A DNA stretch of 64,000 nt from Nonomuraea angiospora (GTDB lineage: Bacteria > Actinomycetota > Actinomycetes > Streptosporangiales > Streptosporangiaceae): positions 620,001 to 684,000 of the forward strand of contig NZ_JADBEK010000001.1 in the NCBI RefSeq assembly GCF_014873145.1. Reading direction: 5' to 3'. This document shows, in pieces, positions 1 to 64,000 of the stretch. Position numbers and translations under genes: made by a program. Position 1 is the stretch's first letter; each line of letters begins with the position of its first letter. The notes under the pieces were generated by a model. That model saw only the letters and a list, made by a program, of their open reading frames with translations. It ran no database searches and was not told the DNA's origin.

Positions 1-1
1 G

Positions 2-1378
2 ACCCAGCGGGTCAGGACCGGCGACAGCCATGCCGTCGCGGAGCTGTATGAGCGGCACCACGCGGCCGTCCTCGCCTTCGCCCGCCGTCTGTCCCCGGAT
101 CCGCAGGCCGCCGAGGACCTGGCCAGCGAGGCGTTCACCCGAACCTTACGGACCGTCCGCACGGGTGCGGGCGGTCCGTCCGGTGGGTGGCGTCCCTATC
201 TGTATGCCGTGGTGCGTAACACGGCGGCCGAGTGGGCGCGGACCGACCAGCGTCTGGTCCTGATGGGCGAGTTCAGGGCTGAGGAGTTCGCCGATCTGCT
301 CGTGACAGAGCCCGAGGTTTCCGACGACCTCGTCGTCCGGGACTTCCGCTCGCTGCCGCCGCGCTGGCAGACCGTGCTGTGGCACACCCTGATCGAGGAG
401 GAGGAGCCCGAGCGGGTCGCACGGATCCTCGGCATCACTCCCGGAAATGTGAGCGTGCTGGCCTTCCGCGCACGCGAAGGGCTGCGTAAGGCCTACCTGG
501 CCGCTCATGTTGGGGCCGGCTCGCCCGAGTGCCAAAGTTTCGCCGACCGGATGGCGACGGTTGTCCGCAAGCCCAGCGGTCGCATTCCCCGGGCGCTGCG
601 TGCGCATCTCGACGTCTGCCCAAGCTGCGCACGGGCATTCGCCGAGCTGCGCGACCTCAACTCCACACTGCGGGCCGCGCTGCCGATCGTGCTGCTGCCG
701 CTCGCCGTAGGGAAGGCCACCGCATCGAAGGGGGCCGCCATCGGGATGTCGGGCTGGGCGGTCCCGGTGACCGCTGCGGTAGCGGTGGTCGCCGCTACCG
801 CAGCAGCCGTCTTGACCCTGCCGCCGGATCCCCAGCTCCCAGCGGCATCACCCCCGCAGGCGTCCGCCGGGTCGACGTGGAGGGCGGTACCGTCATCCAC
901 ACCCACACCGAAGTCCACCTCCAAGCAGAAAGACACTCTGAAGCCGACCGCGGACTCCACGGTCAGGACGGCCCCGCGCACGCGGATCACCGACGTGGAC
1001 CGATGCACCGGGCGGGCAGGCGGCCAGGTCACGGCGCGGTCGTGCACCACCCCACGCCATCCCCGGAAGACCGCCACAGCCCCGCCCGGGCCCACGACAT
1101 CGGACATCGACCCGGTCACCACGAGCGCCCTGCGCAACGTCGGCACCCGACTCTGCCTCGACGTCCCCGAGGGCAGCCGCAACAACGTCGGGCAGATCCG
1201 GGTCTACAGCTGTAACGGCACGAGCGCCCAGCTGTGGACCAGAACGCCCTCCGGGCAGATCACCGTCTACGACGGCCAGAAGTGCCTGGATGCCCTGGAG
1301 CAGGGCAAGACCGACGGCACCGCGGTCGGCATCCGCGACTGCCAGGGAGGAGACAACCAGAGGTGGCAGGCGGTCTAG
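2..1378 (+). CDS. ECF-type sigma factor fused to zinc-finger, membrane segment and ricin-B lectin (5' partial)
   Basis: The reading frame is open from the window edge, so the N-terminus lies outside. The first part reads as sigma-70 region 2 (AELYERHHAAVLAFARRL, then AAEDLASEAFTRT). It is followed by a region-4-like helix-turn-helix around LPPRWQTVLWHTLIEEEEPE and GITPGNVSVLAFRAREGLRK. After that comes an HxxxCxxC zinc motif (HLDVCPSCARAF) like those of zf-HC2 anti-sigma factors, then one Ala/Val-rich membrane helix near nt 745-825. A Thr/Pro/Ser-rich linker follows. The C-terminus has ricin-B-lectin features (CLDVPEGS, a QLW and a final QRW motif). A membrane-tethered sigma factor with an outward-facing sugar-binding tail is inferred from this order. 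It could be a sensor or a self-inhibited regulator. Downstream it is separated from the convergent 1513-6144 gene by a hairpin. The sigma assignment is solid; the ligand is unknown. Confidence 0.85.
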   Translation, partial: TQRVRTGDSHAVAELYERHHAAVLAFARRLSPDPQAAEDLASEAFTRTLRTVRTGAGGPSGGWRPYLYAVVRNTAAEWARTDQRLVLMGEFRAEEFADLLVTEPEVSDDLVVRDFRSLPPRWQTVLWHTLIEEEEPERVARILGITPGNVSVLAFRAREGLRKAYLAAHVGAGSPECQSFADRMATVVRKPSGRIPRALRAHLDVCPSCARAFAELRDLNSTLRAALPIVLLPLAVGKATASKGAAIGMSGWAVPVTAAVAVVAATAAAVLTLPPDPQLPAASPPQASAGSTWRAVPSSTPTPKSTSKQKDTLKPTADSTVRTAPRTRITDVDRCTGRAGGQVTARSCTTPRHPRKTATAPPGPTTSDIDPVTTSALRNVGTRLCLDVPEGSRNNVGQIRVYSCNGTSAQLWTRTPSGQITVYDGQKCLDALEQGKTDGTAVGIRDCQGGDNQRWQAV

Positions 1379-1461
1379 CGAGGTCGCGGCCGGGGGCCTG
1401 TACCGCGCCGGGAGGTCGTCTTCGCGCCCATCCGGCGCGTCGCTCGTGAGAGCATGCCCGT

Positions 1462-1492
1462 GCCGCTGCCCCGCTCGTAGCGGGGCAGCGGC
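1462..1492. terminator. Bidirectional hairpin terminator between convergent genes
   Basis: A perfect 14-bp inverted repeat (GCCGCTGCCCCGCT / AGCGGGGCAGCGGC) with a 3-nt loop sits between two genes that converge on it. There is no clear U-tract, as is common for terminators in high-GC actinomycetes. Confidence 0.75.
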
Positions 1493-1512
1493 TTATGAGG
1501 GGTGTTCGGTTG

Positions 1513-4500
1513 TCAGCCGCTGATGACCGAGATCATCTTGTCGGCGTCGCGGGTGAGCACCTGGCGTACGTCGGCACGCGGGACGAGCTTCCCGTCCGCG
1601 ACGAGTTTCTTGAATTCGGCGAGGAGCCGCACCGCTGTTTCGTCCTTGCCGGAGGCCTCGGCCTTACGGGCCTGGGTCAGTTTCCTCGTCAGCTTGTCGT
1701 GCGCGCCCGCCGACAGCCAACTGGTGGCCCGGAACCGGTCGAGCAGGTTCTGCATGTCCCGAAGCGAGGTGGTGACGTTGAACCGCACCGACGTGGTCAC
1801 AGCGTTGCCGGCGTTGTCCGTTGACGTCACTGCGACCGTGTGCTTGGCCAGCGCCTGGGTGAACAGCGGCAGCACCGAGCCCGAGGTGTGCGGGGCGCCG
1901 TCGAGGGTGCCGGTCGTGGTGCGGACGCCCGAGGTGGCGTCCACGGCCTCCCAGGTGATCACCACGTCCTGGGAATCGCCGTACACCTCGTCGTCGGCCA
2001 CGCCCGATACAAGGAGGATGGGCTTGGTGCCGTCGATCTTCAGCACCGCGGCCTTCTCCTCCTCGCGATTGCCCGCCGTGTCGGTCGTGCGGTAGCGCAG
2101 TTCGTGCTCACCGTCACCGTCGACCACCACGGGCGTTCCTGCGTAGGCCTTCCAGCCGCCGCCGTCGAGCGAGTACTCGATGAGCTTGACGCCGGAGTGG
2201 GCGTCCTGCGCGGCCAGCTCGACCGGGACCGAGTCCTTGCTCCATCCGCTCTCGTTCGGCGGGGCGAACGAGGCGGTGGTCTGCGGAGCGGTCGTGTCGA
2301 TCTTGAGTGCGAGAGAGCGGGCCTGCTCGACGTTGCCCGCGCCGTCCCGCGAGCGGTACTCGAGGGTGCGCGCCCCGTCACCGCTCACCGTGAACGGCAT
2401 GCTGTACGCGGTCCAGGCTCCGCCGTCGACGCGGTACTCGGTGGCGGCCACGCCGCTGCCGTTCTCCTCGTCCACCGCGGTCAGGGTGACCTCGACGGGA
2501 GCGGCGGTGTACCAGCCGTCCTTGCCGTTCGGCTCGGCCGGGTTCTGCTTCGCCGTGGTGGTCGGCGCGGTCTGGTCGGCCGGGCCACCGCCGACCTTGG
2601 TGAGGCGGAAGGTCTGGTTCGGCGTGGCCGAGCAGTTCCATTGGATCACCGCGGCGCCGTCGGCCTGGGAGACGCCGTTGATGTCGACGCACAGCCCGGT
2701 CTTGGCGGAGACGATCTGGAAGAGTCCTTCGCCGCCGCCGGTCGGAACCACGGTGAAGTACTGGTTGGGCGCGTCCCCGCTGCCACCGGTGTGGCAGGTC
2801 CACTGGACCAGCTGGGTGCCGGGTGTGGCCGTGCCGCCCGGAATGTCGGCACACTTGCCGCTGCCGACGTTCTTGAGCTGGTAGCCGCCGGGTGCGGTCA
2901 TCAGTTCCCACCGCTGGATGGGGTCTTCGGCGGCGCCCATCTGGACGAGCTTGGCGTTGTCCGCGGTCGACGCGTTCTCAGTGGTCACGTTCTTGCCGCT
3001 GTGCTGGGCGGTGACCTTGTAGACGCCCGGCTCGATCGCGGGAGGCGGAGCCTCGCCCACGAACTGGACGGCGTCCAGGTCGAAGGCGTTGTTGGCGGAG
3101 TTCTTGAACACCACGTAGAGCGTCGAGGTGGTCGCGTTCGCCGCCACTGGGACGGTCTGGGTCTGCTGGTAGTTGTTCCAGCCCCCGGTGTTGGGCACGG
3201 CGGCGCTGGCCAGTAGCCGGCCGGTGGGGGACTCGGCGCGCAGCTCGATCAGCCCGCCGCCGGTCGGGCTGGACAGGCGGTAGTTCACGCCCTTGACGGC
3301 GTGCAGGTTCATCGGGGTGAACGAGATCCAGTCGTTGTTGCTGATGTCGCCGATGCGCTTGCCGCTCTCGGCCCCCGGTTCGTCGATGACCCGTACGCCG
3401 GCCTGGGCGTCGAAGAACTCGGCCTGCTTGCGCAGCGGCTGCAGGACTGCCTTGGCACGGCCGGTGAGCGGCATTTCCTGCGAGCCGTCGGTGTAGTGGG
3501 CGTTGAGGACATAGAACAGGTTGGCGCCGTCGGGGTGGCCGCCGAGGTCGCCGGTGTTGACGACGCCCTCGCAGCCGGGGATCTCCACGGTCTCGTGCTC
3601 GTGGTCGTCATGGCCGAGCGCCGGGTTGACGAAGACCTTGGCGCAGTCGATCTCGCCGTCCTCGGGGTCGGTGACCTTGATCTTGTACGGCACGTCCTGG
3701 CCGAATTGGATCGGCGTGCCGTTCAGCGGGGTCTCGATGGTCACCGTGGGCCGGCTGTTGCCGGCGGTGATCTCGATGTTGGCGAAGCCCTCCTTGCCGG
3801 TGCTGTCGGTGATCTTGAGCTGGGCGGTGAACCGGCCTGGGGTCTCGTACACGTGGGTGGCCTTGACCTGGGTGGAGTCGACGGTGCCGTCACCGTCGAA
3901 GTCCCAGGCGTAGGTGAGGGAATCGCCGTCGGGGTCGTAGCTGCCGGAGGCGTCGAACTCGACGGTCAGCGGGGTGACGCCGTCGACCCGCGAGGAGGTG
4001 GCCTTCGCCACCGGCGAGCGGGCGCCGGCCGCATAGTCGATCCGGTAGAGGCCGGAGTCGTTGTTGCCGCCGCCGAAGTCGGTGCCCCACTCCAGCAGGT
4101 ACATCGCGCCGTCCGGGCCGAAGGTCATGTCCATCGGCTTGAGGAAGGGCGTGGTCCCCAGGAAGCTGTTGATCTTGAGGACTTGGTCGTTGGAGTCGAG
4201 GTGGATCTCCTTGATGTAGTGGCGCGACCACTCGTAGAAGAAGTTCACGCCGTCGAAGTAGGGCGGGAACTTGGTCTTCGAGGGATTGTCCGCGTCGTAG
4301 CGGTAGACGGGGCCGCTCATCGGCGCCGAGCCGCCCGAGCCGAGCTCGGGGAAGGACGGGGAGGCGCTGTAGCCGTACCACATGATCGGCTTCTCGATCG
4401 GCGGCAGCTCGGTCAGGCCGGTGTTGTTCGGTGACTCGTTGACGGGGGCGGCGCAGTTGAACTTGGCGCCGATCTCCTTGGTGTCCGGGTTGTACGGCGC

Positions 4501-6144
4501 GTACGCCTGGTTGTCACCGTGGCAGAACGGCCAGCCGAAGTTGCCCGGCTTCTTGATGACGTCGTATTCCACCAGGCCCTCGGGGCCACGGTCGGTGGTG
4601 GGGCCGCCCCGGTCCGGACCGTAGTCGGCCACGTGCAGGTAACCCGTCTTGGCGTCGACGGTGAACCGGAAGGGGTTGCGGAAGCCCATGGCATAGATCT
4701 CGGGACGGGTCTTCGCGGTGCCCGGCGGGAAGAGGTTGCCCTCGGGAACGTCGTAGCCGCCGTCGGCCTTCGGCTTGATCCGCAGGATCTTACCGCGCAG
4801 GTCGTTGGTGTTGCCCGCGGTGCGGGCGGCGTCCAGCATGTGCTGACCGGGCCGCCAGTCGAGCGGCGCGTAGCCCTGCCAGTCGGGCGACAGGTTCGGA
4901 GGGACGTCGTCGCCGACGCTCAGGTAGAGGCTGCCGTCAGGGCCGAACTCGACCGCGCCGCCGGTGTGGCCTGGCTCGGGATAGGTCCGAGCGCGATAGG
5001 CGGGAATTTCGATGATCTTCTTCTCGGTGCTCAGGTCGATGGTGTCGCCCTGCACGGTGAACCGGGACAGCCGGTTGACGTCCTGGGCACTGTCGGCAGG
5101 CGACCAGTAGACATAGATCCACCCGTTCTGAGCGAATTTCGGGTCGAGCTCCATGCCGACCAGGCCGTCCTCGCCGCCGGTGTAGACGTTGAGGGTGGCG
5201 GCGGTGACGGTCATGTGGGTGTCGGGCTTGTAGATCTTCACCTCGCCCTGGCGCTGGACGTAGAACACCCGCCCGTCGGGGGCGACGTCCAGCTCCATCG
5301 GGTTGCTGGTGTTGTCGTCCAGGGCGACCTTCTCGAAGCTGCTCCATACGGTGCCGCCGCAGTCGCCCGGCTGGGCGCCGGCCGCCCACTCGACGCCGCC
5401 GAGAACGTGCTCGCGGAACTCCGGCTCGGCATAGGCCGCCGACTCGTGTCCCATGGCGGTGGCCCACACCCGGGCGCCTTCGGCCTGGCGGCACCAGGAG
5501 ATCGGGTGGTCAGGACCCATGGCGGAGGGGCCGGGGTTGTAGGTCGTCTCGTCGGCGGCGACCAGGACGTGCACGTTGCCGCGCGGGTTGGGCGCGAAGT
5601 TGTACCACTCCTCCGCGCGCTGCCACCGCTGCGGGAGTTTCTTGGTGGAGGGGTGCACGCGGTCGACGACCTTGGCCAGCCCTTGGAGCGTGCCGGGCGA
5701 GTGCGCCGGCATGTGGGCGCCGCCGTTGATCAGCTCGTCCCACCAGGGGAACTCGTTTTCGATGCCCATGTCGAGCGCGTTGTGGACGGCCACGACGCCC
5801 TTGCCCGACCGGACGAACTTCTGCAGCGCCTGCCGCTGGGCGTCGTTCTCCCAGACCATGCCGGAGTTCTGCATCATGATCAGGACGTCGAACGTGGCCA
5901 GGTCGGTGTCGTTGAACACCGAGGAGTCGGCGCTCTGCACCACCTCGAAGTCATGGGCCGCGGCCAGCTCGTTCACCATCTGGATGCCGGCCGGGATGGA
6001 GGCGTGCACGTATCCCGCTGCCTTGGTGAACAGCAGGGCGCGGAAGCCGTGGAGGGTGGCACTGGTCGCGTGGGCGGGAGCCGGCGCCAGCGCGAGCGCC
6101 AGCAACAAGGCTGGGAGTAAGAGGGCAGTGAGAAATCGTCGCAT
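1513..6144 (-). CDS. Giant secreted ThuA / PQQ-type sugar dehydrogenase with PKD, CBM6-like, ricin-lectin, OmpL47-like and FIMAH-like domains
   Basis: The ATG at 6144 was chosen because an AGGAG lies 8 nt upstream and a Sec signal peptide follows at once (MRRFLTALLLPALLLALALA, then AHA). The mature protein of about 1,520 residues reads in order as follows. First is a ThuA-like domain (about 30-260). Next is a glucose/sorbosone-dehydrogenase beta-propeller (about 265-715; GMELDPKFAQNGWIYVYW, HTGGAVEFGPDG, LRGKILRI, MGFRNPFRF). Then comes a PKD domain (FDASGSYDPDGDSLTYAWDF), a CBM6-like sandwich, and a ricin-B lectin with QRW-type repeats. Two OmpL47-like repeats (EYRVDGGAWTAY and EYSLDGGGWKAY) follow, and the C-terminal helical segment resembles FIMAH. 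It is the last gene of a sugar-transport operon. The likely role is extracellular oxidation of a polysaccharide or glycoside held by the binding modules. The substrate is unknown. The start annotated 75 nt further upstream is possible but lacks the signal peptide at its N-terminus. Confidence 0.9.
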   Translation of the reverse strand: MRRFLTALLLPALLLALALAPAPAHATSATLHGFRALLFTKAAGYVHASIPAGIQMVNELAAAHDFEVVQSADSSVFNDTDLATFDVLIMMQNSGMVWENDAQRQALQKFVRSGKGVVAVHNALDMGIENEFPWWDELINGGAHMPAHSPGTLQGLAKVVDRVHPSTKKLPQRWQRAEEWYNFAPNPRGNVHVLVAADETTYNPGPSAMGPDHPISWCRQAEGARVWATAMGHESAAYAEPEFREHVLGGVEWAAGAQPGDCGGTVWSSFEKVALDDNTSNPMELDVAPDGRVFYVQRQGEVKIYKPDTHMTVTAATLNVYTGGEDGLVGMELDPKFAQNGWIYVYWSPADSAQDVNRLSRFTVQGDTIDLSTEKKIIEIPAYRARTYPEPGHTGGAVEFGPDGSLYLSVGDDVPPNLSPDWQGYAPLDWRPGQHMLDAARTAGNTNDLRGKILRIKPKADGGYDVPEGNLFPPGTAKTRPEIYAMGFRNPFRFTVDAKTGYLHVADYGPDRGGPTTDRGPEGLVEYDVIKKPGNFGWPFCHGDNQAYAPYNPDTKEIGAKFNCAAPVNESPNNTGLTELPPIEKPIMWYGYSASPSFPELGSGGSAPMSGPVYRYDADNPSKTKFPPYFDGVNFFYEWSRHYIKEIHLDSNDQVLKINSFLGTTPFLKPMDMTFGPDGAMYLLEWGTDFGGGNNDSGLYRIDYAAGARSPVAKATSSRVDGVTPLTVEFDASGSYDPDGDSLTYAWDFDGDGTVDSTQVKATHVYETPGRFTAQLKITDSTGKEGFANIEITAGNSRPTVTIETPLNGTPIQFGQDVPYKIKVTDPEDGEIDCAKVFVNPALGHDDHEHETVEIPGCEGVVNTGDLGGHPDGANLFYVLNAHYTDGSQEMPLTGRAKAVLQPLRKQAEFFDAQAGVRVIDEPGAESGKRIGDISNNDWISFTPMNLHAVKGVNYRLSSPTGGGLIELRAESPTGRLLASAAVPNTGGWNNYQQTQTVPVAANATTSTLYVVFKNSANNAFDLDAVQFVGEAPPPAIEPGVYKVTAQHSGKNVTTENASTADNAKLVQMGAAEDPIQRWELMTAPGGYQLKNVGSGKCADIPGGTATPGTQLVQWTCHTGGSGDAPNQYFTVVPTGGGEGLFQIVSAKTGLCVDINGVSQADGAAVIQWNCSATPNQTFRLTKVGGGPADQTAPTTTAKQNPAEPNGKDGWYTAAPVEVTLTAVDEENGSGVAATEYRVDGGAWTAYSMPFTVSGDGARTLEYRSRDGAGNVEQARSLALKIDTTAPQTTASFAPPNESGWSKDSVPVELAAQDAHSGVKLIEYSLDGGGWKAYAGTPVVVDGDGEHELRYRTTDTAGNREEEKAAVLKIDGTKPILLVSGVADDEVYGDSQDVVITWEAVDATSGVRTTTGTLDGAPHTSGSVLPLFTQALAKHTVAVTSTDNAGNAVTTSVRFNVTTSLRDMQNLLDRFRATSWLSAGAHDKLTRKLTQARKAEASGKDETAVRLLAEFKKLVADGKLVPRADVRQVLTRDADKMISVISG

Positions 6145-6329
6145 GGCGAATCTCCTGGGGGGGGTGGCGACACCTCGGAACGAGGTGTGAAGGAACGCTG
6201 CCGGGAAGGCGCGCGCCACTGGGGGCGCACGCCGATGGGCGGTCAGGGGGTGCGCAGGTGAGCTGGAGTCGGACGGCGAGCAGGCGTCGGGGGCGCGAAG
6301 GTGATCCGGTGTCGGATGGGCGAGCGGGG

Positions 6330-7169
6330 TCAGAGGGTGCGCAGGTAGGCGAGGCCGTCCACGGCGAGCGCGTCCTGGCTCTGCGCGAGGGGCCGCCAGA
6401 TGGAGGCCGCGGTGGCGATGGTCTGGTTGTGCGCGGTGAAGGACTCGATGACGAGCGGCCCGTCATAGCCGGCGTCGTGCAGGGCCCGGGTGAAGCCGGG
6501 CCAGTCGAAGCGGTCGGCGCCTGGGGTGCCGCGGTCGGTGCCGCACACCTGCACGTGCGCGATCCGGCCGGCCGCGGCCCGGGCCGCCTGGGCGGGGTCT
6601 TTCTCCTCGATGTTCATGTGGTAGGTGTCGAGTGCCAGGTGGCAGTCTTCGGGCAGCGCCTCCAGTGCTTGTTCGACGGTGTTGATGAGGCTGGTCTCGT
6701 ATCGGTTGAGCGGTTCGACCGCGAGCTTGATCCCGCGCTCGGCCGCGTGGTCCAGGACGGGCCGCAGGTTTTCGCGCAGTTCGGCGTAGGCGGCGCGGCG
6801 CTCGTCGGGTGACAGCCGCCAGGTGCGGCCGACGGAGGTGTAGGCCGGCCCCCCGATCACGGGGGAGCCGACGGTCGCTGCCGCGTCGACGCAGTGCCGC
6901 AGATAGTCCTGGGTGTCGCGGACGGTTTGTGGGGAGGCGGCCACGAGCTCGCGCCCGGGCGGCATGACCAGCACCACGGAGGCGGCCAGCCCGTGCTCGG
7001 CCAGCACCGTCGCGGCCTTGTCCGGGTTCCAGTCGCCGGGCTGCTCGACGGGCAGTTCGATGACGTCGAAGCCCCACCCGGCGATGCGGGGCGCGAGCCG
7101 GGCCAGGTCGTGGTCGGTCAGCGGGGAGACCCAGACCCAGGTGTTCACGCCGATGGAGAACAATGGCAT
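6330..7169 (-). CDS. Sugar phosphate isomerase/epimerase (D-tagatose/D-psicose 3-epimerase-like TIM barrel)
   Basis: This 279-residue single TIM barrel belongs to the AP-endonuclease-2/epimerase superfamily. The four metal and catalytic positions of ketose 3-epimerases can be placed. They are Glu152 (AVEPLNRYE), Asp181 (HLALDTYHMNIEE), His205 (RIAHVQV) and Glu242 (VIESF). The spacing is close to that of characterised D-tagatose 3-epimerases. It is cytoplasmic, with no signal. It lies between the binding protein gene and the ThuA/PQQ gene, so it probably processes an imported ketose or oxidised sugar together with the Gfo/Idh dehydrogenase of the same operon. The ATG sits directly behind AAGAGGG, so a TTG 6 nt further in (7163) may be the true start. 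Confidence 0.88.
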   Translation of the reverse strand: MPLFSIGVNTWVWVSPLTDHDLARLAPRIAGWGFDVIELPVEQPGDWNPDKAATVLAEHGLAASVVLVMPPGRELVAASPQTVRDTQDYLRHCVDAAATVGSPVIGGPAYTSVGRTWRLSPDERRAAYAELRENLRPVLDHAAERGIKLAVEPLNRYETSLINTVEQALEALPEDCHLALDTYHMNIEEKDPAQAARAAAGRIAHVQVCGTDRGTPGADRFDWPGFTRALHDAGYDGPLVIESFTAHNQTIATAASIWRPLAQSQDALAVDGLAYLRTL

Positions 7170-7238
7170 CCCTCTTCGTCGTCGAATGGGCGCAAGGAGC
7201 CGGTCAGCTCTTCGCCGTGGGTTCTCGCGAGGAACCGG

Positions 7239-8435
7239 TCAGCTCTTCTTCCCGCCCCAGTTCTCGGGGAACCCGGGCAGGGTTTCGCAGCCGCACAGCG
7301 CGTAGTGCAGCGGCGGCATGTTGGGCTTGAGGTAGGTCGACAGGTTCTCCGAGGTGACCTTCGGCTGCGGCAGGTTCCACATCTTGGGCACTTCCTCGCC
7401 CTTGAGGATCTTCAGTGCGGCGATGATCGGGGTGCGCCACTGGTAGGTCGGATAGGTGGGCGCGACGGCGGTGAGGCCCGCATCCTTCCACTTCTGCAGG
7501 AAGTCCTGCTGGTCCTCGCCGTTGATCGGCGGCACCGGCACGCCGGCGTCCTCGAACGCCTCGATCGCGGCCACCGCCGTGGCGCCGGCGTCCATCCAGA
7601 CGCCGTCGATCTTGCCGTACCGCTGGATGTAGTCGCTGACGATGCTCTTGGTCTTGGCGGCGTCGCCGTCGGTGAACTCCACCCCCGCCACCTGGACCTT
7701 GCTCTTGTCGAACACCACCTTGGCCGCCGACCAGCGGGTCTCCAGCACGTCCACGCCGGGCAGGATGCGCAGCGCCAGCACCTTCCCGCCGGCCGGCACC
7801 TTCTCGACCAGGAACTCGGCGGCGTCGGCGCCGAAGGCGTAGCCGCCGATCGGCTTGATGAACGTCACCGGGCAGTCGGTCTGCACGCCCCGGTCGAACA
7901 CGATCACCGGCACCTTCGCGCAGGCGGCCGTCACGGCCGGGGTGAGCGTGGCCGTGGTGTTCGGCGAGACGATCAGCGCGTCGCAGCCCTTGGCCTGCAG
8001 CTCGGCGATGTCGGAGATCTGCTTGTCGTCCTTGCCCTCGGCATCCAGCGCGGTGAACTTGGTGATCTCCTTGTGCAGGCCGGCCTCGGCCTGCATCGTC
8101 TTCCAGCCGACCTGGCGCCAGGGGTTGTTGACCGCGGCGTTGGAGAAGCACAGGTGGTATGGCCCGTCCTTCTTGTACTTGGCCGTGCCGGTCATCTGCG
8201 GGGCGATGGCCTGCTCCCACGGCTTGTCGGTGGGACCCTGCGGGGTCTGGGTGCGCATGGCCAGCTGGGCGTCGAAGTCCGCCTGCACGAAGAACTTCGA
8301 CTGCGCGCCCGTGCCCGACCCTTGAGCGCTCGTGGCGGGAGCCGCGGACTGGGTGGTGGACGCCGGCTTGTCGGTGGTACAGCCAGCGAGGACCAGCGCG
8401 GCGAATACCGCGGCTGTGGCCTTATGACGCGGCAT
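7239..8435 (-). CDS. Sugar ABC transporter substrate-binding lipoprotein (CUT2/RbsB-like)
   Basis: The start at 8435 follows a GAGGAG ribosome site and opens with a lipoprotein signal (MPRHKATAAVFAALVLAGC; the Cys is the lipidation site). About 398 residues. The core is of the periplasmic-binding-protein type 1 fold, with the usual DALIVSPNT strand, a VIVFDRG segment and an EFLVEKVPAGGKV stretch, as in ribose/xylose-type binding proteins. It overlaps the upstream permease gene by 14 bp, so it is translated from the same message. It would bind the sugar outside the membrane for the two permeases and the RbsA-like ATPase encoded upstream. The ligand cannot be read from sequence. The neighbouring epimerase and dehydrogenase suggest a less common monosaccharide or a cyclitol. 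Confidence 0.92.
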   Translation of the reverse strand: MPRHKATAAVFAALVLAGCTTDKPASTTQSAAPATSAQGSGTGAQSKFFVQADFDAQLAMRTQTPQGPTDKPWEQAIAPQMTGTAKYKKDGPYHLCFSNAAVNNPWRQVGWKTMQAEAGLHKEITKFTALDAEGKDDKQISDIAELQAKGCDALIVSPNTTATLTPAVTAACAKVPVIVFDRGVQTDCPVTFIKPIGGYAFGADAAEFLVEKVPAGGKVLALRILPGVDVLETRWSAAKVVFDKSKVQVAGVEFTDGDAAKTKSIVSDYIQRYGKIDGVWMDAGATAVAAIEAFEDAGVPVPPINGEDQQDFLQKWKDAGLTAVAPTYPTYQWRTPIIAALKILKGEEVPKMWNLPQPKVTSENLSTYLKPNMPPLHYALCGCETLPGFPENWGGKKS

Positions 8436-9372
8436 GTGCGTCTCCTCTTCGGGGGGTGAACTTCCGGGGAAGTCGGATGGCTCCCGCCGCGACCGCGGCG
8501 ATGATGATGACGCCCTGCACGGTGAACTCCAGCGCTCCGGAGATCCCATACAGGTTGAGCAGCGTGAACAGCGCCTCCAGGGTGAAGGCGCCGGCCATGG
8601 CGGCCAGCACGGAGCCGCGCCCGCCGCCGAGCACCACGCCGCCGAGCACGACCGCGGTGATGGCCGAGAACTCCAGCCCCTGACCCACCTGCGCCGAGAC
8701 CCCGGCGAAACCGCCGAGCAGGATCGCCGCGACGGCGGCGGCCAGACCGGACAGCATGAAGGCGAAGATCTTGGCCCGGTCGACCCGGACCCCGGACAGG
8801 GCCGCGGCACGCTCGTTGTCGCCGGTGGCCATCAGCGTTTTGCCGAAATCGGCGCGCATGAGCCAGATCGCCGCCGCCCCCATGGCCAGCAGGATCAGCA
8901 CCGACCACGGCACCGGCCCGAGACCGCCGCGGCCGAAGGCCCGAAAGCCCTCCGACAGGGCGCCGCGCGGCGCGCCGCCGGTCCACAAGAACACCGCTCC
9001 GGACAGGATGAGCAGCATGCCGAGCGTCACGATGAACGACGGCACCCGCAGCTTGGTGGTGACCACGCCGTTGACCAGCCCGACCAGCAGCCCGGCGACG
9101 ATCAGCAGGGCGATGACCGGCCAGGTCGCCGCATCGTCGCCGTCGATGAGCCGCGCGGCGATCACCACTTCGGCCGTCACCAGCGAGCCGACCGACAGGT
9201 CGAACTCGCCGCAGACGATGACGAAATACTGTCCCGCCGCCAGGATCACCAGCGGCGCGGCCCGTTTGAGGAACGCCAGGAACCCGGCGGGCTCCAGGAA
9301 GAGAGGGTTGGCGACCGCGATCGCGGCCAGCAGCACCAGCAGGACCACGAGGATGGGAAGTGCCCGCTTCAT
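8422..9372 (-). CDS. CUT2-type sugar ABC transporter permease (RbsC-like)
   Basis: A protein of 316 residues with about eight to ten hydrophobic segments. It has the family segments GQYFVIVCGEFDLSVGS near residue 50 and GGVVLGGGRGSV in the last third, both typical of BPD_transp_2 permeases for ribose-type systems. The start overlaps the stop of the upstream permease (ATGA), and its own end overlaps the binding-protein start. The pair of permeases with one double-ATPase is the expected CUT2 layout. Its partner is the permease at 9369-10382, to which it is clearly homologous but not near-identical, so the transporter is probably a heterodimer. Confidence 0.93.
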   Translation of the reverse strand: MKRALPILVVLLVLLAAIAVANPLFLEPAGFLAFLKRAAPLVILAAGQYFVIVCGEFDLSVGSLVTAEVVIAARLIDGDDAATWPVIALLIVAGLLVGLVNGVVTTKLRVPSFIVTLGMLLILSGAVFLWTGGAPRGALSEGFRAFGRGGLGPVPWSVLILLAMGAAAIWLMRADFGKTLMATGDNERAAALSGVRVDRAKIFAFMLSGLAAAVAAILLGGFAGVSAQVGQGLEFSAITAVVLGGVVLGGGRGSVLAAMAGAFTLEALFTLLNLYGISGALEFTVQGVIIIAAVAAGAIRLPRKFTPRRGDAHAAS

Positions 9373-10382
9373 GCCGACCGTCCCTTGATACGCCGGGCGT
9401 AGACGGCCACCGCGATGACGATGACCACGCCGCGGACCACGTCCTTGACGAAAGAGTTGACCTCAAGCTGGTTGAAGATGGTGTCCAGGACGGCCAGCAG
9501 CAGGACCCCGCCCACCGTCCCGGCGACGCCGCCCTTGCCGCCGGCCAGCGCGGTCCCGCCGAGCACGACCGCGGCGATGGACTCCAGGTCGTAGCCGCCA
9601 TCGGTGCCGACCGTGGGCGCGCCGGCGCCGAGCCGGCTGGCCAGCAGCAGACCCGCGACGCCGGCGCAGACGGAGCAGAGCACATGCGTGAGCACGATGA
9701 CCCGGCCCGTGCGGATCCCGGACAGCCGGGCGACCTCCTCGTTGCCGCCGACGGCGTAGATGCGGTAGCCCAGCCGGGTCCTGCTCAGCAGGAACCAGGC
9801 CACGACGGCCACGCCCGCCCACAGCAGGGCGGAGACGGGGATCGGCCCGATCCGGGAGTAGCCGAGGATCTGGAACGACTCGGGCACCTTACCGGCCGGG
9901 CCGTCGTACAGATGGTCGACCACGCCCCTGATAATGAGGGCGACGCCGAGTGTGGCGATGAAGGCGTGCACCCGGAGCCTGGTGATGACCAGCCCATTGA
10001 CCAGCCCCACCAGCGCGCTGACGGCCAGCACCGCGGCGATGGCCGGCACGATGTTGCCGTCCTGGCCCGCCATGATCTCCGCCGCGATCAGCGAGGTCAG
10101 GCTGATCAGGTACGCCACGGACAAATCGAGCGACCCGGCCAGGATCGCCAGCGTCTGCCCGACCGCCACGATGCCGAGAGCCGCCGAACGCTGCTGGATC
10201 CCGACGACGCTCTCCATGGTCAGGAACTGGCCGCCGTCGAGCGCGACGAGGACCCAGCCGACCGCGACCAGGCCGAACAGCGCCAGGAACACCACGTGCG
10301 TGGGCTCACGTAACCGGGCCGCCAGGCCACCGTGCGCCTCGCCGCCGAGGGCGGGACGGCGACTGCGTGACAGGGTGTCCAT
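9369..10382 (-). CDS. CUT2-type sugar ABC transporter permease (RbsC-like)
   Basis: A 337-residue polytopic membrane protein. The hallmark segments are GQTLAILAGSLDLSVAYLIS and VVLGGTALAGGKGGVAGT, as in ribose/xylose-family permeases. The ATG is placed directly after the stop of the ATPase gene with no gap, so coupled translation is likely. A soluble N-terminus of about 30 residues precedes the first helix. It forms the membrane channel with the following permease. The assignment to family is firm; the sugar is not identifiable. Confidence 0.93.
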   Translation of the reverse strand: MDTLSRSRRPALGGEAHGGLAARLREPTHVVFLALFGLVAVGWVLVALDGGQFLTMESVVGIQQRSAALGIVAVGQTLAILAGSLDLSVAYLISLTSLIAAEIMAGQDGNIVPAIAAVLAVSALVGLVNGLVITRLRVHAFIATLGVALIIRGVVDHLYDGPAGKVPESFQILGYSRIGPIPVSALLWAGVAVVAWFLLSRTRLGYRIYAVGGNEEVARLSGIRTGRVIVLTHVLCSVCAGVAGLLLASRLGAGAPTVGTDGGYDLESIAAVVLGGTALAGGKGGVAGTVGGVLLLAVLDTIFNQLEVNSFVKDVVRGVVIVIAVAVYARRIKGRSA

Positions 10383-11822
10383 TCAGGCCACCTCTCCCGC
10401 GGCCAGGCGCATGACGGCCTCCTCCGAGGCCCCGGCCGGCAGCGCCCCCGCGACGCGGCCATCGCGCAGGACGACGACGCGGTCACTCATGCCGATGAGC
10501 TCGGGCAGCTCAGAAGAGATCATCATGATGGCCATGCCGTCATCGGCGAGCTCGCGCATCAGGTCATGGATGGCGGCCTTGGCGCCGACGTCGACGCCCC
10601 TGGTCGGTTCGTCGAACAGCAGCACGCGCGGCGCCATCGTCATCCATTTGGCGAGCACGACTTTCTGCTGGTTGCCTCCGGACAGGTAGCGGACCTCCTG
10701 TTCCTGGCGCGCAGGCGACAGGCGTACCCGTTCGAGCAGGCCGGCGACGCCGTCGCGGCCCTTGGCGCCCACCGCGCGGGCCACCAGCAGGGCGTTGTCA
10801 CGCACGGACTGGCGCAGCGCGAGCCCTTCGGCCTTGCGGTCCTCGCTCACCAGCCCGATGCCCATGGCCACGCCCTCCCGGACCGAGCGGGGGCGCGACG
10901 GGGTCATCTCACCCGTGGTGAACGGCTCCGCACCGAAGATCGCTTTGGCGAGTTCCGACCGGCCGGCTCCCTGCAGGCCCGCGATGCCGACGATCTGCCC
11001 GGCCCGCAGCTCCAGATCGATGTCGCGCAGCTTGTGATTACCCGCTCGGTGCAGGCTGAGCCGTACCTCACCGGTCGCGGTCGAGCGGGGCGGGAAGTAG
11101 GTGCCGAGATCGCGGCCCACCATCAGGCGGATCAGCTCGTCGGAGGACACCTCGCCGATCGGGACCGTCGTGACGAGCTTGCCGTCCTTGAGCACGGTGA
11201 CCCGGTCGGCCAGGTCGAACACCTCGCGCAGACGGTGGGAGATGTACACGACGGCGACGCCACGCTCCCGCAGCCGCCCGATCAGCCGGTAGAGCAGCTC
11301 GACCTCGTGCTCGGCGAGCGCCGCGCTGGGCTCGTCCATGACGACGAGCCGGGCGTTCACCGACAGCGCCTTGACAATCTCCACGACCTGCTGCTGGGCC
11401 ACCGACAAGCGCCTGACCGCGTCGCGCGGGCCGAAGGAGTGCTCGCCGAGCTCATCGAGAAGCCGCGCGGTCGCCTCCTCCATGGCGGCCCGATCCACCA
11501 GGCCGCGCCGGACGGGCTCGCGCCCGAGGAAGACGTTCTCGGCGACGGTGCGCTCGGGCAGCAGGTTGAACTCCTGGTAGATGATCGCGATACCGGAGCG
11601 CTGCGCCTCGATCGGATGGCCGAAGAAGACGGGGTGACCGTCGATCTCGATCGTGCCCTCGTCCGGCGGGTGAACGCCGCAGATGATTTTCATCAGGGTG
11701 GACTTTCCGGCGCCGTTCTCGCCGACGACGGCGTGCACCTCGCCGGCCGCCACGTCCAGGTCCACTCCGGACAGCACCCGTACGCCCAGGAAACTCTTGC
11801 CGATGCCACGCATGCTCAGCAC
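10383..11822 (-). CDS. CUT2-type sugar ABC transporter ATPase with two ATP-binding domains (RbsA-like)
   Basis: The 479-residue protein has two tandem ABC domains. The first has a canonical Walker A (GENGAGKST, about 35-43), a signature LSVAQQQVVEI and Walker B LVVMDEPSAAL. The second has the diverged Walker A typical of RbsA/MglA (GLQGAGRSELAKAIFG), followed by LSGGNQQKVVLAKWM and LLFDEPTRGVD. It energises the two permeases encoded next. The gene starts within the last codons of the Gfo/Idh gene (7-bp overlap), so the whole set is one operon read from about 12.9 kb. Confidence 0.95.
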   Translation of the reverse strand: MLSMRGIGKSFLGVRVLSGVDLDVAAGEVHAVVGENGAGKSTLMKIICGVHPPDEGTIEIDGHPVFFGHPIEAQRSGIAIIYQEFNLLPERTVAENVFLGREPVRRGLVDRAAMEEATARLLDELGEHSFGPRDAVRRLSVAQQQVVEIVKALSVNARLVVMDEPSAALAEHEVELLYRLIGRLRERGVAVVYISHRLREVFDLADRVTVLKDGKLVTTVPIGEVSSDELIRLMVGRDLGTYFPPRSTATGEVRLSLHRAGNHKLRDIDLELRAGQIVGIAGLQGAGRSELAKAIFGAEPFTTGEMTPSRPRSVREGVAMGIGLVSEDRKAEGLALRQSVRDNALLVARAVGAKGRDGVAGLLERVRLSPARQEQEVRYLSGGNQQKVVLAKWMTMAPRVLLFDEPTRGVDVGAKAAIHDLMRELADDGMAIMMISSELPELIGMSDRVVVLRDGRVAGALPAGASEEAVMRLAAGEVA

Positions 11823-12910
11823 TCAATCCACCCCCCGGTCCGCGCCGAGGTCAGGACGGCCTCGCAGATGGCGGCGGCTCGGGCGCCGTCCGCGAACACC
11901 GGCAACCCGTCACGATGCTCGTCACGGAGCGCGGCGTAGGTGTCGGCGACGAAGGCGTCGAAGCAGTCATGGTAGCCCTGAGGGTGTCCGGCCGGGAGCG
12001 GCGAATACGGCTGGGCCGCCTCGGAAAGGATCGCCGGGTCGCGCAGGAGCGTCCGCGATCCGCTGCGGTCGCCGACCCAGAGAAGCTCGGGCTGTTCCTG
12101 GTCGAACGCGAGGCTCGCCTCGGTGCCTGAGATCTCCAGGAACAGGCGGTTCTTGCGGCCCGGGGAGACCTGGCTCGTGGCCAGCGTGCCGACGGCCCCT
12201 GAGGCGGTGCGGAACTGGACGGTCGCCACGTCCTCCGTCACGACGGGCGCGTTGGTCGCCCGGCTGGACTGGACGATGGCGGTCTGCGCGCAGACGCTGA
12301 CGATGCGGTCGGCGGTGACGAACTCCGCCAGGTCGCACCAGTGGGAGCCGATGTCGGCGAATGTCCGGCTGGGCCCGCCGAGCTCGGGGTCCACCCGCCA
12401 GTTGTCGTCGTCCGGGCGGAGCAGCCAATCCTGCAGATAGCTTCCCTGGATCAAGCTGATCCTGCCGATGTCACCGCGGGCGACCCGTTCCCGCGCCTCC
12501 CGCACCATGGCGTGGAAGCGGTACACGAACGGCACCGTCGCGACCAGTCCCGCCTCGGCCGCCCGGCCCGCCATGAGCGCGGCGGTCATCGCGTCGCCGG
12601 CCAGCGGTTTCTCGCAGACGACGGCCAGCCCGGCCGACAGCGCTTTGAGGACGAATGGGGCGTGGAGATGGTTGGGGGTGCAGATATGCACCAGATCGAT
12701 CTCGCCCGACTCGATGAGCTCGTCGGCCGAGGCGAAGACCCTGGCAGCACCCAGTCCAGCCTCCTGCGCCTTCTCTAATCGCGATCCGGCCACCCCGGCG
12801 ATCGTTGCCCCGGCCATGCGCGCGGCGCGGGCATGCACCCGGCCCATGAAACCGGTGCCGACGATCCCTACACGCGGAGCATCATCCGGTTTCCGGCTTA
12901 TGTCCCTCAT
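11816..12910 (-). CDS. Gfo/Idh/MocA family NAD(P)-dependent sugar oxidoreductase
   Basis: The N-terminal Rossmann motif is GIVGTGFMGRVHA, close to the start, and the family EKPLAGD motif (VVCEKPLAGD) follows. The ADIGSHWCDLAEF segment carries the conserved Asp and His of the active site. A start at 13057 is also open, but it would overlap the divergent ROK gene and add an unrelated extension. The ATG at 12910 gives 364 residues, the usual family length. A promoter (TTGACC, 18 nt, TAGCAT) ends just upstream, so the transcript is nearly leaderless. As first gene of the operon it probably oxidises the imported sugar or cyclitol. Confidence 0.92.
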   Translation of the reverse strand: MRDISRKPDDAPRVGIVGTGFMGRVHARAARMAGATIAGVAGSRLEKAQEAGLGAARVFASADELIESGEIDLVHICTPNHLHAPFVLKALSAGLAVVCEKPLAGDAMTAALMAGRAAEAGLVATVPFVYRFHAMVREARERVARGDIGRISLIQGSYLQDWLLRPDDDNWRVDPELGGPSRTFADIGSHWCDLAEFVTADRIVSVCAQTAIVQSSRATNAPVVTEDVATVQFRTASGAVGTLATSQVSPGRKNRLFLEISGTEASLAFDQEQPELLWVGDRSGSRTLLRDPAILSEAAQPYSPLPAGHPQGYHDCFDAFVADTYAALRDEHRDGLPVFADGARAAAICEAVLTSARTGGWIEC

Positions 12911-12918
12911 GTTGCCGG

Positions 12919-12948
12919 ATGCTAGATCGCACTTATGCCGACGGTCAA
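12919..12948 (-). promoter_or_regulatory. Putative sigma-A promoter of the sugar operon
   Basis: On the minus strand TTGACC (12943-12948) and TAGCAT (12919-12924) are separated by 18 nt. The predicted start point falls 1-3 nt before the ATG of the oxidoreductase gene. The promoter lies in a 71-bp region shared with the divergent ROK regulator, where autoregulation is plausible. Confidence 0.5.
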
Positions 12949-12970
12949 GCAAAAGTTGAAGCGTAAATGG

Positions 12971-12976
12971 CATAAT
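12971..12976 (+). promoter_or_regulatory. Putative -10 element of the ROK regulator gene
   Basis: CATAAT ends 6 nt before the ATG at 12982, which would make the mRNA leaderless. This explains why no Shine-Dalgarno sequence is seen there. No good -35 is visible at 17 nt. It sits face to face with the operon promoter. Confidence 0.35.
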
Positions 12977-12981
12977 GGCGC

Positions 12982-14223
12982 ATGAGGGATCATAGGAAGT
13001 GTGCATCTCTCGACGAAATGGAGCGCTTGTTGACTGAGAGCATGCTGACCGGCACAAGCAGCCCGGCGGCCGGAGCGGGGGCTCTGCTCTCGCTCCTGCG
13101 CGACGGGCGGGCCCGCACCCGCGCTGAGCTGGTCGAGCTCACCGGCCTGGCGCGGTCCACGGTGTCCCTCCGCCTCGACGCCTTGCTGAGTCAGCGCTGG
13201 GTGGTGCCGGCCGACGACGTGATCTCCTCTGGCGGCCGTCCGGCGACGGCGTTCGCCTTCAACAAGAGTGCGCGGATCGTACTCGCGGCTGACCTGGGTG
13301 CGACGCACGCCAGGCTCGCCGTGACCGACCTGGCGGCCACGATGCTGGCCGAGCAGGAAGTGGAGATGCCCATCGCCCGCGGTCCGGAGGCCGTGTTGAC
13401 CTGGCTCGTGGGCGCCTTCCGCGAGCTCCTCACCGAATGCGACCGCCGTCTCGCCGACGTGTGCGGAGTCGGCGTCGGCCTGCCGGGTCCGGTGGAGCAT
13501 GACACCGGCAAGCCGGTCAACCCGCCGATCATGCCCGGCTGGGACGGTTTTCCCGTGCCTGACTGGCTCGGCGCTCGACTTGGTGTCCCTGTGCTGGTCG
13601 ACAATGACGTGAACATGATGGCGCTGGGTGAATACTGGGCCGGGCGGTCCGGGGCCGAGCACCTCATCTACGTCAAGATCGGCACCGGCATCGGCTGTGG
13701 CATCATCAGCGGCCGCAGCCTGCACCGCGGTGCGCAAGGTGCGGCGGGGGACATCGGCCACATCCGGGTGCCCTCGTCCGAGGAGAACGTGGTGTGCCGC
13801 TGTGGCAACGTCGGCTGCCTGGAGGCCGTGGCGGGCGGCGCGGCGCTGGCCGCACGCCTCCACGCGGCAGGCCACGAGACCGCCGACAGCCGCGACGTCG
13901 TACGCCTGGTGCGTGCGGGCAACACCGAGGCCATCCAGCTGGTCCGGCAGGCAGGCCGGGAGGTCGGCGTCGTCCTGGCCTCCATTGTGAACTTCTTCAA
14001 CCCAGCCGTGATCTTGATCGGCGGTGACCTCGCGGGAGCGGGCGAGCACCTGCTCGCCGGGCTTCGAGAGGTGATTTACAGCAGGTCCCTGCCCCTCGCC
14101 ACCCAGCATCTGAGCATTCGTGTCAGCGAGCTCGGCGACCGGGCGGGGGTGGTCGGCGCGGCGGTGATGATGATCGAGCACATGCTGTCGCCGGAGGCCG
14201 TGGACCAGGCGTTGTCGGCCTGA
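12982..14223 (+). CDS. ROK family transcriptional regulator
   Basis: A protein of 413 residues with an N-terminal winged helix-turn-helix (about 45-72; TRAELVELTGLARSTVSLRL) and a ROK sugar-kinase-like domain from about residue 98 (LAADLGATHARLAV). The kinase-fold signature GVGVGLPGPVEH and DNDVNMMALGEY are present, as is the zinc motif CRCGNVGCLE. It is divergent from the sugar operon at 12910-1513 with a 71-bp shared control region, so it most likely represses that operon until a sugar or sugar phosphate binds. Internal ATGs at 13018 and 13042 are alternative starts, but the upstream CATAAT favours 12982. Confidence 0.92.
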   Translation: MRDHRKCASLDEMERLLTESMLTGTSSPAAGAGALLSLLRDGRARTRAELVELTGLARSTVSLRLDALLSQRWVVPADDVISSGGRPATAFAFNKSARIVLAADLGATHARLAVTDLAATMLAEQEVEMPIARGPEAVLTWLVGAFRELLTECDRRLADVCGVGVGLPGPVEHDTGKPVNPPIMPGWDGFPVPDWLGARLGVPVLVDNDVNMMALGEYWAGRSGAEHLIYVKIGTGIGCGIISGRSLHRGAQGAAGDIGHIRVPSSEENVVCRCGNVGCLEAVAGGAALAARLHAAGHETADSRDVVRLVRAGNTEAIQLVRQAGREVGVVLASIVNFFNPAVILIGGDLAGAGEHLLAGLREVIYSRSLPLATQHLSIRVSELGDRAGVVGAAVMMIEHMLSPEAVDQALSA

Positions 14224-14259
14224 GCGAACCAGTTAGGGCGAGAGTCGGCAGACTTATGC

Positions 14260-14288
14260 TTGACCGTCGATAAAAGGACTCTTACGAT
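14260..14288 (+). promoter_or_regulatory. Putative promoter of the Ebo-like cluster
   Basis: TTGACC and TACGAT are separated by exactly 17 nt. The predicted start point is near 14295, directly before the paired palindromes at 14301-14329, leaving a leader of about 58 nt. Confidence 0.6.
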
Positions 14289-14300
14289 CCGCGTAATCCC

Positions 14301-14329
14301 ATACCGGTATGTCACCTCCATACCGGTAT
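14301..14329. promoter_or_regulatory. Twin palindromic operator ATACCGGTAT x2
   Basis: Two identical perfect 10-bp palindromes, ATACCGGTAT, at 14301-14310 and 14320-14329, are spaced 19 bp centre to centre (about two helical turns). They lie just downstream of the predicted start point. This is the geometry of a cooperative repressor site. The protein that binds is not evident in the window. Confidence 0.6.
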
Positions 14330-14352
14330 ACGCGGAATGAACAGGAGCTCCT

Positions 14353-15504
14353 ATGCGCAAGGTCGGTGTCTGGTTCGTCGGAGCACGCGGATCCGTGGCG
14401 ACCACCGCGACCATCGGTGCCGCCGCGGTCAGGGCGGGCGCTTTACCGGCCCAGGGATGCGTCACCGAGTCTCCGGACTTTCCCGGAGGTCTGGTTCCGA
14501 TCGCCGGCCTGCTCTTCGGCGGCCACGACATCACTGAAGTCCCCTTACGCAAGCGCGCCGAACAGCTGAGCAAGGCGGGAGTGGTGCCGGCGGGCCTGCC
14601 CGGACTGCTCGACCAGGATCTCGACGCCGCCGACGCGGAGATCAGACCGGGTCATGTTCCCGGCGACAACACCCAGGCGACAGCCGCGGCCCGCCTGGCC
14701 GACGACATCGCCGACTTCCGCGACCGGCACCGGCTCGCCCGGGTGGTCGTCGTCAACGTCTCGTCCACCGAGCCTCCCGCCGCCCCACGCCCGGAGTTCC
14801 AGAGTCTGGCCGACCTCGAAGAGCGGCTCGCCGCGGGCGATGAGGTGCTGCCGACGAGCTCCCTCTACGCCTACGCCGCGTTCCGCGCCGGCTGCGGCTA
14901 CGTGGAGTTCACCCCCTCCACCGGGCCCACCCTGCCGGCCTTGGCCGAGCTCGCGGAGTTGCGGTCCGTCCCGTATGCCGGGCGCGATGGGAAGACCGGC
15001 GAGACCCTGGTCAAGAGCGCCCTGGCGCCCATGTTCGCGCAGAGGTCGCTGCGGGTCCGCTCGTGGTCCGGGCTCAACCTGCTCGGCGGGGGAGACGGCG
15101 CCACCCTCGCCGACCCGGCGGCCCGGGCGAGCAAGGCGCTCTCGAAGGACCGGGCCGTCGCCGGGATCCTCGGCACGCCCGTCGAAGGAGAGACGCACAT
15201 TGACTACGTCGAGGATCTCGGGGAGTGGAAGACCGCCTGGGATCATGTGACCTTCGAGGGCTTCCTCGGCGTGCGCATGAGCCTCCAGTTCACCTGGCAG
15301 GGTTGCGACTCGGCGCTCGCCGCGCCGCTCGTCCTGGATCTGGCCCGGCTGGTGGCTCGCGCGCACGAGCGCGGGCGGTACGGCGTGCTGGCAGACCTCG
15401 GCTTCTTCTTCAAGGACCCGCTGGGCACGGACGAGCATGCGCTCGCCGTCCAGTACTCCCGGCTGCGCGCGTTCGCCGCGGACCTGGCCGGGGATGCCTC
15501 GTGA
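14353..15504 (+). CDS. Inositol-3-phosphate synthase-like protein of the Ebo/EDB cluster
   Basis: A protein of 383 residues preceded by AGGAG 6 nt before the ATG. The N-terminal nucleotide fold begins KVGVWFVGARGSVATT, and the family core is visible as GEDG-type variants and the segment TPVEGETHIDYVEDLG. The typical SLQFTWQGCDSALAAPLV helix of myo-inositol-1-phosphate synthases is also present. It probably makes a cyclised polyol phosphate with bound NAD. It is the first gene of a set in which the UbiA-like, TIM-barrel, EboA and TatD-type genes follow with overlaps. In actinomycete Ebo clusters this protein takes the place held elsewhere by a dehydroquinate-synthase-like EboD. The product of the pathway is unknown. 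Confidence 0.88.
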   Translation: MRKVGVWFVGARGSVATTATIGAAAVRAGALPAQGCVTESPDFPGGLVPIAGLLFGGHDITEVPLRKRAEQLSKAGVVPAGLPGLLDQDLDAADAEIRPGHVPGDNTQATAAARLADDIADFRDRHRLARVVVVNVSSTEPPAAPRPEFQSLADLEERLAAGDEVLPTSSLYAYAAFRAGCGYVEFTPSTGPTLPALAELAELRSVPYAGRDGKTGETLVKSALAPMFAQRSLRVRSWSGLNLLGGGDGATLADPAARASKALSKDRAVAGILGTPVEGETHIDYVEDLGEWKTAWDHVTFEGFLGVRMSLQFTWQGCDSALAAPLVLDLARLVARAHERGRYGVLADLGFFFKDPLGTDEHALAVQYSRLRAFAADLAGDAS

Positions 15505-16142
15505 AGGCGCTGCTCGAACTGGTCCGTGCCCCCGCCGCGCTGTCGGTGCCGGGGGACATGATGGCCGGGGCCGCCGCCGCCGGGCGGAGCTCTGCGCCTG
15601 GCCTAGCCCTCACCTCGGTGCTCATCTACTGGGCGGGCATGGCGCTGAACGACTGGGCCGATCGCGAGGCCGACGCCGTCGAACGGCCGGAACGCCCCAT
15701 CCCCTCGGGCCGGGTACGCCCGGGCACCGCGCTCGGCATCGCGACCGGGCTGACCGGCGCGGGTCTGATCGTCGCCGCGGCGTCCGGCGGTCGCCGCGCC
15801 CTGGGAGCGGCCGGGTTACTGGCCGGTGCCGCGTGGGCGTACGACCTGGGACTCAAACGGACCCCGCTGGGACCGGCCACGATGGCGAGTTGCCGCGCAC
15901 TGGACGTGCTGCTCGGCGCGGGCCCACAGGTCAGGGCCGCCGCCCCGATGGCGTTGGCGATCGGCGCCCACACCTACGGGATCAGCATCCTCGGCAGAGC
16001 CGAAGTGGCCGGGGCGACGGTGAAGACAGTGCGCGGCGCGCTCGCCGCCAGCACCGCTGCGGCCGGGCTGGCGGCCGCGGGTGCGTTACTCGGCGCGCTG
16101 CCCGCTGGCAGGTGGCTCGCGGCCCGGATGGCCACGTCATGA
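15501..16142 (+). CDS. eboC: UbiA-family prenyltransferase, EboC/SCO3242-like, C-terminally short
   Basis: The GTG at 15501 overlaps the previous stop (GTGA). The 213-residue product has an N-terminus typical of the SCO3242-type UbiA group (LVRAPAALSVPGD), an Asp-rich motif (NDWADREADAVERPERPIPS) for binding the prenyl diphosphate via magnesium, and the loop AYDLGLKRTPLGP. Hydrophobic helices follow up to the stop. Relatives known to me are about 280-300 residues, so roughly the last 70 residues (two helices) are missing. The end overlaps the next start (ATGA), so the shortening looks like a deletion rather than a frameshift. Activity is therefore uncertain. Confidence 0.8.
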   Translation: MKALLELVRAPAALSVPGDMMAGAAAAGRSSAPGLALTSVLIYWAGMALNDWADREADAVERPERPIPSGRVRPGTALGIATGLTGAGLIVAAASGGRRALGAAGLLAGAAWAYDLGLKRTPLGPATMASCRALDVLLGAGPQVRAAAPMALAIGAHTYGISILGRAEVAGATVKTVRGALAASTAAAGLAAAGALLGALPAGRWLAARMATS

Positions 16143-17050
16143 CCCCGATCGGCGTGAAGGCTCCGGCCCTGAACTGGGCCTATTGCACCAACGGATTTGC
16201 CGGCCATCGACTCCACGAGGCTCTCGCCATCCTGTCCGAGCTGGGCTACACGGGTGCCGCCATCACCCTGGATCATGGCCATCTGGACCCCTACGCCCCC
16301 GGATTGACCGCCGAGGTGAACCGCATCGCGGGTCTGCTCGACCGGCTCGGCCTGAACGCGGTCATCGAGACGGGCGGTCGCTACACCCTGGACCCCCGGC
16401 GCAAGCACCATCCCACCCTCATCAGCGACGGCGCCGAGCGCCGCGTCGGATTCCTGAGCCAGGCCATGCGGATCGCCGCTGACCTGGGCGCTCCCGTGGT
16501 GCACCTGTGGAGCGGGGTCAAGCCCGAGGACGTGCCCGAGGAGACGGCGTGGGCCCGGCTGGCGCGCCAGTGCGAAGGACTCCTCTCCACGGCCGACCGC
16601 CTCGGCATCACGCTCGGATTCGAGCCCGAACCCGGAATGCTCGTGGAGGACCTGGCCGGATTCGAGCGGCTGCGGGCCATGCTCGGCGGTCACCCTCGCT
16701 TCGGGCTCACCCTCGACATCGGGCACTGCCGCTGCCTGGAGCCGGACGATCCGCCCGCCTGCGTACGGCGGGCGCTGCCGTATCTCGTGCATGTGCAGAT
16801 CGAGGACATGCGCCGAGGCGTCCACGAGCACCTGGAGTTCGGCGAGGGCGAGATCGACTTCCCGCCGGTGCTCGCCGCGCTGGCCGGCTATCGGGGGCAG
16901 GTGGCCGTGGAACTCGCCCGGCACTCTCATGCGGCGCCGCAGGTCGCCCGCCGGTCGATCGATTTCCTCAGGACGGCGAGTCAGGAAGGAAGGAGGCAGT
17001 ATGGGCGAGATGGAGCCGCGGGCGGAGGAGTGGCCGGCGCGGGCGCTTGA
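16139..17050 (+). CDS. eboE: Sugar phosphate isomerase/epimerase (EboE-like TIM barrel)
   Basis: The start at 16139 overlaps the prenyltransferase stop. The 303-residue protein has the group-specific N-terminus PALNWAYCTNGFAGHRL and metal-site positions of xylose-isomerase-like barrels. These are GFEPEPGM (Glu), TLDIGHCRC (Asp and His), VHVQIEDM (His) and VAVELARHSH (Glu). It would act on a sugar or cyclitol phosphate in the cytoplasm. The last 15 or so residues (from about nt 17001) run over the start region of the eboA remnant and are Gly/Ala-rich, so the natural C-terminus may have been altered by the same rearrangement. Confidence 0.85.
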   Translation: MTPIGVKAPALNWAYCTNGFAGHRLHEALAILSELGYTGAAITLDHGHLDPYAPGLTAEVNRIAGLLDRLGLNAVIETGGRYTLDPRRKHHPTLISDGAERRVGFLSQAMRIAADLGAPVVHLWSGVKPEDVPEETAWARLARQCEGLLSTADRLGITLGFEPEPGMLVEDLAGFERLRAMLGGHPRFGLTLDIGHCRCLEPDDPPACVRRALPYLVHVQIEDMRRGVHEHLEFGEGEIDFPPVLAALAGYRGQVAVELARHSHAAPQVARRSIDFLRTASQEGRRQYGRDGAAGGGVAGAGA

Positions 17051-17358
17051 CGATCCTGGCGGCCCTGCCCGAGCTCGGCCTCGGCGCGGCGGCGATCCCG
17101 CTGGTCGAGGACGCGTTGCGGACCAACGACGCGCGGCTGGTGGCCGCGGCCCTGGGGCCTTACGGCGCGCAGCGGCTCGACGACCACGCCTTCCGCCAGG
17201 GCGTGCTCAAGTGCGTCTTCATGGAGATCCCGCTGGCTTCCATCGCCGGGCTCGACCGGCGGACCGACGTCGAGCCGACCCGCATGCTGTCGGACTTCGC
17301 GACGGAGCGGCGGGCGGCCGGACGCCCGGTTCCCCACGACATCCTGGAGAGGATCTGA
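17001..17358 (+). pseudogene. eboA: Remnant of eboA (N-terminal deletion and frame change)
   Basis: An ATG at 17001 behind GGAAGGAGG starts a short peptide (MGEMEPRAEEWPARA) in one frame. The recognisable EboA C-terminal half (IPLVEDALRTNDARLVAA, then FRQGVLKCVF and ASIAGLDRR) is in the next frame, up to the TGA at 17356-17358. EboA proteins are normally a little over 200 residues, and about 100 of them are absent here. The simplest reading is an internal deletion that joined the start codon to the 3' half out of frame. A TTG at 17047 could start the C-terminal piece, but its ribosome-site spacing is poor. Confidence 0.7.
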
Positions 17359-17666
17359 TGCGCATCTTCGACCCGCACATCCACATGACCTCCCGGACCA
17401 CGGACGACTACCAGCGGATGTGCGACGCCGGGGTACGCGCCGTGGTCGAACCCGCCTTCTGGCTGGGCCAGCCGCGGACCAGCGTCGGGAGCTTTCTCGA
17501 CTACTTCGACGCGCTCCTCGGCTGGGAGCCGTACCGCGCCGCGCAGTACGGCATCCACCACCACTGCGCCCTCGCGCTCAATCCCAGGGAGGCGAACGAC
17601 CGCGCTGCGCCGAGGTGCTCACCGAACTGCCGCGATACCTGCTGAAGGACTCCGTCGTCGCAGTCG
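17358..17666 (+). pseudogene. eboB: Truncated and frameshifted TatD-type hydrolase (eboB-like)
   Basis: The ATG overlaps the eboA stop (TGATG). The first 80 residues are intact TatD-like sequence (RIFDPHIHMTSRTTDDYQRM, with the HxH metal motif). At about 17598 the frame breaks and the product would end at 17645. The matching continuation, CAEVLTELPRYLLKDSVVAV, is found in another frame up to about 17666, where similarity stops. Thus there is a small indel plus loss of about 170 residues. The sequence then runs to the end of the alpha-galactoside transporter, which marks a rearrangement junction. The nucleotide-pyrophosphatase-like gene that usually ends such clusters is absent. Confidence 0.75.
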
Positions 17667-17801
17667 CGCGTACAGGTCGCGCAGGCCGCCCGACGCCGCC
17701 GGCGAACGCGCTGAAGGGTGTGGAACCACCTTCCAGGCCAACGGCGCGCAGGGCATAGATCTGGGGCTGCAACGGGCAGCCCGACCAGCAGTGGACCACC
17801 G

Positions 17802-18638
17802 TCACTTGACGGCTCCTCCGGTGATGCCGGAGATGATCCGTCTCTGGGCGACGACGAAGACGACGACCAGCGGCAGGCTCATGAGCACGACGTAGGCGAA
17901 AACGAGGTTCCAGTTGTTCTGATACAGGTTGCTGCTCGCCACCGAGTACAGGTTCAGGGGAAGTGTCGAGTACGTCCCTCCGCCGAGCACGAAGAAGGCG
18001 TAGAAGACGTCGTTCCAGATGTAGAGGCAGATGAGGATCGTGGCGGTCGCGATGACCGGGCGCAGCAGCGGCAGGACGACCTTGATGAAGATGCCGAGCG
18101 GCCGTGCGCCGTCCATGCGGGCCGCTTCCTCCACCTCGACCGGTATGGTCCGCACGAAACCGGTGACGAAGAAGATCACCAGCGACATGTACATGCCCAT
18201 GTAGACCAGCATCATGCCGATCGGCGTGCTGGCCAGGTGGAGTTGCCGGAGCAGCAGCACGATCGTGACGACGGCCGGAGGCAGGATGATCCCGCTGATC
18301 GCAGCCGAGTAGAGCACGGCCATGACGCGCCCGGTCCGCCGAGCCAGCACCCATGAGGCCAGCGAGCCGAAGATCAGCACCCCGGCGACGGACGGCACCA
18401 TGACCAGCAGGCTGCCGAACAGCGCCCACAGCATATGGCCCTGTGAGAACGCCTGGGAGTAGTTGTCCCACAGGTGCCACACCCGCGGGAGGGACAGGTC
18501 GGGCAGGTTCGCCTCGCCTTGCGACTTGGCGGAGGTCACCAGGGCCAGCCAGAGCGGGATCCCGATGACGACGGCGGCCAGGACGATGACGACGGCAGGG
18601 TGAACGAGGCGGGACCAGCCCCGGGTGGAGTTCCTCAC
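17802..18638 (-). CDS. CUT1 carbohydrate ABC transporter permease (MalG-like)
   Basis: A product of 278 residues with six membrane helices and the EAA loop EEAARMDGARPLGIFIKVVL, which contacts the ATPase. The GTG at 18638 overlaps the stop of the upstream permease (GTGA). A longer frame upstream exists but only shadows the neighbouring gene. It is the last gene of the alpha-galactoside operon. No ATPase gene accompanies it, so an ATPase shared by several systems (MsiK type, known in actinomycetes) is probably used. Confidence 0.92.
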   Translation of the reverse strand: MRNSTRGWSRLVHPAVVIVLAAVVIGIPLWLALVTSAKSQGEANLPDLSLPRVWHLWDNYSQAFSQGHMLWALFGSLLVMVPSVAGVLIFGSLASWVLARRTGRVMAVLYSAAISGIILPPAVVTIVLLLRQLHLASTPIGMMLVYMGMYMSLVIFFVTGFVRTIPVEVEEAARMDGARPLGIFIKVVLPLLRPVIATATILICLYIWNDVFYAFFVLGGGTYSTLPLNLYSVASSNLYQNNWNLVFAYVVLMSLPLVVVFVVAQRRIISGITGGAVK

Positions 18639-19540
18639 AGGACGCGCTCCCTCTTGCGCAGGTAGCCGATGACAGGGAAGGCCAGCAGAGCGACCAGGAG
18701 AAGGAGGGCGAGGCTCATCGTGGTCGCCTGGGCGAACAGGCCGTTGCCGTAGACGCGGAAGATGTAGATGTCGAGCACCTCGGTCTGCTGTGCGGGCCCT
18801 CCTCCCGTGGTCGCCAGGATCGTGTCGAACCCGTTGAAGGAGCCCAGCAGCGCGGTCGCGACGTTGAAGGTCACCGCGGGGGCGATCAGCGGGAACCGGA
18901 TGGATAGGAAGGTCCGCCACCTGCCGGCGCCGTCGATCCTGGCCGCCTCGAGCACGTCGGCCGGGATCGTCTTGAGACCGGCGAGGAAGATCACCATCGC
19001 CAGCCCCATCCACTTCCAGGAGTTCACGAAGGCCACCGTCACCACCGTCCACGTGGTGCTGCCGAGCCAGGGGATCGTCACCTGCTGGCCGATGAGAGCG
19101 CCGAGGAGCCCGTTGAGCGGACCGTCGGGCTTGAGGAGCGCCTGGAAGGTGTACCCCACCGCCAGGGCGGACATCAGCACCGGGATGAAGAAGACGACCC
19201 TGGCGAACCGGTTGATCCGGGTGTCGCGCTCCAGGAGCAGGGCGAGCCCCAGCCCGAACCCCGTCTGCATGATCGCCACCAGGACCGCGTAGACGATGGT
19301 GATCCGCAGTGACGACAGCAGGGCGCCGTTGGACAGCACCGCCTTGACGTTCGCCAGCCCCACGGGGCGGATGTCGTCATGGAAGGCAGACCAGTCCGTG
19401 AAGGCGTAGACGAAGTTGAAGACGGTCGGCAGGAAGAAGAACACGGCCAGCACGGCGAACGCCGGAGCGAGGAACGAGCTCGGGTACAACACCGCTCGCC
19501 GCGGCGAGCGACCGGAAGCGGCCGAAAGAGAAGGGATCAT
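18635..19540 (-). CDS. CUT1 carbohydrate ABC transporter permease (MalF-like)
   Basis: A 301-residue protein with six hydrophobic helices after a short basic N-terminus. The EAA loop reads LEAARIDGAGRWRTFLSIRF. It pairs with the MalG-like permease to form the channel. It is 62 bp downstream of the binding-protein gene and overlaps the next gene by 4 bp. The substrate is inferred from the alpha-galactosidase gene of the same operon. Confidence 0.92.
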   Translation of the reverse strand: MIPSLSAASGRSPRRAVLYPSSFLAPAFAVLAVFFFLPTVFNFVYAFTDWSAFHDDIRPVGLANVKAVLSNGALLSSLRITIVYAVLVAIMQTGFGLGLALLLERDTRINRFARVVFFIPVLMSALAVGYTFQALLKPDGPLNGLLGALIGQQVTIPWLGSTTWTVVTVAFVNSWKWMGLAMVIFLAGLKTIPADVLEAARIDGAGRWRTFLSIRFPLIAPAVTFNVATALLGSFNGFDTILATTGGGPAQQTEVLDIYIFRVYGNGLFAQATTMSLALLLLVALLAFPVIGYLRKRERVL

Positions 19541-19602
19541 GGCGATCCTGCATGCCTCTCAGTGTGGTGGGGGGCGGGAGGGGCTCCGTGCCCCCGCCGC
19601 CG

Positions 19603-20928
19603 TCAGAAGCCCTGGATCCCGAGTGCCTGGGCGAGCTGGGCGAACTGCGACTGTGTAGTGGAGGTCACCTGTTCGGGGGTCATGGTCCCGTTGACCATGT
19701 TCGCCAGGTTCACGTAGAAGTCCGGGTTCACCGCGGCGTTCTGCTGCATCGAGCCGGCCGCGTCGTCCAGCGCGGCCGTGGCCTGCTTCACGGCCTCCGG
19801 CACCCCGGCGGGAGTCGGTACGGCAGGCTCGATCGACACGGTGCCGGCGGACTTCACGTAGTCGGGGTAGTAGGTCTCCAGCCAGAACCGCAGGAACTGC
19901 CGGGCGCCCGCCTCCCGCTTCGGATCTCCGGTCTTGAAGGCGACCAGGGCGTTGTCACCGCCGGGCACCGACGTGGCGATGTTGCCGTCCTTGGAGATCG
20001 GGAACCAGCCGATCTCCCGGTCTATGGTCGCCGTGTCCGCCGTCGACTGCATCAGCGACGCGAACGAGGTGAGCTGCAGCACCATCGCCGCCTCGCCCTT
20101 GAGCAGGGCCGGGCCGGACTCGGTGTACTTGGAGGTCTTGTCGTCCTGGTTGAACAGACCCTGCTTCACCATGTCCTGGAACTGCCGGACGGCGCCGAGG
20201 ATCTCCGGATCGGTGAACTTCTCCTTGTTCTGGCTGACCCGCTCCCACAGGCCCTTCTTCGACGCCTCGGCCAGCAGGACCTGCGGCCACCACTGGGTGG
20301 GCCACTGGTCGCCGGCGGCGCCGAAGAACGGCGCCACCCCCTTCGCCTTGATCTTCTGGGCGTCGGCGAGCAACTCGCTGAAGTTCTTGGGCGGGCTCGT
20401 GATCCCCGCCTTCTGGAACACCGACTTGTTGTAGAAGACACCGAGAACGGAGGGGACGTTGACGAAGGCCGCGTAGTGATGCCCGTTCACCACGCCCAGC
20501 TTCTGGATGGCCGGCGTCTGCCTGGCCAGCCACGGCGCGCCGTCCAGGCTCTGCAGGTCGGTGGAGGGCTTGAGCAGCGCGAGCATGCTGCCGGTCGGCT
20601 GCCAGGTGGCGAGGTCCGGTTTGGCGCCCGTGGCCAGCTTGGTCGGCGCGTTGGTCTCGTAGACGTCGGGAATGACGACCTTGGTGATCTTCGCTCCGGT
20701 CTTGGCCTCGAACGACTTGATGACGTTGTCGGCCATCGCGGCGGTCTGCGTCGACATCCACAGGGTGAGGGTCACCCCCTGCAGGCCGGCGCCCGGGTCA
20801 GGCCAGGCCGTGGTGACCGGCCCGGCTGGGGCTGAGGACGTCCCGGGGTTGCCCGCCGAGCAGCCGGCCAGCAGCAGAGCCCCGCACGTGGCGGCGGCCG
20901 CCGCGCGGGAAAGGCCTCGCGTCTTCAT
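19603..20928 (-). CDS. CUT1 sugar-binding lipoprotein, probably for alpha-galactosides
   Basis: The ATG at 20928 is preceded by AGGAGA and opens a lipoprotein signal (SRAAAAATCGALLLAGC). About 441 residues with the type-2 periplasmic-binding fold (VTLTLWMSTQTAAMADNVIK at the N-terminus, a GVFYNKSVFQKAGI segment near the hinge). It is secreted and lipid-anchored, and delivers sugar to the two permeases that follow. Its gene lies between the GH36 gene and the permeases. Raffinose, melibiose or galactomannan oligosaccharides are plausible ligands by context only. Confidence 0.92.
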   Translation of the reverse strand: MKTRGLSRAAAAATCGALLLAGCSAGNPGTSSAPAGPVTTAWPDPGAGLQGVTLTLWMSTQTAAMADNVIKSFEAKTGAKITKVVIPDVYETNAPTKLATGAKPDLATWQPTGSMLALLKPSTDLQSLDGAPWLARQTPAIQKLGVVNGHHYAAFVNVPSVLGVFYNKSVFQKAGITSPPKNFSELLADAQKIKAKGVAPFFGAAGDQWPTQWWPQVLLAEASKKGLWERVSQNKEKFTDPEILGAVRQFQDMVKQGLFNQDDKTSKYTESGPALLKGEAAMVLQLTSFASLMQSTADTATIDREIGWFPISKDGNIATSVPGGDNALVAFKTGDPKREAGARQFLRFWLETYYPDYVKSAGTVSIEPAVPTPAGVPEAVKQATAALDDAAGSMQQNAAVNPDFYVNLANMVNGTMTPEQVTSTTQSQFAQLAQALGIQGF

Positions 20929-20978
20929 GGATTCTCCTGGTGTGTGGTGGGAGGTGAGGGCTGCCACGCTGAACGGGA

Positions 20979-23102
20979 TCAGTGCTCCGGCCGCAGGCGG
21001 AGCAGGCGTGCGGACGGTCCGGGTACGGCGGGACGGACCGTGAGCCGCGCGGTGGAGGCGTCCCATCGGTGCTGCCAGCCGGGCAGCGTCGCCGGGTACT
21101 CGGTCTCCACCCGCAGCCGGCGGCCGCGCAGGCCGGGCAGGTCCACCTGGATGTCGTGCGGCCCGCCGTCGCGTTGCCATACGGCCAGGCGCACCGTGTC
21201 ACCGGTGCGCAGGCCCAGCGCGACGACATCGTCGGACCAGGCGGGCAGCCCCAGCGGCCAGAACGGCTCGGCCGCGGCGACCTCGGCCCTGATCCGCTTG
21301 TGCACGGCAACCCCGTCCGCGACGAGCTCCCGCTCGGCCCGGCTCATCTTGTCGAGATGTCCCGACAGGTAGAGCCGCCCGGCCAGACCGTTGATCATGG
21401 TGAAGGCCAGAGCCTCCGGGGGCATCCCCGGCTGCGGGTAGGCCCAGTTGCCTGCCTGCTCGGGGAGCATCGTGGCGGGCGCGGCCGCCGCGATGGCGGC
21501 GTAGAGCCGCCAGTCCTGCTGGTCGGAGGTGGACTGGAGCTGGAGGCGGGAGAGCATCGCGTAGTCGGCCCGCATGGCTCCCGAGGCGCAGTTCTCGAAG
21601 ATCACCTCCGGGTGGCGCCCGAGCAGGTCGTCCAGCCACTCCAGGTGGGCGCGGTTGTGCTCGAGCAGTCCCTCTCCCGGCTGGAGCGCGCCCCGGTCGG
21701 TGCCCGGCCCCGGGGTGACGTTGTAGTCGAGCTTGAAGAATCCGGTGCCGTAGTCGTGCACGAGGCGATCGACCACCTCGTCGAGATGCTTCCTGGCGGA
21801 GGGGTGGCGCAGGTCGAGGAAGTACCGGCCGTGCTCCACGACCCGCTCGCCGTTCCGGCTCAGGAACGCCTCGTCGGGCAGCATTGCGGCGACAGGGCTG
21901 CGCACCCCGACGACCTCCGGCTCCAGCCACAGGCCGGGGCGCATGCCCCTGGCCCTGATGTGGTCGAAGACCCGGGCGAGCCCGCCGTCCGGGAAGCGGC
22001 CGGTCGAGGGGCGCCACTCGCCGACGCTGTCCCACCACTTCCCGCCGTCGTCGTACCAGCCCGCGTCGACGCAGAAGTACTCGGCGCCGCTCTCCGCGGC
22101 GGCGTCGATGAGAGGCAGCAGGCGCTCGGTGGTCGGGTCGCCCATGAGGGTGTTCATGTAGTCGTTGAAGATGACCGGCAGCGCGTCGCCTGTGGGATGC
22201 GCGCGGCGGATCGCCCTCCGCTGCCGGGTGAGGGCGGCCAGCGCTCCCTGGCAACCCTCGTCGGACACGGCGACGGACACGGGGACAGCGACGAAGCTCT
22301 CCCCCGGGAGCAGCCGGGTGCTCCACTGGTGGTCGAGGTCGGTGGGGCCGCTCAGCACGAGGGAGACGGCGTTCGCCCCGTCACGGCGGCGGTCCAACTC
22401 CCAGCGCCAGGCGCCGTTGTGCTCGATCTGCCAGCCCCATGCCCGGCCGGTGCGGGCGCTCGCCAGGACACCGGTCGGCAGGTATTCGCCCGAGGACCAG
22501 GTGCTCTTGCTCACCGCGACGAGCGCGCCCCGGCCGTCGTGCCGGTGCAGTTCGCTGTTGATGTCCGCCAGCCCGTCCGGCCCGGACAACGGGATGGCCG
22601 CCCACCTGCCCTCTGCGCACCAGTCGGCGCGCGCCCGCCACAGGACCAGGTCGCCGTCGTCCGCCGTCTCGGGCAGCGCGCCGGAGGCGAAGGACGACAC
22701 CATCTGCAGAACCCGGGGCGCCGGTCCGGTGTTCGTGACCTCGGTCCAGGTCTGCAGGGCCGGGACATCCGTCCTGGCGCGAAGGACACTGGTCGCCTCC
22801 AGCCCGGTCACCTCGTCACGCTGTCTCACCCGCAGTTCCCGCCAGTCGCCGTCCGCCCGCTCGACGGCGTCCACGAACCGGAGCCGCGATCCGGCGGCGG
22901 TGTCAGTGAACCGGGTGTTGGACAGTCCCCGGCCTTCCCCCAGAACCATCAGCTCGACCAGCGGCTGCGCCCGGAACGGGGGCACGGCGCTCGGTGCGGG
23001 CGACGCGGTCGCGAGCCTCGCGATGCGGGCCGGAGCGTCTTCGGGCCGCTCGAGTACCAGGTCGAGTGAGCCGGGACGCCACTGGATGGTTCTGCTCGTC
23101 AT
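20979..23102 (-). CDS. Alpha-galactosidase, glycoside hydrolase family 36
   Basis: A 707-residue cytoplasmic enzyme. The start at 23102 follows AAGGAA; 25 further in-frame residues upstream are possible but would run through the operator region. The GH36 pattern is clear: the beta-sandwich N-domain, then FCVDAGWYDDGG, LWLEPEVVGVRSP, and the nucleophile Asp459 in FFKLDYN. The acid/base Asp527 lies in STSDQQD. It would hydrolyse imported alpha-galactosides to galactose by a retaining mechanism. It is the first gene of the operon with the binding protein and permeases. Twin LacI-type operators lie just upstream, so it is likely repressed by the LacI protein encoded at 23266-24279. Confidence 0.93.
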   Translation of the reverse strand: MTSRTIQWRPGSLDLVLERPEDAPARIARLATASPAPSAVPPFRAQPLVELMVLGEGRGLSNTRFTDTAAGSRLRFVDAVERADGDWRELRVRQRDEVTGLEATSVLRARTDVPALQTWTEVTNTGPAPRVLQMVSSFASGALPETADDGDLVLWRARADWCAEGRWAAIPLSGPDGLADINSELHRHDGRGALVAVSKSTWSSGEYLPTGVLASARTGRAWGWQIEHNGAWRWELDRRRDGANAVSLVLSGPTDLDHQWSTRLLPGESFVAVPVSVAVSDEGCQGALAALTRQRRAIRRAHPTGDALPVIFNDYMNTLMGDPTTERLLPLIDAAAESGAEYFCVDAGWYDDGGKWWDSVGEWRPSTGRFPDGGLARVFDHIRARGMRPGLWLEPEVVGVRSPVAAMLPDEAFLSRNGERVVEHGRYFLDLRHPSARKHLDEVVDRLVHDYGTGFFKLDYNVTPGPGTDRGALQPGEGLLEHNRAHLEWLDDLLGRHPEVIFENCASGAMRADYAMLSRLQLQSTSDQQDWRLYAAIAAAAPATMLPEQAGNWAYPQPGMPPEALAFTMINGLAGRLYLSGHLDKMSRAERELVADGVAVHKRIRAEVAAAEPFWPLGLPAWSDDVVALGLRTGDTVRLAVWQRDGGPHDIQVDLPGLRGRRLRVETEYPATLPGWQHRWDASTARLTVRPAVPGPSARLLRLRPEH

Positions 23103-23140
23103 CACGTTCCTTAAGCCGGACATACGGTGCGGTTCAGCCA

Positions 23141-23202
23141 TGAAAGCGTTTATCAAGCAATGTGACAAGGGGACCACCGGAAATGCGCTGATAACGCTTT
23201 CA
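23141..23202. promoter_or_regulatory. Twin LacI-type operators upstream of the alpha-galactosidase operon
   Basis: TGAAAGCGTTTATCA (23141-23155) and TGATAACGCTTTCA (23189-23202) are two versions of the same CG-centred LacI/GalR box in opposite orientation. Their centres are 48 bp apart. Both are upstream of the GH36 start and downstream of the lacI-type gene, the expected place for local control. Confidence 0.75.
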
Positions 23203-23265
23203 ACACGAGAGTGTCATGAAGGAACATGACCACGCGTGCGCGGTCCAAGGGTTCCTAGGCCGAGG

Positions 23266-24279
23266 TCAGCGGGCGGGCGGAGCGGTGCTCTTGCGCACGA
23301 CCAGGCGCGGGGTCGACCGCGGCGTCGCGACCGGCACCCCTGCCAGCCTGCCGAGCAGGAAGTCGACCGCCATGCGCCCGAGTTCGGCGAAGTCCTGGCT
23401 CATCGTGGTCAGCGAAGGAGTCCAGATCTCGGCCAGCGGATGGTCGTCGAAGCCGACGACGCTGACGTCCTCGGGGACCCGCGAGCCCTCGTCCTGCAAG
23501 GCCTTGATCACGCCGAAGGCGACCTCATCGTTGCCGCACAGCACCGCGGTGACGTCGCCGCGCCTGGCCAGGCGCGCGCCGGCCTGGAGGCCCGAGCGCG
23601 GGGTCCCGTCACTCTCCACGATCTCCGGAACCGGGGCTCCCGCCGCCTCCAGCGCCTCCCGCCAGCCCAGCAGCCGCCCGCTCGGCCGGCCGGAGGCAGG
23701 TATCCCCACGTGGTGCACGGTGCGGTGGCCCAGTCCGAGCAGGTAGTTCGTCGCATCCCGCGCGCCGGCGTGGTCGTCGAACAGGGCCCGCGGGACGCTC
23801 CTGCCCTGCCCGGCGGAGGACACCGCCGCCACGGGGACCGTGTCGGGCAGTGCCGCCAGCGCCCGGCTGCCCTGGATGTCGAACTCGAGCACGATCATCC
23901 CGGCGAGCGGCTGGTCGAGCGCGAGGTCCACGGCCACCCGCGCCGACTCCTCGTCGTCGCCGTCCAGCATCGTCAGGGCGACCACCAGGCCGACCGCGCG
24001 GGCGGCTTCCTCGATCCCCCGGATCGCGCTGGCATAACCGTACCGGGTGGTGTCGCTGGTCAGCACGCTGATGATGGAGCGCCGGCCAGTCGCCAGGGCG
24101 CGCGCCGCGGCGTTGGGGCGGTATCCCAGCTCCTGGATCGCGCGCAGGACCTGCCTGCGCTTGTCGGCGCTCACCGGCGCGGACCCGCTCAGCACCCGAG
24201 ACACCGTGGGGACGGACACGCCGGCGACCCTCGCCACGTCCGCGAGGACGGGAGGGCGGGTGTGCGGGCGGCGGGTCAC
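23266..24279 (-). CDS. LacI family transcriptional repressor
   Basis: The protein has an N-terminal LacI helix-turn-helix ([20 protein letters not shown]) and hinge helix ([12 protein letters not shown]), then a periplasmic-binding-protein-like effector domain ending [17 protein letters not shown]. The GTG at 24279 gives 337 residues, the normal family length, though no good ribosome site is seen and the mRNA may have a very short leader (TATGTA lies at 24296-24291). The frame continues upstream into an integrase remnant. That extension is an accident of the insertion. Effector inference: galactose or an alpha-galactoside. Confidence 0.9.
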
Positions 24280-24372
24280 ACCGGTAAGCGTACATACCAG
24301 GAGGCGAAGGCCTGGACGGGCGGCTCCTGCGGCCGGGCTCGGTGGGCTGCTGCTGGTCGGGGCTGCTGGTGG

Positions 24373-24606
24373 GCACTCTGCCCGCACGGTCCGCATCCAC
24401 CGCTCGGCATAGCGGTTCGCCCGCCGCGTCAGCGGCGGCGTCCTCGCCACCGTCACGCCCTCGCCGGTGAGGACTTCGTCGAAGACGGCGGTGAACTTGG
24501 TGTCTCGATCGCGGATGACGAAACGGTAGGAGCTGATCCGGTCGCCGAAGTCCATGGGCAGGTTGCGGGCCGTCTGTGCCGTCCAGGCGCCGGTCGGGTG
24601 TGCTGA
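24373..24606 (-). mobile_element. Integrase/transposase remnant (rve type), left copy
   Basis: The minus-strand frame encodes [20 protein letters not shown], then [11 protein letters not shown] and [13 protein letters not shown]. This is the middle of a DDE integrase-core transposase common in actinomycetes. Both ends are missing and it is fused in frame to the region upstream of the lacI-type gene. A second remnant of the same family in the same orientation lies at 30232-30462. Confidence 0.75.
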
Positions 24607-24777
24607 GCATGCGTCCGGTGGGGGAGCGGTCGTCGCCTGGCAGCCCCAGGCAGAGGACGAGCGGGGACAGGTCATCGAGGTGCACGCCGACCGCGGCCCA
24701 GGCCGAGCGGCGGGCGTCCGCGCCGCCTTCGCCCGCGTGCGGCAGAGGAGAGGCGCCAGGAAACCGCGGACCGGGCG

Positions 24778-25770
24778 TTACCAGACGGTCTGTACGGGTC
24801 CGTCAAGCTGTGGTGGGCGGGTTCGCACCAGGTCGGTCAGGGCGGTGCCGGTCTCGCGGGTGATGGGGCCGGTGGGTTCGAGGCCGAGGCGGTGCGCGAG
24901 ATCGGCTGACTGGAGGTGGGCGGTGGCCTCCACCAGGAGTGCGTACATATCGCAGGCGGTGCGGGCGCGCCGCCAGGCCGTCACCAGCACGGCGGCGGCG
25001 ATCGGCAGGCCGGGCCACCACAGGGCGGCGACGGCGAGGTAGAGCAGGCCCCATCCGGCCAGCGTGGTGGCGCGGGTGAGGGTCTCGCGGGCGGCGATGA
25101 TCTCCGTGCGGGTGGTGTCCGGGGCGGTGAGCCAGAGGTACGGCCAGACCGTGGCGAGGTCGAGGCCGAGGTCGCGGTTGAGCCGGACGGTGGCGTCGTT
25201 GAGCCGGTCGCCCATCCAGGTGGGGCGCGTGGGCGGTTCGGCGGCGATCCGCAAGATCTTCCGGTGGGCGAGTTCGCGCGGGGACGGCAGCGGGCTGGAG
25301 AGCGCCGGTCCGGGGCGAGCCGGTATCGGCGGGTTCGCGGCGAGCCGAGCTCGGACATGGGCGGCCGCGGCCTTCTCGCGGGTCTCGTGATAGTTCGATA
25401 CCGCCTCTGTCCAGCGGCGGTGCCGGCCGCGGGTGCGAAGCGCGGCGAGTTGGCGGAGCGGGGGCGGCCAGCCGGCCCAGTCGGCGGCCAGCCAGAGGCG
25501 TTCGACCAGGCTGCCAAGGCTCTGGGCGGTCAGGCCGGCGGTGGCCGCGGCCAGCAGGTACGCGCCGAGGAGGGCGAGTCCCGCCGCCGAGGCGGCATCC
25601 GCGTCCACTGTTTCGAGACGGTCGGTCACACGGCGGGCGTCGAACGGGTGGGCATGCCCCAGCGCGTGGGCGGCGGCGAGGGCGGCGACGTACAGCAGGC
25701 CCGGCAGGACGAGCAGCGTGAACCAGCGGTCGGCGATCTTCTTGCCGAGCTCGGCGAGCAGTCCGCCCAT
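24778..25770 (-). CDS. Membrane protein of unknown function, CHAT-module neighbour
   Basis: A 330-residue product. Hydrophobic helices are seen near residues 15-35, 60-80 and 250-285, flanking a charged central part (about 110-235) that carries a predicted amphipathic stretch with many Arg and Ala. No known domain was recognised. The ATG lies 3 bp after the stop of the 25774-26157 gene, so the two are translated together. Both are divergent from the CHAT-TPR gene. Membrane proteins beside caspase-like effectors are a recurring theme in bacterial conflict systems, so a role as membrane sensor or effector is conceivable. This is inference from position only. Confidence 0.75.
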   Translation of the reverse strand: MGGLLAELGKKIADRWFTLLVLPGLLYVAALAAAHALGHAHPFDARRVTDRLETVDADAASAAGLALLGAYLLAAATAGLTAQSLGSLVERLWLAADWAGWPPPLRQLAALRTRGRHRRWTEAVSNYHETREKAAAAHVRARLAANPPIPARPGPALSSPLPSPRELAHRKILRIAAEPPTRPTWMGDRLNDATVRLNRDLGLDLATVWPYLWLTAPDTTRTEIIAARETLTRATTLAGWGLLYLAVAALWWPGLPIAAAVLVTAWRRARTACDMYALLVEATAHLQSADLAHRLGLEPTGPITRETGTALTDLVRTRPPQLDGPVQTVW

Positions 25771-25773
25771 CTG

Positions 25774-26157
25774 TTACGGCAACCGTTCGAGCAGCATCGA
25801 GGTCTCGTCGATCTCGCACGTGGGCGCGGCCGAAGCACCGGGCTCTGGCCACTGGTAGCGGGCGCAGCGGCGGTGCGGGCACGTGTACAGGGTCTCGGGA
25901 GGGGCAGCGGCGGTGATGCCGGCCAGGCGGACGGAGCGAGCGGAGCCGCCGTACACGCCGAGCACGTCCCCGCCTGCCAGCAAGGCCTCGTGCAGGTCGT
26001 CGAGAGGCCGTGTGACGTCGCTGCCGTCGCGGATCGCGGCCAGGAGCCGGTCGAGAGGCGCCCGGTCGCCGAGGTGGTCGAGTTGGGCACGCAGGTCGGG
26101 AAGGTTGCCGCACACGTACGCGATGGCGGCGCTGACACGCTCAGATAACCCAGCCAT
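25774..26157 (-). CDS. Small Cys-containing protein of unknown function, CHAT-module neighbour
   Basis: The ATG at 26157 has GAGGGG about 5 nt upstream and gives 127 residues; an earlier in-frame start at 26205 is less likely. The N-terminal two thirds look alpha-helical (VSAAIAYVCGNLPDLRAQLD, then LDDLHEALLAGGDV). The C-terminus has CPHRRC followed about 15 residues later by another Cys (APTCEID), a partial zinc-ribbon-like pattern. Similar short proteins with a CPxxRC tail occur beside actinomycete CHAT and effector-associated genes in my recollection, but I cannot name the family. It could be an adaptor in the CHAT module. Confidence 0.65.
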   Translation of the reverse strand: MAGLSERVSAAIAYVCGNLPDLRAQLDHLGDRAPLDRLLAAIRDGSDVTRPLDDLHEALLAGGDVLGVYGGSARSVRLAGITAAAPPETLYTCPHRRCARYQWPEPGASAAPTCEIDETSMLLERLP

Positions 26158-26210
26158 TCCGCCCCTCTTGGAACACCACTGTGGAGCCGTACCGAAAGTT
26201 AGCATCAGGC

Positions 26211-29200
26211 ATGCGCGAACAGTACCTCGCCGCCGTGCGGGCGCACCTGGAGCGGGTCACCGCGACGAAGGATCTGTCCGCGGTCGTTCACCCGAGTGTG
26301 CCGGGCGACCTCCAGCGGCTGGCGGGCCTGCTGCGCGACGGCGACGGCGACACCGAAGCGCGGCTCGCGCTCGGCTGGCTGCACTACTACCGCTATCTCG
26401 CCTTGCCCGAAGGACCGGACCGGGACGAGTTGCGGTCGGCCGTCACCGCCCTGCTCGACTGCTTCGTCGTCGGCGTCGAACCCCTGCCCGACCAGCTCCT
26501 TCCCATCCTGGCAGACCTCGCGACCTCCTTCGGCGACCAGGTGCTGCGGCACGCGATCGCCTCGAGCGACCCCGACGCCGCGGAGGCCGCCGTCGAGTTG
26601 TGGCAGCGCATCACGCTCGCGGCGAGCGACGACGACCCCGAGTGGGAGACGTACTCGTCGAACCTGGGGCTGGCTCTGCGGATCCGATACGACCTGACGG
26701 GCCGGCGCGAGGACCTCGACCTGGCCGTCGACATCTTCCGCCATGCTGCCGGCAACGTCCCCGCTGATCACCCCCATCGACCGGAACACCTCAACCGGCT
26801 CGGCCGCGCGCTACAGGACCGATCGGCGTCTGCCGAAGATCTGGACGGCGCCGTCGCCGCAGGTCGCGAAGCCGTCGAGCTCGCGCCGCCCGACCACCCC
26901 AACCGGCATGCCTACCTCGGTAACCTCGGCAACGCCTGGCGCGCCCGATACGGACTTACGCAGACGCCCGGGGATCTGGACGCGGCGATCGGCACCATCC
27001 GGCAAGCCGTACAGGCCGCCCCGGCCCCGGGCCCGGATCGAGCGGGTTACCTGTCCATTCTCGGAGCCCTCCTGGCCACGCGCTACGAACGCTTCCTGCG
27101 GCGTGCGGATCTCGACGCGGCTGCCGAGGCGTTGCGCGAGTCGGCCGACACCGGGCCGGATGACGCGTCGCGGCACTACAACCTGGGCGTGGTCCTGTAT
27201 CGGAGGTTCGAGCGGTCAGGAGAACGGGCCGACCTCGACGGCGCCGTGGACGCCTATCGCCGGGCGACCGACCTCGTCCCCGGCCGGGGCGGATGGCTGA
27301 ACAACCTCGGCGCCGCGCTGCGGATCCGGTTCGACCGTACGGGAAACTTGGCGGATCTGGAGGCCGCCGTGCGGGCCGGGCGGCAGGCCGCCGAGTTGGA
27401 GCCCGTCGATCCGGTGGCGCTGACCAACCTCAGCGTTACGTTGATGACGAGCTTCCGCCGCACCGGGAAGCGCACAGATCTCGACGACGCCGTTGACGTG
27501 GCCGACCAGGCCGTGGCCGCCATGCCGCCTGACCTGCCTGGCCGGGCCGGCATCTTGAACAACCTCTGCTTGGCCCTGGTGACACGCGCCGAGCGGACCG
27601 GATCCGCCGAGGACCTCGCGCGGGCCGTCACCACGGCGCGGCAAGCCGTCGCCGCCTCACCGCCCGAGGATCCCGACAGGCCGAACCGGCTGGGCAATCT
27701 CATGAGCGCCTTGCGCCTGCGATTCGAGCGCACCGGCGACATGGAGGACATCGATGAGGCCGTACGCGCCGGTCAGACCGCCGTGAATGCCGTACGCGAA
27801 GACGACGGCGCTCGCGGCGAGCACTTGAGCAATCTCGGCGGCACGCTGCAGCGGCGCTTCGAGCGCACGTCCCGGATGAGCGACTTGGACGCGGCCATCG
27901 ACGCCGCACGGCGTGCCGTCGAGGTGACCCCCGACGATCACCCCGCCCGGGCCCGGTACCTGGCGAACCTGGGAGTCGCGTGGCACAAGCGGTTCGACGT
28001 CACGCGCGCGCCACGCGACGTGGAGACCGCCATTGACGCCCTCCGGCGGGCCATCGAGGCCACGCCCGCGGATCACCCGGAACGGTCCGGCCAGCTGTCG
28101 AACCTCGGCAACGCGCTGCGGGCCGCCGACCGGATCGACGACGCCGTCACCGCGTTGCGGGAAGCCGTGGCTCTCACCCCGGTCGATCAGCCGGACCACC
28201 CCGGATACCTGTCCAACCTGGGGCATGCGCTGGCGGTGCGGTACTGGCGCACCGGATCAGGAGCGGAGGAGGCGTTGGCGGCCTACCAGGAGGTCGTCGA
28301 TGATCCGCTCGCCATGCCCGCCATGCGGATCAGAGCCGCCCGGCTCGCCGCCGAGTTGGCCCGCGACCAGTGGCCGGGTCTCGCGGCGGATCTGCTGGAG
28401 ACGGCGGTCCGCCTGTTGCCGGAGGTCACGCCCCGGCGCCTGCACCGCCGCGATCGCCTGTACCACCTCAGCCTGTTCCGCGGCCTGGCCGACGACGCGG
28501 CCGCCCTCGCCTTGGAAGCCGGCGAGCGGACGGGCGATGGGCCGGCGGCCGCGGTGCGGGCCTTGCGGCTGCTGGAGGCTGGGCGGGCGGTGCTGCTCGG
28601 ACAGTTGCTGGAGACCCGAGGCGACCTGTCCGACCTCGAACGCGACCACCCTTCCCTCGCCGACCGATTCGCCCGTTTACGCGGCGAACTGGACGCCGAT
28701 CACCTCACCAGGGACGACCGGGTCCGGCTGACGAGCGAGTTCACGGCGCTGGTGGGGGAGATCCGCAGCCGTGACGGCTTCAGGACGTTCATGGCGCCGC
28801 CGGAGCCGGAGGACCTGATCGCGGAGGCGAGGTCGGGACCCGTCGTCGTGTTCACCATCAGCAGCTACCGTAGCGACGCCCTCATCCTCACCGGCAGCGG
28901 CATCACCTGCCTCCCGCTGCCGCTGCTGGCCGCGAACGCGGTCATCCAGCAGTTCCATACGTTTACCGACGCCTTGAACGAGTCCGCTGACCGGGAGGCG
29001 GGCTGGCAGGACCGGGTGGCGGCACAGGACACCCTGCACGAGGTGCTGGAGTGGCTGTGGGACGCCGCCGCCGGGCCAGTGCTGGACGTGCTGGGCCTTG
29101 ACCGCCTGTCCGGCGCCGATCTGCCGAGGGTGTGGTGGGTCACCGGCGGCATGCTCGGCACGCTCCCCCTGCACGCCGCAGGCCACCACCGCGGCGGCGG

Positions 29201-29960
29201 GCCGTCGGTCATGGACAGGGTCGTCTCCTCCTACACCCCGACCATCGGAGCACTGCGACACGCCCGCCGCTCCACCAAACCGGGCGTCGGCCGGACGCTG
29301 ATCGTGGCCATGCCGGAAACGCCGGACCAGGATCCGCTGCCCAACGCCGCCGTCGAGGCCGAGCGGCTCCACGAGCGGATGCCGGACGCGCTGTCACTGA
29401 CCGGCACTGCGACCAGGGCACAGGTGCTGGCGGCGTTGCCGGAGTGCACGATCGCGCACTTCGCCTGCCACGGCGTGAGCGACCTCGCCGACCCCTCCGA
29501 AAGCAGGCTGCTGCTGCGCGACCACGACAGCGCGCCGCTCACCGTCTCCAGCCTGGCCTCCGTCAACCTGGAGCGGGCAGAGCTGGCGTACCTGTCGGCG
29601 TGCTCCACGGCACTCATGTCAGTGGTCACGCTCGGCTCGGTCGAGCTCGACCCGGCCTTGCGGGCCGAGCTGCCCGACCTCGCCGCCGCCGTGTTGGCCG
29701 TCAACCAGAACGCCGATCTGGTCGACGAGGCCATCCATCTCTCCTCGGCCTTCCAGCTCGCCGGGTTCCGGCATGTCGTCAGCACCCTTTGGGAAATTGA
29801 CGACGCGGCGGCCGTGCAACTCGCAGACGACTTCTACGCCGGGTTGCGCGGTGATGCCGGGAGTTCGGCGCGTGCTTTGCACGACGCCGTGCGGGCACTG
29901 CGCGACAGGCGCCCGCGCCTGCCCTCCCTCTGGGCCTCTTACCTGCACGCGGGAGCGTAG
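26211..29960 (+). CDS. TPR-CHAT protein (caspase-like peptidase with about 13 tetratricopeptide-like repeats)
   Basis: A product of 1,249 residues counted from the ATG at 26211 (a GTG at 26181 adds 10). From about residue 145 there are about 13 repeats of 42-47 residues. Typical units are NLGAALRIRFDRTGNLADLE and NLGGTLQRRFERTSRMSDLD, each followed by an A-V-x-A-x-R-x-A-V helix. The C-terminal third is a CHAT domain with the catalytic pair His1087 (AHFACHG) and Cys1131 (YLSACSTA), then DEAIHLSSAFQLAGFRHVV and TLWEIDD. CHAT peptidases are relatives of caspases and separases, and many act in programmed cell death or anti-phage defence. The divergent membrane and Cys-rich genes suggest a three-gene conflict module. 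The trigger and target are unknown. Confidence 0.92.
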   Translation: MREQYLAAVRAHLERVTATKDLSAVVHPSVPGDLQRLAGLLRDGDGDTEARLALGWLHYYRYLALPEGPDRDELRSAVTALLDCFVVGVEPLPDQLLPILADLATSFGDQVLRHAIASSDPDAAEAAVELWQRITLAASDDDPEWETYSSNLGLALRIRYDLTGRREDLDLAVDIFRHAAGNVPADHPHRPEHLNRLGRALQDRSASAEDLDGAVAAGREAVELAPPDHPNRHAYLGNLGNAWRARYGLTQTPGDLDAAIGTIRQAVQAAPAPGPDRAGYLSILGALLATRYERFLRRADLDAAAEALRESADTGPDDASRHYNLGVVLYRRFERSGERADLDGAVDAYRRATDLVPGRGGWLNNLGAALRIRFDRTGNLADLEAAVRAGRQAAELEPVDPVALTNLSVTLMTSFRRTGKRTDLDDAVDVADQAVAAMPPDLPGRAGILNNLCLALVTRAERTGSAEDLARAVTTARQAVAASPPEDPDRPNRLGNLMSALRLRFERTGDMEDIDEAVRAGQTAVNAVREDDGARGEHLSNLGGTLQRRFERTSRMSDLDAAIDAARRAVEVTPDDHPARARYLANLGVAWHKRFDVTRAPRDVETAIDALRRAIEATPADHPERSGQLSNLGNALRAADRIDDAVTALREAVALTPVDQPDHPGYLSNLGHALAVRYWRTGSGAEEALAAYQEVVDDPLAMPAMRIRAARLAAELARDQWPGLAADLLETAVRLLPEVTPRRLHRRDRLYHLSLFRGLADDAAALALEAGERTGDGPAAAVRALRLLEAGRAVLLGQLLETRGDLSDLERDHPSLADRFARLRGELDADHLTRDDRVRLTSEFTALVGEIRSRDGFRTFMAPPEPEDLIAEARSGPVVVFTISSYRSDALILTGSGITCLPLPLLAANAVIQQFHTFTDALNESADREAGWQDRVAAQDTLHEVLEWLWDAAAGPVLDVLGLDRLSGADLPRVWWVTGGMLGTLPLHAAGHHRGGGPSVMDRVVSSYTPTIGALRHARRSTKPGVGRTLIVAMPETPDQDPLPNAAVEAERLHERMPDALSLTGTATRAQVLAALPECTIAHFACHGVSDLADPSESRLLLRDHDSAPLTVSSLASVNLERAELAYLSACSTALMSVVTLGSVELDPALRAELPDLAAAVLAVNQNADLVDEAIHLSSAFQLAGFRHVVSTLWEIDDAAAVQLADDFYAGLRGDAGSSARALHDAVRALRDRRPRLPSLWASYLHAGA

Positions 29961-30231
29961 CCGATCATGAGAGCTTTCTGGTGGTCTCTCTTCCGTGCTG
30001 AACAGGGCGCGCCGGCCGTCCGCGAGATGGCGGCACGCCAACCCGTCGCCGTCAGGGTGTCGTGCAACCGGCGCAGATCCCGCATGCGGGTCTCGTACGT
30101 CGCCTCGACCACCATGCGCAGCAGCCCGCATCGGGCTCCGGCGAACAGCACCGCCGGCGCCAGCATGCCGAGCGCCGGCGACCGCCGCCATTCCGTGCCC
30201 GAGTAGACCACCACCAGGCTGGACAAGGGTG

Positions 30232-30462
30232 GGACTGGTGCGGCCGGTGCCTGTTGTAGTGGATCAGGTACTCGTGGAGCAGGACGGCCAGGTGGTGTTC
30301 GTTGAGGATCAGGATGCGGTCCAGGAGTTCGTGGCGCAGGGTGCCGATGACGCGCTCGCAGACGGCGTTCATCCTCGGCGTTCGCGGCGGCGTTGTGCGG
30401 TCACCCAGGTCCATGGCGAGGTTGCGGGCCTGCTGCACCGTCCACGCTCCGGTCGGGTGCGG
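30232..30462 (-). mobile_element. Integrase/transposase remnant, right copy
   Basis: The minus-strand frame reads HPTGAWTVQQARNLAMDLGD and then jumps directly to RTPRMNAVCERVIGTLRHE and YLIHYNRHRPHQS, the C-terminal end of the integrase core. About 50 middle residues are deleted. With the left copy at 24373-24606 it brackets the CHAT module. Nothing recognisable lies between it and the CHAT stop (29961-30231) or the following flavoprotein gene (30463-30640). Confidence 0.75.
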
Positions 30463-30640
30463 GGTCACTCCGGCCAGGTGCAGTCGCCGGATCGATACCC
30501 GCCGCGTGCCTTTGCTTACGCGCTACAAGATTGCGGTGCCAGCGCAAGATTGTCGCCGCTGTGCCATGAACGGGTATGAAGCGCACCTCTACCAGCTCCC
30601 GCCCGAGATGGACGACGGCTGGAGCCCGCACTCCAGCGGC

Positions 30641-32023
30641 TCACAGTTGGTCGGCCAGCCGCCGGGCCGCGACCTGTACGATGTCCCACGCGGTGGCGAA
30701 CGGCGGCGCGTAGGACAAGTCAGACCAGGCTAAGTCGTCAACGGTCGCGCCGTGCCACAACGCGGTGGCAACGGTGTCGATACGTTTGCCGGCGCCACGC
30801 CCGCCAACGATCTGCGCGCCCATCAGCCGATGATCCGACCGCGCTGCCAGCAACTTCACCGCGACCGGGTCGGCTTCGCTCATGTAGCCGCTGGCCGTGC
30901 TGCCTTCGGTGACCAGGGAGGTCACCTCGATGCCTGCGGCGGCTGCCTCACGCTCATTCAGGCCGGTGCGGGCGATCTCCAAGTAGGTCGGGCCCTCAGC
31001 GAATCGGGTGATCGCAGTGCCCAGCACGCCGCCGAACCGCAGCGCGCCTGGTGTGACGAGGTTGGTGCCGACGATCCGGCCCTGTTTGTTGGCATGGGTG
31101 CCGAGCGGCATGTAGGTCCACGTGCCGGTGAGCCGATGCCGGGTCTCGCAGCAATCACCGGCCGCCCAGATCCCGTCGGCCAGGCTCCCGTCCGGCTCGG
31201 GTCGCAAACCGCCAGTTGGGCCGCTCGGCAACTTGTCGAGGTCAAGGTAACCGGTGTTCGGCGTGACCCCCAGCGCCAGCACGACCAAGTCCGCCGGATA
31301 GCGCTCGCCTTCTGCGGTGTACACGCCACGCACTCGTCCGTCCGCCACGTCCAGCCGCACGACCGGTGAGCCGACCACGACCCGGACTCCCGCCTCGTGC
31401 ATCCCCTTCTCGATCCGAGCGGACAGGTCCGGGTCCAGGGAACTCATCACCCGAGTCCGGGTGATCACGGTGACCTCGCAGCCACGCCTCCTGGCGGCCT
31501 CGGCCATCTCGACGCCGATGTAGCCGCCGCCGGCGACGACCACCCGGCCACTGCCCTTGGGCAGTCTCATGAGCAGGTCCAACCAGGCAGCGCCGTCGGT
31601 GAGCGTTTTGACCGGCGCGACGCCGGCATACCGTTGCCCTGTGCCGGGGTGGACGGCCCAGTCCGGCACCACGGCCGACGCACCGGTCGCGATCACCAGC
31701 TCGTCGTAGCCCAACACCTGCTCACCGTCGGCATCCCGGTAGGTGACGGTGCGGGCCTGTCGGTCGATCCCGGTCGCGGTGGCGCCGAGCCGCAGGTCGA
31801 TCCCGGCTGCCCGGTGCTCCTCGGCGGTGCGGGCCACCAGGACGTTGCCACTGGACACGTCTCCGGCGACCCAGTAGGGGATGCCACAGGCGGAGTACGA
31901 CGTATCGCCGGTCGCCTCCAGCGCGGTCACAGCCAGCTTGGTCCCGGCCGCCCGGATCGCCTGGTGCGCCGCACTCATCCCTGCTGCATCGGCTCCAATG
32001 ACCAGCAGACGGGTGGCGCTCAC
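30641..32023 (-). CDS. FAD-dependent CoA-disulfide reductase / NADH oxidase-like flavoprotein
   Basis: A 460-residue pyridine-nucleotide-disulfide oxidoreductase. The FAD motif is LLVIGADAAGMSAA at the N-terminus. Cys46 in SYSACGIPYW matches the single active-site Cys of CoA-disulfide reductases and NADH oxidases. The NAD motif is VVVAGGGYIGVEMAEAA, and ADGIWAAGDCCE contacts FAD. The C-terminal dimerisation domain (GAQIVGGRGAGKRIDTVA) is complete. It would reduce CoA disulfide, a persulfide or oxygen with NAD(P)H in the cytoplasm. It stands alone between an integrase remnant and the FHA-FAD gene on the same strand. Substrate choice inside the family cannot be read here. Confidence 0.9.
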   Translation of the reverse strand: MSATRLLVIGADAAGMSAAHQAIRAAGTKLAVTALEATGDTSYSACGIPYWVAGDVSSGNVLVARTAEEHRAAGIDLRLGATATGIDRQARTVTYRDADGEQVLGYDELVIATGASAVVPDWAVHPGTGQRYAGVAPVKTLTDGAAWLDLLMRLPKGSGRVVVAGGGYIGVEMAEAARRRGCEVTVITRTRVMSSLDPDLSARIEKGMHEAGVRVVVGSPVVRLDVADGRVRGVYTAEGERYPADLVVLALGVTPNTGYLDLDKLPSGPTGGLRPEPDGSLADGIWAAGDCCETRHRLTGTWTYMPLGTHANKQGRIVGTNLVTPGALRFGGVLGTAITRFAEGPTYLEIARTGLNEREAAAAGIEVTSLVTEGSTASGYMSEADPVAVKLLAARSDHRLMGAQIVGGRGAGKRIDTVATALWHGATVDDLAWSDLSYAPPFATAWDIVQVAARRLADQL

Positions 32024-32119
32024 CGGGTCACGTCAATCGAGGGCATGGTTTGGAGCCTATCCAGCTCCGGACGGAGGCGGAGCCCTCGAGAGAAGCAGTG
32101 TGCTGACCTGCGGCGATGT

Positions 32120-34111
32120 CTACCGGGGAGCCTGCGCCGTTGGCCGTGGCGATCGGCTCGCCGACCGGGAGATCAGCCTGGTGTGCTGTTCGCGCTCGCT
32201 GGCGAGTCGTGGAGCCCACACAGGTTCTCCACCCGAAGCGGACGCGGGCTCCTCGCGGTAGAAGATGTCGATGTCGACCTCTTCACCGCCCATGACCACT
32301 GTGTCCCACGCGTCGCTGATGACCAGGATGCGCAGAGTCTCAGCCGACAGCCGGCCGAGGTGGGCACGCAGGGCGGCGTCGTCGGGCAGGCCGGAGACGC
32401 GCTGCGACAGGCGGCCCCGGACGATCCCGAGCCGGTTCATCAGTGTGTCGATGTCCGCCGCGACCTGCGCGTCGGAACTCGGAGCGGCCTGCGCGCCGGC
32501 GCAGCCCTTGGCGATGTTGTCCTTGATGGCACGGGTGACGCCGTCCTTGTCGGTAGCGACCATCGCCTGCCAGGCACGGCTCTTGTGCCGGTACTGGAGC
32601 ATCGCCATGGCTGCCTCGTGGCGGATGAAGTCCGCGTCGCGGAAGGCCCGCCCGCGCCAGGCCTGGCTGAGCGACCGGGCCAGGGAGATGGCCGAGGCCA
32701 GCCCGCTGTTGAGCCCGCGCCCCGGCCAGAAGTGGATGGCGTTGGCGGCGTCGCCGAGCAGGAAGCCGTAGGTGCCCGGAGTGGCGGACGTAGGGGCGTG
32801 CAGGCGCGCGGTGAAGCGCGGCCGCTGCACCATGTCGAGCCGGAAGGCGGTGACGGCGCTGAGGTTGTACTCGGCCACGCCGAACATCGCCAGCCCTTCC
32901 TTCACCCGCCGCCACAGGGCGGACCCTTTGATCAGGGCGGGCAGGAACAAGGTGCCGTGAGTGGAGCAGTGGAAGTCTCCGTCGTCGGTGCGGCCCATCA
33001 TGCACGGGCTGGCGGCGACACACTCCTCGAACACGCGACGGACGGGATCGATGCCGATGACCTCCTCGGCCTCCTCGTCGGTGAGTCGCATGTTGAGGAA
33101 ACCCTCGCCGCCCAGGGCGTTGAGCAGGTAGCGGTTCTGGGCCACGGTCAGCAGGACCGACATGGCGTCAGGCAGGTCGGACTTGACGCGTAAGCCCAGC
33201 ACGACATCCTGCAGGTGCCTGCCGTTCAGGGAGTAGATCGAGCTGTCGGCGATGCCGAACTTGCCGGTGAAATGCTCCCGCGTGCGCGAACGGCCACCCT
33301 CGCAGATGGCTAGCACATGATCCTGCTTCGCGCTGTCGCCATGCTCGTCGGGATCGAAGCGCGTGGGGACGAGCCGGATGCGGTCGGACTTCTCGCCGGC
33401 CATCTCCAGGAGCGTGTCCTCGATGTAGGCGATGCGGAGGTTACGCGGGGCTTGTCCTCGGATGGAGTCGGGGCCGGGCGGCCACATCTCGGAGTACGCC
33501 CCGGGCTTGAACAGCCGAGCCTGCACCGGGCCGGGGAGGTTCAGGTACTGGCGGCTCTGAACCGTGACGACCTGCTGGCGCCGTACATTTCCCTGGTCTT
33601 GCCCTTTCCACGCGACCTGAGCACCATCCTGGGTCCAGCGGCCGTCGTAAACAGTGACGACGACCCGTGATCCCATGAGGTGCTCCAGGAGGAGCGCGAA
33701 GCTCAGCCCGACAGGCCCACCGCCGGAGACGGTCACCCGGAGTACCGGCCCCGGATCGACCGATGGGGCGGATCCCTTCCCCTGCGGCAGCGGGGACGCG
33801 CCGTAGACCGTCGCGACGTCGTCGGAGGGCAGGAAGCGGAACTGCTCGTCGCCGATCGTGATCAGGTCGCCCGGTTGGAGCACCTGTGAGGTGACGCGCC
33901 TGCCGTTGACCAGCGTTCCGTTTCGGCTTCCCAGGTCGTACAGGATGTAACGCCCTGCCTCGTGGCGTATCTCGGCGTGGCGGCGCGAAGCTCGCTCGCT
34001 GGAGAGCACCACGCCGCAGTCTTGCCTGCGGCCGAAGGTGGTCGGCGTGTCACCGAGCGGGAAGTGGCGGTCGGTGAGGGGGCCGTCGTGTCCGACGATG
34101 GAAGGGGGCAT
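32120..34111 (-). CDS. FHA domain fused to FAD-dependent monooxygenase-like oxidoreductase
   Basis: A 663-residue product; the ATG follows GGAAGG. Residues about 20-98 form an FHA phosphothreonine-binding domain with all key positions: FGRRQDCGVVL, SERASRRHAEI and LGSRNGTLVNGRRV. After a short linker there is a Rossmann FAD motif (VTVSGGGPVGLSFALLLE, about 127-144). Far downstream is the FAD-contact motif LLGDAANAIHFWPGRGLNSG (451-470), as in aromatic hydroxylases and halogenases. A charged C-terminal tail completes it. FHA domains recruit phosphorylated partners, so a flavoenzyme controlled by a Ser/Thr kinase is implied. No kinase gene is in the window. This architecture is not one I know as a standard family. 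Confidence 0.85.
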   Translation of the reverse strand: MPPSIVGHDGPLTDRHFPLGDTPTTFGRRQDCGVVLSSERASRRHAEIRHEAGRYILYDLGSRNGTLVNGRRVTSQVLQPGDLITIGDEQFRFLPSDDVATVYGASPLPQGKGSAPSVDPGPVLRVTVSGGGPVGLSFALLLEHLMGSRVVVTVYDGRWTQDGAQVAWKGQDQGNVRRQQVVTVQSRQYLNLPGPVQARLFKPGAYSEMWPPGPDSIRGQAPRNLRIAYIEDTLLEMAGEKSDRIRLVPTRFDPDEHGDSAKQDHVLAICEGGRSRTREHFTGKFGIADSSIYSLNGRHLQDVVLGLRVKSDLPDAMSVLLTVAQNRYLLNALGGEGFLNMRLTDEEAEEVIGIDPVRRVFEECVAASPCMMGRTDDGDFHCSTHGTLFLPALIKGSALWRRVKEGLAMFGVAEYNLSAVTAFRLDMVQRPRFTARLHAPTSATPGTYGFLLGDAANAIHFWPGRGLNSGLASAISLARSLSQAWRGRAFRDADFIRHEAAMAMLQYRHKSRAWQAMVATDKDGVTRAIKDNIAKGCAGAQAAPSSDAQVAADIDTLMNRLGIVRGRLSQRVSGLPDDAALRAHLGRLSAETLRILVISDAWDTVVMGGEEVDIDIFYREEPASASGGEPVWAPRLASEREQHTRLISRSASRSPRPTAQAPR

Positions 34112-34216
34112 GATGCCTTCCTTATCGTGACAGGAGATCTAGCCATCGATGAGTCCAAGTCCATCATGTGCGACCAGAAGCAGCCGTGTAAGTGGGAAGT
34201 ACGCACATCGGGAAGG

Positions 34217-34770
34217 CGGCACCGTCGAGAACGCCGACCTACGCCTGCACAACTGCAACTCCCACACCTGCAGCGGCACCGACAGCGCCGGCATCGTCGC
34301 CCATCGCATCACCACCCCATGGACGGTGGACACCCTGACCTGGAGCAACCAGCCCTCGGTCACCGTCAGCGGGCAGGTGGGCAATAAGGGCGCCTACAGC
34401 GCGACCATCCCCTGTCCCGAAGGCGAGGGCGAACTCTACTACTCCATCGAGCAGATGGTTCAGGCCTGGATGGACGGCGAACCGGGCGAAGGCGTCCGGC
34501 TCATCTCGCCCACCGAAACCGTCGCGCAGAACTGGCGTCACTACCGCTCCGACGAATACGGCGGTTACGACACGTACCCGATCACCCCCCGCGGCCCTGT
34601 CCTCATCATCAAGTACACGCCTCCTCAGACCGAGGACGTTTTCGCCGTTCATGACCCCTCGGAACTCGACGAAGACGCCACGTATGAGAACGAGATCGCC
34701 AACAAGGTAGTGCCCAAGCGGTTGGGGTTTGCCCTGTTCGTGCGGACACGCCGGGCGAGATACCACTGCG
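34217..34770 (+). pseudogene. Fragment of a DNRLRE-type secreted protein, truncated at both ends
   Basis: The frame from about 34217 encodes typical DNRLRE (carbohydrate-binding-like beta-sandwich) sequence: VENADLRLHNCNSHTC, ITTPWTVDTLTWSNQPSV, and YYSIEQMVQAWMDGEPGEGV. It ends NWRHYRSDEYGG and LIIKYTPPQ. No signal peptide or normal start precedes it. The 3' end runs into the left end of an IS630-type element and no continuation is found beyond it. Such domains are usually part of large wall-associated or RHS-like proteins, so this is a leftover piece. Confidence 0.65.
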
Positions 34771-35976
34771 GCCAGCGTGATCCCTTCAGACTTTGTGATC
34801 GTGGCTGAGCGGGTTCGTGTACGCGAGATCGATGATGACGAGGGCAACCGGCTGCTGCGGATCGTGCGGCGGGGCTCCGGCTCGGTGGTGACCTGGCGGC
34901 GGGCGCAGATGGTGCTGTGGTCGGCGCAGGGCATGACCATCCAGAAGGTGGCGGAATTGGCGTTCACCAGCGAGGACCGGGTCCGTGATGTGATCCACAA
35001 CTTCAACGCCGACGGGTTCGACTCGCTGTATCCCCGGTACAAGGGCGGTCGGCAGCCGAAGTTCACCCTGCCGCAGCGCGTGGAGATCAAGAAGATCGCC
35101 AAGTCCCAACCCGCCGAGCACGGCCTGCCGTTTTCCCGGTGGAGCCTGGCCAAGCTGGCCGATTTCCTGGTCGCCGAGGGGGTGGTCGACGACATCAGCC
35201 ATGAGGGCCTGCGCGAGCTTCTCCGTGCAGAGGGTGTCTCATTTCAAGCCATAAAGACCTGGAAGTCCTCCGCTGATCCGGACTACGCGGTCAAGAAGGC
35301 CCGGATCGAGCACCTGTACGCGATCGTCGACGGTCAGGTGTTACCCGAGGACGGCGACCCTGCCGTGATCTTCTGCGTGGACGAATTCGGGCCGCTTTAC
35401 CTGCAACCCCGCCCCGGCCGCCAGCGGACCGACGTCGGCGGCAAGGGCAAGGACCCCGATCGTGCGCCCCGGCCGCGGATGCGCGCCACCTACACCCGCA
35501 CCCAGGGCGTCCGGCACCTGTTCGCCGCCCTGGGCCTGGGCAAGGACAAGATGTACGGACACGTCAAGAAGCGCAAGCGGCGCGGAGAGTTCCTGGAGTT
35601 CTGCCGCTACCTGCGCAGCCTCTACCCACTCGACGTCCGGATCGCGATCATCTGCGACAACTTCAGCCCGCACCTGACCACCAAGAAGGACAAGCGGGTC
35701 GGACAGTGGGCCAAGGCGAACAACGTCGAGATCGCCTACACGCCCACCAACCCCTCGTGGATGAACCGCATCGAGGCCCAGTTCACCGCGCTGCGGGAGT
35801 TCACCCTCAACGGCACCGACCATGCCAGCCATCGCGAGCAGAGCAGCATGATTCGCCGTTATATTGCCTGGCGCAACCGCCACACCGACAACCCCCGACT
35901 ACGACGGATCGTCAACAGAGCGAACGTGGCCTGACACGAACGCCTCATTCCGGCACAGTCTGACGGTCGTGCTGGC
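34771..35976 (+). mobile_element. IS630-family insertion sequence
   Basis: The element holds one intact transposase gene. It is bounded by imperfect terminal inverted repeats of about 24 bp. The left end is GCCAGCGTGATCCCTTCAGA then CTTTG (34771-34795). The right end, read inwards, is GCCAGCACGACCGTCAGACT then GTG (35976-35954). The usual TA flanks cannot be matched unambiguously on both sides, so the exact borders are uncertain by a few bases. Confidence 0.75.
34795..35934 (+). CDS. IS630 family transposase
   Basis: About 379 residues from the GTG at 34795 (a second GTG at 34801 is as good). An N-terminal helix-turn-helix (MTIQKVAELAFTSEDRVRDV) precedes the DDE catalytic domain. The acidic triad is seen as FCVDEFGP (Asp), IICDNFSPH (Asp) and NPSWMNRIEAQF (Glu). 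No stop or frameshift interrupts it, so it may still be active. It ends 19 bp before the right inverted repeat. Insertion cut off the DNRLRE gene on its left and abuts the AlkB-like gene on its right. Confidence 0.92.
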   Translation: MIVAERVRVREIDDDEGNRLLRIVRRGSGSVVTWRRAQMVLWSAQGMTIQKVAELAFTSEDRVRDVIHNFNADGFDSLYPRYKGGRQPKFTLPQRVEIKKIAKSQPAEHGLPFSRWSLAKLADFLVAEGVVDDISHEGLRELLRAEGVSFQAIKTWKSSADPDYAVKKARIEHLYAIVDGQVLPEDGDPAVIFCVDEFGPLYLQPRPGRQRTDVGGKGKDPDRAPRPRMRATYTRTQGVRHLFAALGLGKDKMYGHVKKRKRRGEFLEFCRYLRSLYPLDVRIAIICDNFSPHLTTKKDKRVGQWAKANNVEIAYTPTNPSWMNRIEAQFTALREFTLNGTDHASHREQSSMIRRYIAWRNRHTDNPRLRRIVNRANVA

Positions 35977-35989
35977 TACTGTTTTCGGC

Positions 35990-36628
35990 ATGCCGGAGTC
36001 TTTCGATCAACTGTCCTTTGACGCTGGTGACGGCCTCCCGCCAGCATCTCGCGATGAGATGGTGCCGGGATTGCGCTACATCGCCGGCTGGCTTACTCCC
36101 GACGCCTGCGCGTCGTTGCTTTCATTCATCGACGCCGCCGAGTGGTCGACACAACTGCGACGACGAGTGCAACACTACGGTCACCGCTACGACTACGGCC
36201 GCCGAAGTGTGGCGAGGAATCCCTTGGTCGCCGCCGCTCCACCGATCCCGGCATGGGCCCAACAGCAGGCCATGCGCCTGGTCCGCGAAGGAATCATGGA
36301 CAGTGAAGCAAACCAAGTGATCATCAACGAGTACCAGCCGGGACAAGGCATCAGCCCACACGTCGACTGCGTGCCCTGCTTTGGCCCGGTCGTCGCCGCG
36401 ATCTCCCTGGGCTCCGCTTGCCTCATGGACTTCACCCATCCTGCAGACGGTATGAAGGTGGCGATGTCTCTCGCCCCAGGCAGCCTGTGTGTCATGTCAG
36501 GACCTGCCCGATACACCTGGCGTCACAGCATTGCCGCGCGCAAGAGCGACCCCACTGCGGCAGGCCGCATCCCGCGCACGCGGCGCGTGTCAGTAACCTT
36601 CCGCACGGTCAACGATCCGCTGTTGTAA
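35990..36628 (+). CDS. AlkB-like 2-oxoglutarate/Fe(II) dioxygenase
   Basis: A 212-residue product from the ATG at 35990, 14 bp after the IS630 right repeat. The iron ligands His124 and Asp126 (GISPHVDCVP) and His179 (TWRHSI) are present. Family features NEYQPGQGISPH and RRVSVTFR (the Arg that holds 2-oxoglutarate) complete the AlkB core. Proteins of this size repair alkylated nucleic-acid bases by oxidative demethylation. The start lacks a strong ribosome site, and the promoter region was probably replaced by the insertion element, so expression may now depend on outward transcription from the IS. Confidence 0.85.
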   Translation: MPESFDQLSFDAGDGLPPASRDEMVPGLRYIAGWLTPDACASLLSFIDAAEWSTQLRRRVQHYGHRYDYGRRSVARNPLVAAAPPIPAWAQQQAMRLVREGIMDSEANQVIINEYQPGQGISPHVDCVPCFGPVVAAISLGSACLMDFTHPADGMKVAMSLAPGSLCVMSGPARYTWRHSIAARKSDPTAAGRIPRTRRVSVTFRTVNDPLL

Positions 36629-36712
36629 CCGGACTCTAGGACTCCTGTCGACCAAGGCCCATAACAGGGCAAACGTGAGGTTCCCCCAGTAGCACGGCCA
36701 CCCGAGGTGAGG

Positions 36713-37600
36713 TCACTCAGTGGTGTCTGAGGGCCGGTAGAGGCTCTCGAACGTGACGGGACTGTGCATCTCGATGCCGGAATGGCGTCGGTAGGGATTG
36801 TACCGGCATTCAATCCATTCGAAGATGGCGTTAGCGAGTTCGTCGCGTGTTTTCCAGATTCTGGTGCCGAGAAGTTCGAGCTGCATTGTTCCTCAGAACG
36901 ACTCCATCATCGCATTGTCATAGCAGTCACCAACCGTTCCCATCGATCCGAGCAGGCCGGCATCTCGCAAACGCTTGCCGAAGACCCAAGACGTGTATTG
37001 CGTACCGTGATCGGAACGCAGAATGGTCGAGCGCGCGTCCGGTTTTCGCCGGGCCACGGCCATCGCTAACGCGTTCACCACCAGGTCGGTATTCTGACGA
37101 GCGTCGATGGACGAGCCGATGTTCCGGCGCGAATAGGCGTCCATCACGGCGGCGCAATATGGCTTTCCTTCGCCGGTGGGATGCCCGGTGATGTCGGTCA
37201 GCCACAGCCGATCGGGCGCCTCGACGTCGAAGCCGCGTTGCACCAGGTCCTCCTCGGTAGCCTGGTTGACCAGGTTGCGGCGGCCCTTGCGCCGGTACAC
37301 GCCCTGCAGGCCGGCCTCGCGCATGAGCCTCTCCACGCGCTTGCGGTTGACCTTCTCGCCCAGCCCGAGCGTGAGCTCGGCATGCACCCGCGGCGAGCCG
37401 TAACTGCCACGCGAGTCCGCGTGTACCTGACGGATTATTTTGGTGAGTTCTTCGTTGCGGAGCGCACGTGGCGGCTCGGGCCGACCGAGCCGGTCGTAAT
37501 ATCCCGATGTCGACACCCGGAGTACTCGGCAGGCCACCGCGACCGGAATGTGGTCATCGGCAAGCTCACGGACCAGCGAGTGGATTACTTTGGGAGGACA
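36713..37600 (-). pseudogene. IS3-family transposase OrfB with a nonsense codon
   Basis: Read on the minus strand, the frame begins near KVIHSLVRELADDHIPVAVA and contains the IS3 DDE core. Parts seen are LWLTDITGHPTGEGKPYCAA, RSDHGTQYTSW and GTVGDCYDNAMMESF. At 36893-36895 a TGA stands where relatives have TGG. The frame then continues with GTMQLELLGTRIWKTRDELA and FEWIECRYNPYRRHSGIEMH to the true stop at 36713. OrfA and terminal repeats were not found. The next 180 bp (37601-37781) hold nothing I recognise. Confidence 0.8.
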
Positions 37601-37781
37601 CTGCCGACGACCAAGCCGGCCAATTGCGGGAACACCAGCTCCGCAAGATCCTTTACGTCACACCAGCGTCACGCTGACACAGCACGGCGAGATAGCCATG
37701 TACCGACACGAGCTATCACGTTCCGTCACCACCGAATGTGAGCCAGAGCCACTGACTGGACACACCCGTTGTGGATGCGTT

Positions 37782-38840
37782 CTACGGCTGAGCAACGGCG
37801 GCCAGGTTCACCACGCGGACGCCGCCGCCCTCCGTCCAGAAAATGACACCGCTACCTGACGACCACTGCCTGCCACCCGACGGCAGCTGGGCGCCCTCGA
37901 AGGTCACGGTCGTCCGCGTGCGGGCGTCGTAGATTTCGCCGGAGCCGGTGAAGAACCGATCCCGATACGGGTAGTCGCGCAGCCCTCGATGGACGTCGTT
38001 CCAGCTGCCGTCGCTGCGCTGGACAACGGTGTCGTCTCCGCGCGTCCCGGTACACCAGGTCGGCCCGCAGCGCAGGCCCTCGACGCCTGCTGCGGGGCGA
38101 ACCTTGATAGTGCCTCCCGTCTGCAGGTTGACGACTTTGGTCGGATTCGTACGCACGTCCAGAGGCTCGTCTGTCGCCCACGGCCACTCCACGAGCTGCA
38201 GCCCCTTGGATCCGGGCACCCGTTCGGGGACTCCGCCGTCGATCCTCATCCGCCAGAGCCCGTCCAGCGGTGCTGACCAGACGATGTCCTGGCCGGCGAG
38301 CGCCATGCGATCGACGTTCTCTCCCGGGATCGGCCCGACCTTCCTCGCCTGCCCACCGGCCCGCAAGGGAGCGACCCAGGCCTGCCCGTCGGCGAGCCAG
38401 ACCACTCGCTCGCGGCCGATGGCCAGATGCCGCGGCGCCTGCCTGAGAGCGGCGACGGTTCGTGAACGCTTGGAGGCGGCGTTGTAGACCTCGAGGGTTC
38501 CTCGCTCGCCCCAGGCCAGCACCTCTGTGGCGCTGATCGCCGCCAGCGGCCTGGAGCGCGCGGGCATGGTGAACACCGCCTGCGGCCACAGCCGTTCGAC
38601 CGCGTTTCCCTCCGGCTGCGCCAGCCTTGGTTCCGCCGTGTCCACGACGACTTGCGGTGCAGGCCAGGCGGCCATCGCGCCCCATCCGAGGGCCGCCGCG
38701 CAGACCGCCGCGAGCGCCCCCTTCGCCTTCCTGCGCCTCCGGCGTCGTCTCTTGGCCATCACGCCGGGCAGTACGTCCTGGTTCTCGGCTCGATCGGCGA
38801 TGGTACGCAACGCCTGAGCCAGTTCTTTTTCGGTTGTCAT
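37782..38840 (-). CDS. Single-pass membrane protein with beta-propeller-like exterior, partner of ECF sigma factor
   Basis: A 352-residue product. The ATG overlaps the sigma-factor stop (ATGA) and is preceded by GGGAGGTGGAG. A short cytoplasmic N-terminus (about 30 residues) is followed by a polybasic run, a membrane helix (GALAAVCAAALGWGAMAAW) and an exterior region. This region has repeated W/G-rich strands (AISATEVLAWGERGTLEVY, RERVVWLADGQAWVAPL, QDIVWSAPLDGLWRMRIDGG) like a propeller. No zinc-type anti-sigma motif is seen in the short N-terminus. By position it is the likely regulator of the SigE-type sigma factor, and similar pairs are common in actinomycetes. Confidence 0.8.
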   Translation of the reverse strand: MTTEKELAQALRTIADRAENQDVLPGVMAKRRRRRRRKAKGALAAVCAAALGWGAMAAWPAPQVVVDTAEPRLAQPEGNAVERLWPQAVFTMPARSRPLAAISATEVLAWGERGTLEVYNAASKRSRTVAALRQAPRHLAIGRERVVWLADGQAWVAPLRAGGQARKVGPIPGENVDRMALAGQDIVWSAPLDGLWRMRIDGGVPERVPGSKGLQLVEWPWATDEPLDVRTNPTKVVNLQTGGTIKVRPAAGVEGLRCGPTWCTGTRGDDTVVQRSDGSWNDVHRGLRDYPYRDRFFTGSGEIYDARTRTTVTFEGAQLPSGGRQWSSGSGVIFWTEGGGVRVVNLAAVAQP

Positions 38841-39322
38841 CTCCACCTCCCCGTGAGTGCGTCCGCGCGGACGCGGAGTGTGGCGAGCGCACGCGAGACC
38901 TGGCTGCGAACGGTCGCCTGCGAGATGCCGAGCCTCGCCGCGATCTCCTCATCGGCGAGATCCTCGTAGTAGCGCAGGACCAGCACCGCGCGCTGTCTGG
39001 CCGGTAAGGCCCGCAGGCGCTGCCAGATCTCGCCGAGCTCGTGTTCGTCCTCGTGGACCGGAGAGGGAACCTCCGCCGTGAGGTGCTCCAGCCGTCGCCT
39101 GCGCCACCAGCTCACATGCTGCCGGGCCATGATCGTCCGAACGTATCCCTCGGGGTCGTCCTTGCTGCGTACACGCCGCCACGAGGAGCTCAGCTTGAGC
39201 AGAGCCTCCTGGACCAGGTCGGCCGCGTCGTCGGCGCTGCCGGTCAGCACCAAGCCGTAGCGCAGCAGCGCATGGCTCCTGGCGCGGACAAACTCCTCGA
39301 ACTCCACCTTCCAGGGACGCAC
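38837..39322 (-). CDS. ECF sigma factor, SigE-like actinomycete group
   Basis: A product of 161 residues from the GTG at 39322, chosen because AAGGA lies about 9 nt upstream; a GTG at 39307 is the alternative. Region 2 (EEFVRARSHALLRYGLVLTG, then AADLVQEALLKL) and region 4 (LPARQRAVLVLRYYEDLADE, GISQATVRSQVSRAL) are complete. It forms a two-gene operon with the membrane propeller protein, with overlapping stop and start. Release of the sigma factor from that partner is the probable regulatory step. Confidence 0.9.
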   Translation of the reverse strand: MRPWKVEFEEFVRARSHALLRYGLVLTGSADDAADLVQEALLKLSSSWRRVRSKDDPEGYVRTIMARQHVSWWRRRRLEHLTAEVPSPVHEDEHELGEIWQRLRALPARQRAVLVLRYYEDLADEEIAARLGISQATVRSQVSRALATLRVRADALTGRWR

Positions 39323-39698
39323 GGGCCGACATCCTTGTTGCAAAAACCTTTTTGGGGTCGGAGCCACGCACTGACCGCGCGGCAGCAGGCCGAGCCGGTA
39401 CCTATGCATGCCACCGGTAACTATCACCACCGAGTGGTCTACGCGCCCGCCCTGTTCGGCGCGCAGACCACTTCGCATATCCGTGCAGACGACTTCGGAA
39501 ACCGAGAGCCGTGTTCGCCGACGTGAGCTGGGTCAGCGGGTCGGCGTGGCTGGTATGCGCGAGCAACCGATGCACCACTTCCGGGTCGACCAACGTGCCT
39601 GACAAGATCATCGCGCTCCGACCTGTGAGGAGATGCGAAGAACCCTGGATAACGTCGGTTGGGTGGGGGAAGGCGGCCACGGTCATCGGGTGGCTCTT
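39323..39698. other. Intergenic stretch without a recognised gene
   Basis: This 376-bp stretch lies upstream of the ECF sigma gene. It contains an A/T run (AAAAACCTTTTTGGGG near 39343-39358) unusual for this DNA and probably part of the sigma-gene control region. The rest is open in one frame but matches nothing I know and is joined to the IS1182-like remnant. Confidence 0.5.
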
Positions 39699-40043
39699 CT
39701 GCCGGCAGGGTGTCCAGGAGGCGCTGGCCTGTCCTTGCGGGCAGGTGACCTGCCGACGCTCCCAGCCGATGGTGAAGGCGGTGCGGTCGTAGCCGTTGCG
39801 GGTGCGGGCCTGGACGGAGTTATCTGTCCGCAACGGCGCGACCAGGTTGATCTGGTGCTGCTCACGGGCGGCGACGATGAGTTCGGCGGAGGAGTGGCCC
39901 GCATCCAGGTAGTGCTCGGCGGGGAGGAGGCCGCGTCGGGCCAGATGCCGGTGGATGGTCTCGGTCACCGCCGTGTCGGGCACGGTGGCGTCGGTGGTGG
40001 CCACGTTCGTGATCAAGTTCGGCGGCGTCTTGCCGGTGCCGCT
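39699..40043 (-). mobile_element. IS1182-like transposase remnant
   Basis: The minus frame encodes GKTPPNLITNVATTDATVPD, RGLLPAEHYLDAG, then RNGYDRTAFTIGWERRQVTC and CPQGQASASWTPCR. This is the central part of a transposase group widespread in actinomycetes. Both ends are missing. It is joined tail to tail with an IstB-like fragment on the other strand. Confidence 0.7.
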
Positions 40044-40044
40044 G

Positions 40045-40172
40045 GTACACCCTGGTCAACGAGCTGGTGGAGGGCGCTGACGAGAAGGTGCTGACCGAGA
40101 CCATCGCCCGCTACGGCCGCGTCGATCTCCTTTGTATTGATGAACTCGGCTATATGGAGCTTGATCCGCGCG
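40045..40172 (+). mobile_element. IstB-like ATPase remnant
   Basis: A plus-strand fragment reads LVNELVEGADEKVLTETIAR and YGRVDLLCIDELGYMELD. This is the Walker-B region of IS21-type helper ATPase IstB. Similarity stops after the Asp. The following 238 bp up to the hydrolase gene hold no recognised feature. Confidence 0.7.
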
Positions 40173-40410
40173 GGCCAACGCCGCCACCGTCGCCGGCTGA
40201 CCATTTTCTTGTTCTTCCTCGGCAAAGCACCTGGTCCGCCACTGAGAGCAGCGGGTCAAGATGCGGCGGCCGCAGGCGAAGCAGAGGACGAACGATCTTG
40301 ACGCGGGACGAGCAGCGGCCATCATCCTCGCCCCGAGAAAGAGCAGCGGCACGGTAGACGAGCGAGTCCAGCCACAGCTCAGCTGAGCGTCGCCAGAGGC
40401 GTGGCCTTGC

Positions 40411-41178
40411 TCAAGGCCTGCCGGCGTTGGCAGCCAGGAACGACAGCGCCGTCGGCAGAACGTCGGTCGACCTGTCCCAGCAGCCCTTGTGATCTGCGTC
40501 GGAGATGGACAAGAAGTTTGCGCCTGAGCGCTCGGCGAAGGCCCGCATCGGCTCGTGCCAAGGGTCGGCCGTGCCCGCGTACAGCAGCATCGGCACGCCG
40601 GAACCGGCGAGTTCCCGCTGGAGTCCAGGCTCGCGGGAGAACGCCTCATAATTGGCGCGGAAACCGGCAGGATCACCCGCCTCGATCAGGGCGGCCTGAT
40701 AGGGATCGGCAGCGGCGCCTTGCTTCATCAACTGGTACGCATCGGTGTCGGCAGGCAGGCCGAGCAGGCGCAGCGTAGGACCGACCACGGAGCGGAAACC
40801 GTCGACAGGATCAAAACCACCGGCCACCAGACAGGTCAGGCGGTCAGGCGCATGCGCGGCGACCGCGTACCCCGTCATGGCGCCGAGCGAGTACCCCCAC
40901 AACGCGGCCCGTTCGACGCCGACCTCGTCCAGCACCGCCGTGACAGAGTCCACCCGCCGTTCAAGCGAATAGTCCTCGGCCCGGTGCGGGGCGTCGCTAC
41001 CACCCAGGCCGAGCGGGTCGACGGCGATTACGGTGTAGGTGGACGTGAGTGCGGACGTGTAGCCGCTATGCGCCCAATGCGCCCCGTCCTGGAACATGCC
41101 CGGATGAAGCACCACCGCGGGGCCATCGCCGGAGACCTCGTAGGAAATCTTGAAACCGTTGCTGCGCGCGATGGGCAC
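40411..41178 (-). CDS. Alpha/beta hydrolase
   Basis: A 255-residue cytoplasmic protein. The catalytic triad can be placed as Ser97 in the nucleophile elbow GYSLG, Asp205 in TADPWHEP and His230 in DADHKGCW. The oxyanion motif HPGMFQD follows the first strands. It is divergent from the HxlR regulator gene with a 13-bp inverted-repeat operator between the two starts, so it is probably induced by an electrophile, quinone or similar signal sensed by that regulator. The substrate is unknown; esterase or carbon-carbon hydrolase activity are both possible. Confidence 0.9.
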   Translation of the reverse strand: MPIARSNGFKISYEVSGDGPAVVLHPGMFQDGAHWAHSGYTSALTSTYTVIAVDPLGLGGSDAPHRAEDYSLERRVDSVTAVLDEVGVERAALWGYSLGAMTGYAVAAHAPDRLTCLVAGGFDPVDGFRSVVGPTLRLLGLPADTDAYQLMKQGAAADPYQAALIEAGDPAGFRANYEAFSREPGLQRELAGSGVPMLLYAGTADPWHEPMRAFAERSGANFLSISDADHKGCWDRSTDVLPTALSFLAANAGRP

Positions 41179-41228
41179 GGGTTGTTTCCCTCAGCTGTTC
41201 ACGAAGATCCTGCGGCTGCACGCAGGAT

Positions 41229-41260
41229 CGTTACGATTGATAACGGGATCAATCGTGACG
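41229..41260. promoter_or_regulatory. Inverted-repeat operator between hydrolase and HxlR genes
   Basis: CGTTACGATTGAT and ATCAATCGTGACG are inverted repeats matching at 12 of 13 positions, separated by 6 bp. The site lies in the 115-bp gap between the divergent starts and is the likely binding site of the HxlR regulator. Confidence 0.75.
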
Positions 41261-41293
41261 CATGCCTAGAAGGCTTTGGAAGAAGGCACTTTC

Positions 41294-41704
41294 TTGTCGC
41301 AACGGAACACCGCGGTAACAAACCAGCTCACGCCCGCGACGACGGCACCCGCCCCTGACGATTGCCCGCTGCCTGAGGTCCTGGGCTTGATCGGCGGAAA
41401 GTGGAGCGCTCAGGTACTGGTCGAACTGGGCAACGGTCCACGCCGCTTCACCCAGCTGGAGCGCGCGATCACGGGCATCAGCCGGCGCATGCTGACCGTG
41501 AGCTTGCGCGATCTCGAACGCAACGGGCTCGTCACCCGAACCGTGTACCCGGATTCCCCGCCGCGAGTGGAGTACGCCACTACTCCATTGATCGAAGCCA
41601 TACGCGAGCCCCTGGAAGCACTCACGGACTGGGCCCGTCTCGCAGCCCCTGCCATCACCGCGGCCCGCCGGGCCTACGACAGCTCGGCCGATTCACAGCC
41701 CTGA
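41294..41704 (+). CDS. HxlR family transcriptional regulator
   Basis: The product is about 136 residues from the TTG at 41294, chosen because GGAAGAAGG lies 7 nt upstream; a TTG at 41276 is also open. The HxlR-type winged helix is clear (CPLPEVLGLIGGKWSAQVL, RRFTQLERAITGISRRMLTV, LRDLERNGLVTRTVYPDSPP, VEYATTPL). A Cys just before the helix-turn-helix (DDCPLP) is the position used as redox or electrophile sensor in several relatives. It is divergent from the alpha/beta hydrolase with a strong operator between them, and autoregulation is likely. Confidence 0.9.
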   Translation: MSQRNTAVTNQLTPATTAPAPDDCPLPEVLGLIGGKWSAQVLVELGNGPRRFTQLERAITGISRRMLTVSLRDLERNGLVTRTVYPDSPPRVEYATTPLIEAIREPLEALTDWARLAAPAITAARRAYDSSADSQP

Positions 41705-41756
41705 TGCGCTGACCTACGTTCGCTATCTGCAGGCCCGACCCGGCGCCTACCGTTGA

Positions 41757-41860
41757 ACGGGTCGGTCGCCAAGGCCGGGCTGAACAAGAGCATCCTCGAC
41801 GCGGGTCCGGGGTGTTCCTCGCGATCCTCACGCACAAGGCTGAAAGCGCCGATCGGGACC
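41757..41860 (+). mobile_element. tnpB (IS200/IS605-type) remnant
   Basis: A short fragment encodes SVAKAGLNKSILDAG and, after a one-base frame change, GVFLAILTHKAESADR. This matches the segment of TnpB proteins just before the zinc-finger and last RuvC motif. The rest of the gene is absent. The other parts of the 41705-42002 gap hold nothing recognisable. Confidence 0.6.
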
Positions 41861-42002
41861 GATCACCCGCCGTTGGCTGCGAGCCCGCCCCAGTCCCCGA
41901 AGCGTATGTACAGAGACCGGGGCGGATCGGCGTGCGGCTTGCCAGGGCGCCACGGGCAGGAGACTGTCACCCCGCCTTGTAGCCATGGATCGCGAGTGCG
42001 GT

Positions 42003-42908
42003 CTAGATCAGGGGGCAGCTGTCGCGATACTGCGAGATGCCGTCCCGGTTGGTCAGCGGGCAGAGGAATTGGCTGTAGCGGGCGTCGTCGTCGATGAATA
42101 TCTTCATCCACGGGATCATGGTGCGCGCGAGGGTGGTGCTCGGCTGCCCGATGTAGTTGTGGCCGGCGCCGGCGATCTCGATGTAGGCCCTCTCCGTTGT
42201 CGCCGGGATGGTGTTGTACAGGGTGGTCAGGCGCGGTGGGGGCACCAAGGTGTCGTTCTGCATCGCGTAGATGAGAGTTGGCACCCGGTCACTGGAGAGG
42301 TTCCCCGAAGGCAGATGGGGCGCGTTCCCGATGGCTGCCTGGAGTGAAGGACGCCGCAGGGCGGCGTCGAGAGCTCCGCCCCCGCCCATGGAGTGTCCGG
42401 CTACCGCCAGCCGGGTGGCGTCGACCCGCCCGCGTACGGTACTGCGTTGGGTCAGGTAGTCCAGCGCTGCCAGGAGCTGCGTGCCACGGCTGGTGGGGCT
42501 GTCGTTGAGGTTGTTGGTCTCGATTCCGAAGACGACGAAACCCCGAGAGGCCAACCGCGGTCCCAGCCAGGCGATGCCCGGCCAGGTGCCATTGAGGCCG
42601 GGCGAGATGGCCATCGCGCCGAAGGTGCCCTGGTCGGTAGCCGTCGGGTAGTAGATGGTCCCGCCGCCGAAGCCGTTCCCGCGCGAAACCCCGACTGATG
42701 CTGTCGCGAAGGGGCCGGTGGGGGCCGCAATGCTGGCGGCCGTCGGATCGGGGCCCCGCTGGTGGGGGTTCTCCGCGGCGGACGCGGCGCGGGTCGTCGC
42801 CGTAGGGGCGAGGACGCTGAGGACGATCGCAGTCCCGGCAAGGGTTTTACGGGGTAACCACGCGCGCGGCTTCCGACGCGTACGCGCTGCTCTCTCTTGT
42901 TGTGGCAT
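42003..42908 (-). CDS. Secreted cutinase/lipase of the PET-hydrolase fold
   Basis: The ATG at 42908 follows GAGGAGG. The 301-residue protein has a long basic signal peptide (hydrophobic core about 22-38) and the mature start ENPHQRGPDPT, as in Thermobifida cutinases and Streptomyces lipases. The triad is Ser173 (GHSMGGGGAL), Asp219 (AMQNDT) and His250 (GAGHNY). Cys283 and Cys298 form the usual C-terminal disulfide. The FGGGTIYYP segment is intact. The aromatic residues that clamp polyester chains in PET hydrolases are changed: Leu105 replaces Tyr/Phe (SPGLNG) and His198 stands near the Trp position (NAPHL). A lipid or cutin ester is therefore more likely than a bulky aromatic polyester. Confidence 0.9.
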   Translation of the reverse strand: MPQQERAARTRRKPRAWLPRKTLAGTAIVLSVLAPTATTRAASAAENPHQRGPDPTAASIAAPTGPFATASVGVSRGNGFGGGTIYYPTATDQGTFGAMAISPGLNGTWPGIAWLGPRLASRGFVVFGIETNNLNDSPTSRGTQLLAALDYLTQRSTVRGRVDATRLAVAGHSMGGGGALDAALRRPSLQAAIGNAPHLPSGNLSSDRVPTLIYAMQNDTLVPPPRLTTLYNTIPATTERAYIEIAGAGHNYIGQPSTTLARTMIPWMKIFIDDDARYSQFLCPLTNRDGISQYRDSCPLI

Positions 42909-43023
42909 GTTGTCCTCCTCGATGGACCGGTGCGTGGGTTCAGCAGGCAGACAGCGAGGGCGAGGAGCGTATGGTGGTGGGCCCTTGCCAGGTGCCACCG
43001 CGTGGAGACTGGCGTGTCGCGGC

Positions 43024-46000
43024 TCAGCCGGGCGTTGCCGCGGTGAAGGTGAACGAACCGGAGGGGACGTTGTAGACGGCGTAGGCGCCGTCCATACGCT
43101 GGAACGCGGTCCGGTGCGGTGCTGCGACCAGGCGCCGCTCCTTTGCCGGTACCCAGACTTCGGCCGTGGTGTTCGGTGGCACCTCGACCGTCAACTTGAA
43201 CGTTCGCTGCCCGCGGCTCCATTCGGACCGCACCACCCCCTGCGGCGTGGTGTAGCTGCCTTTGACGTAGGTGAGATCCCCGACCGGCTTGGGTTGGATG
43301 ATGAGGTCGCGGTAGGCGGTCGAGCCGTCTGCCTCGCGGATGCCGGCCAGGCCGGCGTGGAACCACTCCTCGATCTGGGCGAGGATCATGTGGTTCTTGG
43401 ACGATCCCCGGTCCCAGCGCTCCCCGATCGTGGTCATGCCGCCCGGGTTGGCGCTGGTGGACTGCATGAAGTAGCCGTAGCCGGGCTGGTCGTCCTGCTG
43501 CAGGACCTCCCACAGGACGTCGTCGCGGCCGCCGGCGGCCAGGACACGGACGATCGGGCCCATGCCGATGGTGCCGCCGCTGAAGTGCGGTCCTTCGCCG
43601 TTCGGGTGGTAGGCGCGGACGAGTTCGACGAGGGCGTCGAGGACGGCCTGGCGTTCTCCGTCCGGGACGAGGCCGGCGTCGAGGGCCAGCGCCTGGGCCG
43701 TCTGGGTGGCGCCGGCGGTCCCGGCGTCGCCGTCGGTGGTGTAGCGGCGGAGCTGCTGGTTGTAGAAGTGGGCGTTGAAGGCGTTCTTGATGTCGGCGGC
43801 CAGCGTCCGGTAACGGGCGGCGTCGTCGGCGTGGCCGGTCAGGTCGGCCATCTTCGCCAGCTTGGTGATCATGACGTAGTAGCCCCACGTGCCGGTGATG
43901 CGGCCTGAGGTCTCGTCGGCGGCCACCCAGTCGGCCAGGGCGGCGTCCACGATGTGCGCGTCGGCGCCGGTGCCGGCCTTCTGGCGCTGGATGTAGTCGG
44001 CGAACAGGACCATCTGCTCGTAGTAGCGGGCCATGGTCTCGGTGTCGCCGTACAGCTCGTACAGCATCGCCGGGACGAGGATGATGGCGTCGCCCCAGTT
44101 GATCTCGTCACCGAAGCGGCCGCTGTAGCCCCAGTCGTAGACGGGCGTCTTCAAGGCCACGTTGCCGCGCATCGGGGTGCCGGCGACGGACTGGCCTTCG
44201 ACGAGGTGCCGCATGGTGGTCTTCAGGTACGCGCCCAGGTCGTGGTTACGGTGGATGGCGCCCATCGGCATCGTGTAGTCGGCCGGGTAGGACAGCTTTT
44301 CCCGCCCGGGGCAGTCGGTGAAGACCGACATGATGTTGGAGGCGAAGGAGTAGCGGGCCATCGTGTGGATGCGGTTGATCCGGGCGTCGGAGGTGGTCAC
44401 CTGGCCCGCGACGGGGGTGTCGGCCTGGAGCCGGATACCCTTGATGAGATCCTTGCCGGGAGTGTAGCCCTCGGGCAGGCCGGTGACCTGGATCCACTGC
44501 ATGCCGAAGTAGTTGAAGTCGGGGTGCCAGCTCTCGCCGCCGGGCAGGCCGGCGGTGGTGTAGGTGTTGAACAGGTCGCGGCCCCGGTTGCCGCCGCCGC
44601 CCATCAGGGAGGCCTGGTCCACGGTGCCGTCGGGGGCCAGGGACTCGGCGGGGGACATGCGGATGGTGATCCCGGCGGGCAGGCGGCCCTTGAGGTTGAG
44701 TTGGGGCCAGCCGGTGATGTTCTGGCCCAGGTCGAACACCCAGACGCCCGGCGCTGGGTTGGTCAGGGAGACCGGGGTGAAGGTCTCGACGGCTTTGACC
44801 GGTTCGGCCGCGCGGGCGACGAGCTTGGTGGCCAGGTTCGGCGGGGGTGCGATGCCGGCATCCGTCCAGGCCATGAGGGTGCCGTCGCGGCGCTTGGCCG
44901 TGGGGGAGAGGTCGGCGCCGGGAGAGTCCCAGCCGGGTTGCTCCCGGCGGGCGTCATGGTCGGAACCGGAGTACCAGGCGTCGGTGACCAGGGGGCCCAG
45001 GGCGGTGCGCCAGCTCCGGTCGGAGACGATGACGTCCGGCGAGCCGTCGGTGTAGGTGATCTCCAGGCGGGCGATCAGGCGGGGCGTCACCGCGGCGCCG
45101 GCGCTGGCGTCGCTCGCGGCGATGTTGTTGCCTGAGCCGGTCACGGTCGCGCCCGCAGGGTGCGGCTTGTCCAGCGCGGGGGTGAAGGTGATGCCGGTGC
45201 TGCCGATCGCCGTGATCGTGCGGGACTCGAGGTTGTCGCCGCCGTCGCCGGTGTCGATGCTGATGGTGCCGCCGACGTGGTAGCCGGTGACGCTGTTCGG
45301 CGTGACGGTGGTGGCGCCGGGCGCGGTGCCGGCGGTCAGGGTGCCGCTGCCCTTGAGCTGGCTCTGCCACCAGGAGTAGGGCGCCGTCCGGCCGACGGCC
45401 GGATTGGTGACGCTGCGCCGTACGTAGGCGGGGCCGTTGCCGAGCCGTACGCCCAGGGTGTTGGCGCCGGCGCGCAGGTCGTCGGTGACGTCGTAGGTGC
45501 GGTACTCGCTGGAGAGCTGGTAGTTGGCGTTGCCGGGGGCGAGCACCTCGTCGCTGAGCGTGCGGCCGTTGAGGGTCGGCAGGTGCAGTCCGATGCCGGA
45601 GAGGTAGAGGCGGGCGCTCGCCACGCGTTTGCGGCGGTCGAGGTCGAACGCGCGGGCGAAGATCGGCATGGGCTGGTTCTCGGCGCGGCCGGGGTACTCG
45701 ATCCAGCGTGCCTGCCCCCAGTCGCTCTGCTGGAGCAGGCCCATCTCCCAGGACGAGGGCCTGCTCCAGTCCGAGGGCTGCTCGTTCGCGTCCCAGACGC
45801 GCACGTGCCAGCCGACCTTCTGCCGCGAGGCCAGAGGCTGTCCGCCGTAGCGGACGCCGGACTGGATGGCCGAGCCCACCTTGCCGGAGTCCCACAGCAG
45901 TCGCCCGCGCCTGAGATCGCTCTCGCTCGCGGCCACCTGGATCTGGTACGCGGTCTGCGCGTCGGCCGGGCAGGCGACCCGGGAGCCGGGCCGCCGGCAC

Positions 46001-46230
46001 GGATGGCCGGCGGCTTGCCGGGAGGGGGTCATCCGCCACGCCAGCAGCGGGGCGAGGCTGTCGATGCCGAGGGGCTGATCGTGCCGGCCGTCCACGCGCA
46101 GGTCCACGACCTCGACGTGGGGTTGCCTGCCGGCCGCCGCCGCTGGAGGGGTGAGGGGCTGTGCGAGGACGAGGGTGAACGTCACTCCCAGCCCTGCCAG
46201 GACGCGTATCCGGCGACGTAATGAGGACAC
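43024..46230 (-). CDS. Secreted alpha-L-rhamnosidase, glycoside hydrolase family 78
   Basis: The product is 1,068 residues from a GTG with GGGAG 7 nt upstream. A Sec signal peptide (RVLAGLGVTFTLVLAQPL) ends before AAAAGRQPHVEV. The order of domains is a fibronectin-like module and the N-terminal GH78 sandwiches (WHVRVWDANEQPSDW, ARLYLSGIGLHLPTLNG). A later sandwich (WVFDLGQNITGWPQL) and an alpha/alpha barrel follow, with the acidic motif TDCPGREKLSYPADY near residue 640 and TTIGERWDRGSSKNHM. A 75-residue Gly/Thr-rich insert (about 295-375, TLTAGTAPGATTVTPNSVTG) splits the N-terminal sandwich. The enzyme releases L-rhamnose from rhamnogalacturonan, flavonoids or saponins outside the cell. It lies in a pectin-related locus. 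Confidence 0.93.
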   Translation of the reverse strand: MSSLRRRIRVLAGLGVTFTLVLAQPLTPPAAAAGRQPHVEVVDLRVDGRHDQPLGIDSLAPLLAWRMTPSRQAAGHPCRRPGSRVACPADAQTAYQIQVAASESDLRRGRLLWDSGKVGSAIQSGVRYGGQPLASRQKVGWHVRVWDANEQPSDWSRPSSWEMGLLQQSDWGQARWIEYPGRAENQPMPIFARAFDLDRRKRVASARLYLSGIGLHLPTLNGRTLSDEVLAPGNANYQLSSEYRTYDVTDDLRAGANTLGVRLGNGPAYVRRSVTNPAVGRTAPYSWWQSQLKGSGTLTAGTAPGATTVTPNSVTGYHVGGTISIDTGDGGDNLESRTITAIGSTGITFTPALDKPHPAGATVTGSGNNIAASDASAGAAVTPRLIARLEITYTDGSPDVIVSDRSWRTALGPLVTDAWYSGSDHDARREQPGWDSPGADLSPTAKRRDGTLMAWTDAGIAPPPNLATKLVARAAEPVKAVETFTPVSLTNPAPGVWVFDLGQNITGWPQLNLKGRLPAGITIRMSPAESLAPDGTVDQASLMGGGGNRGRDLFNTYTTAGLPGGESWHPDFNYFGMQWIQVTGLPEGYTPGKDLIKGIRLQADTPVAGQVTTSDARINRIHTMARYSFASNIMSVFTDCPGREKLSYPADYTMPMGAIHRNHDLGAYLKTTMRHLVEGQSVAGTPMRGNVALKTPVYDWGYSGRFGDEINWGDAIILVPAMLYELYGDTETMARYYEQMVLFADYIQRQKAGTGADAHIVDAALADWVAADETSGRITGTWGYYVMITKLAKMADLTGHADDAARYRTLAADIKNAFNAHFYNQQLRRYTTDGDAGTAGATQTAQALALDAGLVPDGERQAVLDALVELVRAYHPNGEGPHFSGGTIGMGPIVRVLAAGGRDDVLWEVLQQDDQPGYGYFMQSTSANPGGMTTIGERWDRGSSKNHMILAQIEEWFHAGLAGIREADGSTAYRDLIIQPKPVGDLTYVKGSYTTPQGVVRSEWSRGQRTFKLTVEVPPNTTAEVWVPAKERRLVAAPHRTAFQRMDGAYAVYNVPSGSFTFTAATPG

Positions 46231-46233
46231 AAG

Positions 46234-46422
46234 TCACTCCCTTCCGCGCATGGCGCACCCATGGAAAAGATCGAGCGCCGGCTGTGTCGGCGGCGTTCGT
46301 CGCCGCGAGAGCTGATCTGGGCTGTCCGGGCGATCGGGGGACCGGCGGCGAGGATGAGGCTCGGGTCGCCGAGGGTCAGCGCGGTGTGGACAGGATGTCG
46401 TCACGAGGCTGGGCCACGGCAT
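46234..46422 (-). other. Possible upstream ORF in the rhamnosidase leader
   Basis: The 62-codon frame MPWPSLVTTSCPHRADPRRP (first 20 residues shown) has a good ribosome site, GAGAGGAG, 4 nt before its ATG. Its stop lies inside the Shine-Dalgarno region of the rhamnosidase gene. The encoded peptide is Pro/Arg-rich and resembles no known family. It may couple translation to the rhamnosidase or be a decayed gene. Confidence 0.3.
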
Positions 46423-46435
46423 ACTCCTCTCGCGA

Positions 46436-46497
46436 TAAAACGATTTAAGCACCCCGGTCGATGTCGCCAACGTAAGCGCTCTGACATAAGGCGTCAA
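46436..46497 (-). promoter_or_regulatory. Promoter and LacI-like operator of the rhamnosidase gene
   Basis: On the minus strand TTGACG (46492-46497) and TACGTT (46469-46474) have a 17-nt spacer. Downstream of the predicted start point is a CG-centred near-palindrome, TAAAACGATTTA (46436-46447), the form of LacI-family boxes. The region 46428-46560 is far more AT-rich than its surroundings. The repressor for it is not obvious in the window. The rest of the gap 46231-46697 holds only the leader ORF and no recognised gene. Confidence 0.55.
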
Positions 46498-46697
46498 GAG
46501 TAAATTTGAGTAACGATTCTCAGAGTTACACCACGTCAATGGATCACAACTGAAGCTGTTTGGGTAACGATATCCATCGTGATCATGCCGCTGGCGCTGA
46601 GGGCCGGATCGCAGGCCGGAGGCCAGCACTCGCTCTTCTCGAAGGCCATCCCACGCGTCAACCACAGGCACGATCTCCAGCAGGCGCGGGCGACGGT

Positions 46698-47981
46698 TCA
46701 GCTCTGGCGGGACAGCCAGGTGGTGGGGCGGCGGCGGATCTGGTCGATGGAGGTGAGTGCCGCGCCGATGACGGCCGCGTCCGGGCCGAGCAGGGTGGGG
46801 CGGACGGTGACCGGCGACCAGGAGGCGGTCACCACCCGGCGGTCGATCTCGGCGCGCACCGAGTCGATCAGCCACGACGACAGCAGCGCGAAACTGCCGC
46901 CGAGCAGGACGGTGCCGACGTCGAGCACGTTGACCGCGCCGGACAGCGCGATGCCGAGCGCGCTCCCGGCCCGGTCGAGCGCGGCCAGCGCGGCGGGGTC
47001 GTCGGCCTCGGCGCGGGTGGTGATGACGGAGTCGGGGTTGATCCCCTCGAAAGTGCCACCGGCTCGTCCGGGGACGACGCCGGGCGGGACGGCGCTTTCG
47101 AGGGCGTCCGTCCGGTTGGTTGCTCCTGGCAGCGCGCCGAGGATGGCGCCGGTGCTGGCGTAGGTTTCCAGGCAGCCGCGCGACCCGCAGGCACACGTGG
47201 CGCCCTCCGACTCGACGGTCACGTGCCCCAGCTCGCCGCTCCAGCCACGTGCCCCCCGCATCAGGGTGCCGTTCAGCACGATCCCGGCGCCGATGCCGAG
47301 TCCTCCCGACACGTACAGGAAACTCCCCAGGGGGTCGTCCCCGGCATACAGCTCGCCCAGCGCGGCCAGGTTGGCCTCGTTGTCCACCGCGCACGGCACG
47401 CCCAGGTCGGCCAGGAACGTTCCGGCGTCGACGTCGCGCCAGCCCAGCGCGGGCGCGATGCGCACCACCCCGCCGTCGACGGGTCCGGGTACGGCCAGCG
47501 TCGCGGTGATCACGGTCAGCTCCTTGACCCTGACCGCCTCGATCGCCTCGCGCCCCATACGGGTCAGCTCGCCCAGCACCGCCCCGGCATCACGCCCGGT
47601 GTACGGCATGGGCGCGAACGTCAGATGCCGCACCGTGCCGGTGAGGTCCACGACGCAGGCGGCCAGCCCGTCGGCGCGGATGTCCAGGCCCAGCCCGGCG
47701 GGTCCCTGGTCGGACAGGGTCAGGCCCACCCGGGGACGGCCCGCGCGACCGTTGTGGGTGACACCCTTCTCGGTGATGAGCCGCCCGGCGAGGAGTTCCT
47801 CGGTGATACGGGTGATCGTTGGCCGGGTCAGCCCGGTCGCGGTGGCCAGTTCGGTGCGCGAGATCGGGCTGCCCGCGCCGAGGATGCGCTGGAGGACCAC
47901 CTCGAGGTTGAGATCGCGCAGATCCTCCTGCCGGACAGCGCTGTCGGGCGGCCGCGGCCCGTTCTGCCGGAAGGCCGTCAT
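46698..47981 (-). CDS. ROK family transcriptional regulator of the pectin/rhamnose-related operon
   Basis: A 427-residue protein with an N-terminal helix-turn-helix (SRTELATATGLTRPTITRIT), then the ROK sugar-kinase-like domain (LGLDIRADGLAACVVDLTG). The features AVDNEANLAALGELYAG, YVSGGLGIGAGIVLNG and the zinc motif CACGSRGCLETY are intact. The ATG overlaps the stop of the DUF6807 gene (ATGA), so the regulator is co-transcribed as the last gene of the operon beginning at 53597. It is expected to repress that operon and respond to its sugar. Confidence 0.92.
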   Translation of the reverse strand: MTAFRQNGPRPPDSAVRQEDLRDLNLEVVLQRILGAGSPISRTELATATGLTRPTITRITEELLAGRLITEKGVTHNGRAGRPRVGLTLSDQGPAGLGLDIRADGLAACVVDLTGTVRHLTFAPMPYTGRDAGAVLGELTRMGREAIEAVRVKELTVITATLAVPGPVDGGVVRIAPALGWRDVDAGTFLADLGVPCAVDNEANLAALGELYAGDDPLGSFLYVSGGLGIGAGIVLNGTLMRGARGWSGELGHVTVESEGATCACGSRGCLETYASTGAILGALPGATNRTDALESAVPPGVVPGRAGGTFEGINPDSVITTRAEADDPAALAALDRAGSALGIALSGAVNVLDVGTVLLGGSFALLSSWLIDSVRAEIDRRVVTASWSPVTVRPTLLGPDAAVIGAALTSIDQIRRRPTTWLSRQS

Positions 47982-49057
47982 GCCACCGGCAACGAGTGGA
48001 AGCCCGGTGTGCCGTCGAGCACCGGCCGATCCGCTGCGGGGAGCCCGTGGTCCGCCACGCCGTCGGTCGCCACGCCGTCGGTCGCCGCGCCGTCGGTCGC
48101 CGCGCCGTCGGTCGCCGCGCCGTCGGTCGCCGCGCCGTCGGTCGCCGCGCCGCTGGCCGCCGCGCCGCTGGCCGCCGCGCCGCTGGCCGCCGCGCCGCTG
48201 GCCGCCGCGCCGCTGGTCGCCGCGCCGCGTCCGTTTTCCGCTACCAGTTCGGCCGCCGAATCGGCGTTCAGCGCGCCGTCGGCGATCAGGGTCACCACGT
48301 GGCGGGCGATCTCCTCACCCGGCTGCAGCACCAGGGGCGCGTCCCAGGCCACGCTCGAACCCACCCCGAGGTAGTCGCGGGCCCGCACGAACCACCGGTC
48401 GCGGGCGGTGTCGGCGTCGCCGGGCGCGAACACCATCGTCCAGTCGGCCACCGCCACCGCCACCCACTCGGCGCTGTGCCCGTGCACCGGCTCGACGCCC
48501 GTCCCCGCCGGGCTCAGCACCGTCGCGCCCGGCACCGCCGGGCCGCGCCAGAAGAAGCCGCCGTACCCCGCGCCCACCCGCCCGCTGGCAGCTGGGCTGC
48601 GCACCTCCAGCGGCCGGTCGGTGACATTGGCCAGCCTGCTGCGCACCGACAGCGACCACACGCTGCCCGATACCTGCTCGCAGCCGATCACGCGCCGCTC
48701 ACGCAGCAGCATCCGCTCGTCCGGGCCGAGCCAGCGCAGGCTGTGCGCCAGCTCGCCGCCTCCGCGCCGTTCCCAGCGCTCGTGCCGCTGGGAGCCGTGG
48801 TTGTCCAGCCAGGCCGGGCCATGGCCGGAGACGAAGGTGCGCCCGCCCCAGAAGTTGACCCCGTGGATGTCGGGGTAGGCCACGCCGATGCCGAACTGGT
48901 GCGGGTGCGAGACCGGGACCGCGTCGGTGACGGTACGGCCGGCCAGCGTGCGCACCGGGTGCAGGAACGGACGAGGCGAGCTGGAGGCGGGTGCTTCCGG
49001 CTGCCAGACGTAGATGGCCACCTCACGCCCGTCGAGCCGCAACACTTCCGCCGACAT
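47978..49057 (-). CDS. PmoA-like (DUF6807) protein with pentapeptide-repeat tail
   Basis: The start at 49057 follows AGAAGG; a start at 49135 that overlaps the previous stop is also possible. The first 290 residues match DUF6807/PmoA-like proteins: FLHPVRTLAGRTVTDAVPVS, HPHQFGIGVAYPDIHGVNFW, then WLDNHGSQRHERW. Members sit next to sugar oxidoreductases in catabolic operons; the biochemical role is not settled. After residue about 290 comes a tail of tandem pentapeptides (AAASG, then AATDG) encoded by 11 exact 15-bp units. It ends in VADHGLPAADRPVLDGTPGF. Such a low-complexity tail is not part of the family and may vary between strains by slippage. Confidence 0.85.
   Translation of the reverse strand: MSAEVLRLDGREVAIYVWQPEAPASSSPRPFLHPVRTLAGRTVTDAVPVSHPHQFGIGVAYPDIHGVNFWGGRTFVSGHGPAWLDNHGSQRHERWERRGGGELAHSLRWLGPDERMLLRERRVIGCEQVSGSVWSLSVRSRLANVTDRPLEVRSPAASGRVGAGYGGFFWRGPAVPGATVLSPAGTGVEPVHGHSAEWVAVAVADWTMVFAPGDADTARDRWFVRARDYLGVGSSVAWDAPLVLQPGEEIARHVVTLIADGALNADSAAELVAENGRGAATSGAAASGAAASGAAASGAAASGAATDGAATDGAATDGAATDGAATDGVATDGVADHGLPAADRPVLDGTPGFHSLPVA
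48053..48217. repeat. Tandem 15-bp repeat in the 3' end of the DUF6807 gene
   Basis: There are 11 head-to-tail units without spacers. Six read CGC-CRC-GCC-GTC-GGT and five read CGC-CGC-GCC-GCT-GG followed by C or T. The unit length keeps the reading frame, so copy-number changes would lengthen or shorten the protein tail by five residues at a time. Confidence 0.95.
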
Positions 49058-49131
49058 CTCGCCGCCTTCTGGTACTCGGGAGTTCTGAGCGTAGCCCCGG
49101 GACGATGCCGCCACGAGCACGCCAGGCGTCA

Positions 49132-50514
49132 TCACGCGGACATGCCCGGGATCGGCTCGAGCTCGTCCAGCCGTACGGCGCGGCCGGTGCGCAACGACTC
49201 GTTGCCCGCCACCCCGACCAGCACGCCGGCCGCCCCATCGGCGAACCCGGCCTGGCGGCGCAACGGGTCACCAGAGGGTCCGCCGAAGACGTCGCGCAGC
49301 AACATCGCGTCCCCGCCGCCGTGGCCGCCGGCCCCGTCGGGGATGGGAACCTCGACGGCGGGTTCCCAGTGCCGCTGCAGCAACAGGCGCGAACCGCGGG
49401 TGCGGTGCCCGCTGCCGGCGGGGCCGCTCCTGGAGCCCTCGGGCTCGGTCCTCGGGTCGGGCTCGCCCTCGCGGTGGGCGACCGAGCCGCGTGTCGTACC
49501 GGAATCCGGGTTGGCCGTGGCCGCGCCGATGGTCGCCAAGGCGTCCGTCGGGGAGACGTGGGGCCGTTCCACCACGTCGAGCTCGATCCGCCCCGCCGTA
49601 CCGTTGATCGCGACCCGGTAGCCCTCCCACGGGCAGTGCGCGTGCAGGCTGTACGACATCGACGCCCCGCCTCGGTAGCCGACGACGACGTTGAGGTTGT
49701 CCTCGATGGTGATGCCGTCGGAGAAGACGTCGCGGTCGCGGATGTAGCCGTCGAGGTGTTCGCCGGCGCCGTACAGCTCGCGGAGTTTCTCGTCGGAGGC
49801 CAGGTCCAGGGTGAACGGGTCGCCCGCGACCGGCCCCCGGTCCGGCCGCGGTCCCAGGCCGCGGCGCGCGGCGTTGGCGGGGCCGTAGAAGCGCAGCCCG
49901 CCGCGGGCGAAGACGACCTCGGGCCGGTCGTGCAGCCACCAGTTGACCAGGTCGAAGTGGTGGGTGGCCTTGTGTACCAGCAGCCCGCCGGAGGCGGACT
50001 TGTCGCGGTGCCAGCGGCGGAAGTAGTCGGCGCCGTGCACGGTGTCCAGACACCACTCGAAGGTGACCGAGGTGACCTCGCCGATTTCGCCGTCGGCGAT
50101 CAGCTGCCTGATGAGACTGTTGCGTGGCGAATACCGGTAGTTGAAGGTGACCGTCAGCTCCGCCGTACCCTCGACCAGGGCCGAGCCGATCTCCCGCAAC
50201 CCCTCCAGGTCGGTGGTCATGGGCTTCTCCACGACCACGTCCACGCCCGCGCGCAGCGCGCGGCTGACGTAGCCGGCGTGCGTGAAGTCGGGCGAGGTGA
50301 CCACCACCACGTCCGACCCCTCCAGCACCCGGTCGTAGTCGTCAGGGGCGTAGTGCGGCAGCGGGGCGCCCGCGACCCGGTCGTAGTAGGCCATGCGCAC
50401 CTCGTTGGTGTCGCAGAAGGCCACCGGACGGCCGAGGTCGGCGTAGGGGCCGAGCAGGGCGTCCAGGTACATCCGGGCGCGTGAGCCGGTCCCGACGAAG
50501 GCGTAGCGTCTCAT
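49132..50514 (-). CDS. Gfo/Idh/MocA family oxidoreductase
   Basis: The product is 460 residues and its ATG overlaps the permease stop (ATGA). The dinucleotide motif is RYAFVGTGSRARMYLDAL, and the VVVEKPM motif and the HKATHHFDLVNWWL active-site segment follow. At about 340-380 residues the usual family ends; here a Pro/Arg/Gly-rich insert (about 355-395) splits the C-terminal part. This larger type occurs with DUF6807 genes in sugar operons. It probably oxidises the imported sugar or uronate using NAD(P). The stop overlaps the 49135 start of the next frame. Confidence 0.9.
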   Translation of the reverse strand: MRRYAFVGTGSRARMYLDALLGPYADLGRPVAFCDTNEVRMAYYDRVAGAPLPHYAPDDYDRVLEGSDVVVVTSPDFTHAGYVSRALRAGVDVVVEKPMTTDLEGLREIGSALVEGTAELTVTFNYRYSPRNSLIRQLIADGEIGEVTSVTFEWCLDTVHGADYFRRWHRDKSASGGLLVHKATHHFDLVNWWLHDRPEVVFARGGLRFYGPANAARRGLGPRPDRGPVAGDPFTLDLASDEKLRELYGAGEHLDGYIRDRDVFSDGITIEDNLNVVVGYRGGASMSYSLHAHCPWEGYRVAINGTAGRIELDVVERPHVSPTDALATIGAATANPDSGTTRGSVAHREGEPDPRTEPEGSRSGPAGSGHRTRGSRLLLQRHWEPAVEVPIPDGAGGHGGGDAMLLRDVFGGPSGDPLRRQAGFADGAAGVLVGVAGNESLRTGRAVRLDELEPIPGMSA

Positions 50515-51374
50515 TTCAGTCCTGTGGTGGCGATGCCCTTGACCAGGTACTTCTGGCCGGCGATGAAGAACCCGATGACCGGGGCGAGGGAGACGAACGA
50601 CATGGCGAACATCTGCCCCCACTGCGACTGGCCCTCGGAGTCGATGAACTGCCTCAGCGCCAGCGGGACGGTGTACAGCTCCTGCTCGGTCAGGTAGAGC
50701 AGCGGGCTGAAGAACTCGTTCCACGTCGAGATGAACGTGAAGATCGCCGTGGTCGCGAAGGCAGGCTTGCACAGCGGCAGGATGACGCTCCAGAAGATCC
50801 GGAACGTGCCCGCGCCGTCGATGCGGGCCGCCTCGTCCAGCTCCCTGGGCAGCGAGCGGATGAACTGCACCATGAGGAAGATGTAGAAGGCGCTGGTGGC
50901 CAGGAAGTTGGGGACGATCAGCGGGTAGTAGGTGTTGAGCCAGCCCAGCTTGGCGAAGACGATGTACTGCGGCACCAGCAGCACGTGACCCGGAAGCATC
51001 ATCGTGCCGAGCGTCAGCGCGAAGAAGAGCTTGCGGCCACGGAAGTTGAGCCGGGCGAAGGCGTAGGCGGCCAGCGAGCACGACAGCAGGTTGCCCAGGA
51101 TGCTCAGCACGACGATGACGACCGAGTTGACCAGGTAGAGGTCGAAGGGGAACTGCAGGGCCGTCCAGCCCCCGGCGTAGTTGGAGAGGTCCCACTCGGC
51201 GGGCCAGAGCGACAGATCCTTGAAGACGATCCCGGTCGGCTTGAGCGAGCTGGACACCAGCCACAGCAACGGGTAGAGCATGACGATGCTCGCCAGGCAG
51301 AGCAGCAGGTGTTTGGTGAAGCGTCTGCGGCGGCTGTTGCCGATGCGCTCGATGTAGCTCTCGTCAGTTGTCAT
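50511..51374 (-). CDS. CUT1 carbohydrate ABC transporter permease (MalG-like)
   Basis: A 287-residue protein with six membrane helices. The EAA loop reads ELDEAARIDGAGTFRIFWSV. The N-terminus overlaps the end of the MalF-like gene by 11 bp. It completes the permease pair for the binding protein at 52296-53597. No ATPase gene is in the operon, so a shared MsiK-type ATPase encoded elsewhere is assumed. Confidence 0.93.
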   Translation of the reverse strand: MTTDESYIERIGNSRRRRFTKHLLLCLASIVMLYPLLWLVSSSLKPTGIVFKDLSLWPAEWDLSNYAGGWTALQFPFDLYLVNSVVIVVLSILGNLLSCSLAAYAFARLNFRGRKLFFALTLGTMMLPGHVLLVPQYIVFAKLGWLNTYYPLIVPNFLATSAFYIFLMVQFIRSLPRELDEAARIDGAGTFRIFWSVILPLCKPAFATTAIFTFISTWNEFFSPLLYLTEQELYTVPLALRQFIDSEGQSQWGQMFAMSFVSLAPVIGFFIAGQKYLVKGIATTGLK

Positions 51375-52299
51375 AGTGCACCCACCGCTTGGCCATGAGG
51401 AAGTTGAGGCCGGTGAACGCCGCGATGATGATCAGCAGCATCCAGGCCATCGCCGAGGCGTAGCCCATGTGGAACTGCTCGAACCCCTGCTTGTAGAGGT
51501 AGAGGTTGTAGAACATCGTGGAGTTGGCCGGCCCGCCCTTGCCGCCGCTGAAGATGAACCCCTGGGTGAAGGTCTGGAAGGAGGAGATCAGCGACTGGAT
51601 CAGGTTGAAGAAGATGATCGGGCTGAGCAGCGGCAGCGTGATCTTGCGGAACTGCTGCCACTTGGTCGCCCCGTCGATGGCGGCGGCCTCGTAGTACATC
51701 GCCGGGATCTGCTTCAGGCCGGCCAGGAAGATCACCATGGGGGAGCCGAACGTCCAGATGTGCAGGATGATCAGCGTGGTGAGGGCGTAGTCCGGATCGG
51801 AGGTCCATCCGATCTTCTCGACGCCGAAGAAGCCGAGGAAGGCGTTGACGATGCCGTTGAGGCCGAAGATGTAGCGCCACAGCAGCACCAGTGCCACGCT
51901 GCCGCCCAGCAGCGAGGGCAGATAGAAGATCGCCCGGTAGACCGGCAGGCCCCGCACGCCCCGGTTGAGGAGCATGGCGACGCCCAGCGCGGCGGCCAGC
52001 GAGAGGGGCACCGAGACGAAGGTGTAGACGAACGTGACCTTGACCGACTGCCACCAGGTGTCGTCGGAGAACATCTCGGCGAAGTTCTCCAGGCCGATCC
52101 AGTTCGGGACGTTCAGCAGGTTGTAGTCGGTGAAGGCCAGGTAGAGCGAGGCGAAGAACGGGATGATCGTGAAGGCCATCCCGAGGAACCAGGGCAGGAT
52201 GAACAGGTAGCCCGACCGGTCCTGAGGTGGTTTCGCCGCCTTGCGTGGCGAAACGGGTGCCCCGGACACGGCCAGGTCCTCCACAGGCGCGAGCGTCAC
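51364..52299 (-). CDS. CUT1 carbohydrate ABC transporter permease (MalF-like)
   Basis: The GTG at 52299 overlaps the stop of the binding-protein gene (GTGA) and gives 311 residues. An N-terminal cytoplasmic stretch of about 30 residues precedes six helices beginning with YLFILPWFLGMAFTIIPFFA. The EAA loop is YEAAAIDGATKWQQFRKITL. The longer open frame upstream only shadows the binding-protein gene. Confidence 0.93.
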   Translation of the reverse strand: MTLAPVEDLAVSGAPVSPRKAAKPPQDRSGYLFILPWFLGMAFTIIPFFASLYLAFTDYNLLNVPNWIGLENFAEMFSDDTWWQSVKVTFVYTFVSVPLSLAAALGVAMLLNRGVRGLPVYRAIFYLPSLLGGSVALVLLWRYIFGLNGIVNAFLGFFGVEKIGWTSDPDYALTTLIILHIWTFGSPMVIFLAGLKQIPAMYYEAAAIDGATKWQQFRKITLPLLSPIIFFNLIQSLISSFQTFTQGFIFSGGKGGPANSTMFYNLYLYKQGFEQFHMGYASAMAWMLLIIIAAFTGLNFLMAKRWVHYDN

Positions 52300-53597
52300 T
52301 GCGACAGCGCCTTCGTCGCCGCCTCGATGACCTTTTTGGCGGCCTCGGCCGGGGTCAGTCGCCCGTGCTCGACCTCGGGGGCGACCGCGGTGAGTTCGTC
52401 CTGGATGCCGCTGGCGCCCTTGGGGTAGGGCGGCACGGCGACCAGTGTCTGCTTCTGCAGGCCGATCAGGTAGTCGGTGGCCACCTGGTCGTCCTTCTCC
52501 ATCGTCGGCTTGATCGCGTCGGCGACGACGGTGCTGGCGGGCACGCCGCGGGTGGTGCCCATGGCCTTGTTGGCCTCCACGTCGTTGATGAGGAAGTTGA
52601 GCAGCCGCAGCGCCTCCTTCGGGTGCTTGGAGGAGGCTGCGATCGACCACAGCGCCGGGGTGCCGATGTTCGTGCCGCGCCGCTTGGCGGTGGCCTCGCC
52701 GGGGATGCCCAGCAGCACCAGGTTGCCGCCGGCGACCTTGTTGTAGCCGAGGAGACCGTTGCTCGGGATGATCTGCGAGGCGACGGAGCCCTTGGCGATG
52801 TAGGACTGGTCGGGCGAGGAGCCGGTCGTCTCGACGAATCCGGCGGGCGGGAAGCCGCCCTCCTTGCGCATGTCCTCGAACATCTGGAACCACGCGGTGA
52901 GCGTGGCCTCGCTGACCCCGAACTTGCCGTCGGCGGTGAAGAGGTCCTCGCCCTGCTGGGAGACGTAGACGACCAGGTTGGCCAGGGTCGCCGGGTCCAC
53001 CAGGGTGCCGTAGACCTTCTTACCGCTCTTGTCGGTGACCTCCTTGGCGAACTTGGCCAGGTCCTGCCAGGTCCAGGTGGCGCCGTCGGGGATGGTCACG
53101 CCGTACTGGTCGGTGATCGTCTTGTTGACGATGAAGCCGATCGCGTTGAGCCCCGAGGGGATGCCGTAGACGGCGTCGCCGACCTTGGTGAGGTTCACCG
53201 CGGCCTGGCTGAGGTTGGCGGTGTCCACGATGCCGGGGTGGTCATTGAGATTGAGCAGCGACTTGCGGTCGGCGTACTCCCGCAAGCTGTCCATCCGCAT
53301 CATCATCAGGTCCGGCGGATTGCCGGCGGCGAAGCGCGTGGCCAGCTTGTCCTTGTAGGGGCCGCTGTCCTGGTACTCGGTCTTGATGGTGATGCCCGGG
53401 TTGGCTTTCATGAACAGGTCGAGCGCGGCCTGGGTCTTCTGGGCTCGGAAAGCGTCGCCCCACCAGACCATGTTCAGCTCGATTTTGCCGGAGGCCGCCT
53501 CGCTGCCGCCGCCTCCGAAGCCACGGCCACAGGCGGCCACGGCAAGACCGAGCCCGGTCAGGCCGGCGGTGCGCAGCATGTCTCTTCTGGAAATCAT
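52296..53597 (-). CDS. CUT1 sugar-binding lipoprotein with Tat-type signal
   Basis: About 433 residues. The start MISRRDMLRTAGLTGLGLAV contains a twin-arginine motif (SRRDMLR) and a lipobox ending in AAC, so it is exported folded by Tat and lipid-anchored. The mature protein has the type-2 binding-protein fold (ELNMVWWGDAFRAQKT, ANPGITIKTEY, GNPPDLMMMRMD). It is the first gene of the operon that continues through two permeases, the oxidoreductase, the DUF6807 protein and the ROK regulator. The divergent pectate lyase suggests oligogalacturonides or rhamnose-containing fragments as ligands, by context only. Confidence 0.92.
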   Translation of the reverse strand: MISRRDMLRTAGLTGLGLAVAACGRGFGGGGSEAASGKIELNMVWWGDAFRAQKTQAALDLFMKANPGITIKTEYQDSGPYKDKLATRFAAGNPPDLMMMRMDSLREYADRKSLLNLNDHPGIVDTANLSQAAVNLTKVGDAVYGIPSGLNAIGFIVNKTITDQYGVTIPDGATWTWQDLAKFAKEVTDKSGKKVYGTLVDPATLANLVVYVSQQGEDLFTADGKFGVSEATLTAWFQMFEDMRKEGGFPPAGFVETTGSSPDQSYIAKGSVASQIIPSNGLLGYNKVAGGNLVLLGIPGEATAKRRGTNIGTPALWSIAASSKHPKEALRLLNFLINDVEANKAMGTTRGVPASTVVADAIKPTMEKDDQVATDYLIGLQKQTLVAVPPYPKGASGIQDELTAVAPEVEHGRLTPAEAAKKVIEAATKALSQ

Positions 53598-53690
53598 CAG
53601 TCGTCTTGCCCTTCGCACGGGGGGTTGCGAGGAGGCTACGGCGAGGTTTCGGGTTACGTCAATCGGTGAAACAAATATTAAGGAAAGCCA

Positions 53691-53720
53691 TTGACAGTAA
53701 TTCCGGGGCATTCCTACAGT
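53691..53720 (+). promoter_or_regulatory. Putative strong promoter of the pectate lyase gene
   Basis: TTGACA (consensus -35) and TACAGT are separated by 18 nt. The start point would be near 53727, leaving a leader of about 70 nt. The minus-strand binding-protein operon must start within the same 200-bp region, which is AT-richer (CAAATATTAAGG at 53672-53683). Confidence 0.6.
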
Positions 53721-53796
53721 GAGGGCACCTCGCCCCCAGAACCCCGGCCGTGCGAAGACCACCACGGCGGGGTCTCCTCAGGAAAGCGAACCCCCC

Positions 53797-55023
53797 GTGA
53801 CCCTTGCGCGTCATGCCGCCATGGCGGCTGCCACCCTGATCCTGCTCGCCGCCACCGCGACCCCGGCCTCAGCCGCCGGCTACATAGGCGGCGGCTACCA
53901 CATCGTCAACGCCGAGACCGGCAGGTGCCTGGACATCAAGCTCCGGGAACGGCCCTGCCGCGGCCAGGACGCCGAGATCCGCCTGCAAGCCGCGGCGGGC
54001 GGTCAGGTGCGCCTGGTCAACGGCGCCAACCGCGGCTCCACCAAGATCACCCTGACCTACGCGGGCGACGGCAAGTACCAGATCGCCGACCGGCTCTGGA
54101 CGTTCCGCCCGGTGGGCGGGCCGCGCCACTGGTCCGACCAGGCCGACGGCTTCGCCGCGGGCACCACCGGGGGCCAGGGCGGCCAGGTCGTCACCGTGAC
54201 CACCCAGGAGGAGCTGAACACCTACGTCACGGCCGCCGAGCCGTACGTCATCAAGGTCGCCGGGGCGATCGAGATCAGCCCGAAGGGCACCGAGCTCAAA
54301 GTGGCCTCCAACAAGACCATCGTCGGGGTCGGTACGGCAGGAGAGATCGTCGGCGGCGGCTTTTTCCTCGGCGCCACGACGAGCAACGTGATCATCCGGA
54401 ACCTGACGATCCGCGACACCCTCATGCCCGAGGACGACCCGGACGACAAGGACTTCGACTACGACGCCATCCAGATCGATTCCGCGACGAAGGTCTGGAT
54501 CGACCACAACCGGCTCGCCCGGATGAACGACGGCCTGCTCGACAGCCGCAAGGACGCCACCGACATCACGGTGTCGTGGAACCAGTTCCTGGAGAACAAC
54601 AAGACCCTCGGCATCGGCTGGACGGCCAACCTCATCACGCGGATGACTCTGCACCACAACTGGTTCGCCCGCACGAATCAGCGCAATCCCAGCGGCGGCA
54701 ACTTGCTCAACATGCACATGTACAGCAACTACCTGCATGACATCAGGTCGTACGGCAACTGGGCGCGTGGCGAGACCAAGGCCGTGATCGAGCACAGCCT
54801 CTTCCACGACGTGGCCGACCCCTACTTCGTCGACCCCGCCGGCGAGCTGGTCCAGCGGGGCAACGTCGTCACCGGCACGAGCTCCTGGCGCGACGGCCTC
54901 ATCAAGGAGCAGGGGACCGCCTTCGACCCGACGGCCTTCTACTCCTACACCCTCGACCCCGCCACCGCCCTTCCCGAGGTGCTGGCCGCCTTCTCCGGCC
55001 CGCAGGACTCGATCGGCAGGTAA
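53797..55023 (+). CDS. Secreted pectate lyase, polysaccharide lyase family 1
   Basis: The GTG at 53797 lies downstream of the predicted promoter and of AGGAAAG, and opens a Sec signal (HAAMAAATLILLAATATPAS). Residues about 33-107 resemble part of a lectin-type fold (YHIVNAETGRCLDIKLRE). The PL1 parallel beta-helix follows: YDAIQID and VWIDHNRLARMNDGLLDSRK bind calcium and substrate. WFARTNQRNPSGGNLLNMHM is the segment that in classical enzymes holds the second catalytic Arg cluster. Here it reads RNPSGG, a form I recall from actinomycete members. It would cleave polygalacturonate by beta-elimination outside the cell. Confidence 0.92.
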   Translation: MTLARHAAMAAATLILLAATATPASAAGYIGGGYHIVNAETGRCLDIKLRERPCRGQDAEIRLQAAAGGQVRLVNGANRGSTKITLTYAGDGKYQIADRLWTFRPVGGPRHWSDQADGFAAGTTGGQGGQVVTVTTQEELNTYVTAAEPYVIKVAGAIEISPKGTELKVASNKTIVGVGTAGEIVGGGFFLGATTSNVIIRNLTIRDTLMPEDDPDDKDFDYDAIQIDSATKVWIDHNRLARMNDGLLDSRKDATDITVSWNQFLENNKTLGIGWTANLITRMTLHHNWFARTNQRNPSGGNLLNMHMYSNYLHDIRSYGNWARGETKAVIEHSLFHDVADPYFVDPAGELVQRGNVVTGTSSWRDGLIKEQGTAFDPTAFYSYTLDPATALPEVLAAFSGPQDSIGR

Positions 55024-55025
55024 GG

Positions 55026-55893
55026 CGACGACGTCACCGCCGCCCAACTGATCGTCTGCTCCGGCTTCACCCAGTCCTGGGCCCTGATCTGCCAGGTGCC
55101 GCGCGAGCGCGGGATCGCCGCCGTGGCGGTCGAGGACCCCTCGGCGCCCAGGTTCCGTGATGCGGCCCTCGGCATCGCACGGCACCGGCCTGCGAGTGGA
55201 CGTGCTCGCCACCACGTCGGCAGGAGCGGTTCTGGTGACACCCGCCCACCAGTACCCGCTGGGCATGCCGATGTCTCCTGCCCGCCGTACCGAGCTCGTC
55301 CGCTGGGCCCGCAAGCGCGGCGCGTACGTCGTGGAGGACGACTACGACGGAGAGTTCCGCTCCGACCGCCAGCCGGTCGGAGCGCTGCAGCAGATGGACC
55401 CCGAGCACGTGGTGTACGCGGGGACGGCCGGCAAGTCCCTGGCGCCTGGGCTGGCCGGCCTGCCCACGCCCGCTCATGGATGATCTGGTCGCCGCCAAGA
55501 CCGCCATGGACCGGGGAGAAGGCGTGATGGACCAGCTCACCCTCGCCGAGCATCACCAGCGGTGGCTTCGACGCGCATGTGCGCCGCATGCGTACGACGT
55601 ACCGGCGCCGCCGCATCGAGCTCGCCCAGATGCTGGCCGCCTGTTCCCTCGTTCCACGCCTGGCCGGTGTCGCCGCCGGACTCCATGCCCTCGTCCTCCT
55701 GCCGGAAGAGATGGACGCGGAGCAGACGCTTCGGCGCGCCGCCCGGGCGGGGTTGGCGCTTCGTACGCTCACCGAGTTCCGGCACCTCGCCACGGGGCCC
55801 CAGGCATTGGTCGTGGGGTATGGGGCCCCCGCCGACCATGCCTTCCGCCCGGCTCTGACGGCCCTGGCCAGGCTGCTTGACGGGCCGGAGTGA
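55026..55893 (+). pseudogene. MocR-like (GntR/aminotransferase) regulator, decayed
   Basis: The aminotransferase half of a MocR regulator is readable but spread over several frames. Pieces are QLIVCSGFTQSWALICQV (55040 on), VLVTPAHQYPLGMPMSPARR with VVEDDYDGEFR, YAGTAGKSLAPGL (the Lys that would bind pyridoxal phosphate), and HVRRMRTTYRRRRIELAQML to the end. The N-terminal GntR DNA-binding part is missing, and at least three frame changes separate the pieces. It directly follows the pectate lyase with 2 bp between. Confidence 0.8.
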
Positions 55894-56016
55894 TCTTCTG
55901 ACAGTCCCGCTTCTCCGAGCAACTGCAGCGTCTGGAATGAGCTGGTGTTCCGTCAAGAGGATCCTCAGCCGCAACACTCGAGGGTGTGAACGGAGCGACA
56001 TCAAAGCTTCAGCGGC

Positions 56017-56715
56017 TCAAGGCGCGTTCTGATCATGGATCTCGCCATGAACGGTGTCCGGCGCCATGGCCTGGATACGGGCCTCCTCGACCTGCCGCAT
56101 GATGCGGTGGGCCCCGCACGCCTCGGCGGTGGCGTACGCCTCTGCCGCCAGCGCCACCGCGTCGTCCCGTCGTCCTTGCGCGGTGGCGATGTAGATCAGC
56201 CCTACCTGGTTGGCGGCGACAGCGGCCGGCAGCCCGAGCTCCCGGCACAGCCGTACCGATGCCTCCAAATGCTCCCGGGCGGCGTCCAGCCGGCCCGCGG
56301 CATGGTCCGCGATCCCCAGGTGCCGGAGCACTTCCCACTGGGTGTGTCGGTCGCCTGCCGCAGTGGCCAAGTCGTACGACTGCTCAAGGAGAGGAATGGC
56401 ACGGTCGGGGTCGCTCCGTACGACCTGGTGGAAACAGCCCTCCCAGAACACCGCATCCGCCTCGCCCGCCGCATCGCCCAGCGTCCGGTACAGGTGTGTC
56501 GCACGCTCGAACAGCGCCAGCTCACGCGGGTCCTCGCGCCGGTCATCGAGGAACCGCGCGTGCAAGATCCGTCCCCGGGCCAGAGCGAGATCGGCTTCGA
56601 CCTTGTCCAGCTCCCGCTCCGCCGCGGCCGGCTCACCGACATCGCCGACGAAGACGGCGTGCTCGCAGGACGGCTTGGCCTTCTCGATGGGTCCCTCCAT
56701 GCCTGCCCCGCTCAT
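56017..56715 (-). CDS. TPR-type protein, possibly remnant of a larger regulator
   Basis: A 232-residue product with about four helical repeats: ALFERATHLYRTLGDAAGEA, AIPLLEQSYDLATAAGDRHT, and REHLEASVRLCRELG. These resemble the C-terminal TPR region of AfsR/SARP- or LuxR-type regulators. No DNA-binding or ATPase domain precedes it, and the first 25 residues look unrelated. An ATG 15 nt further in is an equally good start. It may be a free-standing TPR adaptor or the surviving tail of a regulator. Confidence 0.6.
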   Translation of the reverse strand: MSGAGMEGPIEKAKPSCEHAVFVGDVGEPAAAERELDKVEADLALARGRILHARFLDDRREDPRELALFERATHLYRTLGDAAGEADAVFWEGCFHQVVRSDPDRAIPLLEQSYDLATAAGDRHTQWEVLRHLGIADHAAGRLDAAREHLEASVRLCRELGLPAAVAANQVGLIYIATAQGRRDDAVALAAEAYATAEACGAHRIMRQVEEARIQAMAPDTVHGEIHDQNAP

Positions 56716-56890
56716 CTCGGTGATGCCCCTCGTCGCGGTCCATGAGACCGTACGCCGGCGATCTCAACAAGCTCTCAGACCCATCCAACCTTCGATGGCA
56801 CGAACTCAAGGCCGTGACCGCGACGCCGGAGGTACGCATCTCGCGGGCCAGAGTCGGCACAGCTGTCCCCTCGAAGGTGTGCCGGACGGA

Positions 56891-57799
56891 TCAGCGGTGT
56901 GCGCGCAGCGCGGCCAGCACCCATGCGAAGGCCGGGACCGCCGGCGGGGACGGCTTCTGGCCCTTGAGGATGCTCAGGAGCTGCCAGTACCGCTCCACTC
57001 GGGGCTCGGCGACCAGGTCCAACCACGCGATCAGGGCGGCGGTCTCGTCGGCGGGAAGGCCGTCAGGGATGATCCGCTCCAGGATCAGGCGCGCCCCGGC
57101 CGACTCCGGCGCGATTCCGCGCGACAGAGCGGCACCCGCGTGCTCCAGGACCAAGGGCCGGAGAGTCAGGCCGTACTCCAGGCGGTTGTCGTCCTCGCCG
57201 CTGAGAACCATCCCCCGGACCGTCTGCTGGAAGCTGCCGTCACCCACCAGTTCGGCCAGTTCCACCCAGGCGTCGATCTGTTCGGAGGCAGGGTCGTCGG
57301 GGAGGTCCGGCGGCAGGTCGCGCATCCAGCCCGCGACCAGCGCCGCGTCCTCGTCGACGACGCCGGCGAACGCGCGGTCGACGAAATCATCGATGATCTG
57401 CCGGCGTTCCCGTGCCGACAGCCGGGCTAGCGCGTTGATCAATGCGACCTCCTTGGTCGAGCTGTCACGGTTGGCGAGAACGCGCAGGACGGACCGGCGT
57501 ACCTTCAGGGTGCGGATCTCGGCGTCGAGCGCCTTGACGTGCAGGTCCGCGACTTCGCTCAGCGTGGCCCGCTGCTCCAGCACCTGCTGGATGGCGTCGA
57601 GCCCGAGCCCGAGCTCGCGAAGCGTCCGGACCAGGTCCAGCCGCGCGACCGCCTCCGCGTCATAGAGCCGGTACCCGCCCCCTGACCTCTGGGCCGGGGG
57701 GACGACGCCGCAATCGGACCAGAAGCGGATCGTGCGCGCCTGCAGCCCCGTGCGCTGGGCCAGCTGCCCGATCGTGTAAAGACCCGGTACGTCGTTCAT
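56891..57799 (-). CDS. MerR family transcriptional regulator
   Basis: The ATG at 57799 coincides with the expected start point of its promoter, so the mRNA is probably leaderless; a GTG at 57814 would lie inside the -10 side. The 302-residue protein has the MerR helix-turn-helix and wing (YTIGQLAQRTGLQARTIRFW, GGGYRLYDAEAVARLDLVRT), a coiled coil (about 80-110), and a long C-terminal domain of about 190 residues without recognised ligand motif. The gene stands alone. A palindrome in a 19-bp promoter spacer suggests autoregulation by DNA untwisting. Confidence 0.9.
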   Translation of the reverse strand: MNDVPGLYTIGQLAQRTGLQARTIRFWSDCGVVPPAQRSGGGYRLYDAEAVARLDLVRTLRELGLGLDAIQQVLEQRATLSEVADLHVKALDAEIRTLKVRRSVLRVLANRDSSTKEVALINALARLSARERRQIIDDFVDRAFAGVVDEDAALVAGWMRDLPPDLPDDPASEQIDAWVELAELVGDGSFQQTVRGMVLSGEDDNRLEYGLTLRPLVLEHAGAALSRGIAPESAGARLILERIIPDGLPADETAALIAWLDLVAEPRVERYWQLLSILKGQKPSPPAVPAFAWVLAALRAHR

Positions 57800-57805
57800 G
57801 GTTCG

Positions 57806-57836
57806 AATCTGCACCTTCCACCCGGTGGAATCTCAA
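57806..57836 (-). promoter_or_regulatory. MerR-type promoter with 19-bp spacer and central palindrome
   Basis: On the minus strand TTGAGA (57831-57836) and CAGATT (57806-57811) are separated by 19 bp instead of 17. The spacer contains the palindrome TTCCACCGGGTGGAA (57816-57830). This is the classic layout for MerR activators. Confidence 0.7.
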
Positions 57837-57943
57837 GCGGTTTGCCGGAGATTCTCGCCGTGGAGCAGCCGTTGACGGGGCGTGAACGGCTGCGCCGGTC
57901 CCGGTCGAGCATGTTCACCGGGACCGGCCTGATCGTGGGGGAG

Positions 57944-58325
57944 TCAGGCTCGCACGCGGGCTCCGGTGGACGTGGAGGCTTCGTCGAGGTGCTGGAGGGC
58001 GAGTTGCGCGGCGCTGATTCCGACCTCGGCAAGCAGTCCCGGCGCGGCGGATTGGTCTGTGGCCACGGTGAGGTCGCGGCCGCGCACCGCGGCGCGCCGA
58101 CCGGGCCAGGACTCGTCGAGAAGATGCTGCGCGCGGCGTTCGGCGTCGGCTTTTCGCTCGCCTGGGGCGCAGGCGGCGGAGATCTGGAGGAGTTCGTGTC
58201 CGGGCGGGGCCAAGGTGGGGTCGGCGAGGCTGTAGCGGGCGGCGTAGATCCGGTCGTCGACGTCCAGGACCCGGAACCAGTCCGGGCCGCCGTCGGCCCG
58301 CCGCGGGCGCCTCGGCGGGCAGTGT
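57944..58325 (-). pseudogene. C-terminal fragment of an FAD-dependent oxidoreductase (phytoene-desaturase-like)
   Basis: The minus frame reads RVLDVDDRIYAARYSLADPT, LAPPGHELLQISAACAPGE and then jumps to GLLAEVGISAAQLALQHLD. The order matches the end of NAD(P)/FAD-dependent amine-oxidase-like proteins, with the flavin-binding GD motif region deleted. No N-terminal half is found. It abuts the SRPBCC remnant on the opposite strand. Confidence 0.6.
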
Positions 58326-58328
58326 CGC

Positions 58329-58705
58329 ATCGCCGCCCCGTTCGAGGCCGTGTGGGAGGTCATCGCGGACCTGGAACACGCCACCCCCGCTACGAACCCG
58401 GCGTCGCGCACGTGCGCGTCATCGAGCAGCGCGGCGAGTTCCTGCGCCTGCTGGTGCGGGACACCGCCGGTCGCGAGGGACGCCAGGCTCCGGCCGGGCT
58501 GGTGCCTGATGCGATCCGCCACGATCGTCATCGCCTTCGCCGCCCGCGGCCTGGGCGGCGAGACCCTGCTGGCGCATCTTGAGCACCGGCGCGAGCAACC
58601 CCGGAGCCCGGCCGAAGCGAGCCGGACCACCGCCGCGCCGCCCTCGCGAAAATCGACCAGGAGCTCCACACCATCGAAGGGCTCGCCACCCACCAGGGGC
58701 GCTAG
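58329..58705 (+). pseudogene. Decayed SRPBCC-type (polyketide cyclase-like) gene
   Basis: Plus-strand pieces in three frames form one SRPBCC-like protein: CRIAAPFEAVWEVIADLEHA, then RYEPGVAHVRVIEQRGEFLR with LLVRDTAGREGR, then FAARGLGGETLLAHLEHRR and HRRAALAKIDQELHTIEGLA. Two small frameshifts break it, near 58385 and 58480. No start codon with ribosome site is evident. Confidence 0.5.
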
Positions 58706-59065
58706 CGTCACGCGCCGCCGAGCGTCCGCGACCGCCGATTCGACACCTCCGCCGGCCTTCTCCTTGAATCGCCTGCGTGGCGATGGCTGTACGGGGGGTG
58801 AGTCCGGCCCGATGAAGATGCGGCGCGACCCGCCGGCCGCTAAAGTTCGCGATCAACGACTGTGTTGCCGCGCCTGCGCCGTACCCCCGCCCCCTCATGC
58901 GCCCGGCAGCACGTCGGCAGTTGCCAGAGCGACGACCAGAGGACGTGGGTGGCCAGCCAGAGCAGAGGACGGCCGGGCTGGCTTCATGTCGGCGCGCTCG
59001 AAGATCGCGTCCGCAGGGCATGGGGTCCGGCCACGTTCCCTCCTGCCGAAACCCTGCTGGCGATC
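58706..59065. other. Stretch without a recognised gene
   Basis: This 360-bp stretch follows the decayed SRPBCC gene. Frames are open on both strands only because of the GC content, and no family motif, repeat or hairpin was recognised. It may contain the promoter of the metallopeptidase-like gene. Confidence 0.4.
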
Positions 59066-59548
59066 ATGACGTTGTCCGCGGTCCCGCGCGCCTTGGGCAC
59101 GCGGCTGGCCGCTCATCTGGACGGCGGGATCGTCGTGGGGCCCGGGGCCGTGCCGGACTTACCGGGCTTCGAGCATTTACGGGGCATCCCGCTGCCCGTT
59201 CAGCAGGGCGGGTGGGAGCGCAGCGCCGGCGTGTACGACCCGAGGCGGCGCATGATCGGGGTGGGCAGCGTGCCGTCGCCGTCGGCGAGCGTGGCGGGCC
59301 ATGAGCTGGGGCACGCGGCCGACGACATGGACGGCATGCCGTCCAGGACCGCGTTCTGGACGGCCCTGCACGCCGCGAGCGCCGAACGCCTCGCCCCGCC
59401 CTACCGGGCGGCGGTCACCGAGCTGTACGCCGAAGCCTTCGCCTGCGTGCTGGTCCGGCGGGCCCGGCGGCTCATCCAGCTGTTCGGCGACGAACAGGCG
59501 GCCCAGCAGGCCTATGCCTGGTTCGCCGGGCGGTACGGGATCGGCTGA
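59066..59548 (+). CDS. Small putative zinc metallopeptidase (lethal-factor-like HExxH)
   Basis: A 160-residue product from the ATG at 59066 (no clear ribosome site; the frame is open further upstream). HELGHAADDMDG gives the HExxH zinc motif, and ELYAEAFACVLVRRA about 55 residues later supplies a Glu in the position of the third ligand in anthrax-lethal-factor-like folds. The N-terminal half has short beta strands (GIVVGPGAVPDLPGF, GVYDPRRRMIGVGS). There is no signal peptide. It is followed by a small acidic gene. It could be a toxin-like protease or a housekeeping peptidase; the substrate is unknown. Confidence 0.65.
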   Translation: MTLSAVPRALGTRLAAHLDGGIVVGPGAVPDLPGFEHLRGIPLPVQQGGWERSAGVYDPRRRMIGVGSVPSPSASVAGHELGHAADDMDGMPSRTAFWTALHAASAERLAPPYRAAVTELYAEAFACVLVRRARRLIQLFGDEQAAQQAYAWFAGRYGIG

Positions 59549-59628
59549 GCAGCACCCCTGCCGACGGCACACCGGGCCGCTATGCTGGGCAGAGAACCGT
59601 GGTAGATGGGACGGAGGGGATCAAGCAC

Positions 59629-59844
59629 ATGACCGCGATCATGCTGGCCGGCGGCGTCCTTCGCGTCCCGACCTCCACCGTGCTGCCCGACGGCACCCGC
59701 ATCGACGGCACCAGGGACATCACGCCCGATTCCCCTGACTACCACGACTGGCTGCCGCACGCGATCGACGAGGAAGCCTCCTGGCACGGCGACCGTGATG
59801 ACGAGGACATCCTGCGGCGCTGGCGGGCAGCGGCCAGCGCCTGA
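59629..59844 (+). CDS. Small acidic protein of unknown function
   Basis: The ATG at 59629 has GGAGGGG about 9 nt upstream, which decides the start and gives 71 residues. The peptide has a beta-rich N-terminus (MTAIMLAGGVLRVPTSTVLP, then DGTRIDGTRD) and an acidic helical C-terminus (HGDRDDEDILRRWRAAASA). No family was recognised. It lies 80 bp after the metallopeptidase-like gene on the same strand, so a partner or inhibitor role is possible. The 247 bp that follow hold nothing recognisable. Confidence 0.6.
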   Translation: MTAIMLAGGVLRVPTSTVLPDGTRIDGTRDITPDSPDYHDWLPHAIDEEASWHGDRDDEDILRRWRAAASA

Positions 59845-60091
59845 TCAGCCACAGATGCCCTGCGGGACCGCAGGCGGGACCGTGACGGCCGTCGCAGGCG
59901 GTGCATCGGCCGCGCGGAGGGAAGCCGGCGAGGCCCGCTCACCGGAACGTCGCATGGGTGCCGCGCACGAGCGAGAGCAGCGCGATCAGCCGGGCTGCAG
60001 TCGCCGTGCAAGCGACACCTGATCGACTACCGGCGTCGCAACGGACAAGGCCGGCCCACCAGGCTCCGCCCATCAGCGTGAGGAAAGAAAG

Positions 60092-60550
60092 ATGGCATCG
60101 ATCGTCTTCGGGGCTTTCGCCGTCGTCGCACTGACCGTGGGCGTGGTGCTGTTCCTCGTGCTGAGGCGCAAGCCGCACACCCGGGCCGGGGCGTACGTCA
60201 GCGCGGCGTGCCTCTTCCTGGCCGCGGGGTTGCTCGCCATGGGCTCCCTCTCCTTCGCGAGCCTGGAAGCGTCCGCGCTGCGGACCTTCACGCCGGAGGA
60301 GCGCGCGGCCGCGGTGCCGTGCGACGCGGCGATCCTGGGGGCCGAGGAGACCTCCAACAAGCTCAACGGACGCTACATCTGGACGTTGCGGCTCCGCGTG
60401 ACCCCTCAGGCCGGCGAGCCTTACGAGATCGAGCGCACGGCCCGGCTGACCTCGTCCATGGGGGAGCGCCTGGAGCGGGGGAACGTCGTGCTCGCCTGCC
60501 TGGTGACCCCCGCCGACCACACCCGGATCGAGATCTCGGCCCTGGCCTGA
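60092..60550 (+). CDS. Small membrane protein of unknown function
   Basis: A 152-residue protein preceded by AGGAAAGAAAG. Two membrane helices (IVFGAFAVVALTVGVVLFLV at the N-terminus and about 33-55) are followed by an exterior domain of about 95 residues with beta character (YIWTLRLRVTPQAGEPYEIE). The general form resembles DUF3592-type proteins, but key motifs are not clear. It is monocistronic between the small acidic gene and the convergent SDR gene. Confidence 0.75.
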   Translation: MASIVFGAFAVVALTVGVVLFLVLRRKPHTRAGAYVSAACLFLAAGLLAMGSLSFASLEASALRTFTPEERAAAVPCDAAILGAEETSNKLNGRYIWTLRLRVTPQAGEPYEIERTARLTSSMGERLERGNVVLACLVTPADHTRIEISALA

Positions 60551-60582
60551 GCCCGAGCCGCCTCAAGTGCCAGAGCCGGCGG

Positions 60583-61374
60583 TCAGGCGCGTGCGCCGCC
60601 GTCCACCCTGAGGACAGTGCCGGTCACGAAGGAGGCGCGGTCGCTGAGCAGCCAGGCGGCGGCCTGGGCGATCTCGTCGGGATCGGCCGCGCGGCGCAGC
60701 GGGGTGCGGTCCTTGATCCGCTCGACGAGACCGGGGGAGTGCTCCTCCCACGTACGGATCATCTCGGTCAGCGTGCCGCCGGGGGCGATCGCGTTGACGC
60801 GGATTCCTTCGGGGCCGTACGTGATCGCGGCCGACTCCGTGAGGCTGTTGACGGCCCGCTTCATCGCCCCGTAGGCGGGCAGTTCGGGGTTGCCCATCAG
60901 GCTGCCGACGCTGGAGTTGTTGACGATGGCGCCGCTGCCCGCGGTGGCGCGGATGGCGGCGATCTCGGCGGCCATGGCCAGCCACGGGCCCTTGAGGTTC
61001 ACGGCGTAGAGGCGGTCGAAGTCGGCCTCGGCCACCTGGTCGATCGGGCCGGGCGGCGTGATGGTCGCGCCGTTGTTGAAGGCGACGTCGAGCCGGCCGT
61101 ACAGGTCCACGACGCGATCGACGGCGGCGCGCACACTGGCCGCGTCGGCCAGGTCGCACACCACGTAGCCGGCGGTGCCGCCCGCCGCCCGTACCTCCTC
61201 GGTCACCGCTTTGAGTTGTTCCTCCGTACGGGCCGCGAGCAGCACCCGGGCGCCCTCCCGGGCGAACAGCCGCGCCGCGGCGGCGCCGATGCCGCGTCCG
61301 GCGCCGGTGATGAAGGCGACCTTGCCTGCCAGTAGCCCCGTGGACGTCTCGTGGGCGGGAATGGTGTTGTGCAT
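60583..61374 (-). CDS. Short-chain dehydrogenase/reductase
   Basis: A 263-residue classical SDR. The ATG at 61374 was chosen over an upstream in-frame start because it gives the normal family length. The cofactor motif is TGAGRGIG (23-30), then NNGA (100-103), the catalytic Ser (about 154; NNSSVGS), Tyr168 and Lys172 (YGAMK), and PGGTLTEM near the end. The Arg after the second strand (AARTEEQ) favours NADP. It is divergent from an XRE regulator with an 86-bp gap, which commonly controls such a gene. The substrate is unknown. Confidence 0.92.
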   Translation of the reverse strand: MHNTIPAHETSTGLLAGKVAFITGAGRGIGAAAARLFAREGARVLLAARTEEQLKAVTEEVRAAGGTAGYVVCDLADAASVRAAVDRVVDLYGRLDVAFNNGATITPPGPIDQVAEADFDRLYAVNLKGPWLAMAAEIAAIRATAGSGAIVNNSSVGSLMGNPELPAYGAMKRAVNSLTESAAITYGPEGIRVNAIAPGGTLTEMIRTWEEHSPGLVERIKDRTPLRRAADPDEIAQAAAWLLSDRASFVTGTVLRVDGGARA

Positions 61375-61460
61375 GACAGCGAGCCTGCGCCGGTGCGCCG
61401 GGCTTATCCAGGTACAACCGGTACATGCCTGAACTGCGCACATTGGTGCAAGGTGGGAGT

Positions 61461-62312
61461 ATGGACAGACGAGAACTGGCGGCCTTCCTGCGCAGCAGGC
61501 GCGAGCGGATCATCCCCGCTGACGTGGGGCTGCCTGCCGGGCCGCGCCGCCGTACGCCCGGGTTGCGCCGCGAGGAGGCGGCGCAGCTGGCCTTCATCTC
61601 GACCGAGTACTACACCCGGCTGGAGCAGGCCCGCGGCCCACGCCCGTCGCAGGAGGTGCTGGCCGGGCTGGCCCGGGCCCTCCGCCTGTCCGACGCCGAG
61701 CGCGACCACCTCCACCGCCTCGCCGGCGCGCCGCCCGCACGCGTGCCGGGGCCCTCGCGCGAGGTGCGCCAGAGCATCCTCGACCTGCTGCGGCGGCTGC
61801 CGCAGGCCGCCGCGATCGTGACGTCCGCGATGCACGAGATCATCGCCTGGAACGACCTGGCCGCCGCGCTCATGGAGGACTTCTCCGCCCTGTCGCGCCG
61901 CGACCGCAACCTGGTGCGCCGCGTCTTCCTCGGGCCGCACCCCCAGGGACGGCGGCTGTACGGGGTGTCGGACGCGGACGAGTTCGCCCGCCGCTCGGCC
62001 AGCCACCTGCGCGCCACCGCCGCCCGCTACCCTGACGACCCCGAGGTGGCCGAGCTGGTGCGCGAGCTCCATGAGGGAAGCGAGGAGTTCGCCCGGCTGT
62101 GGGACTCCCACGACGTGGCCGGCGCACCCGCCATGACGAAGACGTTCCAGCATCCGCTGGTGGGCCCGGTCACCGTCAACTGCGACGTTCTCGACATCAC
62201 CGACCGGGACCAGCGGGTCGTGATCTACACCGCCGTCCCCGGCTCACCCTCCGAACAGGCGCTGCGCCTGCTGGCGGTCGTCGGCACGCAACGCATGGAC
62301 GTTCCGACCTGA
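61461..62312 (+). CDS. XRE family regulator with MmyB-like ligand domain
   Basis: About 283 residues from the ATG at 61461, with AGGTGG 4-5 nt upstream; an ATG at 61425 is also open. The helix-turn-helix and the group-specific segment LRREEAAQLAFISTEYYTRL, then QARGPRPSQEVLAGLARAL are typical of MmyB-type regulators. The C-terminal ligand-binding part carries the expected AIVTSAMHEIIAWNDLAAAL and FQHPLVGPVTVNCDVLD. It faces away from the SDR gene, and this gene pair is a common arrangement for repressor and target. Confidence 0.92.
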   Translation: MDRRELAAFLRSRRERIIPADVGLPAGPRRRTPGLRREEAAQLAFISTEYYTRLEQARGPRPSQEVLAGLARALRLSDAERDHLHRLAGAPPARVPGPSREVRQSILDLLRRLPQAAAIVTSAMHEIIAWNDLAAALMEDFSALSRRDRNLVRRVFLGPHPQGRRLYGVSDADEFARRSASHLRATAARYPDDPEVAELVRELHEGSEEFARLWDSHDVAGAPAMTKTFQHPLVGPVTVNCDVLDITDRDQRVVIYTAVPGSPSEQALRLLAVVGTQRMDVPT

Positions 62313-62403
62313 GATCGTCGCCGGTCAGCGTGGCGACGGCCGGTAAGCTGTTGCGGCTCCACGGCCGCTTGCGCTATTGATCATGAATGTCGTTGGTAAG
62401 GGC

Positions 62404-62561
62404 GATCCGGGCGGCTGGAGCCCGGGCTGGAACTGATCAGCCAGGCCCGCGGCGACAACGGTCAGCTCTGGCTCGGTGCCGCGCGGATCGAGCGGGCGTG
62501 GGCGATTCGCGGCGCCTCCTACGCCAGATATGTGGGTGAGGAGCGCCTCGCGCTCGGGTGA
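62404..62561 (+). pseudogene. 3' remnant of an unidentified gene
   Basis: A frame following a TAA encodes LEPGLELISQARGDNGQLWL, then GAARIERAWAIRGASYARYV and ends GEERLALG with TGA. It looks like real protein sequence, but has no start, and I do not recognise the family. It ends 4 bp before the GTG of the next small gene. Confidence 0.35.
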
Positions 62562-62565
62562 TCCG

Positions 62566-62799
62566 GTGACGGCCATGGTGCCGCCGGCGCACTTCGAGAT
62601 CGTGTGGAGCGAGATCAACGACACCGAGCAACCCGCTCAAGACCTCCTGGAGGCCTACTTCGGCGACTCCGCCGTGGCCGACTCGCTGATCGAGGCGGCC
62701 GACAAGTGGCGTGACGGCAACCGGCCGCATCCGCGTGCCCTGGACGCCACGCACCTGTTCGGTGCCGCGTTCGTGCGCCGGGAGCTGGGGCTTGCCTAG
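62566..62799 (+). CDS. Small hypothetical protein
   Basis: A product of 77 residues from GTG 62566, or 74 from ATG 62575. The sequence is helical and acidic at its centre (PAHFEIVWSEINDTEQPAQD, LLEAYFGDSAVADSLIEAAD) with a basic end (RRELGLA). No family was recognised. It probably was translated with the gene whose tail lies just upstream. A strong hairpin terminator follows. Confidence 0.5.
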   Translation: MTAMVPPAHFEIVWSEINDTEQPAQDLLEAYFGDSAVADSLIEAADKWRDGNRPHPRALDATHLFGAAFVRRELGLA

Positions 62800-62844
62800 G
62801 CGGAGGGCTGGCACGTCGGGTCCGGCGGGGACTTCGGGAATGCG

Positions 62845-62877
62845 GCGGGCCGCGGCGGTGTCGCCGCCGCGGCCCGC
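62845..62877. terminator. Bidirectional hairpin terminator
   Basis: A perfect 14-bp inverted repeat (GCGGGCCGCGGCGG / CCGCCGCGGCCCGC) with a 5-nt loop lies between the small gene and the convergent nuclease gene. Confidence 0.8.
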
Positions 62878-62885
62878 GGACGATC

Positions 62886-64000
62886 TCAGAGCTTCAGGCC
62901 CACCAGCAGGGGGTCGTGGTCGGAGGAGCGGAACGGGTCGGGCGCGTACAGGGAGGGCGGGTTGAACTCCGTGTTGTAGTCCATGAACCGGCCCTCGTCG
63001 GAGTTGATGTGCCAGATGGTGGCGCCGGTCACCAGCTTGCTCGCCTTCCTGTCGGCCAGCACGTGGTCGAGCTCGCCGGACAGGCCGTCGAAGACGTAGC
63101 TGTAGCGGTCGTCCTTCTTGACGTACGTCTTGCTCAGGCTGGTCAGCCCGCCGTCCTCGAACGCGTGGATCGGGTCCTCCTCGCCGTAGGCGTTGATGTC
63201 GCCGAGGACGAGCACGTTCTGCAGCTTGAGGCTGTCGCTCAGGGCCAGCACGGCCTTGGCCTGCTTGACGCGCTTGGCGTTGTAGCAGGACTGACCGTCG
63301 CCCTGGTCGGCGTCGTCACCGGCGGCCGGGCCGTCGGCGTCGGTGCAGCCCTTGGACTTGAAGTGGTTCACCACCACGGTGAAGGGCTTCCCGCTGCCGC
63401 CGGCCTTGGTGAAGGTCTGCACCAGCGGCGGCCGGTTGAAGATCGGGTCGGACGACGACCGCGCCGGACCGGCCGGGGTGACCTTGGCCGGCTGGTAGAT
63501 CAGCGCGGTCTGGATGAGGTCGGTGCCCGGGTTGGGGTGCGTGATCGCCTTGTACGTGCCGGCGCCGGCCTTGGCGTTGAGCGCGTCGACCAGGGTGTTG
63601 AGCGCCACGTCGTTGTTGCGCTCGACCTCCATCAGCCCGGCCACGGCCGGGTTGAGCGTCGTGATGTTGGCGACCAGCTTGGCGAGCTGGCGGTCACGCT
63701 CCGCGGCGGTGGTGGCGCCGCGGGACTTGAGCGTGGTGAACCAGTTGAGCGTGTTGAGGCTGGCCACCTGGACGTCGCCGCCGACCTTGGCGGGCTTCGC
63801 GGGGCGGGGGTTCTCAGCGTTGAAGACCACCGGCTCGGTCGGCTGGACGCGGTAGGCGTCGAAGCCGTACGTGAGGACGCCGGTCAGGTCCTTGACCTCG
63901 TCGCCGATGCGGACGGTGTTCGATCCCGTGGTGTGGTACGGCAGGGTGGGCGGGTTCTGCACGCTCGAGCCGTCGTCGAGGAGGATGGCGCGCCGCGCGT
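62886..64000 (-). CDS. ExeM/NucH-type secreted endonuclease (5' part outside window)
   Basis: The frame is open past the window edge, so only the C-terminal 370 or so residues are seen; a GTG at 63962 is not the true start. The OB-like segment (IGDEVKDLTGVLTYGFDAYR) is followed by the endonuclease/exonuclease/phosphatase domain. Landmarks are DVQVASLNTLNWF, AGLMEVERNND (metal Glu), VVVNHFKSKGC, LVLGDINAYGEEDPI (the Asp-x-Asn of the site), ELDHVLAD and FRSSDHDPLLVGL (Asp-His pair). This matches extracellular DNases of the ExeM/NucH group that degrade extracellular DNA for nutrient or biofilm turnover. A hairpin terminator lies just downstream. Confidence 0.92.
   Translation of the reverse strand, partial: ARRAILLDDGSSVQNPPTLPYHTTGSNTVRIGDEVKDLTGVLTYGFDAYRVQPTEPVVFNAENPRPAKPAKVGGDVQVASLNTLNWFTTLKSRGATTAAERDRQLAKLVANITTLNPAVAGLMEVERNNDVALNTLVDALNAKAGAGTYKAITHPNPGTDLIQTALIYQPAKVTPAGPARSSSDPIFNRPPLVQTFTKAGGSGKPFTVVVNHFKSKGCTDADGPAAGDDADQGDGQSCYNAKRVKQAKAVLALSDSLKLQNVLVLGDINAYGEEDPIHAFEDGGLTSLSKTYVKKDDRYSYVFDGLSGELDHVLADRKASKLVTGATIWHINSDEGRFMDYNTEFNPPSLYAPDPFRSSDHDPLLVGLKL

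Follow-up and report, generated by a model that had tools for sequence, protein, structure and literature searches.

A horizontally mobile trio of actinomycetes pairing a TPR-CHAT peptidase with a membrane protein and a three-cysteine protein: a candidate conflict module

Bacterial gasdermin operons pair a gasdermin with caspase-like or CHAT proteases. Caspase/TPR ternary systems of the CATRA type form a second group, for which the paper cited is reportedly that of Burroughs and Aravind 2020. In Craspase (type III-E CRISPR), Csx29 is a TPR-CHAT protein and Csx30 its substrate; according to PMC9729208, which also mentions gasdermin cleavage, the TPR-CHAT acts on a substrate encoded next door. 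Similarly, in Canu (caspase-nuclease) systems a caspase-family protease activates a partner from the same locus by cleavage, as described in PMC12799240. The locus analysed here, in which the partners of the protease are denoted P1 and P2, shares with Craspase a TPR array, a CHAT domain with a His-Cys dyad and adjacent partner genes, but it has three genes only, and the Csx29 model NF041237 scores only 39.6 bits on its CHAT protein against a cut-off of 300. Its likeness to gasdermin operons lies solely in the logic of placing a protease next to a possible membrane-acting protein; by sequence, P1 differs in its hydrophobic, presumably helical segments and in matching no gasdermin Pfam model. 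With Canu systems it shares a caspase-family protease with a partner in the same locus, but the trio has no nuclease-like partner. CATRA systems are alike in that CHATs of the same clade stand beside CATRA in five loci of the genus, whereas here the place of CATRA is taken by a membrane protein and one with a Cys motif. None of the three proteins matched PADLOC-DB 2.0.0 at E values up to 1, nor did 71 P1 and 68 P2 homologues at E up to 0.01, and no description of the trio was recognised in the literature, which was covered in part and exclusive of the CATRA source paper.

The window (the whole 64,000-nt stretch of DNA, whose numbering is used for all positions; CHAT residue numbers are those of the 1,259-residue ORF) contains the three genes packed in 24778-29960, with integrase fragments of one family on either side:

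24336..30593, no strand: foreign block that holds the module and both integrase remnants, bounded where flank homology stops
24807..29964, no strand: three-gene cassette common with Nonomuraea basaltis, at another site there (blastn, 87% DNA identity)
~24373-24600, minus strand: left integrase-like remnant, from its translation and 82% identity to the right remnant
24778..25770, minus strand: P1, 330-aa membrane protein with a conserved domain (RPTWxGDR...WPxLWL) and hydrophobic segments on either side
25774..26157, minus strand: P2, 127-aa protein with a C-terminal three-cysteine motif, CPx3C...C
26158..26210, no strand: divergent intergenic region of 53 bp as given by the gene coordinates, presumed to hold the promoters of both transcription units
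26211..29960, plus strand: TPR-CHAT peptidase, 1,249 aa (ORF and Pfam models)
29469..29471, plus strand: codon of the presumed catalytic His, H1097, in the HFACHG motif (alignment)
29601..29603, plus strand: codon of the presumed catalytic Cys, C1141, in the YLSACST motif (alignment)
~30260-30480, minus strand: right integrase (rve_3) remnant, from a Pfam profile and its match to the left remnant

The ORF coordinates confirm the layout given in the initial annotation, with P1/P2 diverging from CHAT across a 53-bp gap. An Rfam scan of the window returned no family at gathering score.

The CHAT ORF (26181-29960, plus strand) encodes 1,249 residues from the ATG at 26211 or 1,259 from the GTG at 26181. 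Its earlier description as a 1,249-residue TPR-CHAT protein with an intact His/Cys pair is borne out: the CHAT domain matches PF12770 (E 8.9e-44, 150.5 bits against a curated cut-off of 24), the TPR portion matches several TPR models, including TPR-S (PF20308, E 7.3e-13), and H1097 and C1141 form a dyad that is also present in 89/89 aligned P1/P2-linked CHATs. Judged from this alignment, the linked CHATs are predicted peptidases with an intact His-Cys dyad. The source genome has eight CHAT matches in 13.09 Mb, and neither P1 nor P2 occurs in any of the other seven CHAT regions. In a quick tree, the linked CHATs fall into a single clade that leaves out those seven. One linked CHAT lies outside the main clade (L172, the same gene as L095) and is adjoined by weak P1/P2 matches; nine CHATs classed as unlinked lie inside it, one of which (L112) proved to be P1/P2-linked (as L174). 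Over 86 loci, the median share of residues identical to the window is 0.50 for CHAT, 0.42 for P1, 0.34 for P2 and 0.28 for the TPR part, whose length spans 640-1,727 residues in 85 of 87 loci. The TPR part is thus both the most divergent and variable in length, in keeping with a sensor role.

P1 has a large conserved domain, presumably cytosolic, flanked by hydrophobic segments that are presumably helical. Conserved aromatic and small residues in these segments and at adjacent positions suggest a role beyond that of an anchor. In P2, the motif CPx(2-6)C...C is kept in 80/80 loci. Neither protein reached a Pfam, NCBIfam or PADLOC cut-off in profile searches, in agreement with the initial view that the side genes belong to no family that can be named. 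They are, however, neither orphans nor site-specific, as homologues occur in many actinomycete genera. Among the best 120 of 227 matches of a profile search (8,000 candidates scored), the distant P1 relatives that carry a name all come from actinomycetes, and a broader membrane-protein family may have a motif similar to that of P1. Several weak matches are not believed, namely, of one of 71 P1 homologues to Phage_holin_3_6 (E 0.0086), of P1 to AmoC (E 0.12), of P2 to Crust_neuro_H (E 0.017, under the cut-off), and of single P2 homologues, one to DUF6468 and one to Crust_neuro_H.

The P1 and P2 families were defined by 80 loci from many actinomycete genera. P2 lies directly upstream of P1 in 80/80 fetched P1 loci, with a spacing of -4 to +10 bp from P2 stop to P1 start in 87/88 loci, and a CHAT gene is found within the fetched stretch in 71/80, compared with about 1% of random 16-kb intervals expected by chance at the density of the source genome. 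The CHAT gene is divergent from P2-P1 in 52 of these 71 loci. The P2 and P1 genes are closely coupled and adjoin a TPR-CHAT gene that is nearly always of one clade, and the trio proposed in the initial annotation emerges from this neighbourhood survey as a conserved unit. A fourth recurrent gene was not found: among 44 loci, considering ORFs of at least 100 aa and excluding those overlapping CHAT or P1/P2, no other family matched more than four other loci. The partnership is not obligatory, since 9/80 P1/P2 loci have no CHAT within the fetched stretch and 14/35 similar CHATs of the genus have no P1 nearby. All nine genomes with a CHAT-less locus hold CHATs elsewhere, in five cases of the linked clade (two of the five being Nocardia abscessus); at the two of these nine loci whose neighbours were read (L021 and L089), no replacement effector was seen and the neighbours looked unrelated. 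Separate conservation of the genes in relatives, which had been named as a contrary outcome, does not apply to P1/P2 and applies in part to CHAT.

The trio, carried by soil actinobacteria, moves horizontally as a unit. Homology to the LacI-side flank ends at 24331-24336, and to the oxidoreductase-side flank begins at 30593-30643, in 5/5 fetched genomes for each side, and the sole match of the 17-kb N. basaltis locus (L010) to the whole window at E 1e-10 is 24807-29964 (blastn). One copy of the trio is plasmid-borne with transposases nearby, and a decayed CHAT remnant was detected. The distribution is patchy, with the source genome included in both counts: 21/54 genomes in the genus and, at limited sensitivity, 3/296 sampled genomes across the phylum. 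In collections of phages and viral contigs, no relative was found. With this patchiness, the N. basaltis copy at another site and the flank breaks, the locus is not fixed in the genus, nor is it syntenic there, which upholds its first description as mobile. By contrast, the clean presence or absence between integrase remnants envisaged at that stage did not materialise as a single empty site: the flanks are ~111 kb apart in one genome (G031) and on different contigs in another (G029).

Overall, our preferred reading, to which we give a probability of roughly 0.45, is that of an actinomycete conflict module with three components that moves horizontally, P1/P2 being the substrate or effector arm. 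From its sequence, the trio is most likely a defence or self-destruct switch, and we infer a caspase/TPR conflict system of an undescribed variety, in which P1/P2 serve as the membrane effector or switch. The fast-changing TPR superhelix would sense an invasion- or stress-derived signal and release an autoinhibited CHAT peptidase; the cysteine (probably zinc) knuckle of P2 would dock P1 to the peptidase or keep P1 silent. Activated CHAT would cleave P1 and/or P2, P1 would then perturb the cell membrane, and the infected compartment would die or growth would halt, so that P1/P2 would occupy the place of gasdermin or Csx30 beside other caspase-like proteases. Membrane damage by P1 and zinc binding by P2 are guesses, since sequence searches gave neither protein a credible PDB relative (best E 0.41 and 0.22). 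If P1 is a protease-activated membrane effector, bacteria would have a further route besides gasdermin by which caspases trigger membrane killing. The trio adds two families without a domain model in the searched libraries to the partners of bacterial caspase-like proteases, and, being a compact, mobile three-gene unit, it is directly testable.

A more specific version, which we advance tentatively, is an actinomycete cell-death system in which a TPR-CHAT (caspase/separase-like) protein activates the non-gasdermin, helical membrane protein P1 via P2 as a cysteine-knuckle adaptor, with CATRA as an alternative arm. CATRA adjoins CHAT in 5 of the 14 genus loci without P1, and a sixth (L188) has a weak CATRA match; the ten other neighbouring ORFs of unlinked CHATs that were scanned comprise one MFS, one trypsin, one ABC and seven without a match. 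In a FastTree phylogeny with several long branches, the five CATRA-adjoined CHATs nest among the P1/P2-linked ones. P1/P2 and CATRA may be exchangeable as partner arms within a single protease clade, as this version proposes. If correct, it would describe a bacterial equivalent of membrane killing driven by caspases. The swap makes it testable which partner senses and which executes.

Somewhat unlikely, in our judgement, is a receptor arrangement in which P1 serves as sensor or anchor in the membrane and P2 as adaptor, the two reporting envelope damage or infection to TPR-CHAT, which as executioner would cut cellular proteins. The large conserved domain of P1 amid hydrophobic segments would suit such a role, as would the separate transcription of P2-P1 and CHAT where they are divergent (52/71 loci), and the clade CHATs elsewhere in 5/9 genomes with CHAT-less P1/P2 are compatible with action in trans. 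However, sensors are usually the fastest-diverging part, and P1 is better conserved than the TPR part, which argues against P1 as the sensor. Moreover, the TPR-CHAT of Craspase works on a neighbour-encoded substrate.

Developmental or housekeeping proteolysis, in which the trio would serve not conflict but the control of hyphal differentiation or of envelope stress, appears improbable. Many actinomycetes are filamentous and sporulating, and the hosts are actinomycetes; the absence of copies from the phage and viral collections points the same way. Nevertheless, the patchiness (21/54 in the genus; 3/296 in the phylum, with limited sensitivity) is more typical of accessory conflict genes, and transfer between sites, the plasmid copy with transposases and the decayed CHAT remnant are more conflict-like.

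We give equally little credence to the trio being a described system, namely, a CATRA-type caspase/TPR ternary system whose accessory parts P1/P2 would have been recorded already. The same-clade CHATs beside CATRA in five genus loci favour this, but a profile built from three Pfam-confirmed CATRA proteins matched neither the window nor 92/94 fetched P1+CHAT stretches (some overlapping or duplicate), and CATRA is in Pfam, whereas P1/P2 fall under every Pfam cut-off.

That three unrelated accessory genes merely met amid insertion-sequence scars, as the integrase remnants on both sides might suggest, is refuted by the co-occurrence (80/80 and 71/80) over many genera and by the N. basaltis cassette borders and the plasmid copy.

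As to the remnants themselves, the initial annotation was right that fragments of the same family lie in the same orientation on both sides (82% identical over 62 bp, E 4.6e-14), although nothing shows that they moved the block. The right remnant matches rve_3 (PF13683, E 8.7e-13), whereas the left matches no Pfam model at E values up to 0.01. An alternative, longer P2 ORF starts at 26205. The left remnant has one plasmid match, unannotated; for the right one there are 19 matching plasmid records, and two of the eight listed bear the label 'integrase core domain-containing protein'.

The TPR-CHAT peptidase gene, P2 (a 127-residue protein with a C-terminal three-cysteine motif) and P1 (a 330-residue membrane protein) form a real, conserved three-gene module. 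An ORF check placed all three exactly where the initial annotation had them, on a single contig of 13.09 Mb that holds the window at 620001-684000, with 53 bp separating the CHAT ATG from the P2 start at 26157:

26181-29960, plus strand: TPR-CHAT ORF, 1,249 residues from the ATG at 26211
25774-26157, minus strand: P2
24778-25770, minus strand: P1

At 150.5 bits, the window CHAT domain (PF12770) exceeds its cut-off of 24, and the TPR matches of the same protein include TPR-S (PF20308, 'Tetratricopeptide Repeats-Sensor'). Window P1 and P2 stay below every cut-off in Pfam, NCBIfam and PADLOC; 71 P1 homologues searched against these three collections, and 68 P2 homologues searched against Pfam and PADLOC, yielded single weak matches at most, and a sequence search of solved structures gave no credible relative of either protein.

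A genome scan with the P1 alignment as query returned at least 80 loci, those listed being mostly from Streptomyces, with Nonomuraea, Microbispora, Nocardia, Kribbella, Actinomadura, Dactylosporangium, Catenulispora, Rhodococcus, Amycolatopsis and others also represented. With iterated profiles, P2 lies directly upstream of P1 in all 80 listed loci, and a CHAT ORF is found at E ≤1e-3 in 71 of them (weakest match counted, 7e-6 in L068), several loci ending at contig ends. The window's genome has eight CHAT matches, so such an interval would contain one by chance only ~1% of the time. In 52 of the 71 loci the best-scoring CHAT has the window's arrangement, divergent and upstream; elsewhere it is downstream on the same (12) or opposite (5) strand, or upstream on the same strand (2). 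In 87 of 88 loci the P1 start, taken as a profile border, lies −4 to +10 bp from the P2 stop, and the CPx(2-6)C...C motif is kept by all 80 P2 proteins. Across 44 linked loci, no fourth family was matched in more than four other loci.

A quick tree of 116 CHAT domains places all 89 rows that come from P1 loci, along with nine labelled unlinked, behind a single branch (SH-aLRT 100, length 1.23). Further stretches revealed that one of these nine (L112) is linked to P1/P2 after all, and that a CHAT outside the clade (L095) adjoins weak P1/P2 matches. The remaining seven CHATs of the window's genome fall outside the clade, and none of their seven regions contains a P1 or P2 match. The dyad His and Cys are present in 89/89 linked CHATs, a set that takes in the window, two duplicated genomes and the second CHATs of loci L020 and L023.

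The partnership of CHAT with P1/P2 is not obligatory. Among 35 CHAT genes scoring above 100 bits in the genus, 21 have a P1 match within ~6 kb and 14 have none; no P2 match was found near any of these 14, one of which (L189) has a weak P1 match beside a second CHAT, while another (L192) is a decayed fragment. The 20 genus P1 places fetched, two of which come from the L010 and L063 genomes, include P2 in 19 and CHAT in 18; of the two lacking CHAT, one stops at a contig end. Five of the 14 P1-less stretches encode CATRA, a described partner of caspase/TPR proteins in conflict systems; Pfam confirms three and a profile built from those three confirms all five, and a sixth stretch (L188) has a weak match.

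CATRA adjoining a TPR-CHAT of the same clade
L181: 8281-13142
L183: 8109-13027
L184: 6951-12257
L185: 3672-8542
L186: 4253-9162

A FastTree phylogeny groups the five CATRA-linked CHATs in a single clade (SH-like 99) within the P1/P2-linked ones, so one protease clade has either P1/P2 or CATRA as its partner, a swap seen inside the genus. CATRA systems are nearest to the window's module by protease, but the partner arm differs. We read the module as a variant of caspase-like/TPR conflict systems whose P1 and P2 families match no domain model searched. Near another unlinked clade CHAT, a trypsin-like peptidase ORF (L182, 12351-13589) possibly represents a further partner arrangement.

The module is mobile. 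The locus is neither fixed nor syntenic in the genus: P1 is matched in 21 of 54 genomes, the window's own included (two only at E 1e-5 to 1e-4), and in 3 of 296 genomes sampled from the phylum, again including its own (seven candidates scored per genome). The sole match between the 17-kb Nonomuraea basaltis locus L010 and the window, 24807-29964 at 87% identity, covers the three genes and nothing more. A 372-kb plasmid from Streptomyces also carries a complete trio, and the same 19-kb stretch contains IS5, IS3 and IS6 transposases; 12 plasmid records contain P1 relatives, three covering at least 80% of P1. No relatives were found in phage and viral collections. In G027, another genome of the genus, a CHAT fragment (L192, 7952-8917) with ~91% DNA identity to the window gene lacks the catalytic-His stretch and has no P1 or P2 match beside it.

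The integrase-family fragments reported on either side in the same orientation are indeed both on the minus strand and 82% identical over 62 bp; the right one alone reaches a Pfam model. The LacI-side flank is 88-97% conserved in five fetched genus genomes, its match stopping at 24331-24336 in every one; the oxidoreductase flank is 87-98% conserved in five fetched, its match starting at 30593-30643 in every one. These borders delimit a block containing the trio and both fragments:

24336-30593, no strand: block between the borders of flank homology

No single empty site can be demonstrated: in G031 the flanks, in unchanged order, are ~111 kb apart, so the site was also changed by rearrangement. 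The contents of the block are consistent with transfer by an integrase element, without proving it. The flanking LacI-type regulator and disulphide oxidoreductase are each singly conserved in relatives.

Hydrophobicity averaged over 71 P1 homologues peaks at 19-37, 64-82 and 245-263. The third peak lies within a ~30-residue stretch with two near-invariant Trp, then an invariant Pro followed by a conserved Arg, which may form a hairpin; between the second and third is a conserved region with invariant P180, D188, W209 and P210. Across 86 loci, the median share of residues identical to the window is highest for CHAT (0.50), followed by P1 (0.42), P2 (0.34, with six loci lacking a blast match set to 0) and the TPR part (0.28, with two loci lacking a match); the TPR part is 640-1,727 residues long in 85 of 87. 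A conserved peptidase joined to a fast-evolving, length-variable TPR region fits a sensor-protease, and we prefer a model leading from TPR sensing to membrane damage. Beyond the intact protease dyad, we infer that the TPR region would sense a signal and release the CHAT peptidase, which would then cleave P1 or P2, leading to membrane damage.

Elsewhere in the window, a 663-residue ORF on the minus strand (32120-34111) carries an FHA domain; its FAD-binding match is weak.
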